From Ectothiorhodospira lacustris (GTDB taxonomy: Bacteria > Pseudomonadota > Gammaproteobacteria > Ectothiorhodospirales > Ectothiorhodospiraceae): a DNA stretch of 64,000 nt. Below, piece after piece: positions 1 through 64,000 of this stretch. The first letter of the stretch is position 1, and every line of letters starts with the position of its first letter. The notes under the pieces were generated by a model, which was not told the origin of the DNA, made no database searches, and worked only from the letters and a program-made list of their open reading frames with translations. The stretch is from positions 124,001-188,000 of the forward strand of contig NZ_JAJNQN010000003.1 of the NCBI RefSeq assembly GCF_022227845.1. Reading direction: 5' to 3'. Made by a program: the position numbers and the translations under genes.

Positions 1-388
1 GATCCTGAGTCGGATGGATGACTGGAACCGCAATACCCATGGCCGCTCCGGCCTGCTGGATCGGGTGAAGATGAGCCTGTACAACGAGGTGGAGGCGGAG
101 CAGGAAACCCTGCGGTTTCTGAAGCAGTTCGTGCCGCCGCGCTCATCCCCCATGTGCGGTAACAGTATCTGTCAGGACCGGCGCTTCTTGTACCGCTGCA
201 TGCCCGACCTGGAGGCCTTCTTTCATTACCGCAATCTGGACGTGAGTACCCTGAAGGAACTGGCCCGCAGATGGGCCCCGGGGGTGCTTAACAGCCTGTC
301 CAAGGATGCCACCCACAAGGCCCTGCAGGATATTCGCGACTCCATCGCCGAGCTGCGCCACTATCGTGAGCACATGCTCAAGGTGTAG
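1..388 (+). CDS. orn: Oligoribonuclease, 3' part (5' end outside window)
   Basis: Orn is the DEDDh-family 3'-5' exoribonuclease that degrades 2-5-nt RNAs, including pGpG, to mononucleotides in the cytoplasm. The open frame runs in from the left edge, where it reads ILSRMDDWN; this corresponds to the LALMDDWN region of E. coli Orn, so roughly the first third, with the first DED residues, lies outside the window. Visible hallmarks are [12 protein letters not shown], with the third acidic residue, then [16 protein letters not shown], and near the end the H-x4-D motif HKALQDIRD. The C-terminus, YREHMLKV, matches the family. It converges on the rhodanese gene with only 6 nt between stop codons, so no terminator fits between them. 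Identity is clear; only the start is missing. Confidence 0.96.
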
Positions 389-394
389 GCGGCT

Positions 395-1219
395 TCAGGT
401 TTCGATGGGGGTATCGTCCCGGTTGCCCCAGTCGGACCAGCTGCCCGGATAGCCTCTCACCCGCTCATACCCCAGGTGCTCCAGCACCAGCCAGTTCAGG
501 GCGGAGCGGTGGTGGGTGTGGCAGTAGACGACGATCTCCTTTTCCGGGGTGATGCCCTGCTCCAGCAGGGCCTGTCGCAGTGTCTCTTCAGGACGCAGAC
601 GACGGTGATGCTCCAGATCCAGGCAGCGGACCCAGTCGAAGGAGATGGCGCCGGGAATGTGGCCGCCCCGGGCCGCGTAGGCCACCCGGCCGGTAAATTC
701 ATCGCTGCTGCGGGCATCCATCAGAATCACTTCCTCATCCCGTAGATGGGCCATGATCCAGTCCCGGTCGGCAACCCGCACATTCCCGTAGGCGAGAGGG
801 TATTCCAGATTCAGCGGCGGTGCCTCCGGGGCGGGCTGGGTGGTGGTGGACAGATTCGCCGCTGACCAGGCCGCCAGTCCGCCGCTGAGCAATGACAGGT
901 CTTCATGGCCGCACACCGCCAGGGTCCAGAGAAAGCGGGCGGCCTTGCCGCCGCCTTCCTCGTCGTAGCACACCACGTGGGTATCCGGACCGATGCCCAG
1001 TTCCGCCAGGATGGCGCGCAGCGTGGCGACGTCCGGCAGCAGTCCCATGACCGGTCCGGCGGCGGTGACGATGCGTCCGTAATCCAGGTGAACGGCCCCC
1101 GGTACGTGGCCGCCGGCGTAGAGGTCGGCCTGGCTCAGGTCAACGATTCGCAGACGCTGATCCTGCAGCCTGGCCTCAAGGGCCAGGGGTTCGATGATGC
1201 GCGGCGTATCCTCGCTCAT
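395..1219 (-). CDS. Tandem-rhodanese sulfurtransferase, RhdA-like
   Basis: A 274-residue two-domain rhodanese, expected to transfer a sulfane sulfur from thiosulfate or 3-mercaptopyruvate to a thiophilic acceptor through a persulfide. The N-terminal domain (about 5-125) has no catalytic Cys loop: the region around YDEEGGG replaces it. The C-terminal domain (about 140-270) carries the loop CHTHHRSA with Cys233 as likely nucleophile. This is close to the CQTHHRSG loop of Azotobacter/Pseudomonas RhdA and unlike the CRKGVT or CGSGVT loops of classical TST/MST enzymes. No signal peptide is visible, so it is probably cytoplasmic. It lies 15 nt downstream of nadB on the same strand, so co-transcription is plausible. 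The sulfur donor cannot be read from sequence; a role in supplying sulfur for Fe-S or thiolation is inference. Confidence 0.88.
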   Translation of the reverse strand: MSEDTPRIIEPLALEARLQDQRLRIVDLSQADLYAGGHVPGAVHLDYGRIVTAAGPVMGLLPDVATLRAILAELGIGPDTHVVCYDEEGGGKAARFLWTLAVCGHEDLSLLSGGLAAWSAANLSTTTQPAPEAPPLNLEYPLAYGNVRVADRDWIMAHLRDEEVILMDARSSDEFTGRVAYAARGGHIPGAISFDWVRCLDLEHHRRLRPEETLRQALLEQGITPEKEIVVYCHTHHRSALNWLVLEHLGYERVRGYPGSWSDWGNRDDTPIET

Positions 1220-1234
1220 GGCATGTCTCCTGAT

Positions 1235-2869
1235 TCAGGCAGTGGAATCCGATGGACCGAGCACGGTGGGCTTGCCGGCCAGGGCCGGGTCGGTCTGCGG
1301 GTAGTCCAGGGTGTAGTGCAGGCCACGGCTTTCCCGGCGGCTCTGGGCACTGTGGATGATGATCTCCGCCACCAGCGCCAGGTTGCGCAGCTCGATCAGG
1401 TCATTGGTGACGCGGAAGTTGCTGTAGTACTCATGGATTTCACCCTGCAGCAGTCCGATGCGTCGCTGTGCCCGCTGCAGTCGCTTGCTGGAACGGACGA
1501 TGCCCACGTAGTCCCACATGAAACGGCGCAGCTCCTCCCAGTTATGGGCTACCACCACTTCTTCGTCCGAATCGGTGACCCGGCTCTCGTCCCAGGCCGG
1601 GATCCGGTCCACCGGCACCGGTGCCGGACGCTGCCGGCCCATGTCCTGGGCGGCGGAGCGGGCAAATACCAGGCATTCCAGCAGGGAGTTGCTGGCCATG
1701 CGGTTGGCGCCGTGCAGGCCCGTGCAGGCCACTTCACCGATGGCATAGAGTCCAGCCAGATCGGTGCGGGCCGCCAGATCGGTCATCACCCCGCCGCAGG
1801 TATAGTGGGCGGCGGGCACCACCGGCAGGGGGTCCCGGGTCATGTCGAAGCCATATTCCAGGCAGCGTTCATGGATGTTGGGGAAGTGGGACTTGATGAA
1901 GTCCGCCGGCTGGTGGGAGATGTCCAGATAGACGCAGTCCGCGCCCAGGCGTTTCATTTCATGGTCGATGGCCCGGGCGACGATATCCCGCGGGGCCAAC
2001 TCCCCCCGGGGGTCGAAGCGTTCCATGAAGGGGGTGCCGTCGGGCAGCAACAGCCTGCCGCCTTCGCCCCTGACCGCCTCGGAGATGAGGAAGGACTTGG
2101 CTTTAGGGTGGAACAGGCAGGTGGGATGAAACTGCATGAATTCCATGTTGGCCACCCGGCAGCCGGCCCGCCAGGCCATGGCGATGCCGTCACCGGTGGA
2201 GCCGTCCGGGTTGCTGCTGTAGAGATAGACCTTGCTGGCACCGCCGCTGGCCAGGACCACGAAGGGGGCGGCAAAGATCTCCACCTGGTGTGACCTGAGG
2301 TTGAGCACATAAGCGCCCAGGCAGCGTCGTGGGCCTTCCAGGCCGAGCTTGTGACTGGTAAGCAGGTCTACCGCGATATGGTGTTCGAACAGCGTAATGT
2401 TGGGATGGCGCCGGACCTGTTCCACCAGGGTGTTTTCGATGGCCTTGCCGGTGGCGTCGGCGGCGTGGACCACGCGGCGGTGGCTGTGGCCGCCCTCCCG
2501 GGTCAGGTGCAGCTGTACCCTGCCGTCATCTCCGGGTTCCCGGGTGAAGGGGACGCCCAGATCCAGCAGCCACTGGATGCTCTCCGGCCCGTGCTCCACG
2601 GTATGACGCACGGCGGCTTCGTCGCACAGGTCGGCGCCGGCATCAAGGGTGTCGCGGACATGGGCCTCCAGGGAGTCATGGCGGTCCAGCACCGCAGAGA
2701 CGCCGCCTTGGGCATAGTAGGTGCTGCCCTCACTGAGGGGGCCTTTGCTCAGCACCGCCACGCGCTGCTCCGCCGCCAAGTGCAGGGCCAGGCTCAGGCC
2801 GGCGGCGCCACTGCCGATGATGAGGACGTCCATGGATTTGCGGACCCCCGCCTGGGGCGAATCTTGCAT
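1235..2869 (-). CDS. nadB: L-aspartate oxidase
   Basis: NadB oxidises L-aspartate to iminoaspartate with FAD, the first step of de novo NAD synthesis; the product goes to quinolinate synthase NadA, which is not in this window. The 544-residue protein opens with the dinucleotide-binding motif [16 protein letters not shown] (about 17-32). It continues with the [12 protein letters not shown] segment, the flavoprotein signature around [18 protein letters not shown] and the [10 protein letters not shown] region typical of the succinate dehydrogenase/aspartate oxidase family. Length is normal (E. coli 540). The start is supported by a GGAG 9 nt upstream on the minus strand. A family-wide alternative is fumarate reductase or succinate dehydrogenase flavoprotein, but length and motif order favour NadB. 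In many gammaproteobacteria nadB lies divergently beside rpoE, exactly as here. Confidence 0.96.
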
Positions 2870-3004
2870 TGATGGTTTCTCCGGAAAAGCCTCAGCCCGG
2901 GAGGGGACGGTCGGATGGGTTTTGGTAAGAAAAGCCGGTGTCCGAGTGGGGGGCTCGCTTGAGGCGATGTCTCGATCTGAGTTATTTTGTCACGGTTTTT
3001 TGCA

Positions 3005-3032
3005 GTGTTACACGCACCGGGCAGACTGACAA
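3005..3032 (-). promoter_or_regulatory. Possible nadB promoter
   Basis: On the minus strand TTGTCA (3032-3027) is followed after 16 nt by TAACAC (3010-3005), an acceptable sigma-70 -35 and a weak -10, about 135 nt upstream of the nadB start. This is a pattern match only; other placements in this AT-richer patch are possible. Confidence 0.25.
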
Positions 3033-3097
3033 ATTGACCTGTGCCATGAATTCCCGGGAATGTCGGGAGCATGGTGTAGTTTGGGCGTCATTTGCAA

Positions 3098-3124
3098 GAA
3101 CTTAACGAGGGTTTTCATGTCCAT
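3098..3124 (+). promoter_or_regulatory. Putative sigma-E/AlgU autoregulatory promoter of rpoE
   Basis: GAACTT at 3098-3103, 16 nt, then TCCAT at 3120-3124. This fits the ECF sigma-E/AlgU pattern (GAACTT, 16-17 nt, TC-rich -10) and lies about 45 nt upstream of the rpoE start. Autoregulation from such a promoter is established for E. coli rpoE and Pseudomonas algU. The -35 and spacing are good; the -10 is only a partial match. Confidence 0.55.
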
Positions 3125-3168
3125 CGCAGTTAGGGTACAGGACGTGCCCTCAGAGGGGGAGTGCCCGA

Positions 3169-3744
3169 ATGGGCAATAAAGTAACCGACGAGGAACTGGT
3201 CAAACGTGTTCAAGCCGGAGACAAGAAGGCCTTCGATGTGCTGGTGCAGAAATACCAGCACAAGATCGTCAACCTGGTCTCTCGCTATGTGCACGAGCCT
3301 GCCACGGCACTCGATGTCGCCCAGGAGGCCTTCATCAAGGCCTATCGGGGCATGGCCAACTTCAGGGGCGAAAGCGCCTTTTATACCTGGCTGTACCGGA
3401 TCGCCATCAATACGGCCAAGAACCATCTGGTCTCTCAGAGCCGCCGGACGCCCGATGTGGAGGTGGATGCCCAGGATGCGGAACAGATGGTGGGAGAATC
3501 CGCCCTCAAGGAATATGCAACCCCGGAAGGGGAATTGCTGTCCGAGGAAATACGCTTGGCCGTGCAGAGCGCCATCAGCACGTTGCCGGATGACTTGAGG
3601 ACGGCCATCACCCTGCGTGAACTGGAGGGGATGAGCTACGAGGAGATTGCGCAGACCATGGGATGCCCCATCGGTACAGTGCGCTCCAGGATTTTCAGGG
3701 CGCGGGAGGCGATCGATCGCGTCTTGCGGCCATTGCTTGATTAA
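3169..3744 (+). CDS. rpoE: ECF sigma factor sigma-E (RpoE/AlgU)
   Basis: RpoE directs RNA polymerase to envelope-stress promoters and is held inactive by RseA at the inner membrane. The 191-residue protein has the ECF two-domain layout. Region 2 (about 10-80) includes ALDVAQEAFIKAYRGM and the -10-contacting FYTWLYRIAINTAKNH. Region 4 (about 130-185) includes LPDDLRTAITLRELEGMSYE and the helix-turn-helix MGCPIGTVRSRIFRAREAI. Length matches E. coli RpoE (191 aa). The ATG is preceded by a strong purine-rich ribosome site (AGGGGGAG). It heads the cluster rseA-rseB-rseC-mucD, the same order as algU-mucA-mucB-mucC-mucD of Pseudomonas. A putative self-recognised promoter lies at 3098-3124. Confidence 0.97.
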   Translation: MGNKVTDEELVKRVQAGDKKAFDVLVQKYQHKIVNLVSRYVHEPATALDVAQEAFIKAYRGMANFRGESAFYTWLYRIAINTAKNHLVSQSRRTPDVEVDAQDAEQMVGESALKEYATPEGELLSEEIRLAVQSAISTLPDDLRTAITLRELEGMSYEEIAQTMGCPIGTVRSRIFRAREAIDRVLRPLLD

Positions 3745-3770
3745 ATGTGCTTTCAAGAGCGAGACGTATC

Positions 3771-4403
3771 ATGACAACCACGAAAGAGGAACGACTCTCT
3801 GCGCTGGTGGACGACGAGGCCGAGGCCTTTGAATCCCGCCGGTTGCTGGATGAGCTTGCAAAGAACCCGGAGGATCTTGCCCGCTGGGGTCGCTATCATC
3901 TGATCGGCGACGTCATGCGGGGTAATCTGGATCGCACTGCGCCTCCCGACTTTTCCGCACGCATCATGGCCGCTGTGGCCGAGGAACCGCAGCCGGCAGC
4001 CCATGTCTCCCGGACCTTGCAGGGGCGCCTGCTCAAGCCGGTGGCCGGCATGGGCATGGCTGCCGCGGTGGCCGTGGCGGTCCTGGTGGGTCTGCAGAAC
4101 TTCACCGGCGATCCCGCCGACCCGGCCATGGAGCCCGTCCTGGCGGGTTCCGAACCGACCATCCGTGCGGCCCAGTGGGATGCCGGCCAGCGCAATGCCC
4201 TGCAATCCATGCTGGATCCTGATCTGCGGGCGGCCCAGGTGCAGCACTCGCCGCTGGAGTATGGCGGGCAGCAGATCCTGCGCATCGACATGGGTGACGC
4301 CCGTTTCAGCAGCTATCTGATCAATCATGCGGAGTCGGCAGTGGGACGGGGGCCGGTACCGCCCTATGCCCGTACGGTCGGGCACGGCTTCATGGGTGAC
4401 TGA
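3771..4403 (+). CDS. rseA: Anti-sigma-E factor RseA (MucA-like)
   Basis: RseA is a single-pass inner-membrane protein whose cytoplasmic N-terminus clamps sigma-E; stepwise cleavage by a DegS-type protease and RseP releases it. The 210-residue reading has the RseA N-terminal signature: ERLSALVDDEAEAFESRRLLDEL in overlapping pieces, then WGRYHLIGDVMRG (about 43-55). A hydrophobic segment MGMAAAVAVAVLVGLQ (about 100-116) is the transmembrane helix, followed by a periplasmic domain that ends in SSYLINHAESAVGRG, a region seen in MucA-type proteins. The ATG at 3771 is chosen over an in-frame ATG 24 nt upstream because MTTTKEERLSALVDDEA matches the family N-terminus. It is separated from rpoE by 26 nt and followed 4 nt later by rseB. 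The site-2 protease RseP is encoded further along in this same window (34063-35424). Confidence 0.92.
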   Translation: MTTTKEERLSALVDDEAEAFESRRLLDELAKNPEDLARWGRYHLIGDVMRGNLDRTAPPDFSARIMAAVAEEPQPAAHVSRTLQGRLLKPVAGMGMAAAVAVAVLVGLQNFTGDPADPAMEPVLAGSEPTIRAAQWDAGQRNALQSMLDPDLRAAQVQHSPLEYGGQQILRIDMGDARFSSYLINHAESAVGRGPVPPYARTVGHGFMGD

Positions 4404-4407
4404 GTCC

Positions 4408-5406
4408 ATGTTGCGGCGCCTGCACCTGATGTGTCTGGTGGCGGCGCTGCTGGCCACCGCGACGGCGGCCGCCTCGGAGCAGGCGGCCCACGCGCTGTTG
4501 GAGAAGATGGCCCGGGCCGTGGACGAACTCAACTACGAGGGAACCTTCGTCTTTGCCCACGACCAGCGCATGGAAACCATGCAGATCATCCATGCCCGGG
4601 ACGAGCGTGGTTCCCGGGAACGACTGGTAGCGTTGACCGGTTATCCTCGTGAGATCATCAAGGACGCGGACAGTATCATCTGTGTTCGCCCCGATGATCT
4701 GGACCCTGCCCTGTGTCTGGACCCGGGCAAGAGTTTGTTGGGCCTGCCCGGGGTGCTTCCCATCCGCCAGGGGCTCGATGGTCTGAGCGAGAGCTACCGC
4801 CTGCGTCTGGGGGACCGGCAGCGGGTTGCCGGCCTGCCTTGCCGGGAATTGGCCATCCTGCCGCAGGACCATCTCCGCTATGGGCGGCAGTTGTGTATCC
4901 ACGAGCCCACCGGAATGCTCTTGCAGTCACGGCTGTTGAGCCGGGAAGGGCGCATCTTCGAGCAATTCATGTTCACCCGGATCGAGTTTCCCGCCCGGGT
5001 GGCCGATGATCGCCTGCGGCCCCGCATGCAGGGGAAAGGGGTGACTGCGCGGCCCATGGAGACGCCCCCTGCCGAGACCCATTTCATGGAGCCGGATCCC
5101 CGCTGGCACGTGGGCGAGATGCCCCCGGGCTTCCGCGTTACCGGCGTGAGCAAGCGGCTCATGGCGGCCGGCCCCCATCCGGTGCAGCACATGATCCTGA
5201 CCGACGGTCTGGCGACGGTGTCCATCTTCGTGACGCGCACGGATCGCTCGGAAGAGCGCCTGCGCGGCGTGACCCGTTCCGGCGCCCTGCATGCCGCGGT
5301 CCTACCCTGGAAAGAGTATCAGGTGACGGTCCTTGGAGAAGTGCCCGAAGCCACCGTGCGGCTGATTGCAGAATCGGTATTTCATGATGGGGAGGATGGC
5401 CGGTGA
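4408..5406 (+). CDS. rseB: Sigma-E regulatory protein RseB (MucB)
   Basis: RseB is a periplasmic protein that binds the periplasmic domain of RseA and shields it from proteolysis; it senses mislocalised lipid A or lipoproteins. The 332-residue product begins with a signal peptide (MLRRLHLMCLVAALLATA, cleavage near AAASEQ). It continues with the MucB/RseB fold, recognisable by NYEGTFVFAHDQRMETMQI, the ARDERGSRERLVALTG segment and LPCRELAILPQDHLRYG. The C-terminal domain includes the VGEMPPGFRVTGVSK piece. The start is placed at 4408, just after the rseA stop, because a longer reading lacks a signal sequence. It overlaps rseC by 4 nt (GTGA), indicating translational coupling. Confidence 0.92.
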   Translation: MLRRLHLMCLVAALLATATAAASEQAAHALLEKMARAVDELNYEGTFVFAHDQRMETMQIIHARDERGSRERLVALTGYPREIIKDADSIICVRPDDLDPALCLDPGKSLLGLPGVLPIRQGLDGLSESYRLRLGDRQRVAGLPCRELAILPQDHLRYGRQLCIHEPTGMLLQSRLLSREGRIFEQFMFTRIEFPARVADDRLRPRMQGKGVTARPMETPPAETHFMEPDPRWHVGEMPPGFRVTGVSKRLMAAGPHPVQHMILTDGLATVSIFVTRTDRSEERLRGVTRSGALHAAVLPWKEYQVTVLGEVPEATVRLIAESVFHDGEDGR

Positions 5407-5879
5407 TCGAAGAGAATGCTCGCGTGATTGCGGTAGATGAGGCCGGGTTTGCCTGGGTGGAGACCCAGCGCAAGACCGCCTGTGGAAGCTGTTCCGTCCA
5501 GCAGGGCTGCGGCACCAGCGTGATCGCCAAGCTGTTCGGTCAGCGGCGCAGCCAGGTGAGGGTCATCGATCCTGTCGGGGTCAGCCTCGGTGATGAGGTG
5601 ATCGTCGGGCTGGAGGAATCGGCCCTGGTGCGCGGTTCGCTGGCGGTCTATATCCTGCCCCTGCTGTTCATGCTGGTGTTTGCCGCCTTGGGGCAGTGGC
5701 TGTGGTCCGGCCAGAGTGAACTGCCGGTGGTGGCGGCCGGTTTGCTGGGTTTGCTGGCGGGGCTGGCTGCCGTCGGCTGGTTTACCCGGCGCATCCGCAG
5801 GGATCCCCGCTATCAGCCGGTGGTGGTTCGCCGTCTCGGGCCACCGGCCATCCGGATCCATGGTGTGCTTGCTCCTTGA
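5403..5879 (+). CDS. rseC: SoxR-reducing/sigma-E regulator RseC (MucC)
   Basis: RseC is an inner-membrane protein with a cytoplasmic Cys-rich N-terminus. It is linked to sigma-E signalling and, through the related RsxABCDGE-RseC system, to SoxR reduction. The 158-residue protein starts with GTG overlapping the rseB stop. It has the cluster CGSCSVQQGCG (about 24-34) and two adjacent transmembrane helices (about 80-98 and 104-122, e.g. LAVYILPLLFMLVFAALG), followed by a basic tail. Size and layout fit the family (E. coli 159 aa). Whether the Cys cluster binds an Fe-S centre cannot be seen from sequence. Confidence 0.9.
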   Translation: MIEENARVIAVDEAGFAWVETQRKTACGSCSVQQGCGTSVIAKLFGQRRSQVRVIDPVGVSLGDEVIVGLEESALVRGSLAVYILPLLFMLVFAALGQWLWSGQSELPVVAAGLLGLLAGLAAVGWFTRRIRRDPRYQPVVVRRLGPPAIRIHGVLAP

Positions 5880-5940
5880 GCCCATCTCCATTTTCCGCGA
5901 CCGGCGTATGGAAGCGGTCCCTCACATTCGCGAGTTCGAT

Positions 5941-7386
5941 ATGAAGACAACAAGCCAACGTCTGCGTGCCTTTTTGCTGATCCTGCTTGTGTCCCTGTGC
6001 ACGGCCGCAAACCCCATTCACGCCCGCGGGCTTCCCGAGTTCGTGCCCCTGGTGGAGGCCAACAGTGCGGCGGTGGTCAATATCAGTACCTCGCGGGCCG
6101 TGGAGCTGCCCAGAGGTCATCCTCCGCTGCAGTTGCCCGAAGGCCTGCCGGAGGATGGCCCCTTCGGCGATCTGCTGCGCCGATTCTTCGGCGAACGGGG
6201 CGGGAGTACACCGCTGCCACGGGGCCTTGACAGCACCTCGCTGGGGTCGGGATTCATCATCTCGGCGGACGGTTACGTGGTCACCAATCACCATGTCATC
6301 CAGGGCGCGGATGAGATCGAGGTGCGACTCAGTGACCGGCGCACCTTCATCGCCGAGTTGATCGGTTCCGATCCTCGTACCGATGTGGCGGTCCTGCGCA
6401 TCCAGGCCCAGGACTTGCCGACCCTGACCCTGGGCGACTCCGAGCGTTTGCGGGTGGGTGAGTGGGTGCTGGCCATCGGTTCGCCCTTTGGTTTTGATCA
6501 CTCGGTGACGGCGGGGATCGTCAGCGCCAAGGGGCGTAACCTGCCCAGTGAAAGCTATGTCCCCTTCATCCAGACCGACGTGGCCATCAACCCGGGCAAC
6601 TCCGGCGGTCCGCTGTTCAACATGGACGGGGAGGTGGTGGGTATCAACTCCCAGATCTACAGCCGGACCGGTGGCTTCATGGGGCTGTCCTTCGCCATTC
6701 CCATCGAAGTGGCCCTGGACGTGGTCAATCAGCTGCGGGACAAGGGTTATGTGAGTCGTGGCTGGTTGGGGGTGATTATTCAGGAAGTGACGCGGGAGCT
6801 GGCGGATTCCTTCGCCATGGAGCGTCCCACCGGGGCGCTGGTGGCGCGCGTGCTGCCCGACAGTCCGGCCCAGGCTGCGGGACTGCGTACCGGCGATGTG
6901 ATCCTCAGCTTCAATGGCGTCGAGGTCCCCCGGTCCTCAGCGCTGCCTCCCATTGTCGGGCGGGCGCCCATCGACGGACCGGCCCAGGTGGAGATCCTGC
7001 GTGACGGCAAGCCCATGACCGTTGAGGTGGTGATCGGCGAGCTGCCGTCGGAAGAGGATCTGGCCCGGTCCGGGACCCCGCCCCCGGTTCCGGAACAGCC
7101 CGGGTTCAAGCCGTTCGGCATGCATCTGGAGGACGTGCCTGATGAACTGCGTGAGCGTCTGGAACTGGCCGAAGGGGGCGTGCTGGTCACCGAGATCGAG
7201 TCCGGGCCGGCCCAGCGTGCCGGTATCCGCCGGGGCGATGTGGTGTTGATGATCAACAGCCACGCCATCCAGTCCCTGGAGCAGATGCGGGAAGTCGTGG
7301 AGGCATTGCCCCCGGGGCGCTCCGCCCGGGTGTTGGTACAGCGTGCCCAGGGGCCTATCTGGCTACCGCTGGATGTGCCGGAATGA
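5941..7386 (+). CDS. mucD: Periplasmic DegP/DegQ-family serine protease MucD
   Basis: A trypsin-like HtrA protease/chaperone that clears misfolded envelope proteins in the periplasm. The 481-residue protein has a signal peptide (residues 1-29, ending in IHARG). Its protease domain contains the catalytic triad His118 (VVTNHHVI), Asp148 (RTDVAVL) and Ser221 (NPGNSGGPLF). Two PDZ domains follow, about 270-370 and 390-478. The ATG at 5941 is chosen because it begins a proper signal peptide; upstream in-frame sequence overlaps rseC and is not signal-like. Its place directly after rseC matches mucD in Pseudomonas, where it is part of the algU operon. It overlaps the next gene by 4 nt. Confidence 0.95.
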   Translation: MKTTSQRLRAFLLILLVSLCTAANPIHARGLPEFVPLVEANSAAVVNISTSRAVELPRGHPPLQLPEGLPEDGPFGDLLRRFFGERGGSTPLPRGLDSTSLGSGFIISADGYVVTNHHVIQGADEIEVRLSDRRTFIAELIGSDPRTDVAVLRIQAQDLPTLTLGDSERLRVGEWVLAIGSPFGFDHSVTAGIVSAKGRNLPSESYVPFIQTDVAINPGNSGGPLFNMDGEVVGINSQIYSRTGGFMGLSFAIPIEVALDVVNQLRDKGYVSRGWLGVIIQEVTRELADSFAMERPTGALVARVLPDSPAQAAGLRTGDVILSFNGVEVPRSSALPPIVGRAPIDGPAQVEILRDGKPMTVEVVIGELPSEEDLARSGTPPPVPEQPGFKPFGMHLEDVPDELRERLELAEGGVLVTEIESGPAQRAGIRRGDVVLMINSHAIQSLEQMREVVEALPPGRSARVLVQRAQGPIWLPLDVPE

Positions 7387-7625
7387 GGCCGGAAGTCATC
7401 CTCTATCATCGGGAAGGCTGTCATCTGTGCGAGCGCATGTCCTTAGAATTGCGCTCGCTGCAGGATGAGCTGGGGTTTGACATCCGTGAAGTGGATATTG
7501 ATGCAGACACGGCGTTGAAACAGCGTTTCAACGCCAAGATCCCCGTCCTCGCCGTCGGCGAGGAGATCCTGTGCTGTCACTTCCTGGACGAGCAGGGACT
7601 GAGGCTGGAGCTGGCGGGGGACTGA
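7383..7625 (+). CDS. Small thioredoxin-fold (glutaredoxin-like, DUF836) protein
   Basis: An 80-residue protein with a single thioredoxin fold. The N-terminal strand EVILYHREGCHLCERM contains the redox motif C-H-L-C (Cys14, Cys17). The cis-proline loop is RFNAKIPVLAVGEEIL, and a second Cys pair (CCH) sits near residue 62. This is the DUF836/glutaredoxin-like family, often found beside lepA or mucD in gammaproteobacteria. The start overlaps the mucD stop (ATGA), so it is translated as the last gene of the rpoE operon. The partner and substrate are unknown; a role in envelope redox stress is inferred from position only. Confidence 0.85.
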   Translation: MRPEVILYHREGCHLCERMSLELRSLQDELGFDIREVDIDADTALKQRFNAKIPVLAVGEEILCCHFLDEQGLRLELAGD

Positions 7626-7631
7626 GCCGTT

Positions 7632-8138
7632 TCAGTAAGGCCAGTAGATCAGCTTGTAAGTCCCGATGGCGCCCACCAGGGCCAGGGCGATGAACCCCAT
7701 CACCGCCATGCGCTCGGCCCTGTTCCGATGCACGATACGAAAGCCCGGTTCCAGGTGGTAGCGTAGGGCGAAGACCCCTACGTACCCCAGGATGCCTGCG
7801 GAGGGCACGAAGAAGATCCCCATCAGGACCGACCACGCCACGAACGGGAAGGGGTACTGGGCCAGGGTGAAGAGGATGCTGATCACCAGGGCGATCAGAC
7901 CTGGGAGGATGGCACCGATCAGCGGGTGTTTCCAGGTCGGGTCCGGGCGCCGTGACTGGGCTTGCGCCTCGAGCTCGGCCGCGAATACGGCGGTGGCCTC
8001 TTCCAGATAGGCCGACCGGGCCGCGTCCGCATCCTGATCCGCCATCAGCAGGCACCGTTGCCAGAGGATGTCGTCGCGGTCTTGTGCAAACGCCCGCAGG
8101 GCGAGTTCACGGGCCTGAGCATGGTGCTGTGCTGTCAT
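7632..8138 (-). CDS. Small polytopic membrane protein of unknown function
   Basis: Not recognised. The 168-residue reading has a soluble, Ala/acid-rich helical N-terminus (about 1-70). Three hydrophobic segments follow: around HPLIGAILPGLIALVISILF, then PFVAWSVLMGIFFVPSAGI with GYVGVFAL, and AVMGFIALALVGAIGTYKL near the C-terminus. The ATG at 8138 is preferred over one four codons upstream because GGAG lies 6 nt before it. It converges with the glutaredoxin-like gene (6 nt between stops) and diverges from lepA. The N-terminal half might be a helical-repeat fragment, but no motif is decisive. Confidence 0.7.
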   Translation of the reverse strand: MTAQHHAQARELALRAFAQDRDDILWQRCLLMADQDADAARSAYLEEATAVFAAELEAQAQSRRPDPTWKHPLIGAILPGLIALVISILFTLAQYPFPFVAWSVLMGIFFVPSAGILGYVGVFALRYHLEPGFRIVHRNRAERMAVMGFIALALVGAIGTYKLIYWPY

Positions 8139-8225
8139 GAAGGTCTCCATTGATTCCGTGAGTGCCGGGTTTACCGCATGTGGCGCTGCAAGGCAATGGT
8201 TGCGGCGATCCGGTACGGTCCTTGC

Positions 8226-8254
8226 TGTTACTGCCCCGGCCGAGCCTGTACAAT
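8226..8254 (+). promoter_or_regulatory. Putative lepA promoter
   Basis: TACAAT (8249-8254) is a good -10, with TGTTAC (8226-8231) 17 nt upstream as a weak -35. A TG lies just before the -10 (TGTACAAT), which may compensate as an extended element. It sits about 80 nt upstream of the lepA ATG, between divergent genes where a promoter is required. Confidence 0.4.
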
Positions 8255-8335
8255 GCGCAGTCCAATCTTGATCAACCCGGTGGATACATGGCGGGACCCT
8301 GTGCGTCAGCGTCCCCCATATTCCGAGCAGGCCCC

Positions 8336-10159
8336 ATGAGTAGTCAATCCAGCGATTGCAAGATCAGCAGAATCAGAAACTTCTCCATCATCGCCCACAT
8401 CGACCACGGCAAGTCCACCCTAGCAGACCGTTTCATCCAGGTCTGCGGCGGGCTTGAGGACCGGGAGATGTCCGAGCAGGTGCTCGACTCCATGGATCTG
8501 GAGAAGGAGCGCGGCATCACCATCAAGGCCCACAGTGTGTCCCTGATGTACACCGCCCGGGATGGGCAGGAGTATCAGCTCAACTTCATCGATACTCCCG
8601 GGCACGTGGACTTTTCCTATGAGGTGTCAAGGTCCCTGTCCGCCTGTGAGGGCGCCCTGCTGGTGGTGGATGCCTCCCAGGGCGTGGAGGCGCAGAGCGT
8701 GGCCAACTGCTATACGGCCATCGACCAGGGTCTGGAAGTGGTCCCGGTGCTCAACAAGATCGATCTGCCCGCCGCGGAACCGGAGCGGGTGGCCCACGAG
8801 ATCGAGGAGATCATCGGCATCGAGGCCCGGGACGCGGTGCACGTCAGCGCCAAGACCGGCGTCGGCGTACCTGATCTGCTGGAGGCCCTGGTGGCCCGCA
8901 TCCCGCCCCCTCAGGGTGATCCGGATGCCCCCCTGCAGGCCCTGATCATCGACTCCTGGTTCGACAACTATCTGGGCGTGGTGGCCCTGGTGCGGGTGAT
9001 GCAGGGCACCCTTCGGCCCAAGCAGAAGATCGTTGCCATGTCCACCGGTCGCGCCCACCTGGTGGATCAGGTGGGGGTCTTCACCCCCAAGCCCACCCCG
9101 CGGGAGGCCCTGGGTGTGGGACAGGTGGGCTTTGTTATCGCCACCATCAAGGACATCACCGGCGCCAAGGTGGGGGATACCCTCACCGGTGCCGACCGTC
9201 CCGCCGACAAGCCGCTGCCGGGCTTCAAAGAGGTCCAGCCGCGGGTGTTCGCCGGTATCTTTCCGGTCAGCGCCGATGACTACAACAACCTGCGGGAGGC
9301 CCTGGATAAGCTGAAGCTCAATGATGCCTCCCTGCAGTACGAGCCGGAGACCTCACAGGCCCTGGGGTTCGGTTTCCGCTGCGGTTTCCTGGGCATGCTG
9401 CACATGGAGATCATCCAGGAGCGCCTGGAGCGGGAATACGACCTGGACCTGATCACCACCGCGCCCACGGTGATCTACCAGGTGGAGACCACCGCCGGCG
9501 AGGTGTTGTCCATCCATAATCCGGCGGAACTGCCGCCGGTGAATACCGTTGCGGAGATCCGCGAACCCATCATCAATGCCAGTATCCTGGTGCCCCAGGA
9601 CTACGTGGGGGCGGTGATCACCCTGTGCATCGAGAAGCGCGGGGTGCAGACCCGCATGCAGTATGTAGGTAATCAGATCTCCTTGGGCTATGACATGCCC
9701 ATGTCGGAAGTGGTGCTGGATTTCTTCGATCGTCTGAAGTCGGTAAGCCGGGGCTATGCCTCTTTTGACTACGTGCTGACCCGTTTCCAGGCGGCCCCGC
9801 TGGTGAAGCTGGACGTGCTCATCAACGGCGACCGGGTGGACGCCCTCTCGCTGATCACCCACCGTGATCAGGCCCAGTACCGGGGCCGGGATCTCACCGA
9901 ACGCATGGCGCAACTGATTCCCCGGCAGATGTTCGAAGTGGCGATTCAGGCCGCCATCGGTTCCAAGGTCATCGCCCGTTCCACGGTCAAGGCCCTGCGC
10001 AAGAACGTGACCGCCAAGTGTTACGGTGGTGATGCCAGCCGCAAGCGCAAGCTGTTGGAAAAGCAGAAGGCAGGCAAGAAGCGCATGAAGCAGATAGGAC
10101 GTGTGGAAGTGCCTCAGGAGGCCTTCCTGGCGGTGCTCCAGGTGGATCAGAAAAACTGA
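8336..10159 (+). CDS. lepA: Elongation factor 4 (back-translocating GTPase LepA)
   Basis: LepA/EF4 is a ribosome-associated translational GTPase that affects 30S biogenesis and can back-translocate stalled ribosomes. The 607-residue protein has G1 AHIDHGKST (near residue 20), the switch [14 protein letters not shown]3 DTPGHVDF, G4 NKIDLP, then EF-G-like domains II, III and V. The LepA-specific C-terminal domain ends in [19 protein letters not shown] and [17 protein letters not shown]. Start chosen at 8336 ([18 protein letters not shown]); a longer in-frame reading from 8162 would translate the promoter region. LepA-lepB order is the usual gammaproteobacterial one. Confidence 0.97.
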
Positions 10160-10215
10160 TCAGTGAATGGGATTAAGCTTGAGCAAAGGATTCGGGTGCC
10201 GACAGGGGAGGGCAC

Positions 10216-11007
10216 ATGACGTTTGATCTGGAATTGATTCTGGTCCTGGGAACACTGGTGACCGGCCTGATCTGGCTGGCCGATCTGGTCTGGTGGCGCA
10301 AGGCCCGCAGGGCCCGGGGCGTCGGCGAGGCGATGGTGCCGGCCGAGCCCTGGTATGTGGACTATGCCCGTTCCTTCTTTCCCGTGTTGCTGATCGTGCT
10401 GGTGCTGCGCGCCTTCGTGGCCGAGCCCTTCCGCATTCCGTCCGGCTCCATGATGCCCACCCTGCTGGTGGGAGACTTCATCCTGGTGAGCAAGTACAGC
10501 TACGGTATCCGTCTGCCGGTGCTGCGGACCCGCGTCATCGATACGGGCCTGCCGGCGCGGGGGGATGTGGCGGTGTTCCGGTATCCCGAGAACCCGCGGG
10601 AAGACTACATCAAGCGGATCGTGGGTCTGCCCGGCGACAAGGTGGCATTTTACGGCAAGCAGCTCTATATCAATGATGTGCCGGTTGAGCAGGTCTTCAG
10701 CGAACGCTACGAGGGCAGTGGCTCCGGCGCCGTGATGACCGGCGCCCATCTCATGCAAGAGCGAATCAACGGGGTGTCCCATCAGGTCCTGTTGTGGCCG
10801 GAGCGGCCTTCGGTGGAAGGTGAGATCACTGTTCCCGCCGGGCATTACTTCACCCTGGGCGATAACCGGGACAACAGCAATGACAGCCGTTTCTGGGGCT
10901 TCGTGCCCGAGGCGAACCTGGTGGGCAAGGCGCTGTTCATCTGGATGCATTGGGATCATGGTGCCAGGGAAATGGATTTCAGTCGCCTGGGTACCCGCAT
11001 TCGCTAG
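10216..11007 (+). CDS. lepB: Signal peptidase I
   Basis: LepB removes signal peptides from exported proteins on the periplasmic face of the inner membrane by a Ser/Lys dyad. The 263-residue protein has two N-terminal transmembrane helices (about 5-25 and 53-70). Box B is IPSGSMMPTL with Ser78, box D is YIKRIVGLPGD with Lys133, and box E is LGDNRDNSNDSRFWG. It is shorter than E. coli LepB (324 aa), lacking part of the non-catalytic domain, which is common outside enterobacteria. The ATG has a GGGGAGGG ribosome site. It lies 56 nt after lepA and is followed by a 338-nt repeat-rich gap before the DUF4845 gene. Confidence 0.97.
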   Translation: MTFDLELILVLGTLVTGLIWLADLVWWRKARRARGVGEAMVPAEPWYVDYARSFFPVLLIVLVLRAFVAEPFRIPSGSMMPTLLVGDFILVSKYSYGIRLPVLRTRVIDTGLPARGDVAVFRYPENPREDYIKRIVGLPGDKVAFYGKQLYINDVPVEQVFSERYEGSGSGAVMTGAHLMQERINGVSHQVLLWPERPSVEGEITVPAGHYFTLGDNRDNSNDSRFWGFVPEANLVGKALFIWMHWDHGAREMDFSRLGTRIR

Positions 11008-11345
11008 GGATGTCCTGAACCCGTCGTTCCCGCGAAGGCGGGAATCCATGGGGTGATGGTCGTGTTTTGCCTCGATCATCGTCATTCCCGCGAAGGCGGG
11101 AATCCAGTCGCGGACTGGGGATTTTGGCTCCCGCTTTCGCGGGAGTGACGGAATAGGGGCGGGAGTGATGGAATAGGGAAGTGATGGAACAGGGAAGTGA
11201 CGAAATAAAGATTGGTGAGTGACGAAGGACGGTGAGTGGCGGCGGTCGACTTGTCCAGTGTTACCCTTGGTGGTGATTTACGCAGGCAGTTCCAATCAAG
11301 CTAATCTGATGGCACTACAATAGATACCTTCAACGGGGGCTCATC
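11008..11345. repeat. REPIN-like inverted repeats with decaying tandem tail
   Basis: A 338-nt gene-free stretch. A first palindrome (TTCCCGCGAAGGCGGGAA core) is at 11023-11048. A second, at 11081-11106, is paired with its inverse (CTCCCGCTTTCGCGGGAG core) at 11127-11149, making a 70-bp inverted pair (11081-11150). Downstream, 11141-11240 holds imperfect short repeats of a GGGAGTGATGGAATA-type unit, each copying the end of the right arm with increasing decay. The stretch opens with TGTCCTGAACCCGTC at 11011, a motif also seen at the ends of rnhB and recD. Around 11316-11321 a TACAAT could serve as a -10 for the next gene, but no convincing -35 is seen. Confidence 0.85.
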
Positions 11346-11717
11346 ATGAATCGCATGAACAGACAGTCGGGGATCGGTCTGATCGGTTTTCTGGTCATCG
11401 TTGGTCTGCTGGTGGTCATCGGGACCGTGGGGCTGCGGCTCTTTCCGGTCTATACCCAGTACATGACGGTGATTTCGGTGATGAAGGACGTCTCTGCGGA
11501 GTCCGGTGCCGCCGGCAAGAACATCCGCGTGCTCTGGGGTGAGATGGATCGCCGCTTCCAGATCAATGGCGTGACCCATGTCACCCGTGATGATGTGACC
11601 ATCGTCGAGCAGGGCGGTGTACGCAGCCTGCGGGTCAGCTATGAGGTACGCACGCCCATGATCGCCAACGTGGATGCCGTGGTCGGTTTTGATCGCAGCT
11701 TCACCCTGTCGGAGTAG
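11346..11717 (+). CDS. DUF4845 single-pass membrane protein
   Basis: A 123-residue protein with an N-terminal prepilin-like hydrophobic segment (about 8-32: GIGLIGFLVIVGLLVVIGTV) and a small soluble domain containing MTVISVMKDV and a VRSLRVSYEVRTPMIANVD strand region. It matches the DUF4845 family, which is regularly encoded between lepB and rnc in gammaproteobacteria. The early QSGIGLIGFL resembles a type IV pilin class III leader without the usual G-F-x4-E pattern, so it is more likely a signal anchor. Function is unknown. The gene ends 3 nt before rnc, so the two are co-translated. Confidence 0.85.
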   Translation: MNRMNRQSGIGLIGFLVIVGLLVVIGTVGLRLFPVYTQYMTVISVMKDVSAESGAAGKNIRVLWGEMDRRFQINGVTHVTRDDVTIVEQGGVRSLRVSYEVRTPMIANVDAVVGFDRSFTLSE

Positions 11718-11720
11718 GGC

Positions 11721-12410
11721 ATGGCGGCAAAGGGGTTGGAGGCACTACTGCCGGCATCACTGCAGGGTTCGGATCTGCTCCGGCAGGCGCTGACCCACCG
11801 CAGCGCCGGCCAGTGTCACAACGAGCGTCTGGAGTATCTGGGCGACAGTGCCCTGAACTTCATCGTTGCAGCGCATCTTTTTGCATTGCGTCCGCAGGCC
11901 CCCGAAGGCGAATTGAGCCGACTGCGGGCCGCGTTGGTGAACCAGGACAGCCTGGCGCAGATCGCCCGTGACCAGGGTATGGGCACCCTGCTCAGTCTGG
12001 GGGACGGGGAGCGAAAGAGCGGCGGCCACCGGCGGGATTCCATCCTGGCGGATGCGCTGGAAGCCGTCATCGGTGCCGTTTACCTGTCCACGGACTTTGT
12101 CACCACCCGTGATTTTGTGGTGCGTCTGTACGCCCGCCGGTTTGCGACCCTGCCCAGTGCTGAGTCCCTCAAGGACCCCAAGACCCGGCTGCAGGAATGG
12201 TTGCAGCGCAAGAATCTGGATATCCCCAGCTACCAAGTGCTGGAAGTCACCGGCAAGCCCCATGATCAGCATTTCAAGGCGGCCTGCCATATCAAGTCCC
12301 GCAACATCTCGGTAATCGGGGAAGGCAGTAGCCGTCGCCGGGCCGAGCAGGCCGCTGCGGTCAAGGCCTTCGAGGCACTGACCCATACCGAGGAACAGCA
12401 GTTTGGTTGA
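11721..12410 (+). CDS. rnc: Ribonuclease III
   Basis: RNase III is a dimeric, Mg-dependent double-strand-specific endoribonuclease that processes rRNA precursors and structured mRNAs. The 229-residue protein has the signature NERLEYLGDSALNFIVAAHL (catalytic Glu and Asp), the second acidic pair in ILADALEAVIGAVYL, and after KDPKTRLQEWLQ a C-terminal double-stranded-RNA-binding domain ending in GEGSSRRRAEQAAAVKAFEA. Length matches E. coli (226 aa). The rnc-era-recO-pdxJ-acpS order is the classical operon. Confidence 0.97.
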   Translation: MAAKGLEALLPASLQGSDLLRQALTHRSAGQCHNERLEYLGDSALNFIVAAHLFALRPQAPEGELSRLRAALVNQDSLAQIARDQGMGTLLSLGDGERKSGGHRRDSILADALEAVIGAVYLSTDFVTTRDFVVRLYARRFATLPSAESLKDPKTRLQEWLQRKNLDIPSYQVLEVTGKPHDQHFKAACHIKSRNISVIGEGSSRRRAEQAAAVKAFEALTHTEEQQFG

Positions 12411-12423
12411 AGAATCCGAAACC

Positions 12424-13332
12424 ATGGCAGCGGACGAGACGCCCTCCCGCTGCGGTTATGTGGCCATTGTTGGTCGCCCCAATGTGGGCAAGTCCACCCT
12501 GCTCAATCAACTGGTGGGAGAGAAGATCGCGGCGGCCAGCCGCAAGCCTCAGACCACCCGGCACCGCATTCGCGGCATGGTCACCCGGGGTGCGGATCAG
12601 CTGGTGCTGGTGGACACCCCCGGGGTGGACCCGTCCACGCCGAAACTGTTGGGCAAGGTGCTCAACCGGACCGCCCGTGCCACCCTGGACGATGTAGATG
12701 CAGTGGTGTTCGTGATCGAAGCCGGTCGCTGGGAGCCCGGGGACGAGCAGCTGGCCGGCTGGTTGGCCGGCAGCCGTCGCCCCGTGGTGCTGGTGATCAA
12801 CAAGGTGGACAGGCTCAAGGACAAGGACACCTTGCTGCCGTTCATCGACCAGGTGCGCGGCAAGCTGGATTTCCATGATGTCGTACCCCTGTCCGCCCTG
12901 CGCGGGGTGAACGTGAACCCGCTGGTGGATACCCTCATCGCGCTGCTGCCGGAAGGGCCGCATCTATTCCCTGACGATGAGATCACCGATCGTAGCCAAC
13001 GTTTCCGGGTCTCGGAAGTGATCCGCGAGCAGTTGCTGGAGCGCCTGGGTCAGGAAGTTCCCTACGCCACCTCGGTGGATGTGGAAACCTGGGAAGACAC
13101 CGGCACCGCGATTCATATCGGGGCGGTGATCTGGGTGGAACGGGACAGCCAGAAGTCCATCGTCGTCGGCAAGGGCGGCCGCATGATCAAGGCCGTGGGC
13201 ACCGGTGCCAGGCATGAACTGGAGGACTTGCTCCAGCGCAAGGTGATGCTCAAGCTTTGGGTGAAATTGCGAGAGGGCTGGCAGGGCGATATCGACGGCA
13301 TCCGCCGCATGGGGATCGATGTGGAGCCGTGA
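12424..13332 (+). CDS. era: GTPase Era
   Basis: Era is an essential GTPase that binds the 3' end of 16S rRNA during 30S assembly. The 302-residue reading has G1 GRPNVGKST, switch I with PQTTRHRIRG, G3 DTPGVD, G4 NKVD, and a C-terminal KH domain with IVVGKGGRMIKAVGTGARHELE. ATG at 12424 gives the usual family length (E. coli 301). A TTG at 12403 in the same frame, with GAGGAA 6 nt upstream, would add seven residues and overlap rnc by 8 nt; it is a serious alternative start. The end overlaps the recO GTG by 4 nt. Confidence 0.96.
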   Translation: MAADETPSRCGYVAIVGRPNVGKSTLLNQLVGEKIAAASRKPQTTRHRIRGMVTRGADQLVLVDTPGVDPSTPKLLGKVLNRTARATLDDVDAVVFVIEAGRWEPGDEQLAGWLAGSRRPVVLVINKVDRLKDKDTLLPFIDQVRGKLDFHDVVPLSALRGVNVNPLVDTLIALLPEGPHLFPDDEITDRSQRFRVSEVIREQLLERLGQEVPYATSVDVETWEDTGTAIHIGAVIWVERDSQKSIVVGKGGRMIKAVGTGARHELEDLLQRKVMLKLWVKLREGWQGDIDGIRRMGIDVEP

Positions 13333-14030
13333 CGACAACCGGCACCCTCGCCTACGTGCTGCATGCGCGCCCGTACCGGGAGACCAGCCTGCTGCTGGAA
13401 CTGCTGACGGCCGCGGAGGGGCGGATGGGGGCGGTCCTGCGCGGCGTGCGCGAACGCGGCCGCCGGCCGCCTCTGTTTGTGCCCCTGGAAGCGGCCTGGC
13501 GCGGCCGCGGTGAACTCCCCACCCTCACGCGCTGGGAAGATCTGGGCGGCGTGTCCCTGGCTGGCAACCGCGCGGTCTGCGGCCTGTATGTCAATGAGTT
13601 GGCGGTGAAGCTGTTGCCCCGGCGGATTCCGCAACCGGAGTTTCTGGCCGCCTACGCGCGGACCCTGTCCGACCTGAGTGATCCGGCCCAGGCCCTGGAA
13701 CCGGTGCTGCGGCGTTATGAGCTGGCGCTGCTCAAGTTGCTGGGGGAAGGGCTGGAGTTCGTGGCAGCCGAGGCCCTGGAACCGCAGCAACTCTACCGGG
13801 TCGATCCCCGGTCGGGAGTGCGGCGGGCCAATCCCCACGACACCCCGGCGTCTCCCCAGACCATCCAGGGGGAGGCCCTGGCGGCCCTGCTCACGGATCG
13901 GCTGGATACGGTGGCCCATCGCCGCCAGGCCAAGCGCCTGCTGCGCGGGCTGCTGGATTATCATCTGGATGGAAAACCCATCATGTCACGTCAACTCTTC
14001 GCCCGCGGGCGATCGGATGCTTCACCATGA
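13329..14030 (+). CDS. recO: DNA repair protein RecO
   Basis: RecO anneals SSB-coated single strands and, with RecR, loads RecA at gaps (RecFOR pathway). The 233-residue product starts at GTG 13329, overlapping the era stop. It has the RecO N-terminal OB-fold ([20 protein letters not shown], followed by [11 protein letters not shown]) and a helical C-terminal domain ([17 protein letters not shown]). The C-terminus [20 protein letters not shown] is typical. No zinc-finger cysteines are present, as in E. coli. The gene overlaps pdxJ by 4 nt. The window also encodes RecBCD, so both presynaptic pathways are represented. Confidence 0.94.
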
Positions 14031-14776
14031 CTTCAGTCCTTCCCCACCTGCGCCTGGGCGTCAACATCGATCACATCGCCACCATCCGCCAGCAGCGTCA
14101 CACCGTCTATCCTGATCTGGCCGAGGCGGTGCGCCTGATTGAGGCCGCCGGCGCCGATATCATCACCCTGCATCTGCGCGAGGATCGGCGTCATATCCAG
14201 GATGCGGATGTCTACGGTTTGCACTCCGTGATCAAGACCGCCATGAACCTGGAAATGGCTTCCACCGCGGAGATGCATGCCATTGCCCTGGAGATCCGTC
14301 CCCGGGCCTGCTGTCTGGTGCCTGAACGTCGGCAGGAACTTACCACGGAGGGCGGACTCGATGTGCTGACCCACGAAGCACGTCTGCGGGACTACTGCGC
14401 GGGCTTGATCGAGGCGGGCATTGAGGTATCACTGTTCGTGGAGCCGGATCCGGCCCATCTGGATGCGGCAAGACGCATCGGTGCCCCGGTGGTGGAACTG
14501 CATACCGGGGCCTATGCGTCGGAGGCCGATCCGGCAAGACGGGAAGCACTGCTTGACCGGATCCGCCAGGCAGCCGCCCATGGGCAGGATATCGGTCTGA
14601 CGGTCAATGCCGGGCACGGTCTTGACTACCACAATGTGGGGGCCGTTGCTGCCATTCCGCAGCTCCATGAACTCAATATCGGTCATGCCATCATCGCTCA
14701 GGCCCTGTTCTGCGGCATCCGCGAGGCGGTGGCGCAGATGCGGGCCGCCATGGACGCGGGACGGACATGCAGCTGA
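14027..14776 (+). CDS. pdxJ: Pyridoxine 5'-phosphate synthase
   Basis: PdxJ condenses 1-deoxy-D-xylulose 5-phosphate with 3-amino-2-oxopropyl phosphate to pyridoxine 5'-phosphate, the last ring-forming step of DXP-dependent vitamin B6 synthesis. The 249-residue TIM barrel shows [15 protein letters not shown] near the N-terminus, [17 protein letters not shown], the loop [17 protein letters not shown] and [12 protein letters not shown] near the phosphate site. Overlaps with recO (4 nt) and acpS (10 nt) place it inside the rnc operon, as in E. coli. Confidence 0.97.
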
Positions 14777-15147
14777 TCGGTATCGGCACCGACATCACCA
14801 GCATCGTGCGTATCACGTCCATGCTGGAACGCCATGGTGACCGCTTTGCGCGGCGTATCCTGCACCCTCGGGAATATGCCGGTTTTGAAGGCTCGGCCCA
14901 TCCCGCCGCCTATCTGGCGCGGCGGTTCGCCGCCAAAGAGGCTGCCTCAAAGGCCCTGGGGGTGGGAATTGGGGCCCACATGCGCTTTGAGGATGCCTGC
15001 GTGGATCATGACGAGCGGGGGCGTCCTCTGTTGGTCCTGTCCGGACCTGCAGCGCTCACCGCGGAACGGCTCGGGGTTCGGGATATCCAGATCAGCCTGT
15101 CCGACGAGCGGGAGTACGCCTTGGCGTTCGTGGTTATGGCGGGCTGA
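14767..15147 (+). CDS. acpS: Holo-[acyl-carrier-protein] synthase
   Basis: AcpS transfers 4'-phosphopantetheine from CoA to the conserved Ser of apo-ACP, activating fatty acid synthesis. The 126-residue trimeric-type protein has [12 protein letters not shown] with metal-binding Asp9, the second motif [16 protein letters not shown], and a C-terminal [16 protein letters not shown] strand. Length matches E. coli (126 aa). It is last in its operon and converges with the hybrid kinase, overlapping it by 14 nt at the 3' ends. Confidence 0.97.
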
Positions 15148-17866
15148 GGATCTCTTCTTCCAGCGAGAGCAGATCCTCCACCTCCTTGAGCAGTGACAGC
15201 CGGAGCCTGGGGATGGCGGTTTCCTGTCCGTCGCGCAGGGCGCTTTCCAGAGCGCTGGCCGCGGTTTCCAGTCTGGGCGTGGCACAGTAACGGGAAGCCC
15301 CTTTGAGCTGATGGGCCAGCTTGAGCAGCACCTGCCGTTTGAGGCCGCTGTCGCCGAGCTGACGGCGTGCCCGCTTCAGATCCCTGAACAGGAGGGTCGC
15401 CAGTTCATTGGCCAGTTCGGCGGAGTCACCGGCCATGCGCAAGGCGCGTTCCGGATCATGGAGTTTTTCCTCACTGTCGGGTGGAGGCAGTGTTTGACGC
15501 GCCTGCAGATCACGGGGGAATCGGGTCAGGCAGTTGATGACATCGTCCTGGGAGGCCGGTTTCGTCAGTATGTGGTCAAAGCCGTCGGCCATGAGGCTCT
15601 TGTGTACTGATTGCCGGGCATCGGCGGTGACCACAATGATTCTGGCGCCGGGATCTTCCCGGCGAATTTCCTTGAGCGCCGTGACCCCGTCCATCACCGG
15701 CATATGCATGTCCATCAGGATCAGGTCATGATGGTCCGCCCGATAACGATAGAGGGCTTGCTCCCCGTTCTCGGCTTCATCCACCTGAGCGCCGCAATTG
15801 GTGACGAACTCACACAGCAGCCGCCGGTTGGTGGCATTGTCATCGGCCACCAGCACGCGAAGTCCGGAGAGTTGCTCATTCTGCGGTTTGGCAGGCGCGG
15901 TTTCCGCGGGTTCGGGATCAAGTCCTGCCCGCAAGCGCCGTTTCAGGTGGCCGTGGAGCATGTCCAGGCTGAGGTAGGGCGGGATCAACAGGACGCCCTG
16001 GCGCCTGAGCTGCTGGAGCTGGGGCTCTGGAATGGTGCCGAATGCCGTCATGATCACCCGCCTGGCCACATGCTGGTGCCGCAGGAGGGTTTCGATCAAT
16101 TCCTGGTAGGGTTGGCGAAGCCAGATCAGACCGATGGTGCCCCGCCGGCTTTCCAGCCCTTTGAGAAAGGCGGTGCCCCGCAGCACGTTCTCGGACGTCA
16201 CACCCAGCGTTTCCAGGCAGCTCTCGGCAATGAAGCGTACTTCGGCATCATCAATGAGCAGGATGATCCGCTCCGGGCCGTGATCGGCCACGACCTCGGG
16301 GTGCTGGACCGGCCCGGAGATGATCGGGAGGTGCAGATGAAAGATGCAGCCCTCGCCCGGTTCGCTCTCCACCACCAACTCCCCCTTGAGAATACTCACC
16401 AGGCCGCGGGCAATGCTCAAGCCCAGACCGGAGCCTACCTGCAGGGCATTCTCTTCCCGACGGATCTGATAGAACGGCTCGAAAATCTGTCCCAGGTACT
16501 CATTCTCGATGCCCGGCCCGAAATCCTCCACCGACAGTGACAGGACTCCCGGCTCATCCGGATGGGGGCCGACGCGCAGGATGACATGGCTGTTGCTGGT
16601 GAACTTGACGGCGTTGGTGAGTACGTTGGTCAGCAGTTGCTTGATGCGCAACGGGTCACTGTTGATCCAGCCCGGGGTGGCCGGATGCATGAGCAGTGTG
16701 ATGTCTACATTCTGCCTTCCTGAACCCTTGCGACAGAGGCCGATGACCTCCTGCACCATTTGCCTGAGATCAAAACGGGTGTGGTGGATGGCCACGGTAC
16801 CCGCCTCGATGCGGGAGATGTCCAGCAGGTCGTTGACCAGTTTCAGGCTGTCCCGGCTGGCATCTTCGATAATATTGACCCAGTGGCGTTCCTGTTCATC
16901 CAGATTGCCGTGCTGGCACAACAGCTCGGAATAACCCTTGATGGCACTCAGGGGCGTACGCAGTTCATGGCTGATGCTGGCCAGGAACTGGGTCTTGCGC
17001 CGGTTGATGAGTTCTGCATCTTCCTGGGCCTGAACGAGGGCCTGATTCTTCTCGTCAATGAGCGCCAGTTTGTCTTGCAGGCTGACAGTGGCGGCATTGA
17101 TGCGCTCAATCATCAGCTGGTGGGAGCGTTCGATGCTCTCCGCCATGTTGTTGACGCCCCTTTGCAGTACCCCGATCTCACCGCCCACCCGGGCGCGGCT
17201 CCGGGACGCCAGATCACCCCGCTGAATCCTGGCGACGGTGGCGGCCACCTTTTCCAGTGGACGCGACAGTGACAGGCTCCAGTGGGGAATGATGATCAAT
17301 ATGCCGATCACCACCGCAGCGATCAGTGCGATGCTCTGCAGCATCCACTGGAACTGCTGGATGCTGGTGGGCAGGTTGCTCAGGCTGATCTGTACGCTGC
17401 CGATCAGGCGGGGGTCCTGGGCCTGCGAAGTTTCTCCCTCCGGCAACGGCAGATCCTGCAGGTCCAGCGCGCTCAGCAGGATATTTTGATGGAAAAGGCT
17501 GGTTTTTTCCGGGAACAGGCGGGTCGCCATGTGGTATTGCCAGCGAGGGATATCTGCCGGTTGTTGCTGATTCCGGTATGTGTAGATCGGGTGGCCCTGA
17601 TGGTCCTGGATGACGATACTCGACACATCCGGCTGCGACTTGGCCTTGGCGGTAATGGCGTCCAGATAGGGCTGGTTGCCGGAGATGATCCCATACTCGG
17701 CGGCGGGTCCGAGGAAGGCCACCAGGGTTTCGCCGCGTTCCTGAATCTGCCCTTCCAGTTCCAGCACCTTGACACTGCCCCAATAGGTGGTCAGTACCAC
17801 GGCAACCAGCAGGGTGGGCAGCAGCGACAGGGCCAATACGCGGTGGCGGATGCGCCATTGCATCAC
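15134..17866 (-). CDS. barA: BarA/GacS-type hybrid sensor histidine kinase
   Basis: An inner-membrane tripartite phosphorelay kinase of the BarA/GacS type; the usual partner is a UvrY/GacA response regulator driving CsrA-titrating small RNAs, not encoded here. Layout over 910 residues: transmembrane helix 1 (about 10-30), periplasmic domain (30-170), helix 2 (about 176-196), HAMP (197-250), coiled coil, HisKA with His300 (SISHELRTPLSAIKGYSELL), HATPase (about 400-515), a degenerate receiver-like domain (about 530-645), a true receiver with Asp719 (LILMDMHMPVMDG), and an Hpt domain with His852 (AHQLKGASRY). The degenerate receiver has LIWLRQPY where the phosphoacceptor Asp would be expected. 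Its 5' end overlaps the upstream substrate-binding-like gene by 4 nt. Placement next to cysM and rlmD recalls Pseudomonas gacS. Confidence 0.9.
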   Translation of the reverse strand: MMQWRIRHRVLALSLLPTLLVAVVLTTYWGSVKVLELEGQIQERGETLVAFLGPAAEYGIISGNQPYLDAITAKAKSQPDVSSIVIQDHQGHPIYTYRNQQQPADIPRWQYHMATRLFPEKTSLFHQNILLSALDLQDLPLPEGETSQAQDPRLIGSVQISLSNLPTSIQQFQWMLQSIALIAAVVIGILIIIPHWSLSLSRPLEKVAATVARIQRGDLASRSRARVGGEIGVLQRGVNNMAESIERSHQLMIERINAATVSLQDKLALIDEKNQALVQAQEDAELINRRKTQFLASISHELRTPLSAIKGYSELLCQHGNLDEQERHWVNIIEDASRDSLKLVNDLLDISRIEAGTVAIHHTRFDLRQMVQEVIGLCRKGSGRQNVDITLLMHPATPGWINSDPLRIKQLLTNVLTNAVKFTSNSHVILRVGPHPDEPGVLSLSVEDFGPGIENEYLGQIFEPFYQIRREENALQVGSGLGLSIARGLVSILKGELVVESEPGEGCIFHLHLPIISGPVQHPEVVADHGPERIILLIDDAEVRFIAESCLETLGVTSENVLRGTAFLKGLESRRGTIGLIWLRQPYQELIETLLRHQHVARRVIMTAFGTIPEPQLQQLRRQGVLLIPPYLSLDMLHGHLKRRLRAGLDPEPAETAPAKPQNEQLSGLRVLVADDNATNRRLLCEFVTNCGAQVDEAENGEQALYRYRADHHDLILMDMHMPVMDGVTALKEIRREDPGARIIVVTADARQSVHKSLMADGFDHILTKPASQDDVINCLTRFPRDLQARQTLPPPDSEEKLHDPERALRMAGDSAELANELATLLFRDLKRARRQLGDSGLKRQVLLKLAHQLKGASRYCATPRLETAASALESALRDGQETAIPRLRLSLLKEVEDLLSLEEEILSPP

Positions 17867-18765
17867 GGCGTCTCCACGGTGATGCGCAGAGAGCGGGCCA
17901 CCTGATGGTTGATGGACACCTGGTAGCGCTCGGTATGACGTCGCAGTGTCTGCCAGTCTTTGATGTCGCCGGTGCGAAGCAGGGTCAGGGCTTCTTCGCC
18001 GAGCATCTGAGGATCGGCGTAGATGGAGATCAGGGCGCCGGCGCGATGCAGTGCCTCCGAATGACCGATCAGCGGCGTTCCCAGCCGGTAGGTCGTCATC
18101 ATGATGCTGACGATGGTCCTGGAATTGTAGATTTCGCGGTCCGGCAGGGTGAGTATGGCGTCGGAGTGCCTGGCCGCCTGAACGAAAACGTCCAGCAGAT
18201 TCTGATTGGATCCTTTGATGAAAAGACGCAGGCTCGGTGGCAACGGGTCGCTCGGTGCACGGCCCTGGGGGGGGCTTTTCACCACACCAAAACGCCTGAA
18301 AGCCGGTACATGGCGGCTGGCGATCTGCATTCTCTTGTCCAGCGGAATGTCCATGAACAGGGCTGCAAAACGTGCCTGGTCCGTTGCGGAGCGGAGCAGG
18401 CGTTCATGGCTTTCCATGGGGATCATGATGCTCAGCACCCGCGCCTGGCGCGTCGAGTCGCTGACCAACTGGAGGGCCGCCGTGCCTGAGGTGATGATCA
18501 GACATTGCGCACAGTCGAAATGGCGCATCCAGTGTCCTGCATCGGGTGCACCGACAGAGATGAACAGGGGCGAAGGATGGGCCAGGCCGCGGCGCAGGGG
18601 CTCGTAGGCGCGCTGGTGGATTTCGTTGTCCTGGCTGGCTACAAAAAGGAGGCGGGGGAGTCCTTCCTGAAAAACATCCATGGCATGGAGGCGGGGCGTG
18701 CAAAGCATCAGCCCGGCCAGCAGGGTCATCGTCAACAGTGTGTGAAGCGGGGCAATCCTTGTCAT
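17863..18765 (-). CDS. Periplasmic ABC_sub_bind-type binding protein
   Basis: A 300-residue exported protein. It has a signal peptide (about 1-28: TLLTMTLLAGLMLCTPRLHA) and an alpha/beta fold resembling the ABC-transporter substrate-binding family PF04392 (ABC_sub_bind): RLLFVASQDNE, QCLIITSGTAALQLV, then AILTLPDREIYNSRTIVSIM and GTPLIGHSEALHRAGALIS. No permease or ATPase is nearby. Instead it is translationally coupled (4-nt overlap) to the BarA-like kinase, suggesting a sensory partner that presents a ligand to the kinase periplasmic domain. The family assignment is by pattern and moderate; the ligand is unknown and the signalling role is inference. Confidence 0.75.
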   Translation of the reverse strand: MTRIAPLHTLLTMTLLAGLMLCTPRLHAMDVFQEGLPRLLFVASQDNEIHQRAYEPLRRGLAHPSPLFISVGAPDAGHWMRHFDCAQCLIITSGTAALQLVSDSTRQARVLSIMIPMESHERLLRSATDQARFAALFMDIPLDKRMQIASRHVPAFRRFGVVKSPPQGRAPSDPLPPSLRLFIKGSNQNLLDVFVQAARHSDAILTLPDREIYNSRTIVSIMMTTYRLGTPLIGHSEALHRAGALISIYADPQMLGEEALTLLRTGDIKDWQTLRRHTERYQVSINHQVARSLRITVETP

Positions 18766-18890
18766 GGGTGCGGCAGATTCGGAGCGGGATCGAGCCCGTC
18801 GGCAGCAGGGTTCCGTGCAGTGGCAACATGCGCGTGGGTGCTTGAAGCGTCAACGGTCGCCGTCCGGGTTCCAGAATCACGTCGGCGTGT

Positions 18891-18920
18891 TTCTAACTGC
18901 AGGGACAGCGTGTTTATAAT
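18891..18920 (+). promoter_or_regulatory. Promoter of cysM
   Basis: Perfect -10 TATAAT at 18915-18920 with TTCTAA at 18891-18896 (18-nt spacer) as a mediocre -35. Transcription would start about 22 nt upstream of the cysM ATG, giving a short leader. It lies in the 183-nt divergent gap between the binding protein and cysM. No obvious CysB site could be read. Confidence 0.6.
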
Positions 18921-18948
18921 GGGGTCCGTCTCGTGAGGTTGTTTCTGC

Positions 18949-19839
18949 ATGAATTATCCAACCCTGGAATCTTTCGTAGGCAATACGCCCCTGATCCGTC
19001 TGCAACGTCTGCCAGGGCAGACCACCAATACCATTCTCGCCAAGCTGGAAGGGAATAACCCGGCCGGCTCCGTCAAGGATCGTCCGGCCCTGCACATGAT
19101 ACAACGGGCCGAAGCCCGAGGTGACATTCGCCCCGGCGATACCCTGATCGAGGCCACCAGCGGCAACACGGGTATCGCCCTGGCCATGGCGGCAGCGATC
19201 AAGGGGTATCCCATGATCCTCATCATGCCGGCGAACATGAGTGCGGAACGCCGGGCCGCCATGAAGGCCTTTGGAGCACAAATCGTCCTGGTCAGCAAGG
19301 ATGAGGGCATGGAGGGCGCCCGCGACCTGGCCCAGCAGATGCAGGCCGAGGGCAAGGGGCGGGTGCTGGACCAGTTTGCCAACCCGGACAATCCCCAGGC
19401 CCACTATGAAACCACCGGGCCTGAGATCTGGCGCGATACCCAGGGCCGTGTGACCCATTTCGTCAGCGCCATGGGGACCACCGGCACCATCATGGGGGTC
19501 TCTCGCTATCTCAAGGAACAGGATCCCGGGGTGCGGATCGTCGGTGTGCAACCGGCGGAAGGTGCTGCCATCCCCGGCATCCGGCGCTGGCCGGAGGCCT
19601 ATCTGCCCAGGATCTTTGATCCCGCCCGGGTGGATACGGTGCTGGACGTCGATCAGGTCGAGGCGGAAGACACCATGCGTCGCCTGGCCACGGAGGAGGG
19701 CATCTTCGCCGGTGTCTCCTCCGGCGGAGCTGTAGCCGCGGCCCTGCGTCTGTCGGCCGGTCTGGAGAATGCGGTGATCGTCGCCATCATCTGCGACCGG
19801 GGGGACCGCTACATCTCCACCGGGGTCTATCCGGCATGA
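18949..19839 (+). CDS. cysM: Cysteine synthase B (O-acetylserine sulfhydrylase B)
   Basis: CysM is a PLP enzyme that makes cysteine from O-acetyl-L-serine and sulfide or thiosulfate (via S-sulfocysteine). The 296-residue protein has the PLP lysine in GNNPAGSVKDRPAL (Lys43), the substrate loop EATSGNTGIALAM, and the phosphate-binding GTTGTIMGVSRYLKE region. PAEGAAIPGIRRWPEAYLP and the C-terminal AIICDRGDRYISTGVYPA match CysM rather than CysK. Length agrees with E. coli CysM (303 aa). It overlaps the next gene by 4 nt, forming an operon with the exonuclease-like gene and rlmD. Confidence 0.95.
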   Translation: MNYPTLESFVGNTPLIRLQRLPGQTTNTILAKLEGNNPAGSVKDRPALHMIQRAEARGDIRPGDTLIEATSGNTGIALAMAAAIKGYPMILIMPANMSAERRAAMKAFGAQIVLVSKDEGMEGARDLAQQMQAEGKGRVLDQFANPDNPQAHYETTGPEIWRDTQGRVTHFVSAMGTTGTIMGVSRYLKEQDPGVRIVGVQPAEGAAIPGIRRWPEAYLPRIFDPARVDTVLDVDQVEAEDTMRRLATEEGIFAGVSSGGAVAAALRLSAGLENAVIVAIICDRGDRYISTGVYPA

Positions 19840-20636
19840 GTGTCGCGCTGTCCGAGCCGGTCATGGTCTTCGACATCGAGACCATTCCCGATGTGGCAGG
19901 GGGGCGCCGGCTCCTGGGTCTGGAAGGCCTGGGGGATGCCGAGGCCGCCAAGGCGATGTTCCAGCTGCGGCTGCAGAAGACCGGGAGTGAATTCCTCGCC
20001 CATCACCTGCATCGGGTGGTGGCCATCTCCGTGGTGCTCGCCACCCGGGATCACCTCAAGGTCTGGTCCCTGGGCGGGCCGGAGTCCGACGAGGCCGAGC
20101 TGGTCAGGCGCTTTTTCGAAGGCATCGAGCGCTATGCGCCCACCCTGGTGACCTGGAACGGCGGTGGTTTCGATCTGCCGGTGCTTCATTACCGCGGCCT
20201 GCTGCATGGGGTGTCGGCCCCCCGCTACTGGGATACCGGCGATGATGATCGCAATTTTCGTTACAACAATTATCTCTCCCGTTACCACTGGCGCCACCTG
20301 GATCTGATGGATGTGCTGGCGGGCTTCCAGATGCGGGCCAATGCCCCCCTGGACGAGGTGGCCACTTTGCTGGGCTTTCCCGGCAAGATGGGCATGAGCG
20401 GCGCCCACGTCTGGGATGCCTGGCTGGCCGGCGATATCCAGGGCATCCGCCATTACTGCGAGACGGATGTCCTCAATACCTATCTGGTTTATCTGCGCTT
20501 CGAGCATCTGCGCGGTCGCCTGAGCCCGGAAGGGCTGGCGCGCGAACAGGCCCGTCTGACCGACATGCTGACAACCGCATCCGAGCCTCATCTGCATGAG
20601 TTTCTGGCGGCCTGGCAGGGCGCTTCCTCCACCTGA
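19836..20636 (+). CDS. PolB-like 3'-5' exonuclease
   Basis: A 266-residue DEDD-fold exonuclease of the predicted PolB-like family (PF10108). Exo I is VFDIETIPD, Exo II is TLVTWNGGGFDLPVL, and Exo III is HYCETDVLNTYLVYLRFEH, with the Tyr-x3-Asp spacing of the DEDDy subfamily; HLDLMDVL is another conserved piece. No polymerase domain is attached. The catalytic acids all appear intact, so activity on DNA or RNA 3' ends is expected, but the physiological substrate is not known. It overlaps cysM by 4 nt and is 22 nt upstream of rlmD. Confidence 0.88.
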   Translation: MSVALSEPVMVFDIETIPDVAGGRRLLGLEGLGDAEAAKAMFQLRLQKTGSEFLAHHLHRVVAISVVLATRDHLKVWSLGGPESDEAELVRRFFEGIERYAPTLVTWNGGGFDLPVLHYRGLLHGVSAPRYWDTGDDDRNFRYNNYLSRYHWRHLDLMDVLAGFQMRANAPLDEVATLLGFPGKMGMSGAHVWDAWLAGDIQGIRHYCETDVLNTYLVYLRFEHLRGRLSPEGLAREQARLTDMLTTASEPHLHEFLAAWQGASST

Positions 20637-20658
20637 ATCGATCAAGTCAAATCCATCC

Positions 20659-21993
20659 ATGAGCTCCAGACGCCGATCCCGACTGCCCCAGGAGGCAGTC
20701 CAGACCCGTATCGACACCATCACCCACGAGGGGCGAGGTGTTGCCCGCATTGAGGGCAAGGCCGTCTTCATCGATGGTGCCCTGTCCGGAGAGCGTGTCA
20801 CCTTCCGGTATCACAAACAGCATCGCCGCTATGACGAGGGTCGGGTGGAGGCTGTACTGGAACCCTCGCCGGACCGGGTCGAACCCCGTTGTCCCCATTT
20901 CGGCCTCTGCGGTGGCTGTGCCCTGCAGCACATGGATCCGGCGGCCCAGGTGCGGGCCAAACAGCAGGTCCTGCTGGATGATCTGCGGCACATCGGTGAT
21001 GTGAGCCCCGCAGAGATCCTGCCCCCCATTACCGGCCCGGTCTGGGGCTATCGTCGCAAGGCCCGGCTGGGGGTGAAGCACGTACCCAAGAAAGGGGGCG
21101 TACTGGTGGGCTTTCGGGAAAAGGGCAGCCCCTATCTGACGGAGCTGACCACCTGCGAGGTGCTGCACCCGGCGGTGGGGCATCGGATTTTGGTGTTGCG
21201 CGAACTGATGGGACGGCTGCAGGCACGGGACCGCATTCCCCAGATCGAGGTGGCCGTGGATGACGCCGATCAGGTGGCCCTGGTGTTCCGCAATCTGGAT
21301 CCACTGAGCCTGGGTGATCAGGAGATCCTGACCGACTTCGGAAAGGAGACGGGGCTGCAGGTCTGGTTGCAGCCGGGGGGGCCTGAAACCATCACCCCGC
21401 TCTGGCCGGCGTCACCCCCGGTGCTGACCTATGGCCATCCTGGGTACGGCACCCGGGTGCCGTTCGCCCCCGTGGATTTCTTCCAGGTAAACACCCCCAT
21501 CAATCGGACCATGGTGCCACGGGCATTGTCACTTCTGGAGGTGGCACCGGCACACCGGGTGCTGGACCTGTTCTGTGGTCTGGGCAATTTCACCCTGCCT
21601 CTGGCGGGGCTGGCCCGGGAAGTCATCGGCGTGGAAGGGGATGCGGCCATGGTGGAACGGGCCCGGCTTAATGCGGTCGAAAACGGTATCGACCATACCC
21701 GTTACCATGCCGCCGATCTGGCCGGGGACCTGAGCAATGCCCCCTGGCTGGATGGTCCGGTGGATCGGGTGCTGCTGGATCCACCCCGTTCCGGTGCCCG
21801 CGAGGTGCTCGCACCGCTGGCCCGTCTGGGCGCCGAGCGGATGGTCTATGTCTCCTGCAACCCGGCCACTCTGGCGCGGGACGCGGGTGAGCTGGTCCAT
21901 CGGCACGGGTATCGTCTGATGGCCGCTGGTGTCATGGACATGTTTCCCCACACGGCCCATGTGGAGTCCATGGCACTGTTTGTCCGGGCCTGA
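20659..21993 (+). CDS. rlmD: 23S rRNA (uracil-1939-C5)-methyltransferase RlmD
   Basis: RlmD (RumA) methylates U1939 of 23S rRNA with SAM and carries a 4Fe-4S cluster. The 444-residue reading has an N-terminal TRAM domain (VQTRIDTITHEGRGVARIEG), the cluster ligands in CPHFGLCGGCALQHM plus Cys in LTTCEVLHP, and the SAM motif DLFCGLGNFTLPLA. LLDPPRSGAREVL and the nucleophile loop YVSCNPATLARD follow. ATG at 20659 is used because upstream in-frame codons run into the exonuclease gene. The paralogue RlmC is an alternative, but the TRAM domain and length favour RlmD. Confidence 0.95.
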   Translation: MSSRRRSRLPQEAVQTRIDTITHEGRGVARIEGKAVFIDGALSGERVTFRYHKQHRRYDEGRVEAVLEPSPDRVEPRCPHFGLCGGCALQHMDPAAQVRAKQQVLLDDLRHIGDVSPAEILPPITGPVWGYRRKARLGVKHVPKKGGVLVGFREKGSPYLTELTTCEVLHPAVGHRILVLRELMGRLQARDRIPQIEVAVDDADQVALVFRNLDPLSLGDQEILTDFGKETGLQVWLQPGGPETITPLWPASPPVLTYGHPGYGTRVPFAPVDFFQVNTPINRTMVPRALSLLEVAPAHRVLDLFCGLGNFTLPLAGLAREVIGVEGDAAMVERARLNAVENGIDHTRYHAADLAGDLSNAPWLDGPVDRVLLDPPRSGAREVLAPLARLGAERMVYVSCNPATLARDAGELVHRHGYRLMAAGVMDMFPHTAHVESMALFVRA

Positions 21994-22013
21994 ACAACGG
22001 AGGCAGTGCCGCC

Positions 22014-22163
22014 ATGATCGATACCACCACCCTGGTCCTGGGCAAGGGACTGCTGACGGCCGCCGTGCTGCTGGGCCTGTGCGGCTGGCAGGTCCTGTCG
22101 GTGCGCCGCGCCCTGGCGGCGCGACGGCGGGAACGGGAGTCCCCGCCGTCGGACCCGTCCTGA
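22014..22163 (+). CDS. 49-residue single-pass membrane microprotein
   Basis: ATG at 22014 is preceded by GGAGG about 10 nt upstream. The product is 49 residues, with a hydrophobic segment (about 7-28: LVLGKGLLTAAVLLGLCGWQ) followed by a basic region (RRALAARRRER) and a short polar tail, fitting an N-out/C-in or simple signal-anchor topology. It starts 20 nt after rlmD and ends 12 nt before the convergent dapD stop. Not recognised. The ribosome site and coherent membrane topology argue for a real gene; the short length keeps confidence moderate. Confidence 0.55.
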   Translation: MIDTTTLVLGKGLLTAAVLLGLCGWQVLSVRRALAARRRERESPPSDPS

Positions 22164-22175
22164 TGCCGGCCCGGA

Positions 22176-22997
22176 TCAGATGTCCCGCAGCAGTTCGTTG
22201 ATGCCCACCTTGGAGCGGGTCTTTTCATCCACCCGCTTCACGATCACGGCGCAGTAGAGGCTGTACTTGCCGTCCTTGGACGGCAGGTTGCCGGACACCA
22301 CCACCGAGCCGGCGGGGATGCGGCCGTAGGTCACTTCGTCCTTCTCCCGGTCGTAGATGCGGGTGCTCTGGCCGATGTAGACCCCCATGGAGATCACCGA
22401 GCCTTCCTCTACGACCACCCCTTCCACCACTTCGGAACGGGCGCCGATGAAGCAGTTGTCCTCGATGATGGTGGGGGAGGCCTGCAGGGGTTCGAGTACA
22501 CCGCCGATGCCCACGCCGCCGGACAGGTGGACGTTCTTGCCGATCTGGGCGCAGGAGCCCACGGTGGCCCAGGTATCCACCATGGTGCCGGCATCCACAT
22601 AGGCGCCGATGTTCACGTAGGAGGGCATCAGCACCACGCCGGGTGCGATGTAGGCCCCGCGCCGGGCGGTGGCCGGCGGCACGATGCGCACGCCGCTTTC
22701 CCGCAGTTCACGGGAATTACTGTCGGCCCACTTGGCGTCCACCTTGTCGTAATAGTGGGTGAACCCCCCCTTCATAACCTGGTTGTCATTGATGCGGAAG
22801 GACAGCAGTACCGCCTTCTTCAGCCATTCGTTCACCACCCACTGACCGTCACGCTTTTCGGCCACCCGGGCGGAACCCCGGTCCAGCATGTCGATGGCCT
22901 CCATTACCGCATCTTTGAGGCGGGTGTCGGCATTGCGTGGGTTGATCTCGACGCGTCTTTCAAAAGCGTCTTCGATGAGGGTCTGGATGTCGGTCAT
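22176..22997 (-). CDS. dapD: Tetrahydrodipicolinate N-succinyltransferase
   Basis: DapD succinylates tetrahydrodipicolinate using succinyl-CoA in the lysine/meso-diaminopimelate pathway. The 273-residue trimeric left-handed beta-helix protein begins [15 protein letters not shown], has the hexapeptide region [20 protein letters not shown] onward, [15 protein letters not shown] and the C-terminal [18 protein letters not shown]. Length matches E. coli (274 aa). ATG at 22997 is chosen; in-frame upstream sequence is intergenic. It follows dapC (58 nt), the next enzyme in the same branch. Confidence 0.97.
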
Positions 22998-23055
22998 GGA
23001 AAAACTCCGCTGATACGGTGTGATGAGGGTAATTATAGGCCGCAGAGCGGCAGGT

Positions 23056-24255
23056 TCAGTGATCCGCCAGCAACGCCCGGATGCGCTCCGCGGCTTCCAC
23101 GCATTCCGCCAACGGCGCCACCAGGGCCATGCGCACCCGGTTGCGACCGGGGTTGCCGGCAGCGGTCTCCCTGGACAGGTAACTACCGGGCAGGACGGTG
23201 ATGTTTTGGCGGACAAAGAGTTCGCGTGCGAAGTGCTCGTCATCCATCGGGACTTCCGGCCATAGATAGAACCCCGCATCGGGGCGGCTCACGGGCAGGA
23301 CATCTCCCAGGATCTCAAGGACCGCGTCAAACTTGCGGCCGTAGAGGTCCCGGTTTGCCTGCACGTGGGCCTCGTCATTCCAGGCGGCGATGCTGGCGGC
23401 CTGGGTGGGCGGCGCCATGCTGCAGCCATGATAGGTCCGGTACTGATGAAAGGCCGCCATGATGCCGGCGTCACCAGCGACGAAGCCCGAGCGCAGCCCC
23501 GGTAGATTGGAGCGCTTGGACAGGCTGTGGAAGACCACCACTCGGGCAAAGTCCCGGTATCCCCGACGGGCCGCTACTCCCAACAGGCCCGGCGGTGGCG
23601 GCTGGTCGTTGAAATAGATCTCGGAATAGCACTCGTCCGCGGCGATGATGAAGTCATGGCGATGGGCCAGTTCCAGTACTCGGGCCAGGTAGTCCTCCGG
23701 CATGACGCTGCCACCGGGATTGCCCGGGCTGCAGAGGTACAGGAGTTGGCAGCGGTCCCATTCCGCGGGGGTGATGCGATCCAGGTCCGGGAGAAAGCCG
23801 TTCTCCGGCAACAGGTCCATGAAGCGGGGTCTGGCACCGGCCAGCAGGGCGGCCCCTTCATAGATCTGGTAGAACGGGTTGGGCATGAAGACGTCCGCCG
23901 GCTGCCTGCCGCGATCCACCACGCACTGGGCCAGGGCAAACAGCGCCTCCCGGGTGCCGTTCACGGGCAGGATATGCCGATGCGGGTCGAGCAGACCTTC
24001 GGGGAGATCGAAACGACGGTCGGCCCAGCCGGCGATGGCCTCGCGCAGGGCATCCTCACCCCGGGTGAGGGGATAACCCGACAGACCATCCAGATGGTCG
24101 ATGAGGGCATCCCGGGCCACGGCGGGCGCCGCGTGCCGGGGCTCGCCGATGGACAGGGCGATGTGCCCGAGTCCGGCCGGCGGCGTCACCCCCTGCTTGA
24201 GGGCGGCCAGCTTCTGGAAAGGGTAGGGTTGCAGTCGATCCAGATCGGGGTTCAT
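23056..24255 (-). CDS. dapC: N-succinyldiaminopimelate aminotransferase
   Basis: DapC is the class I PLP aminotransferase that converts N-succinyl-2-amino-6-oxopimelate to N-succinyl-LL-diaminopimelate with glutamate. The 399-residue protein has [18 protein letters not shown], the [18 protein letters not shown] segment, [21 protein letters not shown] and the PLP lysine in [21 protein letters not shown]. These match the proteobacterial DapC type, and its position between glnD and dapD supports substrate assignment over a general aspartate aminotransferase. Confidence 0.93.
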
Positions 24256-24327
24256 CAGGGCCGTGTCGTCGATGGTCTGTTAAACGGCGCGACAGTATAC
24301 GCCATTCCGGCACGGTCCGGCCGGGCG

Positions 24328-27021
24328 TCATGCAGTCTGGGCGGCGGCCGGATCCTGCAGCGCCTCCCGTAGGCGCTGCGCGATCCGTTGCTGGCGTTCC
24401 GGGTCCTGGATGGGCTGGTCATCCAGGTCGGTGACATAGAATACGTCATCGGCCTGTTCCCCGGCGGTGGCGATCTTGGCATTGTAGACCTTGACGCCGC
24501 AGTCCATGAGGGCGATGCCGATCCGTGACAGCAGACCCGGCCGGTCAGCGGTGGAAATGGACAGCACCGTGCGGTTGTGGTGGGGCTGGGGGGCGAAACT
24601 GACCTGGGTGGCCACGTCGAAATGCTTGAGCCGGCGGGGGGTGGTGCGCCGGATGACCCCGGGGCGTTTGTCCGGGTCATTGAGTCTTTCCCTGAGCAGT
24701 CGGCCGATCTCCTGGACCCGGAATGCGCTGGCGATGGGCTGGCCGGTATCTTCCAGTACCAGGAAGGTGTCCAGGGTGCGATCGGTACGGGTGGTGATGA
24801 TTCTGGCGTCCACGATGTCCAGCCCCAGCTGGGTCAGGGCGGTGGCGGTCAGGGCAAAGAGATGGGGGTGATCCCGGGTGTAGAGGAATATCTCGGTACT
24901 GCCGCGGGCGGTTTCCTGGCGCACCAGGACCAGGGGCAGGTCCGTTTCATCCACCTCATGGATGGCGCGGGTATGCCAGGCGATCTCGTCGGCGGAATGG
25001 CGCAGAAAGTATTCTGCATCGAAATGACCCCAGATCCGCAGGCAGTCGGACGCTTCCAGTCCCTGGGCCTTGAGCAGCTCCAGGGCATGGGTCTGTACCT
25101 CGCCCACCAGTTCGTCCTGCCCCGGCGGGTTGTCCAGGCCGCGACGCAGCATGCGCTGGGTGGAGGCGTAGAGGTTGGAGATCAGCGAGCTTTTCCAGGA
25201 ATTCCACAGTTGTGGATTGGTGCCCTGGATGTCCGCCACGGTCAGCAGGTAGAGGTGGTTCAGACGCATGCTGTTACCCACCTGGCCGGCGAATTCCATC
25301 ACCACCGCCGGATCGGAGATGTCGCGCCGCTGCGCGGTCAGGGACATGAGTAGATGGGCCTTCACCAGCCATGCCACCAGGTTGGCGTCATGGACCGCCA
25401 GGCCATGATGCAGGCAGAAGGCGTGTGCCTCGTCGGCACCCAGTTCGGAATGATCACCGTCGCGCCCTTTGGCGATGTCATGAAAGAGTCCCGCCAGATA
25501 GAGCAGTTCGGGTTTGGGAATCTGGCGAAAGATCCGCGCGCATTCGGGCAGTTCGCTCTCATGCTCGGGCGCGGCGAACCGCCTGAGGTTACGGATCACC
25601 CCCAGAATGTGTTCATCCACGGTATAGATGTGGAACAGATCGTACTGCATCCGGCCCACGATCATGCCGAAGGCGGGCAGATAGGCGGCCAGTACCCCGT
25701 AGCGGTTCATTCGCCGCAACTGCCGGGTGACTCCATGGGGCTGGCGCAGGATTTCCATGAACAGGGTGCGGCAGGCGAGGTTGTGGCGAAAGTCATCGTC
25801 GATCAGATGGCGCTGGGCGCGGATCTCGCGGATGGTGGACGCCCGGATGCCCTTGAGTTCCGGGTGTTGCTGCAACAGCAGGAAGGTCTCCAGCAGGGCC
25901 GGGGGGTACTGGCGGAAGACCTGCGGGTGGGTGATCTCCAGAAAGCCTCGCCGGGCCTGAAAGCGGCGATTGATGGGTACCACCTCGTCACTATGGTCCT
26001 CCAGCAGGATGGCCTCGCTGAAGTGCTGCAGCAGCATTTCATTCAGACGTTCCAGCCCCATCACCGTGCGGAAATACTGCTGCATGAACTGCTCCACGGC
26101 CAGATTGTGGTCCTGGTCGGTGAAGCCCAGCAGGTTGGCAAGGCGGCGCTGAAAATCAAACAGCAGACGGTCTTCCTTGCGGCCGCTGAGCATGTGCAGG
26201 GCAAAGCGCACCCGCCACAGACAGCTCTGTCCGGCCACCAGATCGTGACATTCCGCTTCGGTGAGAAAGCCATGGGAGACCAGTTCTTCCAGGGCGCTGG
26301 CGCCGAAGTGGCGCTGGGTCACCCAGCCGATCATCTGGATGTCCCGCAGGCCGCCGGGGCCTTCCTTGAGGTTGGGTTCCAGGCGATAGGCGGTTTCGCC
26401 GAAGCGCTGGTGCCGGGCCTCCTGTTCCGTCAGCTTGGCGGCGAAGAACGCGCGGCTGTTCCACATGCGCTCCGGGGCGATCCGCTGCCGTAGGGCCTCG
26501 AACCGGCCTGCCGGCATCAGCAGGGGGCGTGACTCCAGCAGGTTGGTGGCGACGGTGATGTCCCGGGCGGCTTCCCGGGTGCAGTCATCCAGGGTGCGCA
26601 CGCTGTGCCCCACTTCCAGGCCGATATCCCACAAGAAGGTGAGGAACTGCCCGATCCGCTCTTCCTGTTCCTGATTCAGGGGCGTATCGAAGAGCACCAG
26701 GATATCGATGTCCGAGCCGGGGTGAAGCTCGCCCCGGCCGTAGCCGCCTACGGCCACCAGGCCCAGGCCGGTTTGCCGGTGCAGCGACAGGGCTTCCCAG
26801 GCCGCCACCAGCAGGCGATCCATGGCAGCCGCGCGGGCATGAACCAGGTCGGTGACGTCAACCCCGTCCGTGAAGGCAGTTTCCAGGTCCTTGCGGATCC
26901 GGGTGACCAGGGCCGCATAGTGCTGACGGTCCGGCGGTTGCCGAGGGCGCAGGGTCTGGTATGCCGCCTCCCAGCCCAGGCGGTGGGCGATATGGTCCGG
27001 CAGGGGGATCAAGGGGCTCAT
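24328..27021 (-). CDS. glnD: Bifunctional uridylyltransferase/uridylyl-removing enzyme GlnD
   Basis: GlnD senses glutamine and uridylylates or deuridylylates PII proteins, controlling nitrogen metabolism. The 897-residue reading has a nucleotidyltransferase domain (GRGELHPGSDIDILVLFD, near residue 88), the linker with GPGGLRDIQMIGWVTQRHFG, and an HD domain (AGLFHDIAKGRDGDHSELGA). Two C-terminal ACT domains include TADRPGLLSRIGIALMDCGV. MSPLIPLPDHIAHRLG is used as start because it follows the map stop by 10 nt; an upstream ATG would overlap map. Length agrees with E. coli (890 aa). Confidence 0.96.
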   Translation of the reverse strand: MSPLIPLPDHIAHRLGWEAAYQTLRPRQPPDRQHYAALVTRIRKDLETAFTDGVDVTDLVHARAAAMDRLLVAAWEALSLHRQTGLGLVAVGGYGRGELHPGSDIDILVLFDTPLNQEQEERIGQFLTFLWDIGLEVGHSVRTLDDCTREAARDITVATNLLESRPLLMPAGRFEALRQRIAPERMWNSRAFFAAKLTEQEARHQRFGETAYRLEPNLKEGPGGLRDIQMIGWVTQRHFGASALEELVSHGFLTEAECHDLVAGQSCLWRVRFALHMLSGRKEDRLLFDFQRRLANLLGFTDQDHNLAVEQFMQQYFRTVMGLERLNEMLLQHFSEAILLEDHSDEVVPINRRFQARRGFLEITHPQVFRQYPPALLETFLLLQQHPELKGIRASTIREIRAQRHLIDDDFRHNLACRTLFMEILRQPHGVTRQLRRMNRYGVLAAYLPAFGMIVGRMQYDLFHIYTVDEHILGVIRNLRRFAAPEHESELPECARIFRQIPKPELLYLAGLFHDIAKGRDGDHSELGADEAHAFCLHHGLAVHDANLVAWLVKAHLLMSLTAQRRDISDPAVVMEFAGQVGNSMRLNHLYLLTVADIQGTNPQLWNSWKSSLISNLYASTQRMLRRGLDNPPGQDELVGEVQTHALELLKAQGLEASDCLRIWGHFDAEYFLRHSADEIAWHTRAIHEVDETDLPLVLVRQETARGSTEIFLYTRDHPHLFALTATALTQLGLDIVDARIITTRTDRTLDTFLVLEDTGQPIASAFRVQEIGRLLRERLNDPDKRPGVIRRTTPRRLKHFDVATQVSFAPQPHHNRTVLSISTADRPGLLSRIGIALMDCGVKVYNAKIATAGEQADDVFYVTDLDDQPIQDPERQQRIAQRLREALQDPAAAQTA

Positions 27022-27031
27022 GCAGATCGGC

Positions 27032-27805
27032 TCAGCGAAGTGGGGTCTCGTCCCGGCGCAGGGTGAGGACCTCATGACCGTCTTCGGTCACGAGGAGGGT
27101 GTGCTCCCACTGGGCGGACAGGCTGTGGTCCTTGGTGACGACGGTCCAGCCGTCGGCCAGGAGGCGGGTATGACGCTTGCCCACGTTGACCATGGGTTCG
27201 ATGGTGAAGGTCATGCCGGGTTTGAGTTCCACCCCTTCGCCGGGGCGTCCGAAGTGCAGCACCTGGGGATCTTCGTGGAACTCCCGGCCGATGCCGTGAC
27301 CACAGTATTCACGCACCACGCTGAAGCGCTCTCCCTCTACAAAGGTCTGGATGGCATGGCCGATGTCGCCCAGGCGGATGCCCGGCGCCACCATGGCGAT
27401 GCCGCGCCACAGGGCTTCATGGGCCACATCCACCACCCGCTGGGCCTGAACGGAGGGTTTGCCGACGATGAACATGCGGCTGGTGTCCCCGTGGTAACCG
27501 TTGCGGATCACGGTGATGTCGATATTGATGATGTCGCCGTCCTTGAGGCGGCGGTCACCGGGAATGCCATGGCAGACCTGGTGGTTGATCGATGTGCAGA
27601 TGGACCGGGGAAAGCCGCGGTAGTTCAACGGGGCGGGGACGGCCTTCTGCACCTGGGTGATGTGTTCGTGGCAGAGCCGGTCCAGTTCACTGGTCGTGAT
27701 GCCCACCTGCACGTGGGGGGCGATCATGTCCAGGACCTCGGCGGCACAGCGGCCGGCCAGACGCATTTTCTCGATTTCTTCCGGGGTCTTGATGATGACG
27801 GGCAT
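27032..27805 (-). CDS. map: Methionine aminopeptidase, type I
   Basis: Map removes the initiator Met from nascent proteins whose second residue is small, using a two-metal centre. The 257-residue pita-bread protein shows the metal ligands in INIDITVIRNGYHGDTSRMF (two Asp), YCGHGIGREFHEDP (His), FTIEPMVN (Glu) and LLVTEDGHEVLT (Glu). Length matches E. coli Map (264 aa). It diverges from rpsB, the normal gammaproteobacterial arrangement, and heads the operon map-glnD-dapC-dapD. Confidence 0.97.
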   Translation of the reverse strand: MPVIIKTPEEIEKMRLAGRCAAEVLDMIAPHVQVGITTSELDRLCHEHITQVQKAVPAPLNYRGFPRSICTSINHQVCHGIPGDRRLKDGDIINIDITVIRNGYHGDTSRMFIVGKPSVQAQRVVDVAHEALWRGIAMVAPGIRLGDIGHAIQTFVEGERFSVVREYCGHGIGREFHEDPQVLHFGRPGEGVELKPGMTFTIEPMVNVGKRHTRLLADGWTVVTKDHSLSAQWEHTLLVTEDGHEVLTLRRDETPLR

Positions 27806-27875
27806 GCTTTGGGAGGGTCCAGGGGTAAAACGCCTCGGCCGGTGCCGGTTTCGCTGGGCGGGCCGCGCTATGCGT

Positions 27876-27904
27876 TTGTTGTGAAAGACCGTTTATGGTA
27901 TAAA
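27876..27904 (+). promoter_or_regulatory. Promoter of rpsB-tsf
   Basis: TTGTTG (27876-27881), 17-nt spacer, TATAAA (27899-27904), followed by a GC-rich start region (GCGCCCGCGC) that fits a stringently controlled discriminator. It leaves a 5' leader of roughly 150 nt before rpsB. Confidence 0.7.
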
Positions 27905-27974
27905 GCGCCCGCGCTCCATGCAAACCAAACTGCGGAGCGCAGTTCATCCGACCTTTACGTTTTATGAATCCACA

Positions 27975-28032
27975 CATGCGCCGACACGTTCAGCGGGGTG
28001 CCCCTGAAAGGGGTTGCTGATCGGGGCGCATG
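27975..28032 (+). ncRNA. Structured rpsB 5' leader (putative S2 autoregulatory element)
   Basis: CATGCGCC (27975-27982) pairs exactly with GGCGCATG (28025-28032), closing a domain that contains CAGC/GCTG and a CCCC-TGAA-AGGGG inner hairpin. A separate perfect hairpin, AACTGCG-GAG-CGCAGTT, lies just upstream. Gammaproteobacterial rpsB mRNAs are known to carry conserved leaders through which S2 represses rpsB-tsf; that this is the same element is inference from position and structure. Confidence 0.5.
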
Positions 28033-28062
28033 GAGGCCCAACCCTGAGGAGATCTTCTCATC

Positions 28063-28824
28063 ATGCCTAACGTGACCATGCGTCAAATGCTCGAAGCCGG
28101 TGTCCATTTCGGTCACCAGACCCGTTACTGGAACCCCAAGATGGATCAGTACATCTTCGGGCATCGTAACAAGATTCACATCATCAATCTTGAAAAGACC
28201 CTGCCCCTTTTCAATGATGCCATGAATTACCTGGGTAAAATGTCTGCCAACGGCGGCAAGATCATGTTCGTCGGCACCAAGCGCTCCGCCCGTGACCTGG
28301 TGGCCGAGCACGCCCAACGCTGCAAGATGCCCTACGTCAACCACCGTTGGCTCGGTGGTATGCTGACCAACTTCAAGACCGTGCGTGAATCCATTCGTCG
28401 TCTCAAGGAACTGGAGACCATGAAGGAAGACGGCACCCTGAACCGCCTGAGCAAGAAAGAGGCCCTGATGCGCACCCGCGAGATGGAAAAGCTCGAGCGC
28501 AGCCTGGGCGGCATCAAGGACATGCCCGGTCTGCCGGACGCCATGTTCGTAATTGACGTGGGCTATGAGCGCATCGCCATCAGCGAAGCCCGCAAGCTGG
28601 GCATCCCCGTGGTGGCCGTGGTGGACAGCAACAACTCCCCTGAAGGCGTTGACTATGTCATTCCCGGCAACGACGACGCCATGCGTGCCATCCAGCTCTA
28701 TCTCGCCGCGGCGGCCGAAGCCGTGACCGATGGTCTCAACGTCGCCCGCACTACCGCCTCCAGCGAGTTTGTCGAGGTGGAAGGCGCCTCCGCGCAGCCC
28801 GCGGTAGAAGCTGCCGACAAGTAA
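28063..28824 (+). CDS. rpsB: 30S ribosomal protein S2
   Basis: Ribosomal protein S2, which binds the head-body junction of the 30S subunit and is needed for S1 association. The 253-residue protein begins [20 protein letters not shown] and contains [32 protein letters not shown], the [15 protein letters not shown] signature and [20 protein letters not shown]. The ATG has an AGGAG site. It is followed by tsf after 69 nt, the universal pairing. Confidence 0.98.
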
Positions 28825-28830
28825 CACGCT

Positions 28831-28865
28831 GCCGGGACTGCTCCGTGCATCGGGGCAGTCCCGGC
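28831..28865 (+). terminator. rpsB-tsf intergenic hairpin (possible attenuator)
   Basis: GCCGGGACTGC (28831-28841) and GCAGTCCCGGC (28855-28865) form a perfect 11-bp stem with a 13-nt loop. No U-run follows, so it is better read as a partial attenuator or mRNA-stability/processing hairpin between rpsB and tsf than as a full terminator. Confidence 0.55.
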
Positions 28866-28893
28866 GACACAGATTTGATTCAGGAGTGACCCC

Positions 28894-29769
28894 ATGCAGA
28901 TTACCGCATCCATGGTTAAGGAACTGCGCGAGCGTACCGGCGCAGGCATGATGGAATGCAAGAAGGCGCTGACCGAGGCCGGTGGTGATATGGACGCCGC
29001 CATCGAGCAGATGCGCATGTCCGGCGCCGCCAAGGCCGTAAAGAAGGCAGGCCGTGTGGCTGCCGAAGGCCAGGTGATGGTGGCCGCCGGCGAAGACGGC
29101 CGTCGTGCCGCCATCGTGGAAGTGAATTGCGAAACCGATTTCGTGGCCAAGGATGACAATTTCCAGGCCTTCGTGCGTCTGGTGGCCGACACCCTGGTTG
29201 CCCAGGCGCCCGCCGATGTGGAGGCCCTGATGGCCCTGTCCACCCCGGAAGGCACCCTGGAAGAGGTCCGTGCCGGCCTGGTGGCCAAGATCGGCGAGAA
29301 CATTCAGGTGCGTCGCTTTGAAGTGATCGATAGCGAAGGTCGTCCGGGCCATTATCTCCACGGCACCCGCATCGGTGTGCTGGTGGACATGACCGGCGGT
29401 AACGAAGATCTGGCACGTGACGTGGCTATGCACATCGCTGCCAGTCGTCCGGTCTGCGTCGATGAGTCCCAGGTGCCCCAGGAACTGCTGGAGCAGGAAA
29501 AGAACATCTTCCGCGCCCAGGCCGAGGAAAGCGGCAAGCCTGCCGAGATCATCGAGAAGATGATCGGTGGCCGCATCAAGAAGTATCTGGCTGAAATCAC
29601 CCTGGTGGGCCAGCCCTTCGTCAAGGAACCCGACAACACCGTGGGCAAGCTGCTGCAGGATGCCGGCGCTCAGGTGAGCCGTTTTGTCCGCTACGAAGTG
29701 GGTGAAGGGATCGAGAAGAAGGTGGAAAATTTCGCTGAAGAAGTGATGGCCCAGGCCAAGGGCGCTTGA
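28894..29769 (+). CDS. tsf: Elongation factor Ts
   Basis: EF-Ts is the nucleotide exchange factor for EF-Tu. The 291-residue protein opens with a UBA-like domain and the signature [20 protein letters not shown], then [15 protein letters not shown]-type signature 2 (here [17 protein letters not shown]). The rest is the core with dimerisation region ending [15 protein letters not shown]. Length is slightly above E. coli (283 aa). A terminator-like hairpin follows the stop codon. Confidence 0.98.
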
Positions 29770-29788
29770 TATCTTCTGTATCCTGATG

Positions 29789-29821
29789 GCGGTGGCTCCG
29801 ATCATGGGGCCACCGCTGTTT
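29789..29821 (+). terminator. Terminator-like hairpin after tsf
   Basis: GCGGTGGC (29789-29796) pairs with GCCACCGC (29809-29816), followed by TGTTT. It is a compact GC stem with a short U-rich tail, 20 nt after the tsf stop, so transcription is probably reduced before pyrH. Confidence 0.6.
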
Positions 29822-29888
29822 GCATGAGTGTTCCGGTTCGCCGGCGGCACCCGGTTACAGGCTCCACATAATACAAACAAGGTTTCCC

Positions 29889-30617
29889 ATGAGTGACGAC
29901 AAGCGTCCCGCCTATAAGCGTATCCTTCTGAAGCTGAGTGGCGAGGCCCTGATGGGTGACCTGGATTTCGGCATCTGTCCGAACATCCTGGCCCGGGTCG
30001 CTCGCGAGGTGTCTGAGCTCAGTCGCCTGGGCATTGAGGTGGCCATCGTCATCGGCGGCGGCAATATCTTCCGCGGCGCCGGTATGGCGCAGGGTGGCAT
30101 GGACCGGGTCACGGCCGACCACATGGGCATGCTGGCCACGGTCATGAATGCCCTGGCCATGCAGGATGCCCTGGAGCGGGAAGGCAAATTCTGTCGCGTC
30201 ATGTCCGCCCTCAAGATCAACCAGGTCTGCGAGGACTACATCCGTCGTCGTGCCGTGCGTCATCTGGAAAAGGGCCGCATCGTGGTCTTTGCCGCAGGTA
30301 CGGGTAATCCCTTCTTCACCACCGACACGGCGGCCAGTCTGCGGGCCATCGAGATGAACACCGACGTCATGATCAAGGCCACCAAAGTGGATGGCGTCTA
30401 TGACTCGGATCCCATGACCAATCCTGATGCCCGGCGCTATGAGCGTCTCACTTATGAAGAAGTGCTCAGCCGCCGTCTGGGCGTCATGGATGCCACGGCC
30501 ATCGTGATGTGCCGGGACAATGACATGCCGTTGCGGGTCATCAACATATTCAAGGAAGGGGACCTGATGCGCCTGATCATGGGCGAGAACGTCGGTACCC
30601 TGGTCGAGAGAGGTTGA
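29889..30617 (+). CDS. pyrH: UMP kinase
   Basis: PyrH phosphorylates UMP to UDP; the bacterial hexameric enzyme belongs to the amino-acid-kinase family and is activated by GTP. The 242-residue reading has [29 protein letters not shown], the [19 protein letters not shown] helix, [17 protein letters not shown] and [12 protein letters not shown] at 29889 ([11 protein letters not shown]) gives E. coli length (241 aa); upstream in-frame codons cross the terminator. The frr ATG begins 5 nt after the stop. Confidence 0.97.
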
Positions 30618-30622
30618 ACAGC

Positions 30623-31180
30623 ATGATTGAAAGTATCAAGAAGGATGCCGCGACCCGCATGGGTAAGAGCATCGATTCCCTGCGTCAGGAAATGGCCAAG
30701 ATCCGTACGGGCCGTGCTCATACCAGCCTGCTGGACCACGTGATGGTGGAGTATTACGGCAGCGAGGTGCCCATCCACCAGGTGGCCAACGTGGGCGTGG
30801 AAGATTCCCGCACCCTGACCGTGACCCCCTGGGAGCGTCCCATGGTGACCAAGGTGGAGAAGGCCATCATGAACTCCGATCTGGGCCTGAATCCCTCCAC
30901 CATGGGTGCCGTGATCCGTGTTCCCATGCCGGCCCTCACCGAAGAGCGCCGCAAGGACCTGGTGAAGGTGGTTCGCCATGAGGCGGAAAACGCCCGCGTG
31001 GCCATCCGCAACATTCGTCGTGATGCCAACAACGAACTCAAGAACCTGGTCAAGGACAAGTCCATTTCCGAGGACGAGGATCGCAAGGGCCAGGAAGAGG
31101 TGCAGAAGCTGACCGACCAGTACATCGCCGAAGTGGACCGGGTGCTGGCGGAAAAAGAAAAGGAACTGATGGCTGTCTGA
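30623..31180 (+). CDS. frr: Ribosome recycling factor
   Basis: RRF, with EF-G, splits post-termination ribosomes. The 185-residue product starts [16 protein letters not shown] and contains [38 protein letters not shown], the [20 protein letters not shown] helix and a C-terminal coiled helix ending [10 protein letters not shown]. Length equals E. coli RRF. ATG at 30623 is used; a TTG 9 nt upstream is possible but unneeded. Confidence 0.97.
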
Positions 31181-31202
31181 GCCTCGGGATGAATCGCAGA
31201 TA

Positions 31203-31955
31203 GTGACTCAACCGCCCGCCAGTGCATCGGGTATACCGCGTCATGTGGCCGTTATCATGGATGGTAACGGTCGCTGGGCCCGTGCCCGTCATCTCCCCCG
31301 CACCGAAGGTCATCGTCAGGGCGTCAATGCCGCCCGCATGGTGGTCCGTGCCTGTGCCTCCCGTGGGGTCAAGGTGCTCACCCTGTTTGCCTTCAGCAGC
31401 GAGAACTGGCGTCGCCCCCGTCACGAGGTGGGGACCCTGATGGAGCTGTTCGTGGGCTCGATCCGGCGCGAGTTGCCGGAGTTGGAAGAGAAGGGCATTC
31501 GCCTGCGATTCATCGGTGATCGCAGTGCCTTCTCGGCCCGGCTGCAGGAACGCATGGCGGAGGCGGAGCATCGCACCCGCGACAATACCCTGATGGACCT
31601 GGTGGTGGCCGTGAGCTACGGTGGGCGGTGGGACATTACCCATGCCGCGGCCGCCGTGGCGGAAAAGGTCCTTACCGGTGAGCTGACACCCGAACAGATC
31701 ACGCCGGAGATCCTTGAGGGGCATCTGTCCACCGCGAGCCTGCCTGACCCCGATCTGTTCATTCGTACCGGGGGCGAAAAGCGGGTGAGCAATTTTCTGC
31801 TCTGGCAGCTGGCCTATACGGAGCTGTTCTTTTCCGACGTGCTCTGGCCGGATTTCAGTGAGGATGACCTGAACCAGGCCTTTGCATGTTTTGCCGGCCG
31901 TCAGCGCCGTTTCGGGTACATCGAAGAGCAACTGGCCGGAGGCGGTGGTGCTTAA
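31203..31955 (+). CDS. uppS: Undecaprenyl diphosphate synthase
   Basis: UppS extends farnesyl diphosphate with eight isopentenyl units in cis to C55-PP, the lipid carrier for peptidoglycan and O-antigen. The 250-residue protein begins at GTG and has the pyrophosphate loop VAVIMDGNGRWARARHLPR, FAFSSENWRRP, DLVVAVSYGGRWDI and the C-terminal DLFIRTGGEKRVSNFLLWQ with AYTELFFSDVLWPDF. Length matches E. coli (253 aa). It overlaps the cdsA start by 8 nt. Confidence 0.97.
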   Translation: MTQPPASASGIPRHVAVIMDGNGRWARARHLPRTEGHRQGVNAARMVVRACASRGVKVLTLFAFSSENWRRPRHEVGTLMELFVGSIRRELPELEEKGIRLRFIGDRSAFSARLQERMAEAEHRTRDNTLMDLVVAVSYGGRWDITHAAAAVAEKVLTGELTPEQITPEILEGHLSTASLPDPDLFIRTGGEKRVSNFLLWQLAYTELFFSDVLWPDFSEDDLNQAFACFAGRQRRFGYIEEQLAGGGGA

Positions 31956-32772
31956 ACAGCGAGTGATAACCGGCCTTTTGCTGGCCGTGGTGGTGTTTTC
32001 GGCAGTCCTGTTGCTGCCGTCCTTCTGGTTCGGCCTGGCGGTGTTTGCCGTGTGTCTGGGCGGTGCCTGGGAATGGGCCCGCCTCTGCGGCCTGGAAACA
32101 GGCCGGCAACGGGGGCTTTATGTGGCCGGTGTTGCCGCCCTGGCCGGGCTGGGTGCCCTGCTGGCCTTCGGTCTGGAGCAGATCTGGCCGGTGGCGCTGG
32201 GGGTGTTGTGGTGGGTGGGGGTGCTGGTGGTGCTGGCCGCCTATCAGCCGGTTGCCCGGGGCGACCGTACCCTGCTGCGGCGCTATGGTCTGGGTAGTGC
32301 CGGAATATTGACCCTGGTGCCGGCCTTCATTGCCCTGGTCTGGTTGCATCAGGTGCAGCCGGCGCTGGTGCTGTATCTCATGCTGCTGACGGCCACGGCC
32401 GACAGCGCGGCCTATTTTGCCGGGCGTCGTTTCGGTCGCAACAAACTGGCGCCCCGGATCAGTCCCGGCAAGACCCGTGAAGGCTTGCTGGGGGCCTTGA
32501 TCGCCGTCGTCCCCTTCGGTTTGCTGGGCGCCTGGTACTTTGGCGTGATCCCCACGCTGTGGTTCTTCTTCGTCTGCCTGTGTCTGGTGACGGCCCTGGT
32601 GTCCGTGGCGGGGGATCTGTTTGAAAGCGTGCTCAAGCGCGAAGCCGGCGCCAAGGACAGCGGCAGCCTGCTGCCCGGTCATGGCGGTATTCTGGATCGC
32701 ATCGACAGCCTCACTGCGGCAGCCCCCGTCTTCCTGATGGGCCTCCTGTGGGGCGTAATTATGGCAAGATAG
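31948..32772 (+). CDS. cdsA: Phosphatidate cytidylyltransferase
   Basis: CdsA makes CDP-diacylglycerol from phosphatidate and CTP in the inner membrane, the precursor of all phospholipids. The 274-residue protein begins at GTG 31948 ([11 protein letters not shown]; the neighbouring GTG at 31945 is equally possible) and has about eight hydrophobic segments. The signature pieces are [34 protein letters not shown] and [20 protein letters not shown] with [13 protein letters not shown]. It overlaps uppS, as expected for this conserved operon. Confidence 0.95.
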
Positions 32773-32851
32773 TCCTGCAGACGGCGAAAGCGGTCTTGGC
32801 CGGGTCCGGCTTGCCGTTTCACCCCAAGATCAGTTTACCGGGAGACTTCCA

Positions 32852-34066
32852 ATGAGTGCTTCACCAAAGGGCGTCACCGTCCTTGGCGCCACCGGAACCA
32901 TCGGCGTCAACACCCTGGACGTCATTGCCCGCCATCCGGACCGCTATCGTGCCGTGGCCCTCACCGCCAACGGAAATGTGGAACGGCTGCTGGAACAGTG
33001 CCGGACCCATCGCCCGGACTATGCGGTGGTGGCTGACCCCGAACATGCCGGTGTACTGGAGGCTGGCATTCGCGCCGCCGGCCTGTCCACCCGGGTGATG
33101 GCCGGCCCCGAGGCCTTGGCCGAGGTGGCCGGCCTGCCGGAAGTCGATTACGTCATGGCGGCGATCGTCGGCGGGGCAGGGCTGCTGCCGTCCCTGGCCG
33201 CCGCCAAGGCGGGCAAGCGGGTGCTGCTGGCCAACAAGGAGGCTTTGGTGATGTCCGGGCGCCTATTCATGGATCAGGTACGGGCCTCGGGTGCCCGGCT
33301 GCTGCCCATCGACAGCGAGCACAACGCCATCTTTCAGTGCATGCCACCGGACTTTTCCCGTGGGTTGCCCGAGGTGGGGGTGGAAAGGATCCTCCTGACC
33401 GCCTCCGGCGGCCCCTTCCGGCGCTTGCCCGCTGAGGATCTGGAGGATGTCACGCCGGATCAGGCCTGTGCCCATCCCAACTGGGTCATGGGCCGCAAGA
33501 TCTCGGTGGATTCCGCCTCCATGATGAACAAGGGCCTGGAACTGATCGAGGCCTGCTGGCTGTTCGACACCACCCCGGAGCGTGTCGAGGTGGTGCTGCA
33601 TCCCCAAAGCGTGATTCATTCCATGGTGGCCTACACCGACGGCTCCGTGCTGGCCCAGTTGGGCAACCCGGACATGCGTACGCCCATTGCCCATGCCCTG
33701 GCCTGGCCGGAACGCATCGCCTCCGGGGTGGCGCCGCTGGATATCATGGAGATCGCCCGCCTGGACTTCGAACGGCCCGACATGGACCGTTTCCCCTGTC
33801 TACGCCTGGCCTACGAGGCCTTCAGCGCCGGCGGTACCGCCACTGCCATCCTCAATGCGGCCAACGAAGTGGCCGTGGATGCCTTCTTGTCGGCGCGTAT
33901 CCGCTTCACCGATATCCCCCGCCTGATCTCCCATGCCCTGGAGACCCTGCCTCACCAGGAGGCCGATTCCCTGGAGCGGATCCTGGAGGCGGACCGGGAG
34001 GCCCGTGAGGTGGCGGCGGCCGCGGTGCGTGAAGGCCGATTTCGTGAGCGTTCGCTGAATTCATGA
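32852..34066 (+). CDS. dxr: 1-deoxy-D-xylulose 5-phosphate reductoisomerase
   Basis: Dxr (IspC) rearranges and reduces DXP to 2-C-methyl-D-erythritol 4-phosphate with NADPH in the MEP isoprenoid pathway. The 404-residue protein has [18 protein letters not shown], the [12 protein letters not shown] loop, metal and substrate residues in [42 protein letters not shown] and IEACWLFD. Product flows towards UppS substrate supply two genes upstream. It overlaps rseP by 4 nt. Confidence 0.97.
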
Positions 34067-35424
34067 GCATCCTGATCAGTATCCTGGCCTTCATCGTCGC
34101 CATCGGTTTGTTGGTGACGGTGCATGAATTCGGCCATTACTGGGTGGCCCGGCGCTGCGGCGTCAAGGTTCAGCGCTTTTCCATCGGCTTCGGCCGTCCC
34201 TTGTGGACGCGGGTGGCCGGTCGGGATCGCACCGAATATGTCATTGCCGCCATCCCCCTGGGCGGCTACGTGAAGATGCTCGATGAGCGGGAAGAGCCCG
34301 TCTCCGACGCCGAGCGTCATCGCGCCTTCAACCGTCAGACCGTGGGGCGGCGCATGGCCATCGTCGCCGCCGGTCCGGCAGCGAATTTCCTTTTTGCCAT
34401 CCTCGCCTACAGCCTGATGTTCATGGTGGGGGTCAGCGGCATCAAGCCCGTGGTGGGCCATGTGGAGCCCGGTTCTCTGGCGGCCGAGGGTGGCTTTGAG
34501 GCGCGGGACCTGATCCTGCGGGTGAACGACGCCGAAACAGCTACCTGGGAACTTGCCGCCCTGAATCTGCTCGAACAGGGCCTGGATGGCCGCCGTGTGG
34601 ACGTGCTGGTGCAGGATGCCGAGGGCAGGGAGGTGATCCGCTCGCTGGACCTGAGCGATCGGCGCCGCCTGCTGGACGAAGGGCCCTTGCTGGACAAGCT
34701 GGGCATCGTCGCCTGGCATGCCTGGTCGGAGCCGGTGCTGGGCGAATTGGTCCCCGCCGGCGCCGCAGCCCGTGCCGGACTATGGACGGGGGACCGGATC
34801 CTGCAAGCGGACGGCGTTCGCATCGACAGCTGGCAGTCCTGGGTGGCCCATGTTCAGGCCCGCCCCGAGCAGTCGATCGAGCTTTGGATCGAACGTGAAG
34901 GCCGCAGTGAGTTCCTGGTCATCCGCACCGACAGCCGTGCGGTCAATGGCGAGCAGGTGGGTCTGATCGGCGCCTATCCCCAGGTGGACGAGGCGGCCGC
35001 CGAGGCCATGCGGGCCCATGTTCGCCATGGCCCCTGGATCTCGTTTGCCCGGGGGGTGGAGCGGACCTGGGACATGAGTGTCATGACCCTGCGTGTCATG
35101 TGGCGTCTGCTCACCGGTGAGGCGGCGGCGAGCAATATCGCCGGACCCATCAGTATCGCCGAATATGCCGGCGTGACCGCCGTGATCGGGGTCTCGGCAT
35201 TTCTGGGCTTTCTTGCCATCGTCAGCATCAGTCTCGGGATCATCAACCTGCTGCCGATCCCCATACTCGACGGCGGTCATCTGCTGTACTACTGCGTGGA
35301 GCTCATCAAGGGCAGTCCCGTGTCACCGACGGTGGAGGCCATCGGTCAACGGGTCGGGATCGTGCTGATCGGTCTTTTGATGACGCTCGCGTTCTACAAC
35401 GATTTCATGCGAATCCTGGGTTGA
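34063..35424 (+). CDS. rseP: Site-2 zinc metalloprotease RseP
   Basis: RseP is the intramembrane protease that cuts RseA after DegS-type cleavage, releasing sigma-E; it also clears signal-peptide remnants. The 453-residue protein has the zinc motif HEFGH (residues 21-25) in the first membrane helix. Two periplasmic PDZ domains follow (about 115-200 and 215-300, e.g. [20 protein letters not shown]), and the third zinc ligand is in [11 protein letters not shown] near the C-terminus. Its substrate RseA is encoded at 3771-4403. Overlap with dxr and a 6-nt gap to bamA place it in the outer-membrane biogenesis operon. Confidence 0.97.
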
Positions 35425-35430
35425 AACCGA

Positions 35431-37728
35431 ATGTCTCGTGAGTCACGACGTCTGCTCGCCGGTCTGGGCCTTGCCGCCATCCTTGGCTGGTCAACATCGG
35501 CCCTGGCCGGAAACGGCTTTGTGATCCAGGACATTGAGGTCGAGGGTCTGCAACGCATTGCCGCCGGCACGGTGTTCACCTATCTCCCGGTGGCCGTGGG
35601 AGATGCCTTTGATGACGGTCAGGCACCGGAGGTCATCCGGGCCCTGTTCCGCACCGGTTTCTTCTCCGATATCTCCCTGCGCCGGCGTGAGGACGTGCTG
35701 GTGGTGGTGGTGGAGGAGCGGCCTGCCATCAACGAGATCCGCATCAGCGGCAACCGGGACATCAAGACCGACCAGCTCATGGACGCCCTGCGTCAGGTGG
35801 GCATGGCCCGCGGACGGGTCTTCAACCGCACCGTGCTTGAGCGCATGGAGAATGAACTCCTGCAGCAGTATTTCGCCCGCGGCAAGTACAACGTGCAGGT
35901 GGACGTGGAAGTGGAACCGCTGCCCCGCAACCGGGTGGATGTGGTCATCGAGATTGCCGAGGGGCGCGTGGCCCGGATCCAGCAGGTCAGGGTGGTAGGA
36001 AACGAGTCCTATTCCGAGCGGGATCTGACCCGTCGTTTTGACTCCGGTGTACCTCGCTGGTATGCCCTGTTCAGCCGCCGTGACCATTATTCCAAGCAGC
36101 GCCTGGCGGGTGACCTGGAAAAACTGCGCACCCGCTATTTGGATTCCGGTTTCATCAACTTCAACGTGGATTCCACACAGGTTACCCTGACACCTGACCG
36201 TCGGGACATCTACGTCACCGTCAATATCGACGAAGGTGAGCAGTATCGGGTGAGCGAGGTCAGCCTGGCGGGCAACCTCATCGTGGATGAGCGGGAGCTG
36301 AAGGATCTGCTGGCCATTGCCCAGGGAGATACCTTTTCCCGCAGTCTGATCACCGAGACCTCCAACCGCATCACCCGCCGTCTCGGGGATGAAGGTTACG
36401 CCTTTGCCAACGTCAACCCGATCCCCCAGCTGGACGAGGCCAATCAGGAGGTCGCCCTGACCTTCTTCGTTGATCCCGGCCAGCGGGTCTACGTGCGTCG
36501 GATCAATTTCACCGGTAATTCGCGCACCCGGGACGAGGTCTTCCGCCGCGAGATGCGTCAGATGGAAGGGGGCTGGTACTCCGCCTCTCACGTGGACCGT
36601 TCCCGGGTCCGGCTGCAGCGCCTGTCCTACGTGGAGGACGTCAACATTGAGACCCGCCGGGTGGCGGGGACCGAGGACCAGGTGGACCTGGACATTACGG
36701 TATCCGAGCGTATGTCCGGCAGTTTCATGATCGGTGCCGGTTATTCCCAGAGCCAGGGCGTGCTGTTCAATACCAGCCTGTCCCAGGAGAACTTCTTCGG
36801 CACCGGGAACAGGGTCTCCCTGGCGTTGAACAACAGCCGGGTGAGCACCCTCTACAGCCTCTCCTTCACCAATCCTTACCACACCCTGGACGGGGTCAGT
36901 CGCGGCTTCAATATCTTCTACCGGGAGACGGATGCCTTCCGGGCGGATATTTCCCGCTATTCGTCCAACCGGCTGGGGGCCAACATCACCTACGGCATTC
37001 CCCTCACCGAGTACAACACCTTCCGCATCACACCCGGTTATGAGCGGGTGGAGATCCTCACCTCCGACAATACTCCGGATGAGATTTTCCAGTATCTGGA
37101 TGACAACGGTGATCGCTACGATCTCTACACCCTGGCCACCAGCTTCATCCATGACACCCGTAACCGCACCGTGTTCGCAGAGCGGGGCAACCTGCAGCGG
37201 ATCAGTCTGGAGGCCGCCCTGCCGGGCAGCGATCTTGAGTACTACAAGGTGGATTACCGTAACCAGCTCTTCATCCCGTTGCGGCCCGGGCTGACCTTCG
37301 CCCTGTCCGGGGAAGTGGCCTACGGGGATGCCTACGGGGATTCCACCGATCTGCCCTTCTTCGAGAAGTTCTTCGCTGGCGGCACCCGCTCGGTGCGTGG
37401 CTATCGGGACCTGAGCCTGGGCCCCCGGGATAGTCGTGATGATCCCTTCGGTGGGAACTTCCGGGTGCTGGGCAGTGCCGAACTGATCTTCCCGCCGCCG
37501 TTCATGGACCAGGCCCCCAATGTGCGCATGAGCCTGTTCCTGGATGCCGGTCAGGTCTTCGAGACCTATGACGATTTCGAGACCGGAGAGATCCGTGCCT
37601 CCATCGGCGCCGGCATGACCTGGTTGTCCCCGGTGGGCGCGTTGACATTCAGTCTGGCGCAGGCGTTAAATGACAAACCCGAAGATCGCCTGCAGTCGTT
37701 CCAGTTCAGTATCGGCGCCTCGTTCTGA
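35431..37728 (+). CDS. bamA: Outer membrane protein assembly factor BamA
   Basis: BamA is the Omp85-family core of the BAM complex that folds beta-barrel proteins into the outer membrane. The 765-residue protein has a signal peptide (about 1-27, ending ALAGNGF) and five POTRA domains (about 28-350; e.g. FVIQDIEVEGLQRIAAGTVF, NEIRISGNRDIKTDQL). A 16-strand barrel follows, with the loop-6 motif KFFAGGTRSVRGYRD (the VRGF/Y-type motif) and C-terminal FQFSIGASF, whose last residue Phe is the barrel signal. It is somewhat shorter than E. coli BamA (810 aa). Confidence 0.97.
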   Translation: MSRESRRLLAGLGLAAILGWSTSALAGNGFVIQDIEVEGLQRIAAGTVFTYLPVAVGDAFDDGQAPEVIRALFRTGFFSDISLRRREDVLVVVVEERPAINEIRISGNRDIKTDQLMDALRQVGMARGRVFNRTVLERMENELLQQYFARGKYNVQVDVEVEPLPRNRVDVVIEIAEGRVARIQQVRVVGNESYSERDLTRRFDSGVPRWYALFSRRDHYSKQRLAGDLEKLRTRYLDSGFINFNVDSTQVTLTPDRRDIYVTVNIDEGEQYRVSEVSLAGNLIVDERELKDLLAIAQGDTFSRSLITETSNRITRRLGDEGYAFANVNPIPQLDEANQEVALTFFVDPGQRVYVRRINFTGNSRTRDEVFRREMRQMEGGWYSASHVDRSRVRLQRLSYVEDVNIETRRVAGTEDQVDLDITVSERMSGSFMIGAGYSQSQGVLFNTSLSQENFFGTGNRVSLALNNSRVSTLYSLSFTNPYHTLDGVSRGFNIFYRETDAFRADISRYSSNRLGANITYGIPLTEYNTFRITPGYERVEILTSDNTPDEIFQYLDDNGDRYDLYTLATSFIHDTRNRTVFAERGNLQRISLEAALPGSDLEYYKVDYRNQLFIPLRPGLTFALSGEVAYGDAYGDSTDLPFFEKFFAGGTRSVRGYRDLSLGPRDSRDDPFGGNFRVLGSAELIFPPPFMDQAPNVRMSLFLDAGQVFETYDDFETGEIRASIGAGMTWLSPVGALTFSLAQALNDKPEDRLQSFQFSIGASF

Positions 37729-37807
37729 CGGGGTCCGCCGAGCTTGGGAAGGGTTGTTGAACGGGCCTGTCCTGCCCCTTAGTCTGTCCAAGTTTTGGAG
37801 AAAAGGT

Positions 37808-38341
37808 TTGAAGCGCAATGTCCTGAGAATCACCACCGGCCTGCTGCTGGTGTGTCTGTTGGCGATCTCCGGTGCCGCTGTGGCCAATGCCAAAGTGGCC
37901 TTCGTCAACATCAATCGTGTCATGGAGCAGTCGCCCCAAGCCGAAGCCTCCTTGCGGGCGCTGGAAGAAGAGTTTTCTCCCCGCGACTCGGAGCTGGTGG
38001 CCGAGCGGGATGCCCTGCGCCGGATGCAGGAGCGCCTGCAACGGGACTCGGAGGTGATGGGTGCGGATCAACGCGCCCAACTCGAACGTGAATTCCGCAA
38101 TCGCTCCCGGGAATTCACCCGTGCCCAAGACATGTTTCAGGAAGACCTGAATGTGCGGCGCAACGACGAACTGGCCAGGCTCCAGCGCCTGGTGCAGAGC
38201 GTGATCCTGGACATTGCCCGGGCCGATAACGTGGACTTGGTGGTTACCGAGCGCACGGTCCTGTTTGCCAGTGACCGGATCGACATGACCGGCAAGGTCC
38301 TGGAAGAGCTTCGCCGTCAGCATCAAAGACCCCGCCGCTGA
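37808..38341 (+). CDS. skp: Periplasmic chaperone Skp/OmpH
   Basis: Skp is a trimeric periplasmic holdase that escorts unfolded outer-membrane proteins to BamA. The 177-residue product begins at TTG 37808, preceded at good distance by GGAG, and starts with a signal peptide (MKRNVLRITTGLLLVCLLAI, cleavage near ANAKV). The mature part has AKVAFVNINRVMEQSPQAEA, a long charged coiled coil (about 45-140) and the C-terminal VVTERTVLFASDRIDMTGKV strand. In-frame codons upstream of 37808 overlap the bamA end and are not signal-like. It sits between bamA and lpxD, the canonical place. Confidence 0.92.
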   Translation: MKRNVLRITTGLLLVCLLAISGAAVANAKVAFVNINRVMEQSPQAEASLRALEEEFSPRDSELVAERDALRRMQERLQRDSEVMGADQRAQLEREFRNRSREFTRAQDMFQEDLNVRRNDELARLQRLVQSVILDIARADNVDLVVTERTVLFASDRIDMTGKVLEELRRQHQRPRR

Positions 38342-38356
38342 TCCGGGGCGCGGGTG

Positions 38357-39415
38357 ATGTCGGTTTCACTCAACACGTTGGCACAGGCCATTGGCGCCGA
38401 CCTGCACGGCTCAGGCGCCGATGTGGGTGCCCGTATCCTTGACGGCGTGGCTGCATTGGAGAATGCCGGACCCCGCCAGCTGTGCTTCATGACCCATGAT
38501 CGCTATCTCCCGCAACTCCGGCAGAGCCGGGCGGGTGCGGTCATCCTGAAGTCCAGGCACCTGTCGGCGTGCCCGGTGCCCGCGCTGGTGTGTGACAACC
38601 CTCATCTGGGATTCGCCCGCGCGGCGGGCCTGCTGCATCCCGAGCCTGTGCCCGCATCCGGTATTCATGACAGTGCCGTGGTCAGCCCTGAGGCCTGGAT
38701 TCACCCCTCGGCCAGCGTAGGACCCCAGTGCGTTGTCGCGGCGGGCGTCCGGCTGGGTGCCCATGTGGTGCTGGGTCCGGGCTGCATCATCGGCGAAGAC
38801 GCCCATATCGGGGAAGGGACCCGGATGCTGGCCAGGGTGACGGTGGGGGCCGGTGTTTGCATCGGTCGCCGGGGACTTTTGCACCCCGGGGCGGTGGTGG
38901 GTTCCGAAGGTTTCGGCTTCGCGAAGGATGGCGAGGCGTGGATCAGGGTACCGCAGGTGGGTACGGTGATCATTGGTGATGATGTGGAGGTGGGGGCCAA
39001 CACCACCATCGATCGTGGGGCGCTGGAAGATACCGTGATCGAGGATGGCGTGAAGCTGGATAACCTGATTCAGGTTGCCCACAACGTCCATATCGGCGCC
39101 CACACGGCCCTGGCCGGCTGCGTGGGGATCGCCGGTAGCGCCCGGATCGGCAAGCACTGCTCCATCGGGGGTGGCGTGGGCATTGCGGGCCATCTTGAAA
39201 TTGCCGACGGGGTGACGGTGACGGGCATGACCCTGGTCAGCCGTTCCATCCCTGAACCCGGCGTCTACTCCTCGGGCGTTCCCTTTTCACCGGCGCGCGA
39301 ATGGAATCGCAGTCTGGCTCATCTGCGGCGTCTGGACACCCTGTCGAGACGGGTTAAATCCCTGGAGGAACAGGCATCACACCAGGGCGTTCGGGATGAT
39401 CCTGATAACGAATAA
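38357..39415 (+). CDS. lpxD: UDP-3-O-acylglucosamine N-acyltransferase
   Basis: LpxD adds the second (N-linked) 3-hydroxyacyl chain in lipid A synthesis using acyl-ACP. The 352-residue protein has an N-terminal uridine-binding domain (SLNTLAQAIGADLHG) and a left-handed beta-helix with many hexapeptides. The catalytic region is LDNLIQVAHNVHIGAHTALA and the C-terminal helix region ends in LRRLDTLSRRVKSLEEQ. If the gnnA/gnnB-like genes of this window act as proposed, its substrate would be the 3-N-acylated analogue. Confidence 0.96.
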   Translation: MSVSLNTLAQAIGADLHGSGADVGARILDGVAALENAGPRQLCFMTHDRYLPQLRQSRAGAVILKSRHLSACPVPALVCDNPHLGFARAAGLLHPEPVPASGIHDSAVVSPEAWIHPSASVGPQCVVAAGVRLGAHVVLGPGCIIGEDAHIGEGTRMLARVTVGAGVCIGRRGLLHPGAVVGSEGFGFAKDGEAWIRVPQVGTVIIGDDVEVGANTTIDRGALEDTVIEDGVKLDNLIQVAHNVHIGAHTALAGCVGIAGSARIGKHCSIGGGVGIAGHLEIADGVTVTGMTLVSRSIPEPGVYSSGVPFSPAREWNRSLAHLRRLDTLSRRVKSLEEQASHQGVRDDPDNE

Positions 39416-39498
39416 TCAGTGGTTTGCAGGTATTGCGCAGGGTAGAACCCTGCAGGATGACTGTGAACGAATGGCCATATAAGGGGTGTTCTGAATAA

Positions 39499-39569
39499 GT
39501 CGTTCCCGCGCAAGCGGGAATCCAGTCACAGGCTGAAAATCCTGGACGCTCGCCTTCGCGAGGGTGGCC
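39499..39569. repeat. REPIN-like inverted pair between lpxD and fabZ
   Basis: Left arm GTCGTTCCCGCGCAAGCGGG begins at 39499. A degenerate right arm (ACGCTCGCCTTCGCGAGGGT) ends near 39566. The middle, AGTCACAGGCTGAAAATCC, resembles the middle of the copies at 11081 and 48357. Just upstream lies GTGTTCTGAATAAGTC, a divergent form of the motif seen before other copies. No tandem tail is present. The rest of the 200-nt lpxD-fabZ gap shows nothing else clear. Confidence 0.8.
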
Positions 39570-39615
39570 TCAGGGGACTTGTTCAGTTTTCCTAACACAC
39601 ATAAGGAATGACAAC

Positions 39616-40071
39616 TTGGATTCCATGAGCATACATGAGGTGCTGCGTTACCTGCCGCATCGTTTTCCTTTTTTGATGGTGGATCGGGTCACTGACCTGA
39701 AGCCCGGGGAATATCTGGAGGCTATCAAGAACGTCTCCATCAATGAGCCCTATTTTCCGGGCCATTTCCCCGTTCGTCCGGTCATGCCGGGTGTGCTGAT
39801 CCTGGAGGCCCTGGCCCAGGCCACCGGCCTGCTGGCCTTCAAGACCCAGGAGCATCGGGGCGAGACCGACAAGCAGCAACTCTATCTCTTCGTGGGCATC
39901 GACGAGGCCCGTTTCCGTCGTCAGGTGGAGCCGGGTGATCAGCTCCACCTGCGGGTGGAACTGCTGCGCGTGGTACGGGGAATCTGGCGCTTCAATGCCG
40001 TGGCCAGGGTGGATGGTGAGGTGGTGGCCACCGCGACGCTGATGTGTGCCGGGAAGGATCTGGAGTCATGA
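39616..40071 (+). CDS. fabZ: 3-hydroxyacyl-[ACP] dehydratase FabZ
   Basis: FabZ dehydrates 3-hydroxyacyl-ACP in fatty acid elongation and competes with LpxA/LpxD for 3-hydroxyacyl-ACP. The 151-residue hot-dog protein has [13 protein letters not shown], the catalytic His50 in [17 protein letters not shown], and Glu64 in [11 protein letters not shown]. Start is TTG 39616, since AAGGA lies 8 nt upstream, whereas the ATG three codons later would be 17 nt away. It overlaps lpxA by 4 nt. Confidence 0.96.
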
Positions 40072-40859
40072 TCGATGCTCGTGCCGTCATAGACCCAGAG
40101 GCGCGTATCGAGGAGGGAGTCCATATCGGGGCCTTTACCGTCATCGGCCCGGGTGTGAGTATCGGCAAGGGGACCTGGATCGGGTCCCATGTGGTGATCA
40201 CCGGCACTACCCATATCGGCCAGGACTGCAAGATCTATCAGTTCGCGTCCCTGGGGGAAGCCCCCCAGGACCTGGGGTATCGGGATGAGGAAACGGCCCT
40301 GGAAATCGGTGATCGCACCGTGATTCGGGAGTACGTTACCATCAGCCGCGGTACACCCAAGGGCGGCGCTGTGACCCGGGTGGGGACCGATAATCTCATC
40401 ATGGCCTATGTCCACATCGCCCATGATTGCCTCGTCGGCAATCACGTCGTATTTTCCAATGCGGCTTCACTCGCCGGACATTGCCAGGTAGGGGACCGGG
40501 CGGTGCTGGGCGGGTTCACCCTGGTCCATCAGTTCTGCCGTGTGGGGTCCCATGCCTTTACCAGCATGGGTTCCGCCCTGAATCGGGATCTACCGCCTTA
40601 CTGCATGGCCTCGGGCAATTACGCCCGTGCCATAGGCATCAATAAGATAGGGCTCCGGCGTCGCGGTTATTCCGGGGAGACCATCCGTGCCCTGCAACGG
40701 ACATTCCGCCATCTGGTGGACGGTCGTAACCGGGAGCAGGGCCTGGCCGCCGTGGCCCCGTTGGTACAGGCCTACCCGGAGGTGGCCGATTTCGTCGCGT
40801 TTGTCCGTGAAAGTCCCCGCGGCATTCTGCGCACCGACCGGCGCCGTTCCACGGACTGA
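40068..40859 (+). CDS. lpxA: UDP-N-acetylglucosamine (or GlcNAc3N) acyltransferase LpxA
   Basis: LpxA transfers a 3-hydroxyacyl chain from ACP to position 3 of UDP-GlcNAc, the first step of lipid A synthesis. The 263-residue left-handed beta-helix protein has the catalytic His119 in VHIAHDC (E. coli His125), [16 protein letters not shown] and the ruler region [20 protein letters not shown]. By counting from the catalytic His, Met167 aligns with E. coli Gly173; a Met at this place shortens acyl-chain preference in Pseudomonas-type LpxA. The nearby gnnA/gnnB-like genes suggest the sugar substrate may be UDP-GlcNAc3N. LpxB does not follow on this strand but is on the opposite strand at 44231-45424. 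Confidence 0.96.
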
Positions 40860-40869
40860 TCGGCGCCGC

Positions 40870-40936
40870 CTTCGCGGGCAAGGCCCACTCCCAGGGCCTG
40901 TGTTGTACCTTTGTGGGAGCGGCCCCGGCCGCGAAT
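40870..40936. repeat. Pseudomonas-type REP doublet after lpxA
   Basis: TTCGCGGGCAAGGCCCACTC followed by CCA, then about 17 nt, then TGGGAGCGGCCCCGGCCGCG and AA in inverted orientation. These are the well-known CGCGGG...CCCGCTCCCA style REP cores placed head to head. A further perfect 8-bp hairpin (TCAGCGCA-GGCA-TGCGCTGA, 40936-40955) follows and may act in the convergent lpxA/58-residue-gene junction. Confidence 0.8.
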
Positions 40937-40960
40937 CAGCGCAGGCATGCGCTGACACAT

Positions 40961-41137
40961 TCAGAGCTGGGAGTCCCCGGACCCGGACTCCCGTTTCAAC
41001 GTCACGTCTACGATCCGCACCTGCCTGATCGCCTCGATCTGATGATCGGCGAACAGCTGCTCCGCCAGCCTGCGCATGTCACCCAGGCTGACCTTGGACA
41101 GGGCGATGTCCAACTCCACGGTCACTTCAACCTTCAT
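40961..41137 (-). CDS. 58-residue hypothetical protein
   Basis: Starts at ATG 41137 with GAGG upstream at suitable distance. It reads as an alternating hydrophobic strand (MKVEVTVELDIALSKV), an amphipathic helix (LGDMRRLAEQLFADHQIEA), a second strand (IRQVRIVDVTLKRE) and a polar tail. This is a coherent beta-alpha-beta pattern, which argues for a real small protein. It lies 10 nt after the PH-domain gene. Not recognised; function unknown. Confidence 0.6.
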   Translation of the reverse strand: MKVEVTVELDIALSKVSLGDMRRLAEQLFADHQIEAIRQVRIVDVTLKRESGSGDSQL

Positions 41138-41147
41138 CAGAAAAACC

Positions 41148-42068
41148 TCAGAATGAACTGGTAACCACGCGCCCGGACGGGTCCAGCATGTCCCGCAATG
41201 TCTCCGGATCCGCAATCCCGGGCAGTTTCAGACTTTGCCCGCCATGGCAGATGATGCCCACCTTGCCGTAGCCGAGCAGACGACCCAGCCAGCTGCGATA
41301 GATGCCCGCCGCCTTGATCTCATCCAACCTCATGACCCGGGTCCGACGCAGCAGCGTACCCGTCACGGTGATCATGCGCCGGTCCGTAATGGAGACTTCC
41401 GTGTTCAGGAATATGGCCAGCGCTCGTGCCATGATGCCGGGCAGCACCGCCAGGTAGATGATGGCGGCGATGACCTCGCCGCCCAGACCAAAGGGACCCA
41501 GCACCAGCAGCAGGCAGAGGGTGACGAGTTGGATGGGGGGCAGGAAGATGGCCCAATGGGTATCCGCCTGAAGTATCAGATGCTCTTCTTCCTCCAGCAC
41601 GGTCTGGGTTACATCCGTTCGACCCAGGGAAAAGGAGAGGATGGCCATGATGATGGCCACCGGCAGCAGCAGGGTACCGGCCACCAGCAGGGTGGTTCCC
41701 ATTGGGGTGCCAAAGAAATTCACCCCTGCGAACAGGTTGATCCCGGCCGCGACCATCACCCCCGTCGCGGTGAAGTTGAGGCGGCGTTTCCAGCGTTTCT
41801 CGTTGCGTATGCGTTCGCAGCGTTGTCTGGGCCACCAGCGCACCAGCAGGTTGATGAGCGTGAGGGGAAACAGGATGACGAACAGGGTCAGAGAGATCAG
41901 TGCCCCCTGCCCAAGCAGAACCATGGAACCCATGAGGCTGGCCAGTGAAGTCAGGGCCAGGGTAATGGGGATCCAGCGGGGAGATCGGGAGGTGTCCTTC
42001 GATGTCGTACTCAAGTTGAGGCTCCAGTTAGGCACGATGGGACCCCGGACCGGGTCGAGAGCCTTCAT
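41148..42068 (-). CDS. Membrane protein with bacterial PH (bPH2/YdbT-like) domain
   Basis: A 306-residue reading with about five to six hydrophobic helices (about 35-75, 110-150 and 180-225). The C-terminal domain resembles the bacterial pleckstrin-homology family PF03703: ITDRRMITVTGTLLRRTRVM, RLDEIKAAGIYRSWLGRLLG, YGKVGIICHGGQSLKLPGI and DPETLRDML. Such domains occur in YdbS/YdbT-like membrane proteins of unclear role. ATG at 42068 is tentative; another lies 42 nt upstream and neither has a strong ribosome site. It is sixth in the minus-strand block that starts with gnnA. Confidence 0.8.
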   Translation of the reverse strand: MKALDPVRGPIVPNWSLNLSTTSKDTSRSPRWIPITLALTSLASLMGSMVLLGQGALISLTLFVILFPLTLINLLVRWWPRQRCERIRNEKRWKRRLNFTATGVMVAAGINLFAGVNFFGTPMGTTLLVAGTLLLPVAIIMAILSFSLGRTDVTQTVLEEEEHLILQADTHWAIFLPPIQLVTLCLLLVLGPFGLGGEVIAAIIYLAVLPGIMARALAIFLNTEVSITDRRMITVTGTLLRRTRVMRLDEIKAAGIYRSWLGRLLGYGKVGIICHGGQSLKLPGIADPETLRDMLDPSGRVVTSSF

Positions 42069-42117
42069 TTTGCCTGATATCCGCCCCTGATGCCCATGCC
42101 GGCACAGCATCCGGTGA

Positions 42118-42387
42118 TCAGGGCGACGGTTGTTCCTTGTTGCGTCCCTTGATTTCCCGCACTCGCTCGATCCCCTTGCGGCGTTGGGCGTAGATCACCT
42201 GCAGCTTCTGTGAGATCTCCTCGTACTCATCGCCGGGCGGGGTCTCTTCAAGCTTGGTGGTTAGATCCCGTTCCTTGGCCTTGAGTTTTTTGAGGACCTT
42301 GCGGATGGATTTGAGTTCTTTGCGCTGGGCGGTCTGATCCGCGTTGAGAAAACCGGCCAGCCTAGCCAGCAGTTTTTTCGTCTTCAT
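42118..42387 (-). CDS. Small coiled-coil protein downstream of Na/Pi cotransporter
   Basis: An 89-residue, Lys/Glu-rich helical protein (MKTKKLLARLAGFLNADQ, then RKELKSIRKVLKKLKAKERD and YEEISQKLQVIYAQRRKG). The heptad-like pattern suggests one or two coiled-coil helices. Its start overlaps the end of the cotransporter gene by 26 nt, so the two are co-translated. It has no signal peptide or membrane segment. A regulatory partner role for the transporter is inference only. Confidence 0.75.
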   Translation of the reverse strand: MKTKKLLARLAGFLNADQTAQRKELKSIRKVLKKLKAKERDLTTKLEETPPGDEYEEISQKLQVIYAQRRKGIERVREIKGRNKEQPSP

Positions 42388-44224
42388 CAGTGTGCGTCCG
42401 CGTCCTGGGATTGGAATTGCCCCCGGCCATTCGCGCGATGTCCTGTTCATCCAGTGCCAGTTGATCTTCAGCGGACTGTTCCGCCCGGGTGGGTGGGAGC
42501 AGCAGCGCATGGCTGGCCTCGATCAGGTTCGAGCAGATCTCGAAGGCGTAGTTCTCATCGTTCATCATCGACGTGGCGATGGAGGAAGACAAGCGTCTGC
42601 CACGGATCAGCGCGTTGAGGTCTGCCGTGAAGCTGCGGCCGGATTTATTCACCGACAGCTTAAGGGCATCCAGTGACAGACTTGTGACAGTCTCCGGGTC
42701 CTGGGATCGGAGTTGGCGGATTTCTCGCAGCACCTTGGCAATCTGCAGACGGATGGTGTCATAGCGCTCCCGGATCAGCGGATTGCCGGAGACGCCATGG
42801 CGGGAGAGGTTCTTTTGCAGGTGCTTGGTGGCCTTCACCGCCTCGACGATATCGCGGCTGGCCTGCTGCAGGACGTAGAGCTGTTCCACCGATTGCTGGG
42901 ACAGCTCACGGCCCTGGATCTCGCTGATGAAGGCAACGATGTCGCTGTGCAGGCTCTTGATCCTTGCCTCATAGAGGTCGTCCACATCCAGCGGGATGAT
43001 GCGGCGGGTATTTTTCACGGCGTCCACCAGCGATTGGTCGGAGTCGATCACCGAACGGCGCAGGCTGACCCCGTGGGCGATCAGATCATGGGCATTGTCA
43101 TAGAGATGTCCCACTTCCTTGCGCAGGGCGCTGATGGCCGCGGCCGGTGTCTCCAAGGCGCCGGGATAGAGGTACAGGGGTTTTTCCCTGGATTTCGGGG
43201 CAAAGTTCACATGTTTGAGCAGCGCCCGCTCCAGCACGCCGGTGAAGGGCGCCAGCAGGATGACGCCCAGCAGATTGAACAGGGTATGGAACAGGGCCAG
43301 CTTGAGCAGGTATTCGTCGTCGGCAAGTCCCATCAATGCGCCCAGATAGTCCACCGCCCAGGCCATCTGCCCGATGAAGGTGATGGCCACGGCAGCAGTC
43401 ATGACATTGAACAGTACATGGGCGATGGCCAGGCGCTTGCCGCCCAGGTTGGCGGTCATGCCGCCGATGGCAGTGGTGATGGCGCTGCCCAGGTTGGCGC
43501 CGATGGCCAGGGCGAGGGCGCTGTCATAGCTGATCTGACCGGTGGCCAGGGCGGTGATGATCACCAGCAGGGTGGCATGGCTGGACTGCATGATCACGGT
43601 GATCAGCATGCCGATGCCGGTATAAAGCAGCACCCCGAGGACGCCCGGAATCACATAACCGGAAAGATCGAAGGCCCCCTGGAAGGCCTCGAAGCCTTCT
43701 TTCATGTAATGGATGCCCAGGAACAGGAAGCCCACCCCCAGGGTCGCGTAACCAATACCCTGGAGGATCTTCGAGCGCTGCAACAGCAGGATGACGCCGA
43801 TGACCAGAGCGGGCATGGCATAGCCGGCGATGTCCACCCGCAGACCCAGGCCGGCGATCAGCCAGGCTCCGGTGGTGGTGCCCAGGTTGGCTCCCATGAT
43901 GACGCCGATGCCGGCCGCCAAGGTAATCATCTCGGCGCTGACGAAGGAAATGGTGACCAGCGACACCAGGGTGCTGGACTGCATCAGGGTGGTGCTGGTG
44001 ATGCCGAAGGCGATACTCTTCCAGAGCCGGTTGGTGCATGTCCGCAGCACCTGTTCCAGGGCGCCCCCGGTGAAGCTCTTGAAGCCCTTTTCCAGCGACA
44101 GCATGCCGAACAGGAATAGCGCCACCCCGGCGGCGATTTCCTTGAAATCCGGACTGATCCAGAAGCCGTAGCTCAGGATCAGCAGGAGCAGGGGCAACGG
44201 GGCTTGGCGCCAGAACCTGAGCAC
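42362..44224 (-). CDS. Na/Pi cotransporter family protein with PhoU-like domain
   Basis: A 620-residue inner-membrane protein of the NptA/YjbB type. It has two repeated Na/Pi cotransporter units with the paired motifs LMQSSTLVSLVTISF and IMQSSHATLLVIITALATG, plus GANLGTTTGAWLIAGLGL and GANLGSAITTAIGG. Around eight to ten membrane helices occupy residues 5-330, followed by a helical PhoU-like cytoplasmic domain (about 345-570) and a polar tail. It is expected to move phosphate with sodium, commonly as an exporter in bacteria. It starts 6 nt after lpxB, so it shares its transcript. Confidence 0.9.
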   Translation of the reverse strand: MLRFWRQAPLPLLLLILSYGFWISPDFKEIAAGVALFLFGMLSLEKGFKSFTGGALEQVLRTCTNRLWKSIAFGITSTTLMQSSTLVSLVTISFVSAEMITLAAGIGVIMGANLGTTTGAWLIAGLGLRVDIAGYAMPALVIGVILLLQRSKILQGIGYATLGVGFLFLGIHYMKEGFEAFQGAFDLSGYVIPGVLGVLLYTGIGMLITVIMQSSHATLLVIITALATGQISYDSALALAIGANLGSAITTAIGGMTANLGGKRLAIAHVLFNVMTAAVAITFIGQMAWAVDYLGALMGLADDEYLLKLALFHTLFNLLGVILLAPFTGVLERALLKHVNFAPKSREKPLYLYPGALETPAAAISALRKEVGHLYDNAHDLIAHGVSLRRSVIDSDQSLVDAVKNTRRIIPLDVDDLYEARIKSLHSDIVAFISEIQGRELSQQSVEQLYVLQQASRDIVEAVKATKHLQKNLSRHGVSGNPLIRERYDTIRLQIAKVLREIRQLRSQDPETVTSLSLDALKLSVNKSGRSFTADLNALIRGRRLSSSIATSMMNDENYAFEICSNLIEASHALLLPPTRAEQSAEDQLALDEQDIARMAGGNSNPRTRTHTDEDEKTAG

Positions 44225-44230
44225 AGTGGG

Positions 44231-45424
44231 TCAACCCTCCCGATCGGATGTGTTCAGCAGGTGTCCGTGCTCAATCAGCTCCAGCGCCATCCTGGCCACT
44301 TTTTCCGATCCTCCCCCTTCTCCCAGGCGTTCCCGGACCTCGATCAGGGCCGCCACCACCGAGCGGTGATAATCCTCATCCGCCAGCAGGCGTTCCACCT
44401 CCTCACCGATATTCTGCGCCGTGGCGGCATCCTGCACGAACTCCCGTACCACTTCCCGGCCGGCGACGATATTGGCCAGGCCGATATGGGGAATCAGGAT
44501 CAGACGGCTCAGGATGGCGTGGGTGATGGGGGCGACCCGGTAGATGATGGCCATGGGGGTCCTGAGCAGGGCCGCCTCCAGGGTGGCCGTGCCGGAGGCG
44601 ATGATGAGGGCGCGGCTGACCGACATGACGTCATAGGTTCGCCCGCTCACCTGCAGGATGTCCAGGGACGGGTCCAGATAGGGTACCACGTCGCCGGCCA
44701 CGTCCACCCCCGGGGCCAGGGGCATCACGAAGCGGATCTGCGGATGCCGTTGTCGCAGCCACCGGCAGGCCTCCATCATGATGGGTAGGTGGCGGCGCAG
44801 TTCCCCGCTGCGGCTGCCGGGCAGCAGTGCCACCGGGGGGCGGTCCGGGTCCAGGCCCAGGCTTGCCCGGATCTCCTGCGGCGTGGCGGAGGGGAGTACC
44901 ACGTCCACCAGGGGATTGCCCACATAGCGGACCGGGATGCCGTAACGCCGGTAGACGTCCACCTCGAAGGGAAACAGCACCGCCATGGCATCGATGACCC
45001 GGCCGATGCGCTTGACCCGATGGGGCCGCCAGGCCCAGATCTGGGGGCTGACATAGAACAGCACCCGGATGCCCAGGGCCTTGGCGGCCTTGGCCAGGCG
45101 CAGGTTGAACTCCACATAGTCCACCAGCACCAGCAGATCCGGCGGGTCTGACTGCAGGTGCTGCTTGAGGGTCTCCAGGGCCCGGCGGATATCCCGGTAC
45201 TGGGCGATCACCTCCCACAGGCCCACCACCGCCAGGCGCCCGGCATCCACGACCAGTTCCACCCCCGCCTCACGCATGGCGCCGCAGCCCATGCCGGTAT
45301 AGCGATTGCCGGGACGCAGGCCTTCAAGGGCGCGGACCATGTTGGCGGCATGCAGGTCGCCGGAGACCTCGCCGGCGACGATCATGACATGCAGCGGTGC
45401 CAGCGGTGCGCTCGAGTCAGTCAA
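44231..45424 (-). CDS. lpxB: Lipid-A-disaccharide synthase
   Basis: LpxB is the peripheral-membrane GT19 glycosyltransferase joining lipid X and UDP-2,3-diacylglucosamine to the tetraacyl disaccharide. The 397-residue reading has VMIVAGEVSGDLHAANMV, LLVLVDYVEFNLRLAKAA, the FYVSPQIWAWRPHRVKRIG signature, LLPGSRSGELRRHLP and IIASGTATLEAALL. A TTG at 45424 is taken as start, overlapping the gnnB-like gene by 8 nt; a longer reading is possible but lacks support. In most relatives lpxB directly follows lpxA on the same strand; here it is inverted and joined to gnnA/gnnB-like genes. Confidence 0.95.
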   Translation of the reverse strand: MTDSSAPLAPLHVMIVAGEVSGDLHAANMVRALEGLRPGNRYTGMGCGAMREAGVELVVDAGRLAVVGLWEVIAQYRDIRRALETLKQHLQSDPPDLLVLVDYVEFNLRLAKAAKALGIRVLFYVSPQIWAWRPHRVKRIGRVIDAMAVLFPFEVDVYRRYGIPVRYVGNPLVDVVLPSATPQEIRASLGLDPDRPPVALLPGSRSGELRRHLPIMMEACRWLRQRHPQIRFVMPLAPGVDVAGDVVPYLDPSLDILQVSGRTYDVMSVSRALIIASGTATLEAALLRTPMAIIYRVAPITHAILSRLILIPHIGLANIVAGREVVREFVQDAATAQNIGEEVERLLADEDYHRSVVAALIEVRERLGEGGGSEKVARMALELIEHGHLLNTSDREG

Positions 45425-46511
45425 GGGCCCCCCGGATGATATCGGTGATCCGCACCAGGTCCTCGTCACGGATCTCGGGATAGATGGGCAGGGACAGGCA
45501 GCGCTCGGTGACGGATTCGGTCACCGGCAGGTGGACCTGGGCGCAGCTATCACCGAAGGCCTTCTGGCGATGCAGGGGGATGGGGTAGTACACGGCGCAG
45601 GCGATCCCCGCCTGCTGCAAGGCCTGCATGACGGCGTCACGGCGATCCGTCAGCAGGGTGTACTGATGGAACACGTGCACACCCAGGCCGTCCTCGAAGG
45701 GCGTGGTCACCGGGGTGTCGGCCAGCAGTGCGTTGTAGCGGTGGGCGGCCCGGCGCCGTTCCCGGTTGAAGCGGTCGATGTGCTTGAGCTTGACCCGCAG
45801 GATGGCCGCCTGGATCTCGTCCAGCCGGCTGTTGTAGCCGATGATGTCGTGGTGATAGCGCACCCGGCTGCCGTGGTTTCTCAGGGTCCGCAGCCGGTCG
45901 GCGTGTGCATCGGAGCCGGTGGTGATCAGACCACCGTCGCCGTAGCAGCCCAGGTTCTTGCTGGGGAAAAAGCTGAAACAGCCGAAGGCCCCGGTGGTGC
46001 CGGTCTGGGTGCCGTTCACGGTGGCGCCGAAGGACTGGGCGCAATCTTCCACCAGGATCAGGTCATGGGTCTTGCTCAGGGCCTGGAGGCGGGACAGGTC
46101 CGCCGGCTGGCCGAAGAGATGGACCGGCATGATGGCCCGGGTGCGTTCGTTGATGGCCGCTTCCACCTGAGCCACGTCGATGTTGAAGGTGCGCGGGTCG
46201 ATGTCCACGAATACCGGCACGGCACCCACATAGCGGATGGCCTCGGCGGTGGCGATGAAGGTAAAGGCGGTGGTGATGACCTCGTCCCCCTCGCCGATGC
46301 CGGCGGCGGCCAGGGCCAGGTGCAGGGCATCGGTGCCGGAGGCGCAGGTGATGGCATGGGGTGTCCCCAGGTAGTCGGCCAGTTCCTGTTCCAGGGCCTG
46401 CACGTTGGGACCCAGGATGAACTGAGTATTTTCCAGGACCTGGGCGATTCCCGCGTCGATCTCGTCCTTCAACTGGTGGTACTGGGCCTTCAGGTCGACC
46501 ATTGGGATCAT
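45417..46511 (-). CDS. gnnB: DegT/DnrJ-type aminotransferase, probable GnnB
   Basis: A 364-residue PLP-dependent sugar aminotransferase: ITCASGTDALHLALAAAGIG, TAFTFIATAEAI, LVEDCAQSFGA, PLP lysine Lys185 in CFSFFPSKNLGCYGDGG, and NSRLDEIQAAILRVKL. GnnB of Acidithiobacillus ferrooxidans aminates the 3-keto group of UDP-GlcNAc made by GnnA to give UDP-GlcNAc3N. Here the gene lies between a gnnA-like gene and lpxB, so that role is strongly suggested by context. Family-level alternatives are WbpE/WlbC-type enzymes that make other 3-amino sugars. ATG at 46511 has AAGGA at good distance. Confidence 0.82.
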   Translation of the reverse strand: MIPMVDLKAQYHQLKDEIDAGIAQVLENTQFILGPNVQALEQELADYLGTPHAITCASGTDALHLALAAAGIGEGDEVITTAFTFIATAEAIRYVGAVPVFVDIDPRTFNIDVAQVEAAINERTRAIMPVHLFGQPADLSRLQALSKTHDLILVEDCAQSFGATVNGTQTGTTGAFGCFSFFPSKNLGCYGDGGLITTGSDAHADRLRTLRNHGSRVRYHHDIIGYNSRLDEIQAAILRVKLKHIDRFNRERRRAAHRYNALLADTPVTTPFEDGLGVHVFHQYTLLTDRRDAVMQALQQAGIACAVYYPIPLHRQKAFGDSCAQVHLPVTESVTERCLSLPIYPEIRDEDLVRITDIIRGALD

Positions 46512-46578
46512 GGTGTGTTTTTTCCTTGCTTGGCTGGCTTGCTTGAATGAATGCGGTCTGTGCGGGAGGGGGCGGGCG

Positions 46579-47541
46579 TCAATCGCGCCGGTCGCGCATG
46601 GGGGAGCCCTGCCGGACCAGTTCGCTGATGCGGATGGCCGTTTCCAGGGCCCGCTGGCCGTCTTCGCCGGAAACCACCACCGGGGCGCCGTGCTGGATCG
46701 CATCCAGAAAGGCGATGATCTCCGCCTTGAGGGCATCGCCTTCCTCGAAAAAGCTCTCTTCGCTGATGACCTCGGGAATGCCCGGGAACATCTCCCTGTC
46801 GCCCAGTCGATGCACCGACAGCCCCCGGTTCTGGAAATCCACCGAGACATAGGCGTTTTTCTGGAAGATGCGCATCTTGCGCTCGGTCTTGAGGCTGACC
46901 CGGCTGGAGGTGACATTGGCCACGCAGCCGCTTTCGAACTCGATGCGGGCGTTGGCGATGTCGATGGCGTCGGACAGGACCCGGGCGCCGCTGGCGGCCA
47001 GGGATTTCACCGGCGAGCGCACCATGTCCAGGATGATGTCGATGTCATGGATCATCAGGTCCAGCACCACGTTCACGTCCGTGGCCCGGGGCTTGAAGGG
47101 GGCCAGGCGGTGAGATTCGATGAACAGGGGTTCGCCGCGCCGGTCCGCCAGATCCATGAGGGCGGCATTGAAGCGCTCCAGGTGTCCCACCTGCAGGATC
47201 ACACCCCGCTCCTGGGCCAGCCGGTTCAGGGCGGCGGCTTCTTCCACGGTGGAGGTGATGGGTTTTTCCACCAGCACATGGGTGCCGTGTTCGAGGAAAT
47301 CCCGGGCTACGGAAAAGTGCAGGGTGGTGGGCACGGCGATACTGACGGCGTCCACCTGCCCGAGCAGTTCGCGGTAGTCGGTGACGGCGCGACATCCGCA
47401 TTGTTCGGCCACGGCGGCGGCGGTCTCGGCACTGGCGTCGGCCACCGCCACCAACTCTGCATTGGGAAGGGCGGCGTATTTCCGGGCGTGGAATTTGCCA
47501 AGATAGCCGACGCCGATCACGGCGCATCGTGTGGAGGTCAT
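46579..47541 (-). CDS. gnnA: Gfo/Idh/MocA-type sugar-nucleotide dehydrogenase, probable GnnA
   Basis: A 320-residue NAD-dependent oxidoreductase. The Rossmann start is CAVIGVGYLGKFHARKYAAL, the conserved lysine is in VLVEKPITSTVEE (Lys93), and VNVVLDLMIHDIDIILDMV holds the substrate/catalytic His-Asp region. GnnA oxidises the 3-OH of UDP-GlcNAc. The gene is first in the minus-strand block gnnA-gnnB-lpxB and diverges from rnhB. ATG at 47541 is preferred to one 36 nt upstream because it begins the family N-terminus. It could instead act on UDP-GlcNAc-uronate (WbpB/WlbA type), but there are no other uronate-pathway genes here. Confidence 0.8.
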   Translation of the reverse strand: MTSTRCAVIGVGYLGKFHARKYAALPNAELVAVADASAETAAAVAEQCGCRAVTDYRELLGQVDAVSIAVPTTLHFSVARDFLEHGTHVLVEKPITSTVEEAAALNRLAQERGVILQVGHLERFNAALMDLADRRGEPLFIESHRLAPFKPRATDVNVVLDLMIHDIDIILDMVRSPVKSLAASGARVLSDAIDIANARIEFESGCVANVTSSRVSLKTERKMRIFQKNAYVSVDFQNRGLSVHRLGDREMFPGIPEVISEESFFEEGDALKAEIIAFLDAIQHGAPVVVSGEDGQRALETAIRISELVRQGSPMRDRRD

Positions 47542-47658
47542 GGGCGGTCCGGGGGCTTGCGGTGAACGGCGCGGCATGAGCCGATGGCCCTGATGGGGTG
47601 CGCCTTGGTAGCATGTCGTGCTGGCATTTTACTCCAAGCGTGGCGAGAACGACATCTG

Positions 47659-48264
47659 ATGCAACCTGATCTGGTGAACCTGGGCCTGCGGCCGGATGTG
47701 GCGGGCGTGGACGAAGTGGGCCGCGGTCCGCTGGCGGGTCCGGTCGTAGCGGCGGCGGTGATCCTGGATCCGGCCCGTCCCATCGACGGATTGAAGGATT
47801 CCAAGGCCCTGAGTCCGGCTCGGCGAGAGGCCCTGGACGGACTGATCCGGGAACGAGCACTGGCCTGGTCCATTGCGATCTGTTCGCCGGCGGAGATCGA
47901 TGCGTTGAATATCCTGCAGGCCAGCCTGCTGGCCATGCGCCGGGCGGTGGAAACCCTCGCCACCCCGGCCGGCCTGGCCCTGGTGGACGGCAATCGCTGT
48001 CCGGAGGCGATGCCCTGTCAGGTCCTGGCGGTGGTGCAGGGGGACAAGACCGTGGCGGCCATCAGCGCGGCGTCCATCATCGCCAAGGTCTATCGGGATG
48101 CCCTGATGGTGGCCCTGGATGCCGAGTATCCCGGCTACGGGCTGGCGGGCCACAAGGGTTACCCCACCCCCGTGCATCTGGAAGCCCTGGCCCGCCTGGG
48201 GCCGAGCCCTTGTCATCGAATGAGTTTTGCCCCGGTACGGCGGGCGGCCTGCAAGACGTCCTGA
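47659..48264 (+). CDS. rnhB: Ribonuclease HII
   Basis: RNase HII cuts at ribonucleotides embedded in DNA and at RNA in RNA-DNA hybrids. The 201-residue protein has the signature [20 protein letters not shown] with catalytic Asp18 and Glu19, [15 protein letters not shown], and later acidic residues in ALVDGNRC and [26 protein letters not shown] is also conserved. The stop codon lies inside the recurrent motif GACGTCCTGAACCCGTC, and the stop is immediately followed by the repeat field 48258-48545. Confidence 0.95.
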
Positions 48265-48545
48265 ACCCGTCATTCTGCCCTGGAGGGATTTTCTGTAGGG
48301 TGTCTTGACCCCGTCACTTCTGCCCGGAGGGGCGGCTTTCAGGGTGTTTTGGGCCCGTCATTCCCGCGCAAGCGGGAACCCAGCGGCTGGTAACGGACTG
48401 AAAGTTCCGGACTCCCGCTTTCGCGGGAGTGACGCCAGGTGTGTTTCTGCGGGAGTGACGGCGATATGCTTTCACGGGAGTGGCGCCAATGTATATTCGT
48501 GGGAGTGGTGACATTAATGCGCCTTCGCAGGAATGGTGACGCCAG
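48258..48545. repeat. Compound repeat field between rnhB and dnaE
   Basis: A 365-nt gap (48265-48629) dominated by repeats. Three direct, imperfect 44-nt units begin near 48258, 48302 and 48346 (GTCCTGAACCCGTCA type). The third runs into a REPIN-like inverted pair (48357-48434: arms TTCCCGCG-CAAG-CGGGAA and CTCCCGCTTTCGCGGGAG). Then come five degenerate copies of GGGAGTGACG at about 48425, 48451, 48476, 48501 and 48529, spaced about 25 nt. The final roughly 85 nt before dnaE is AT-richer; a TATCTT there could be part of a promoter but no good -35 is seen. Confidence 0.88.
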
Positions 48546-48629
48546 TGGACTTTTTCAGAAATACCTTTAACACCCTTCCCCTGCTATCTTGTCCCCCCTG
48601 CCTGCTTCAAGCCTTCAGATATCACTGCG

Positions 48630-51600
48630 ATGACTCAGCCTTTCGTTCACCTCCACCTGCATTCCGAGTTTTCCCTCGTGGACGGCCTGGTCCGCGTGGG
48701 GCCGCTGGTTGCCGCCGTCAAGGGGGCGGGGATGCCCGCCTGCGCGGTGACCGACCAGACCAATCTGTTCGCCATGGTCAAGTTTTACAAGGCGGCACTC
48801 AAGTCCGGAGTCAAGCCCATCATCGGCACGGATCTGTGGGTGACGTCCGGCGAGTCCGGCGAACCGCCCACCCGACTGGTGTTGCTGTGCCAGAACGACC
48901 CGGGTTACAAGCGCCTGACCCGTCTCATCAGTCGGGGCTATCAGGAAGGCCAGCACAGCGGCTCTCCGGTCCTGGAGCGGGACTGGTTCACCCGCGAAGC
49001 CTGCGAGGGACTGATCGCCCTGTCCGGGGGCCGGGAAGGGGAAGTGGGCCGGGCCCTGCTGTCCCGACAGCCCGAGAATGCCGGGCCGGCCTGCGATTTC
49101 TGGTGCGAGATCTTCCCTGACCGCTTCTACCTGGAGCTGATCCGCACCGGCCGGGAAGAAGAGGAGGATTACCTGCACGCCGCCGTGGCCCTGGCAGGGG
49201 AGCGGGGGCTGCCGGTGGTGGCCACCAACGACGTGCGCTTCATCAGCCCTGACGATTACGACGCACACGAGGCCCGGGTCTGCATCCATGAGGGCCGGGT
49301 CTTGGACGACCCCCGGCGGCCTCGGCTCTACAGCCCTCAGCAGTACCTCAAGACCCCGGAGGAGATGGCGGAACTCTTCGCCGATATCCCCGAGGCCCTG
49401 GCCAATACCGTGGAGATCGCCCGACGCTGCAATCTCGTCCTGACCCTGGGGGAGAACTATCTGCCGGAGTACCCCATCCCCGCGGGCATGACCACAGACG
49501 CGTATTTCCGCCAGCTCTCCCATCAAGGGCTGGATGAGCGCCTGGTGCGCCTGTTCCCACCGGATACTCCGGCCCGGGAGGAAAAGGAGAAGGCCTACCG
49601 GGCCCGCCTGGACCTGGAACTGGACGTGATCTGCCAGATGGGATTTCCCGGCTACTTCCTCATCGTGGCGGACTTCATCCAGTGGGCCAAGGACAACGGT
49701 GTGCCGGTGGGTCCCGGGCGTGGCTCCGGCGCCGGTTCCCTGGTGGCGTATGCGCTGAAAATCACCGATCTTGATCCGATCCGCTACGAACTGCTGTTCG
49801 AGCGCTTCCTCAACCCGGAGCGGGTGTCCATGCCCGACTTCGACGTGGACTTCTGCATGGAGAAGCGGGACAGCGTGATTGAGTACGTGGCCCGGCGCTA
49901 TGGCCGCGACAAGGTCTCCCAGATCATCACCTACGGCACCATGGCCGCCAAGGCGGTGGTCCGTGACGCCGGTCGCGTACTGGGCCATGCCTACGGGTTC
50001 GTGGACCGTATCGCCAAACAGATCCCGTTCGAGATCGGCATGACCCTGGACAAGGCCCTGGAGCAGGAGGAGGACCTGCGCCGCAGCTATGAGGAGGATG
50101 AGGAAGTCCGGGGCCTCATCGACTTGGCCCGCAAGCTGGAGGGGGTGGCCAGAAACGCCGGCAAGCATGCCGGAGGCGTGGTCATCGCCCCCACCACCCT
50201 GACGGATTTCTCCCCCCTGTTCTGCGAACCGGGCGGGCAGGGGGTGGTGACCCACTTCGACAAGGACGACGTGGAGGCTATCGGCCTGGTGAAGTTCGAC
50301 TTCCTGGGTCTGCGCACCCTCACCATCATCGACTGGGCGGTGCAGACCATCAATGCCCAGCGGGCCGAGGCCGGTGAGCCGCCCCTGGATGTGAGTGACG
50401 TGCCCCTGGATGAGGACGGCACCTTCGGTCTGCTCAAACGCCAGGAAACCACGGCGGTATTCCAGCTGGAATCCCGCGGCATGAAGGACCTGATCAAGCG
50501 CCTGCAGCCGGACAACTTCGAGGACATCGTCGCCTTGGTGGCCCTCTATCGGCCCGGCCCCCTGCAGTCGGGGATGGTGGATGACTTCATCAACCGCAAA
50601 CACGGCCGTGCCAGGGTGGAATACCCCCACCCGGCCCTGGAGGCCATCCTGCGTCCCACCTACGGGGTCATCCTCTATCAGGAACAGGTGATGCAGATCG
50701 CCCAGGTGCTGGCGGGGTACAGCCTGGGCGGCGCCGACCTGCTGCGCCGTGCCATGGGCAAGAAGAAGCCCGAGGAGATGGCCAAGCAGCGGGAGATCTT
50801 CCTCACCGGGGCTGTGGCGCAGGGGGTGGAGGAGGCGACTGCCAGCTATATCTTCGACTTGATGGAGAAATTCGCGGGGTACGGCTTCAACAAGTCCCAC
50901 TCCGCCGCTTATGCCCTGCTGTCCTACCAGACCGCCTGGCTCAAGCACCACTACCCGGCCGCCTTCATGGCGGCGGTGCTCTCCGCGGACATGGACCACA
51001 CCGATAAAGTGGTGAATCTGATCGAGGAATGCCGCTGCATGGATCTGGCGGTGATCCCGCCGGACGTGAATGCCTCCAGCTATGAGTTCACCGTACGTGA
51101 TGATCGGACCATCGTCTACGGCCTGGGGGCCATCAAGGGGGTGGGGGAGTCGGCCATCCAGGTGTTCATCGACAGTCGCCGGGGCGACGGCCCCTTCGCC
51201 TCCCTGGATGATCTGTGCGCGCGGGCGGACTCCCAGAAGATCAACCGGCGCACTCTGGAGGCCCTGATCCGGGCCGGCGCCCTGGACTCCATCGGCCCCA
51301 ACCGGGCCACTCTGATGCACAATCTGCCCCTGGCCATGTCCCGGGCTGAGCAGCACCGCCGCGACCAGAACGTGGGGCAGGGGGATCTGTTCGGCATGGC
51401 GCCACCGCCGGAGGTGGCGGCGGTGGCGGCGCCGACCTTGCCGGAATGGGATGAGGAGACCCGGCTGCTGGCGGAGAAGGAGACCCTGGGGCTGTATCTC
51501 ACCGGCCATCCCATCACCCGTTATGAGTTGGAACTGCGACGCATCACCGGCAAGCGCATCGCCGATCTGTTGTCGGACCTGGCGGACAGCGCCCCCGGTC

Positions 51601-52145
51601 AGGGGAGCGGTGAGGGGCAGGGTCGGGGCCGGCAGCGGGAGCAGACCGCCCTGATCGCCGGTCTGGTGGTGGGTATCCGCCTGCGCAACGCCCCGTCCGG
51701 GCGGATGGCCTTTCTCACCCTGGACGATCGTAGCGGCCGCATCGAGGTGGGGCTGTTCGGTGACGATTACCGCCGCTTCCAGGGCCTGTTGGTGAAGGAT
51801 CGCCTGCTGGTGGTGGAGGGCGGTGTGGGCATCGACGAGTTCAGCGGCAACGTGCGCATGCGCGGTCGTCAGGTGATGGACCTGGACCAGGCCCGGGAGC
51901 AGTTTGCCAAGCGGGTGGATCTGACTCTCAACGGCGGCACGGACCCGGCACTGGTGGGGGCACTGGAGGAAAGCCTGTCTCCCTTTCGGGATGGACCCTG
52001 CCCGGTCTTCATCAACTACAGCAACGGCCGCGCCCGTGCCCGCTTCCGGCTGGGTGACGCCTGGCAGCTGCGCCCCACCGAGGAACTGGTACAGCGACTC
52101 AGGGGCCTGCTGGGGGAAGAGGCCGTGCAGATTCACTACCGTTAG
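48630..52145 (+). CDS. dnaE: DNA polymerase III subunit alpha
   Basis: DnaE is the replicative polymerase subunit. The 1171-residue protein has an N-terminal PHP domain ([18 protein letters not shown]). The palm carries the metal-binding acids Asp403 and Asp405 in [13 protein letters not shown], and fingers include [15 protein letters not shown] beta-clamp-binding and OB region (about 1000-1080: [20 protein letters not shown]) and a C-terminal tau-binding part follow. Length is close to E. coli DnaE (1160 aa). It lies between rnhB and accA, the canonical order, but is separated from rnhB by a repeat field. Confidence 0.98.
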
Positions 52146-52165
52146 GTTCATCCCACGGTTACAGG

Positions 52166-52193
52166 TTTACCCACACCGCCGGCCGTGTAGAAT
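52166..52193 (+). promoter_or_regulatory. Putative accA promoter
   Basis: TTTACC (52166-52171), 16-nt spacer, TAGAAT (52188-52193), about 32 nt upstream of the accA ATG. It is a plausible sigma-70 match in the 79-nt dnaE-accA gap; unsupported beyond pattern. Confidence 0.35.
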
Positions 52194-52224
52194 GGCCCTT
52201 TCCCAACCGACCCAGACCCCGCCG

Positions 52225-53181
52225 ATGAATCCGGATTTCCTTGAATTTGAGCAACCGATCGCCGAACTGGAAGCCAAGATCGAAGAGCTTCGTTATGTCA
52301 GTGATGACGCCGAGGTCAACATCCAGGACGAGATCACCCGTCTCGAGTCCAAGTGCAAGAGTCTGACCGAGTCCATCTTCGCCAAGCTCAGCCCCTGGCA
52401 GATCTCGCAGCTGGCGCGACATCCCCGACGTCCCTACACCCTGGACTATATCGCCCACCTGTTCACGGACTTTGAGGAATTGCACGGCGACCGCGCATTT
52501 GCGGATGATCCGGCCATCGTCGGCGGCGTGGCCCGGTTTGAGGGGCGTCCGGTGATGGTCATCGGGCATCAGAAGGGGCGCGACACTAAGGAAAAGATCC
52601 ATCGCAACTTCGGTATGCCCCGGCCCGAGGGCTACCGCAAGGCCCTGCGACTGATGCACATGGCCGAGCGGTTCTCCCTGCCCATCTTCACCTTTATCGA
52701 CACCCCCGGCGCCTATCCCGGCGTGGGTGCGGAGGAGCGCGGCCAGAGCGAGGCCATTGCCCGTAACCTGCTGGAGATGTCCAAGCTGCGCACGCCCGTC
52801 ATCTGCACCGTGATCGGTGAGGGCGGGTCCGGTGGTGCTTTGGCCATTGGCGTGGGTGACAAGGTGCAGATGCTTCAGTACGGCACCTATTCGGTGATCT
52901 CGCCGGAGGGCTGCGCCTCCATCCTCTGGAAGAGTGCGGAGAAGGCCGCCGATGCCGCCGAGGCCATGGGCATCACCTCCGGCCGTCTCAAGGAACTGGG
53001 TCTGATCGATGCGATCCTCTCCGAACCCTTGGGTGGTGCCCACCGCGACACGGCGGCCATGGCCGATACCTTCCGGGCCAACCTGCTGGAAGGCCTGGAT
53101 GAGCTGCAATGCATGGACATCAATGCCCTGGTGGCCCGCCGCTACGAGCGGATCATGAAATACGGGCAAGTGAAGGAATAG
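52225..53181 (+). CDS. accA: Acetyl-CoA carboxylase carboxyltransferase subunit alpha
   Basis: AccA pairs with AccD to carboxylate acetyl-CoA to malonyl-CoA using carboxybiotin from AccB. The 318-residue crotonase-fold protein has an N-terminal coiled region ([14 protein letters not shown]), [60 protein letters not shown] and the oxyanion region [14 protein letters not shown]. Length equals E. coli (319 aa). ATG at 52225 is chosen because upstream in-frame codons lie inside dnaE. Confidence 0.97.
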
Positions 53182-53188
53182 TGCCCTT

Positions 53189-53231
53189 CCGGCCCCCATC
53201 CCTCTCCCGAAGGGAGAGGGATGGGGGCCGG
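53189..53231. repeat. Perfect 20-bp-arm palindrome between accA and tilS
   Basis: Arms of CCGGCCCCCATCCCTCTCCC and its exact reverse complement flank a GAA loop. The CCCTCTCCC/GGGAGAGGG core resembles a palindromic repeat common in proteobacterial intergenic regions. There is no following U-run, so it may slow transcription or protect mRNA ends rather than act as a classical terminator. This is the only copy in the window. Confidence 0.8.
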
Positions 53232-53266
53232 CACAGTGCCCGCCTACCGTTGAAACCGATTCTCCC

Positions 53267-54535
53267 ATGCTGGACACCCTCGCCGCCGCCCTGCAACGCT
53301 TGCCGCCGGCCCCCCGCTGGCTGATCGGCCTGAGCGGGGGCCTGGACTCCCATGTCCTGCTCCATGGCCTCCATGGCCTTGTCCGGTCGCAGGCCTTTCC
53401 CCCTCTGATCGCCGTCCATGTCCACCACGGCCTGAGTCCCCACGCCGATCAGTGGCAGGCCCACTGCGAATCCCTCTGTCGTGATCTGGGCATCCCCCTG
53501 CAGGTCCTGGGGGTGGATGCCGGTCCCGCCGCCGGTGAGAGTCCGGAAGCCGCGGCCCGGGCGGCCCGCTATCGGGCCATCGCCGCCGTCATGCAGTCCG
53601 GCGAGGTCCTGCTCACCGCCCATCACCGCCGCGACCAGGCCGAGACCCTGTTGCTGCAACTCCTACGTGGGGCCGGTCCCGCCGGCTTGGCCGCCATGCC
53701 GCGACTCAAGCCCTTTGGTCCCGGCTGGCAGGCCCGTCCCCTGCTGGATCTGGACCGGGATACCCTGGCCGATCATGCCCGCAAGGCAGGTTTGGTCTGG
53801 GTGGAAGATGACAGCAACACGGATCCGCGGTTTGACCGCAATCTGCTCCGCCAGGCGGTCATGCCCCGGTTGCGGGCACGCTGGCCGTCCGTGGATGTCA
53901 CCCTGTCCCGGGCCGCCATGCTGCAGGCGGAGGCACAGGATCTGCTGGCCGAGCGGGCCAGGGAAGACCTGGAGCAGGTAAGGGGGCGCGCGTCGGGCAC
54001 GCTCTCGGTGGTCGGTCTGGCCGGGCTGCGCCGTCCCCGGCTGCGCAACGCCCTGCGGGGGTGGTTACAGGACAAGGGTCTGCCCATGCCGGGCCGGGCC
54101 CGACTGGAGAGCCTGATCGAACAGATGCTCAAGGCCGGTCCCGATGCCTGTCCCCGGGTGGCCTGGGCGGGGGCCGAGGTGCGCCGTTACCGGGATGATC
54201 TTCATGCCATGCGGCCGCTGGTGCCTGTGGATGTGGGGCAGGTGTGGCAGTGGACGCCCACCGCGCCGCTGCAGCTGCCCGAGCTGGGCATCACCCTCGA
54301 TCCCGCCGTCCTGCGGTCTATCTGGGGATTGGATCCGTCCATCCTGACGGTGCCGTTGACGGTGGGTTTTCGGCGGGGTGGGGAGGTGATCCGGTGGCGC
54401 GGAGAGACCCGTTCACTGAAGAAGCTGCTCCAAGAAGCGGGCATCCCGCCCTGGGAGCGTGATCGGTTGCCGCTGATTCATGTCGATGAGCAACTGGTGG
54501 CGGTCTGGGGTATGCTGCCCGGACCCCAGGACTGA
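53267..54535 (+). CDS. tilS: tRNA(Ile)-lysidine synthase
   Basis: TilS puts lysine on C34 of the tRNA-Ile with CAU anticodon, switching it from AUG to AUA decoding. The 422-residue protein has the N-type PP-loop LIGLSGGLDSHVLLHGL (residues 19-35), VHVHHGLSPHADQWQAHCE, LTAHHRRDQAETLLLQLLRG and WVEDDSNTDPRFDRNLLR. A substrate-binding domain and C-terminal TilS-C domain (RWRGETRSLKKLLQEAGIPP) follow. Length matches E. coli (432 aa). Confidence 0.96.
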   Translation: MLDTLAAALQRLPPAPRWLIGLSGGLDSHVLLHGLHGLVRSQAFPPLIAVHVHHGLSPHADQWQAHCESLCRDLGIPLQVLGVDAGPAAGESPEAAARAARYRAIAAVMQSGEVLLTAHHRRDQAETLLLQLLRGAGPAGLAAMPRLKPFGPGWQARPLLDLDRDTLADHARKAGLVWVEDDSNTDPRFDRNLLRQAVMPRLRARWPSVDVTLSRAAMLQAEAQDLLAERAREDLEQVRGRASGTLSVVGLAGLRRPRLRNALRGWLQDKGLPMPGRARLESLIEQMLKAGPDACPRVAWAGAEVRRYRDDLHAMRPLVPVDVGQVWQWTPTAPLQLPELGITLDPAVLRSIWGLDPSILTVPLTVGFRRGGEVIRWRGETRSLKKLLQEAGIPPWERDRLPLIHVDEQLVAVWGMLPGPQD

Positions 54536-54557
54536 ACCACGGCAACGGAGTCTCGCC

Positions 54558-57500
54558 TTGACCGCAGCCCCCATCTCCCCTGGTTTCATGGTGGTCCACG
54601 GCAATCGTCTGGAAGATCTGCGCGCCCTGGCCGTGGAATGGATGCGCCGCCACCCCCCGGCGCCGCTGGAGAACGAGACCATCCTGGTCCAGAGCAACGG
54701 TATCGCCCAGTGGCTAAAGCTGGCCCTGGCGATGGACCCGGAAGGCCCCGAAAGCGGTCTCGGCATCGCCGCCGCCCTGGATGTGCAGTTGCCGGCCCGT
54801 TTCCTCTGGAATGCCTACCGGGCCGTCCTTGGCCCCGAGGCCGTGCCCACCGAATCCCCCTTCGCCAAGGACCCGCTCACCTGGCGGCTCATGCGCCTGT
54901 TGCCCGAGTGTCTGGAACAGACCGCCTTCGCCCCCCTGCGCCGGTTCCTGACCGACGATGCGGACCTGCGCAAACGCCACCAGCTCGCCCTGCGCCTGGC
55001 AGACCTGCTGGACCAGTATCAGGTCTACCGGGCCGACTGGCTGGTCGACTGGGCCGAGGGGAGGGATCAGGTGCGTGATCCCCGAGGCGTGCTGCGGCCC
55101 CTGGATACGGAAGAAAGCCGCTGGCAGCCGGCCCTGTGGCGCGCCCTGATCGGGGACATGCCCCCCGATGCCCGCAGTCTGAGTCGTGCTGGGGTTCACG
55201 CCCGTTTCATGGAACGGGTCCGCAGCCAGGAAGCCGGCCCCCCCGGGCTGCCTCGGCGGGTGATCGTGTTCGGCATCTCCTCCTTGCCGGCCCAGACCCT
55301 GGAAGCTTTGGAGGGACTGGCCCGCTTCAGCCAGGTGTTGCTGTGCGTCCACAATCCCTGCCGGCATTACTGGGCCGACATCATCAGCGACAAGGATTTG
55401 CTGCGTGCCCGGCGCCGCCGTCAGTCCCCCAAGGCCGGCATGCCCGAGGTCATCGCCGAGGAAGACCTGCACAACCACGCCCATCCGCTGCTGGCGGCCT
55501 GGGGTAAGCAGGGGCGGGACTACATCCGCCTGTTGGACGAGCACGATGATCCCAGTCACTACCGGCGTCTGCTGGAGTCACTGCCCTGGCAGCGCATCGA
55601 TCTGTTCGAACCCCAAGGGGGCCGCACCCTGCTGCAGCAACTCCAGGACGATATCCTCGATCTGCGCCCCCTGAACGAGACCCGCGACCATTGGCCCCTG
55701 GTGGACTCGGCCCGGGACGACTCCATCCGTTTCCACGTGGCCCACAGTCCCCAGCGGGAAGTGGAGATCCTGCATGATCAGTTGCTGGCGCGGTTTTCCC
55801 GGGATCCCGATCTGCGCCCCCGGGACGTCATCATCATGGTGCCGGATGTGGACCGTTATGCCCCTCATGTCCAGGCGGTGTTCGGCCAGACCCGCCCGGA
55901 GGATCCGCGCCACATCCCGTTCTGCTTCTCCGACCAGGCCCGGCGGGGCCGTGATCCCCTGCTGGTGGTGCTGGAACAACTCCTGCGCCTGCCCGAGTCC
56001 CGCCTGTCGGTGAGCGAACTGCTGGATCTGCTGGATCTGCCGGCCCTGCGCAACCGCTTCGATATCGATCCGGGCGATCTGCCTCGTCTGCGGGCCTGGA
56101 TCGAAGGGGCAGGCATCCGCTGGGGCATGGATGCCCGGCAGCGGGCCGCCCTGTCCCTGCCGCCAGGGCTGGAACAGAACACCTGGCGTTTCGGCCTGCG
56201 GCGCATGCTCCTGGGCTATGCCGTGGGTAATCCCGGCCCTTGGCAAGACATCGAGCCCTACGACGAGATCAGCGGTCTGGATGCCGCCCTCATCGGCCCT
56301 CTCCACACCCTGCTGGAGGCCCTGGACCAGACTTGGCAGGGGCTCTCCGAGCCGGCTACACCCGCCGGCTGGGGGGCGCGCTTGCGCACCCTGGTGCAGA
56401 CCTTCTTCGCTCCCGTTGACGAGCGTGAACAGCTCATGCTCCGGCGCATGGACGAGGCCTTGGAGCACTGGGAGGCCCTTTGCCAGGCTGCCGGTATGGC
56501 GGAGTGCTTGCCGCTCACTGTGGTGCGGGAACACTGGCTCAGTGCCCTGGATGAATCCCACCTGTCCCAGCGGTTCCTGTCGGGGGCGGTGACCCTCTGC
56601 ACCCTCATGCCGATGCGCGCCATCCCTTACCGGGTGGTCTGCCTGCTGGGCATGAACGACGGTGACTATCCCCGCCGTCATACCCCCATGGACTTTGACC
56701 TCATGGCCGGAGAGCATCGGCCCGGCGACCGTTCGCGCCGAGAGGATGACCGTTACCTGTTCCTGGAGGCCCTGCTGTCGGCCCGGGCGCATCTCTACAT
56801 CAGCTGGGTGGGGCGGGGCATCCGCGACAATGCCCCATTGCCGCCGTCGGTACTGGTGAGCCAGTTGCGAGATCACCTGGCCGCCGGCTGGCGCCCGCAG
56901 GGGGGAGGGGATGGAGAGGACCTGCTCCAAGCCCTGACCACGGCATACCCGCTGCAGCCCTTTGGACGGGCGTATTTCCAGGGGGATGACGACAGACTGT
57001 TCACTTATGCCCGGGAGTGGGAAGCCCTGTACGCCATCTCCACGGGCGCAGACTCTGCCCGCGAACAGCGGCATCCCCACGGGCAGGAAGCCCTCTCCCC
57101 CCCGGTGCCGGAGGAGGCACTGACCGCCGAAGACCTGGCGGCCTTTCTCAAGGACCCGGTACGCAGCTTCTTCCAGCGCCGCCTCAAGGTCCATTTGGAT
57201 GCGGCTCCGGCCGCCGGCGAGGACCAGGAGCCTTTCACCCTGGATGGCCTGGACCGCTGGCAGGCCCTGGATCATCTGCTGGGGGCGGCCCTGGCGGACA
57301 ATGAAGACCCGGAACAGAGCACCGAACGCCTGGAGGCGGCCCTGACCGGCTGGCAGCGCAGTGGACGGCTGCCTCTGGGGGAGATCGGGCGGCAGCAGGG
57401 CGCCGCCCTCAGGGCCGAGGCCATGAATCTGGTCATGGCCTGGCAGGAGGCCGTCCGCACCTGTCCGCGGCGGCTGCCGCGGGCCGAATTGCTACGGTTC

Positions 57501-58055
57501 GAGCACGACGGCTGGGTGGTGGAAGGCTGGCTACCCCGGCTGCGGCTGGATGAAGCCGGAGAGAGGGTCCATCTGCACTATCGGACCGGCACCCTGCGGG
57601 CAAAGATCAACCCCTTCAAGCGCCTGGACAAGGCCTGCCTGGCCTGGGTCCAGCACCTGATGGCCCATGCCCAGGGTCTCAGCCTGCGCACGATGCTGGT
57701 GGGGCTGGACGATACCCTGTGCATGGACCCGTTGCCGACGGCAGAGGCCCGGGATCACCTGCGCACCCTGCTGCAGGCCTGGGCAACGGGGATGACCCGC
57801 CCCCTGCCGGCCTACTGCCGGGGCAGCAGTGCCTGGCTGGATGCCCTCGACCGGGATGGCAAGGATCCGGAAGATGTCCTGACCCAGGTCCACGCAGGGG
57901 ACGGGTTCAGGGGCGGGGCGGTGGACCAGGATCCCTGGCTGGCCCGGGCCTGGCCGGATACCCGGTCACTGCTGGCCCAGCCGGATTTTGCCGCCTGGGC
58001 CAGGGACCTCTACGGCCCCCTGAGCCGAGCTGCCTACCTGCTGGACAAGGATTGA
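54558..58055 (+). CDS. recC: Exodeoxyribonuclease V subunit gamma
   Basis: RecC is the scaffold and Chi-recognition subunit of RecBCD, which resects double-strand ends and loads RecA. The 1165-residue reading starts at TTG 54558 (GGAG 7 nt upstream); ATG at 54588 (MVVHGNRLEDL) is the alternative. Recognisable RecC pieces are VVHGNRLEDLRALAVEWM, ILVQSNGIAQWLKLALA, IVFGISSLPAQTLEAL, FHVAHSPQREVEILHDQLLA and CTLMPMRAIPYRVVCLLGMN followed by DGDYPRR. Length is close to E. coli RecC (1122 aa). The recC-recB-recD order lacks the ptrA gene that interrupts the enterobacterial cluster. Confidence 0.95.
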   Translation: MTAAPISPGFMVVHGNRLEDLRALAVEWMRRHPPAPLENETILVQSNGIAQWLKLALAMDPEGPESGLGIAAALDVQLPARFLWNAYRAVLGPEAVPTESPFAKDPLTWRLMRLLPECLEQTAFAPLRRFLTDDADLRKRHQLALRLADLLDQYQVYRADWLVDWAEGRDQVRDPRGVLRPLDTEESRWQPALWRALIGDMPPDARSLSRAGVHARFMERVRSQEAGPPGLPRRVIVFGISSLPAQTLEALEGLARFSQVLLCVHNPCRHYWADIISDKDLLRARRRRQSPKAGMPEVIAEEDLHNHAHPLLAAWGKQGRDYIRLLDEHDDPSHYRRLLESLPWQRIDLFEPQGGRTLLQQLQDDILDLRPLNETRDHWPLVDSARDDSIRFHVAHSPQREVEILHDQLLARFSRDPDLRPRDVIIMVPDVDRYAPHVQAVFGQTRPEDPRHIPFCFSDQARRGRDPLLVVLEQLLRLPESRLSVSELLDLLDLPALRNRFDIDPGDLPRLRAWIEGAGIRWGMDARQRAALSLPPGLEQNTWRFGLRRMLLGYAVGNPGPWQDIEPYDEISGLDAALIGPLHTLLEALDQTWQGLSEPATPAGWGARLRTLVQTFFAPVDEREQLMLRRMDEALEHWEALCQAAGMAECLPLTVVREHWLSALDESHLSQRFLSGAVTLCTLMPMRAIPYRVVCLLGMNDGDYPRRHTPMDFDLMAGEHRPGDRSRREDDRYLFLEALLSARAHLYISWVGRGIRDNAPLPPSVLVSQLRDHLAAGWRPQGGGDGEDLLQALTTAYPLQPFGRAYFQGDDDRLFTYAREWEALYAISTGADSAREQRHPHGQEALSPPVPEEALTAEDLAAFLKDPVRSFFQRRLKVHLDAAPAAGEDQEPFTLDGLDRWQALDHLLGAALADNEDPEQSTERLEAALTGWQRSGRLPLGEIGRQQGAALRAEAMNLVMAWQEAVRTCPRRLPRAELLRFEHDGWVVEGWLPRLRLDEAGERVHLHYRTGTLRAKINPFKRLDKACLAWVQHLMAHAQGLSLRTMLVGLDDTLCMDPLPTAEARDHLRTLLQAWATGMTRPLPAYCRGSSAWLDALDRDGKDPEDVLTQVHAGDGFRGGAVDQDPWLARAWPDTRSLLAQPDFAAWARDLYGPLSRAAYLLDKD

Positions 58056-58069
58056 GGAGAAGGCGCCCT

Positions 58070-61000
58070 ATGCCCCATGCCCAGGTTCTGGATCCCTTGC
58101 GTTTCCCCCTCCACGGCAGTCGTCTGATCGAGGCCAGTGCCGGTACCGGCAAGACCTTCACCATTGCCGCCCTCTACGTGCGGCTGGTGCTGGGCCATGG
58201 GGCGGACAACGCCTTCCCCGAGCCCCTGCTGCCGCCTCGTATCCTGGTGGTTACCTTTACCGAGGCCGCCACCAAGGAACTGCGGGAACGGATTCATGCC
58301 CGCCTGATGGAAGCGGCCCGGGTCTTCCGTGATCCCGCCGAGCGGTCGCTGGATCCCTTTCTGTCGGCCCTGCTGGCGGATCATCCCGACGCCGCCGGGC
58401 GCGCCCTGGCCGCCCGGCGTCTGGAGCAGGCAGCCCAGTGGATGGATGAGGCGGCGGTATCCACCATCCACAGCTGGTGTTACCGGGTATTGCGGGAACA
58501 CGCCTTCGACAGCGGCAGCCTGTTCACCCAGAACCTGGCGACGGACCAGGCTGAACTGCTGGCCGAGGCGGTGCGGGATTACTGGCGCACCGTGGTCTAT
58601 CCCCGGGAGCCGGTCGGCCTGGGTCTGCTGCGCAATGTCCTGGGCGATGGGCCCGAGGCACTTCGGCCCATTCTCTTGAGACTGTTGGCGGGAGATCCCC
58701 CGCAGGATGAGCCGGGTTGCCTGGACGGGATCCTGGCGGCGCGGGTGGCCCTGTTGGAACGCCTCAAGGCCCCCTGGCGGGATGAGTTCGATGCCCTGGC
58801 GGATCAGTTCCGCCAGGGCCTGTTGCCGGTGCTCAACGGCAACAAATACCGCAATCCCGAACGTCTGCTGGCGTGCATGCGGCAATGGGCGCTGGACCCG
58901 GCCCGGATCCGTCCGGATCCCCCCGGCAGCCAGGATCCGCTGGAGCAGCTCAGCCGGTCCGGTATGGCTGCCAGGCTCAAAAAGGGAGGCAACCTGCCCG
59001 ATGACCTGCATCCGGCTTTTGGCCTGCTGGAACAGGCCCACGATCTGGATCGGGATCTGGGGGCCGAGGTCCTCGGTCACGCGGCGGCCTGGGTTCACCA
59101 CCGGTTCCGCCAGGCCCAGGGACGGCTGGCCCAACTGGGCTTTGATGACCTGCTCACCCGTCTGCGGGATGCCCTGGAGGGGGCCGGCGGTGACCGCCTG
59201 GCCGACACTTTGCGGCGCCAGTTCCCGGTGGCCCTGATTGATGAGTTCCAGGATACGGATCCGGTGCAGTACCGCATCTTTGAGCGGGTATACGACCTGG
59301 AGGCGGGTACCCCGGACGCGGGGCTATTCCTCATCGGTGATCCCAAGCAGTCCATCTATGCCTTTCGCGGCGCCGACATCCATACCTACCTGAAGGCCCG
59401 TCTGGCCACCCACGGACGCCACTACACTCTGGGTGTCAACTTCCGTTCCACCGTGGCGGCGGTGGCGGGGTTCAACCGGCTGTTTGCCCTGGGTGAACGG
59501 CAGCATCCCCGGGGGGCGTTCCTGTTCCGCCCCGGCCCGACATCGGATAACCCGGTGCCTTTCCTGCCGGTCCAGGCCCGCGGGCACGAAACGGCCCTGC
59601 AGGTGGATGGCCGGCCTCAGCCGGCCCTGACCCTGTGGCATCTGGAAGGGGATAATCCTTTGGGCAGGCAGGCCTATATCGACACCATGGCGGTGCGTTG
59701 CGCCGGGGCAATGGCGGATCTGCTGGCGGCCGCTCGCGCCGGCCGGGCCGGCTTTATCGACCCTTCAGACCCGGACAACCCCATTTTCACCCCCCTCAAG
59801 CCCCGGGATATGGCGGTGCTGGTGCGGGACCGGGGGGAGGCCCATGGGATCCAGGCGGCCCTGCGCGCCCAGCAGATCCGCAGCGTCTATCTCTCGGACC
59901 GGGAGTCGGTCTATCTCAGCCCGGAGGCGGACGATTTGCTACGTTGGTTGCGGGCCTGTGCGGAGCCGGAATCCGACTGCCTGTTGCGGGCGGCCCTGGC
60001 CACCCCGGTGTTGGACCTGTCCTTTTCGGCGCTGGAAGCCCTCAATCAGGATGAGCTGCACTGGGAGCGCATGGTGGAGCAGTTCCGCGGCTATCGCCGG
60101 TGCTGGCGTAACCAGGGTGTGCTGCCCATGCTGCGGCACCTGATGCATGATTTCGAACTGCCCCGGCGATTGTTCGGCCGGCCCTTCGGCGAACGGCGGC
60201 TCACCAACCTGCTGCACCTGAGCGAGTTGCTGCAGTCGGCTGCCACGGAACTGGAGGGGGAGCATGCCCTGATCCGCCACCTGGTGGAGCACCGTCAGGC
60301 GGCGCGCCAGGCCGGTGATGAACAGATCCTGCGTCTGGAAAGCGATGAGGACCTGGTGAAGGTGGTCACCATCCACAAGTCCAAGGGGCTGCAGTACCCC
60401 CTGGTGTTCCTGCCCTTCATCGCCGGCTATCGGCCCGGGAATGGGGGTAAACCGCCCCTGATCTATCGGGATGGGACGGGGCAGCGCGTCGTCAGCTTCA
60501 CCCCCGACGAGGACGATCAAGCACGGGCCGATGAGGCCCGGCTGGCGGAGGATGTGCGTCTGCTCTATGTGGCGATGACCCGGGCCTGCCATGCTTGCTG
60601 GCTCGGGGTGGCCTCGGTCAAGGACCGCAGTAAGGACGGCGGTTTTCATCGCAGCGCCCTGGGCAGCCTGCTGGGGGGCGGCAAGCCCATCTCGCCGGCA
60701 GCGCTGCGCGAGCGGCTCGATGCCCTGTGCGCCGATGCCCTGTGCGCCGATGCCCCGCCGCCTTCCGCGCTCGCTGTGACCCATTGTCCATCCATCGATC
60801 CGGTGATTCAGGTCATACCCGCCCCGCCGGAGCCGGAGACCGGTCCCAGCGTCCCGGGACAGACACCGCCAACGGCGTCATATGGCTTGGCCCGTCGTCC
60901 TCTGCGGCCGGCCCGTGAACACTGGTGGATTGCCAGCTACAGCGCCCTGAGAGCGGTCGGTCGGGACCATCCGGCGGCTCAGCGGCCCGATCCGGAATCG

Positions 61001-61846
61001 GCCCAGGAAGAGCGTCTGCGGGAGGCCGTCGACGATGCGGGGACGCAGCCTGCTGCGTTCCCATCGCCCGATGCATCCTCCACCGCGCAATCCGCATCCC
61101 TCGTGGTTGCGCCACCGGCGGATTTCCCCCGCGGCCCCGAACCCGGCACCTTTCTTCACGGTCTGCTGGAATGGATGGCCCGCGCCGGGTTCGAGACACT
61201 GGCCCGGGATCCGTCGCCCTTGCGGGAGCTGGTGGCCCGGCGCTGTCATCACCGTGGCTGGGACCACTGGATCGATCCACTTTACCAGTGGCTGCAGGCC
61301 CTGCTGCAGATGCCCCTGCACTGGGAGGGGGGCGGCACGCCCCTGGTCTTGGGGCGGCTCGCCACCTGTCAGGCGGAGATGGATTTCTGGTTCCAGGCCG
61401 GACACGTGGACACCCTGACCCTGGACCGGCTGGTGACCGCCCATACCCTGGACGGCCAGCCCCGGCCGGCCCTGCTGCCGGATACCCTCAACGGCATGAT
61501 GAAGGGTTTCATCGACCTGGTGTTCGAACACCAGGGGCGCTATTACGTGGCCGACTACAAGTCCAACTGGCTGGGGGATATGCCCGGTGCCTACCGGGCC
61601 GAAGCCCTGGTCACGGCGGTTGTCGCCCGCCGTTATGACCTCCAGTACAGCCTCTATTGCCTGGCCCTCCATCGACTGCTGCGGGCGAGATTGCCGGACT
61701 ACGACTACGAACGACACATGGGCGGTGCCCTGATCTTCTTCCTGCGGGGGCTGGATCTTGATGGCGGCGGGATTCATTTCGAACGCCCCGGCGCCGGTTT
61801 CATGCACGCCCTGGACGGACTCTTTGCCCAGCGGGAGCAGATCTGA
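58070..61846 (+). CDS. recB: Exodeoxyribonuclease V subunit beta
   Basis: RecB is the 3'-5' SF1A helicase and nuclease of RecBCD. The 1258-residue protein has Walker A in LIEASAGTGKTFTIAALYVR, the DEFQDTDPVQYRIF motif, LIGDPKQSIYAFRGADIHTY, TIHKSKGLQYPLVFLPF and LLYVAMTRACHAC. The C-terminal nuclease domain has KGFIDLVFEHQGRYYVADYK with Asp1149, Asp1162 and Lys1164, aligning with E. coli Asp1067, Asp1080 and Lys1082, so nuclease activity is expected. A short direct duplication (LCADALCADA) lies in the linker near residue 890. The ATG is at 58070, 14 nt after recC; the stop overlaps the recD start (TGATG). Confidence 0.96.
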   Translation: MPHAQVLDPLRFPLHGSRLIEASAGTGKTFTIAALYVRLVLGHGADNAFPEPLLPPRILVVTFTEAATKELRERIHARLMEAARVFRDPAERSLDPFLSALLADHPDAAGRALAARRLEQAAQWMDEAAVSTIHSWCYRVLREHAFDSGSLFTQNLATDQAELLAEAVRDYWRTVVYPREPVGLGLLRNVLGDGPEALRPILLRLLAGDPPQDEPGCLDGILAARVALLERLKAPWRDEFDALADQFRQGLLPVLNGNKYRNPERLLACMRQWALDPARIRPDPPGSQDPLEQLSRSGMAARLKKGGNLPDDLHPAFGLLEQAHDLDRDLGAEVLGHAAAWVHHRFRQAQGRLAQLGFDDLLTRLRDALEGAGGDRLADTLRRQFPVALIDEFQDTDPVQYRIFERVYDLEAGTPDAGLFLIGDPKQSIYAFRGADIHTYLKARLATHGRHYTLGVNFRSTVAAVAGFNRLFALGERQHPRGAFLFRPGPTSDNPVPFLPVQARGHETALQVDGRPQPALTLWHLEGDNPLGRQAYIDTMAVRCAGAMADLLAAARAGRAGFIDPSDPDNPIFTPLKPRDMAVLVRDRGEAHGIQAALRAQQIRSVYLSDRESVYLSPEADDLLRWLRACAEPESDCLLRAALATPVLDLSFSALEALNQDELHWERMVEQFRGYRRCWRNQGVLPMLRHLMHDFELPRRLFGRPFGERRLTNLLHLSELLQSAATELEGEHALIRHLVEHRQAARQAGDEQILRLESDEDLVKVVTIHKSKGLQYPLVFLPFIAGYRPGNGGKPPLIYRDGTGQRVVSFTPDEDDQARADEARLAEDVRLLYVAMTRACHACWLGVASVKDRSKDGGFHRSALGSLLGGGKPISPAALRERLDALCADALCADAPPPSALAVTHCPSIDPVIQVIPAPPEPETGPSVPGQTPPTASYGLARRPLRPAREHWWIASYSALRAVGRDHPAAQRPDPESAQEERLREAVDDAGTQPAAFPSPDASSTAQSASLVVAPPADFPRGPEPGTFLHGLLEWMARAGFETLARDPSPLRELVARRCHHRGWDHWIDPLYQWLQALLQMPLHWEGGGTPLVLGRLATCQAEMDFWFQAGHVDTLTLDRLVTAHTLDGQPRPALLPDTLNGMMKGFIDLVFEHQGRYYVADYKSNWLGDMPGAYRAEALVTAVVARRYDLQYSLYCLALHRLLRARLPDYDYERHMGGALIFFLRGLDLDGGGIHFERPGAGFMHALDGLFAQREQI

Positions 61847-63963
61847 TGCCCATCACGCCGGATACATGGCTGACCCGTTGGCCGTCGTTGCGGACATTGC
61901 TCGACCAATGGACCGAACGGGGGTGGCTGCGGCCCCTGGATCGGGCACTGGCCGCCTTCCTGCAGGAACAGGCCCCGGATACGCCACCGCTGGTGCTGCT
62001 GCTGGCGGCTCTGGCCAGCCACCAGCTGGGCCGGGGCCATGTCTGCCTGGATCTGCCGGTCCTCCTGGCGGATCCGGACCTGAGCCTGTCCCTGCCGCCG
62101 GAATCGGACGCCGGGCTGCTGCCGCCTCCGCGTCCTTCCTGGTGCCTGGCGGGGCTGGATCTGCCGACTCTGCATCAGGCCCTGGCGCAGGCCCCGGCGC
62201 TGGTGGGGGAGGGCCTGGGCACCACTCCGCTGGTGCTGTCCGGTCAGCGTCTTTACCTGCGGCGCTACTGGCAGTACGAGCAATGTATCGGCCGAGCCAT
62301 CCGCGAGCGGTTGCACCAGGGGGCGGTCCTGCGGCAGGGGCTGTCCAGCAAGGCCATGCGTCACTGGCTGGACCGACTCTTCGGCCCGGTGCGCCCCGAC
62401 GAGCCCGACTGGCAACGCATCGCCTGCGCCCTGGCTGTGGGCGGGTCCTTCGCGGTCATCACCGGTGGGCCGGGCACCGGCAAGACCACCACTGTGGTGC
62501 GCCTGCTGGCCCTGCTGCAGGCGCTGCATCTGTCGGCGGGGACGGACCGCCCCCCTCTGCGTATCCGCATGGCCGCCCCCACGGGCAAGGCGGCGGCGCG
62601 GCTCAACAGCTCTGTGGCCGGCAAGGTGGGGGAACTCTCCCTGCCGGACGACGATCTGGGCCACCGCATCCGCGTCGCCATCCCCACCCAGGTGACCACG
62701 GTCCACCGGTTGCTGGGCAGCCGACCCAACAGCCGGCATTTCCGCCATCATGCCCGCAATCCCCTGCCGGTGGATCTGGTGGTGGTGGATGAGGCCTCCA
62801 TGATCGATCTGGAACTGATGGCCCAGTTGGTGCAGGCCCTGCCGCCGGAGGCGCGTCTGATCCTGCTGGGGGACAAGGATCAGCTGGCCTCGGTGGAGGC
62901 GGGGGCGGTATTGGGGGAACTCTGTGCCCGGGCAGACGGCGGCCATTACCGGCTGCAGACCCGGGACTGGTTGCACGGGGTCAGCGGGGAATCACTGCCG
63001 TCTTCAGGGCTGGACACCGGCGGGCAGCCTCTGGATCAGCACATCATCATGCTCAGACAGAGCCATCGCTTCGGTGCCGACAGCGGCATCGGGCGTCTGG
63101 CCCGGGCGGTGAACGCGGGGGATCCGGCCCAGGTCGCGGCGGTCTGGGAGGGCAGGGACCTACTGCCGGACCTGGCCCGGGTCCTGTTGCAGGGCAGCGG
63201 TGACAAGGCCCTGGAGCAGGTGCTGATCATGGGGGGAGGGCGCCTGTTCCAGGATGCTCCGGCAGGGCGGGAGGGGCGGCCCCACGGCCACGCCCATTAT
63301 CTTTCGGTGATGCGCGCGTCCGATCCCGGAAACGGGGCCTGCCGTGAGGCGGTGGATGACTGGGCCAGACGCATCCTGAGCGCCCAGGGCGGTTTTCAGT
63401 GCCTGTGTGTGGTCCGCGGCGGGCCTTGGGGCGTGGAGCAGATGAATCAGCGTATCGCCCAGGCCCTGGGCAGGGCGGGTTTGCTGGCGCCGGAAGGGGT
63501 CTGGTATCCCGGACGGCCGGTGATCGTCACCGGCAATGATTACGGTCTGGGGCTGATGAACGGGGATATGGGCATCACCCTGTCCATGCCCGACCCGGAG
63601 GCCCCGGGTGGGCGGGTGTTGCGGGTTGCCTTTCCGGCGGCGGACGGTAGCGCTCGGGTACGGTGGATCCTGCCCAGCCGCCTGAGCCGGGTGGAAACCG
63701 TGTTCGCCATGACGGTCCACAAATCCCAGGGCTCCGAATTCCGCCACACCGCCCTGGTTCTGCCGGACGCCCCCAGCCCGATCCTGACCCGGGAACTGAT
63801 CTACACTGCCGTCACCCGGGCCAGCCGTTGGTTCAGCCTGCTGATGCCCAGGGCGGGGATTCTGGAAACGGGCGTGAAGCGTCGGGTGCTCAGAAGCAGT
63901 GGTCTGAGGGCCGCGCTGCTATCCACAAAACCTGTGGAAAACTCTGTGGAAAGGATGTCATGA
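61846..63963 (+). CDS. recD: Exodeoxyribonuclease V subunit alpha
   Basis: RecD is the fast 5'-3' SF1B helicase of RecBCD and is needed for regulation by Chi. The 705-residue protein has Walker A ITGGPGTGKTTTVVRLLALL (Lys213), MAAPTGKAAARLN, VDLVVVDEASMIDLELM, LILLGDKDQLASVEAGAVLG and the C-terminal AMTVHKSQGSEFRHTALVLP with ELIYTAVTRASRW. It is longer than E. coli RecD (608 aa), mainly in the region around residues 370-480. The last codons carry three DnaA-box-like sequences, and the stop lies in the motif TGTCATGAACCCGTC. Confidence 0.95.
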   Translation: MPITPDTWLTRWPSLRTLLDQWTERGWLRPLDRALAAFLQEQAPDTPPLVLLLAALASHQLGRGHVCLDLPVLLADPDLSLSLPPESDAGLLPPPRPSWCLAGLDLPTLHQALAQAPALVGEGLGTTPLVLSGQRLYLRRYWQYEQCIGRAIRERLHQGAVLRQGLSSKAMRHWLDRLFGPVRPDEPDWQRIACALAVGGSFAVITGGPGTGKTTTVVRLLALLQALHLSAGTDRPPLRIRMAAPTGKAAARLNSSVAGKVGELSLPDDDLGHRIRVAIPTQVTTVHRLLGSRPNSRHFRHHARNPLPVDLVVVDEASMIDLELMAQLVQALPPEARLILLGDKDQLASVEAGAVLGELCARADGGHYRLQTRDWLHGVSGESLPSSGLDTGGQPLDQHIIMLRQSHRFGADSGIGRLARAVNAGDPAQVAAVWEGRDLLPDLARVLLQGSGDKALEQVLIMGGGRLFQDAPAGREGRPHGHAHYLSVMRASDPGNGACREAVDDWARRILSAQGGFQCLCVVRGGPWGVEQMNQRIAQALGRAGLLAPEGVWYPGRPVIVTGNDYGLGLMNGDMGITLSMPDPEAPGGRVLRVAFPAADGSARVRWILPSRLSRVETVFAMTVHKSQGSEFRHTALVLPDAPSPILTRELIYTAVTRASRWFSLLMPRAGILETGVKRRVLRSSGLRAALLSTKPVENSVERMS

Positions 63964-63997
63964 ACCCGTCAAAACCCCCGTCAGGGCATGGGTTCAA
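63961..63997. repeat. Recurrent TGAACCCGTC motif and hairpin at recD 3' end
   Basis: TGAACCC at the recD stop pairs with GGGTTCA at 63990-63996, forming a loose hairpin. The motif ATGTCATGAACCCGTC matches those at 48255-48270 (rnhB end) and 11011-11025 (after lepB). The window ends 37 nt after the stop, so any larger repeat cannot be seen. Confidence 0.5.
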
Positions 63998-64000
63998 AAC

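Follow-up and report, generated by a model that had tools for sequence, protein, structure and literature searches.

IS5 of Escherichia coli is an insertion sequence of 1195 bp. Its ends span 16 bp and its sites are CTAA or CTAG, according to the available part of the source (PMC11677980). BrickBuilt, a miniature element (MITE) of Porphyromonas gingivalis, combines IS5-like ends with internal tandem repeats, every copy being intergenic in the accessible portion of the report (PMC4596501). The element QMITE2 of Coxiella burnetii occurs at the 3' end of enhC, where one strain gains C-terminal residues and another carries the element after the stop codon, as given in extracts of its description (PMC5896051). 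The dRS3 pattern of Neisseria, part of the NIME arrays, is ATTCCC(N8)GGGAAT in the text available on it (PMC3898611). As far as these partial sources go, precedents exist both for MITEs that contribute residues to a protein or follow the stop at the 3' end of a gene and for MITEs whose IS5-like ends enclose internal repeats. Among the matches listed, no description of stop-codon duplication by an IS5-type element was found in the open-licence literature.

The window studied here, a stretch of 64,000 nucleotides from the Ectothiorhodospira lacustris genome (G000), contains a short repeated motif, about GGATGTTCTGAAYNNGTCATTCCCGC, which is the left terminal inverted repeat (L-TIR) of an IS5-type MITE. 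As in IS5, within what the partial source presents, the 16-bp ends of this element start with GGA and finish with a GAAYAAG-like sequence, 4-bp duplications are found and the targets are CTAA/CTAG-like; unlike IS5, it has no internal transposase, its interior is made up of dRS3-like hairpins and its autonomous partner was not found in the same genome. The hairpin matches the Neisseria dRS3 pattern exactly and variants such as ATTCCCGCCTGCGCGGGAAT also match the phage-Nf1 subtype pattern, both as given in the accessible text (PMC3898611), but here some of the hairpins lie within a TIR-bounded element with target duplications. QMITE2 at enhC likewise occupies the 3' end of a gene and adds residues or follows the stop, although it adds 33 residues in the extracts available, compared to 2-4 here, and these extracts contain no account of a duplicated stop codon (PMC5896051). 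BrickBuilt, as partly documented, shares the IS5-like ends around internal repeats and the location of its copies outside genes, but differs in its end sequence (GAGACC..) and its 23-nt repeats (PMC4596501). The element is an IS5-type MITE of an ordinary kind that lands at stop codons somewhat more often than expected.

A sequence-only reading of the window had placed the motif directly after lepB, over the stop codons of rnhB and recD and, as a variant, ahead of a further repeat copy, and the motif was found at all of these positions. The features concerned are given below, with G002 and G003 denoting genomes of E. shaposhnikovii and G004 that of E. magna.

10216..11007, + strand: lepB (signal peptidase I; Pfam PF10502), its TAG at 11005-11007 abutting the element
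11008..11265, + strand: MITE copy 3' of lepB, with the L-TIR at 11008-11025 and the right end GACTTGTCCAGTGTTACC
39484..39592, + strand: MITE copy missing from the collinear G003, with flanks TAAG / TAAC
47584..48264, + strand: rnhB (ribonuclease HII; Pfam PF01351), its TGA at 48262-48264 within a degenerate L-TIR copy
48254..48341, + strand: two degenerate left-end copies before the main rnhB element, with the motif at 48257 and 48301 (44-bp step)
48342..48565, + strand: MITE copy 3' of rnhB, with the L-TIR at 48342, hairpins at 48361 and 48412 and the right end at 48548-48565
61846..63963, + strand: recD (Pfam RecD_N), its TGA at 63961-63963 within TIR-like sequence
63953..63971, + strand: TIR-like GGATGTCATGAACCCGTCA without a hairpin, a probable remnant

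The 15-mer TGTCCTGAACCCGTC is exact at 11011-11025, 3 bases past the lepB TAG, and has one mismatch at both rnhB (48257-48271) and recD (63956-63970), where the TGA of the motif is the stop codon of the gene; the variant GGGTGTTCTGAATAAGTC occupies 39484-39501, immediately ahead of a hairpin at 39503, and an additional copy with 2 mismatches was detected at 48301-48315. With up to 3 mismatches, this literal 15-mer gave 7 matches in the window against 2.37 expected (7 were reached in 2 of 100 shuffles), and with up to 2 mismatches it gave 35 matches genome-wide against 23 for the reversed control, that is, only weakly above chance in both cases; it was dropped as a repeat unit because of the poor genome-wide specificity. 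At the gathering threshold no Rfam family was detected at the motif sites, the sole match in the window being an unrelated t44 RNA (27953-28042, + strand, RF00127, 81.1 bits vs a gathering score of 44). A long hairpin, GGCCCCCATCCCTCTCCC..., which is missing in G003, is located at 53191-53264 and may be terminator-like or another small insertion.

A refined 19-nt consensus, GGATGTTCTGAANNNGTCA, had 50 matches in the 3.28-Mb genome and none in the control, and the pattern of L-TIR plus hairpin, TGTTCTGAAYNNGTCATTCCCGC, was found at 72 genome sites, again with no control match. The L-TIR runs straight into the hairpin GTCATTCCCGCGNNNGCGGGAATCCA, of which 405 genome copies were detected with up to 3 mismatches (control 0); these hairpins are intergenic and often paired, and a minority of them carries an L-TIR. 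On the far side a related inverted end is present, reading GGAAACACTGAAYAAG or GGAAGTTCTGAAAAAG on the opposite strand. This longer consensus, the hairpin and the related inverted far end identify the motif as the L-TIR of a miniature element, the interior of which consists of one or more dRS3-like hairpins (GTCATTCCCGCGNNNGCGGGAATCCA, CTCCCGCTTTCGCGGGAG) and repeats thereof, most copies measuring about 110-430 bp. In the window, the copy behind lepB holds hairpins at 11027, 11085 and 11128, and folding of the copy at 39484..39592 was stronger than that of 200/200 shuffles (z -4.78). At 42 of the 79 distinct L-TIR sites that were placed, a right end scoring at least 11/16 was present, so that both ends were found; as the best score within 480 bp was taken, part of these 42 are doubtful, several of the picked ends being weak, and three rows represent a single tandem array. 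Tandem repetition was also observed at G000 C23:71381-71496 (L104-L106), where the left end of one copy stands in three repeats with 45-bp steps; together with the 44-bp steps at rnhB, element ends seem prone to tandem duplication.

Insertion of the element is accompanied by a 4-bp target duplication. When the left and right 4-bp flanks of the 42 two-ended sites were compared, 95 of 168 letters agreed, against a mean of 61.0 and a maximum of 82 in 5000 shuffles. Empty sites were found in the nearest named relatives, which are Ectothiorhodospira species (RnhB is 87-88% identical to those of E. shaposhnikovii and E. magna): G003, collinear with the window, lacks the element of 39484-39592, G000 C23:87301-87599 is an insertion relative to G003 with a 4-bp duplication of TTCG, and a site flanked by CTAA/TTAA (L096) is empty in G002 and G003. 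A duplication of 3 bp, initially suspected at rnhB and 39484, was replaced by one of 4 bp on the evidence of C23:87301, pheS, a dacC-like gene (both described below) and the flank statistics. Against the MITE explanation, the flanks agree in only 3 of 4 letters at the window copies behind lepB (CTAG / CTTG), at 39484 and behind rnhB (TTCA / TTTA). The 66 clean left flanks favour Y-[TC]-A-R (Y in 57, T or C in 53, A in 34 and R in 59), the strict form YTAR being present in only 8/66 vs a background of 0.3%.

Placement of the motif is not random, given these flanks and the finding that 0/79 L-TIR sites lie inside a called gene running on for more than 90 bp, neighbouring genes having been called with a simple home-made codon-score caller; we infer that selection is the reason for the intergenic placement. 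Sites with L-TIR and hairpin numbered 72 in G000, 35 in G002, 19 in G003 and 2 in G004, and 0 in the other 16 of the 20 genomes searched, and therefore the element has expanded inside one clade. Behind lepB, G003 holds a shorter version of the element after the same stop. At G003 C22:163782-163793 a bare GGATGTTCTGAA stands where G000 holds the full element, an apparent deletion scar. A further insertion of about 318 bp, missing in G003, was noticed at G000 C23:102444-102761 (L279); its alignment overlaps by 4 letters and it contains a palindrome, CCCCGCCGTTCAGGGCGGGG, which is also found beside a broken Y1 transposase (L219) and which we take to resemble IS200/IS605 ends.

Three features indicate the IS5 type, namely the GGA...GAAYAAG ends, the duplication of 4 bp and the CTAA/CTAG-like targets. 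A complete element of 1196 bp with matching ends (GGAAACGCTGAACAAG / GGAAACGCTGAATAAG, flanked by TGAA/TGAA) is present in E. magna at L359:1006-2201 and encodes an IS5-family transposase (NF033581, 330.7 bits vs a cut-off of 140); the MITE right-end consensus agrees with its end at 15/16 positions and the L-TIR differs from its ends at 4/16. Compared with E. coli DNA, this transposase gene gave partial matches only, with no place at least 80% covered. In G000, none of three DDE_Tnp_1 matches bears such ends, and the partner was possibly lost from this genome. Mobilization of the MITE in trans by an IS5-family lineage like the E. magna element appears plausible on these grounds. We consider it very probable that a non-autonomous IS5-type MITE, moved in trans to approximately YTAR with a 4-bp duplication, explains the motif.

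An upstream gene faces the element at 35 of the 79 L-TIR sites. At six of these 35 the gene's own stop abuts the first TIR base, namely lepB and five genes which we take, as recognized from their translations, to be tpx, a dacC-like gene, maf, pheS and ilvE; at a seventh site (L117) a TAG stop shares that first base. The stop lies inside the TIR at 3/35, the TGA of recD, the TGA of a presumed photolyase gene (phrB) and the TAA of what is presumably a GGEF gene, and rnhB is a fourth such case that falls outside the 79, its first left-end copy failing both patterns. The identity of lepB, rnhB and recD only was confirmed with Pfam. Of the 66 clean TIRs, 28 have the 3' end of a gene pointing at them, which lies within 100 bp in 20 cases; in 5 of these 20 the TIR abuts the stop, compared to 0.2 under uniform placement and about 1 expected from the element's own flank preference (p 0.003), the latter value having been obtained by applying to 136 gene ends of one contig the preference shown by the remaining 61 flanks. 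As TGA is the commonest stop here (104/136 gene ends), an overlap with TGA is easier to get. Stop-adjacent landing is mostly a matter of target preference and gene avoidance, with a modest excess.

In two genes, pheS and the dacC-like one, the insertion target was the stop codon itself. The pheS site is empty in G002, G003 and G004, where it reads CAGTTCGTCTAACCC, while G000 has CAGTTCGTCTGA, the element and then CTAACCC; the target was CTAA, a C plus the stop TAA, and its duplication left a stop on either side, the left one now being TGA. The dacC-like gene is empty in G003 and G004 and shows CTAA on both sides in G000. In both genes stop and C-terminus survive because the CTAA stop context was the target and was duplicated. 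The CTAG stop of ilvE adjoins the left end in G000 and right-end-like sequence in G002 and G003, and G004 reads CTGA without an element. The different ends point to either two independent insertions at a single stop codon or a flip of the element there (L096, L253, L098).

Based on these observations, a mechanism can be proposed in which an IS5-family transposase acting in trans would put copies at roughly YTAR tetranucleotides, each insertion duplicating the 4-bp target. A TAA or TAG stop after a pyrimidine is itself such a target, so that some copies would fall exactly behind a stop and the duplication would leave the gene a stop, with the C-terminus unchanged. One frame of the TIR contains TGA, and a second contains TAA where the sequence reads GAATAA; copies landing a few bases within a gene end, probably at rnhB, recD and phrB, would thereby end the protein after 2-4 residues encoded by the element.

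In the case of rnhB, G002 and G003 have a single left-end copy reading ..CAGGCGTCCTGAATCCGTYATTCCCGCG.., so that the left end joins the hairpin in register. RnhB extends 7 residues past SFAPVR in this clade and 5-6 in five other genomes of the genus, a sixth (G005) having 7 residues past SFAPVQ. The protein of E. magna has the same QAS end, followed by an apparent interior scrap of the element; this gene was at one point considered a clean empty site and was dropped, as TGAAGCATC past its stop is interior sequence found in G002 and G003, and the sequence suggests a deletion scar. Most likely, the element inserted long ago in the last codons and its TIR now gives the stop, the left end having later been repeated in G000 in 44-bp steps.

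The sequence-only reading also suggested that the motif provides stops and may have redefined C-termini, which, taken as a rival explanation, would be a systematic effect. The repeat is indeed mobile, and rnhB, recD and phrB (TGA) and perhaps the GGEF-domain gene (TAA) end within it, the last 2-4 residues of RnhB, RecD and PhrB, perhaps also those of the GGEF protein, being probably element-encoded and their rnhB, recD and phrB stops of presumable TIR origin; in addition, phrB of G002 terminates 4 codons sooner, at a TAA ahead of its own element copy. These are, however, just 4 of about 80 sites (3 of the 79 plus rnhB), RnhB tail lengths hardly differ, the stops of pheS and the dacC-like gene are older than the insertion, and among the sites facing a gene 3' end the stops within the TIR (3/35) are exceeded by abutting stops of the gene's own (6/35). 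Moreover, an apparently element-free relative was available for 13 sites; the stop codon position was shared with all such relatives at 11 of them and differed by three codons at the other two (L247 and L242, each vs G004). This comparison covered 28 sites, 21 with relatives, its pool consisting of loci for 16 selected sites together with a single G003 contig. It counted as element-free a relative with no hairpin or L-TIR within 250 bp, a rule that misses a lone right end and errs for the recD relative and probably for phrB of G003 and the relatives of the GGEF gene, which keep TIR-like sequence; the 13 therefore do not include the recD, phrB and GGEF sites. Altogether, systematic redefinition is overstated and we judge it quite improbable. 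Another reading, in which stops are a favoured, self-repairing landing site with target and end logic making gene-end insertion harmless, would take the 5/20, against about 1 expected, as a true preference: at gene ends the YTAR-like target would meet Y-TAA/TAG (also Y-TGA), duplication of the 4 bp would restore the stop and the element end would carry back-up stops. We consider this reading unlikely.

For recD in particular, chance resemblance may be considered while the IS5-type MITE is kept for the other sites. The region has no hairpin, its folding is not significant (z 0.44), the sequence is conserved in G002 and G003 (as CCATGTCATGAACCCGTCA) and the 15-mer at up to 2 mismatches is poorly specific; nevertheless, the site has 2 mismatches to the 19-nt consensus, a class with 0 control matches genome-wide, and a partly inverted copy, TGGGTTCAAAACA, lies within the next 50 bp. 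Chance is a possibility to which we give some, although the lesser, credence, the sequence being likely an element remnant. In E. magna the recD end is rearranged, a dacB-like gene directly following recD, and G004 C28 (L205) is without the two ferredoxin-like genes that separate them in G000. Lastly, the motif could be the flank of REP/BIME-type palindromes moved by a RAYT (REP-associated tyrosine transposase), as the 405 small intergenic hairpins, frequently paired and in a minority with an L-TIR, might indicate. A search with the PF01797 profile detected no RAYT gene in the genome, only one Y1_Tnp gene broken into two pieces by an internal TGA and with no L-TIR-like end nearby, on account of which a RAYT origin was rejected; the TIR-bearing copies, in turn, show 4-bp duplications and an IS5-type partner, and this explanation is very hard to sustain.

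Gene ends call for some caution, since the element may encode the final residues of some annotated proteins and, once deleted, can leave a scar resembling a native gene end, as seems to be the case for E. magna rnhB. The overlap between repeat and stop codons is explained by a target-site logic that is testable in any genome with IS5-type elements: insertions at gene ends are made neutral where TAA or TAG forms part of the duplicated target.
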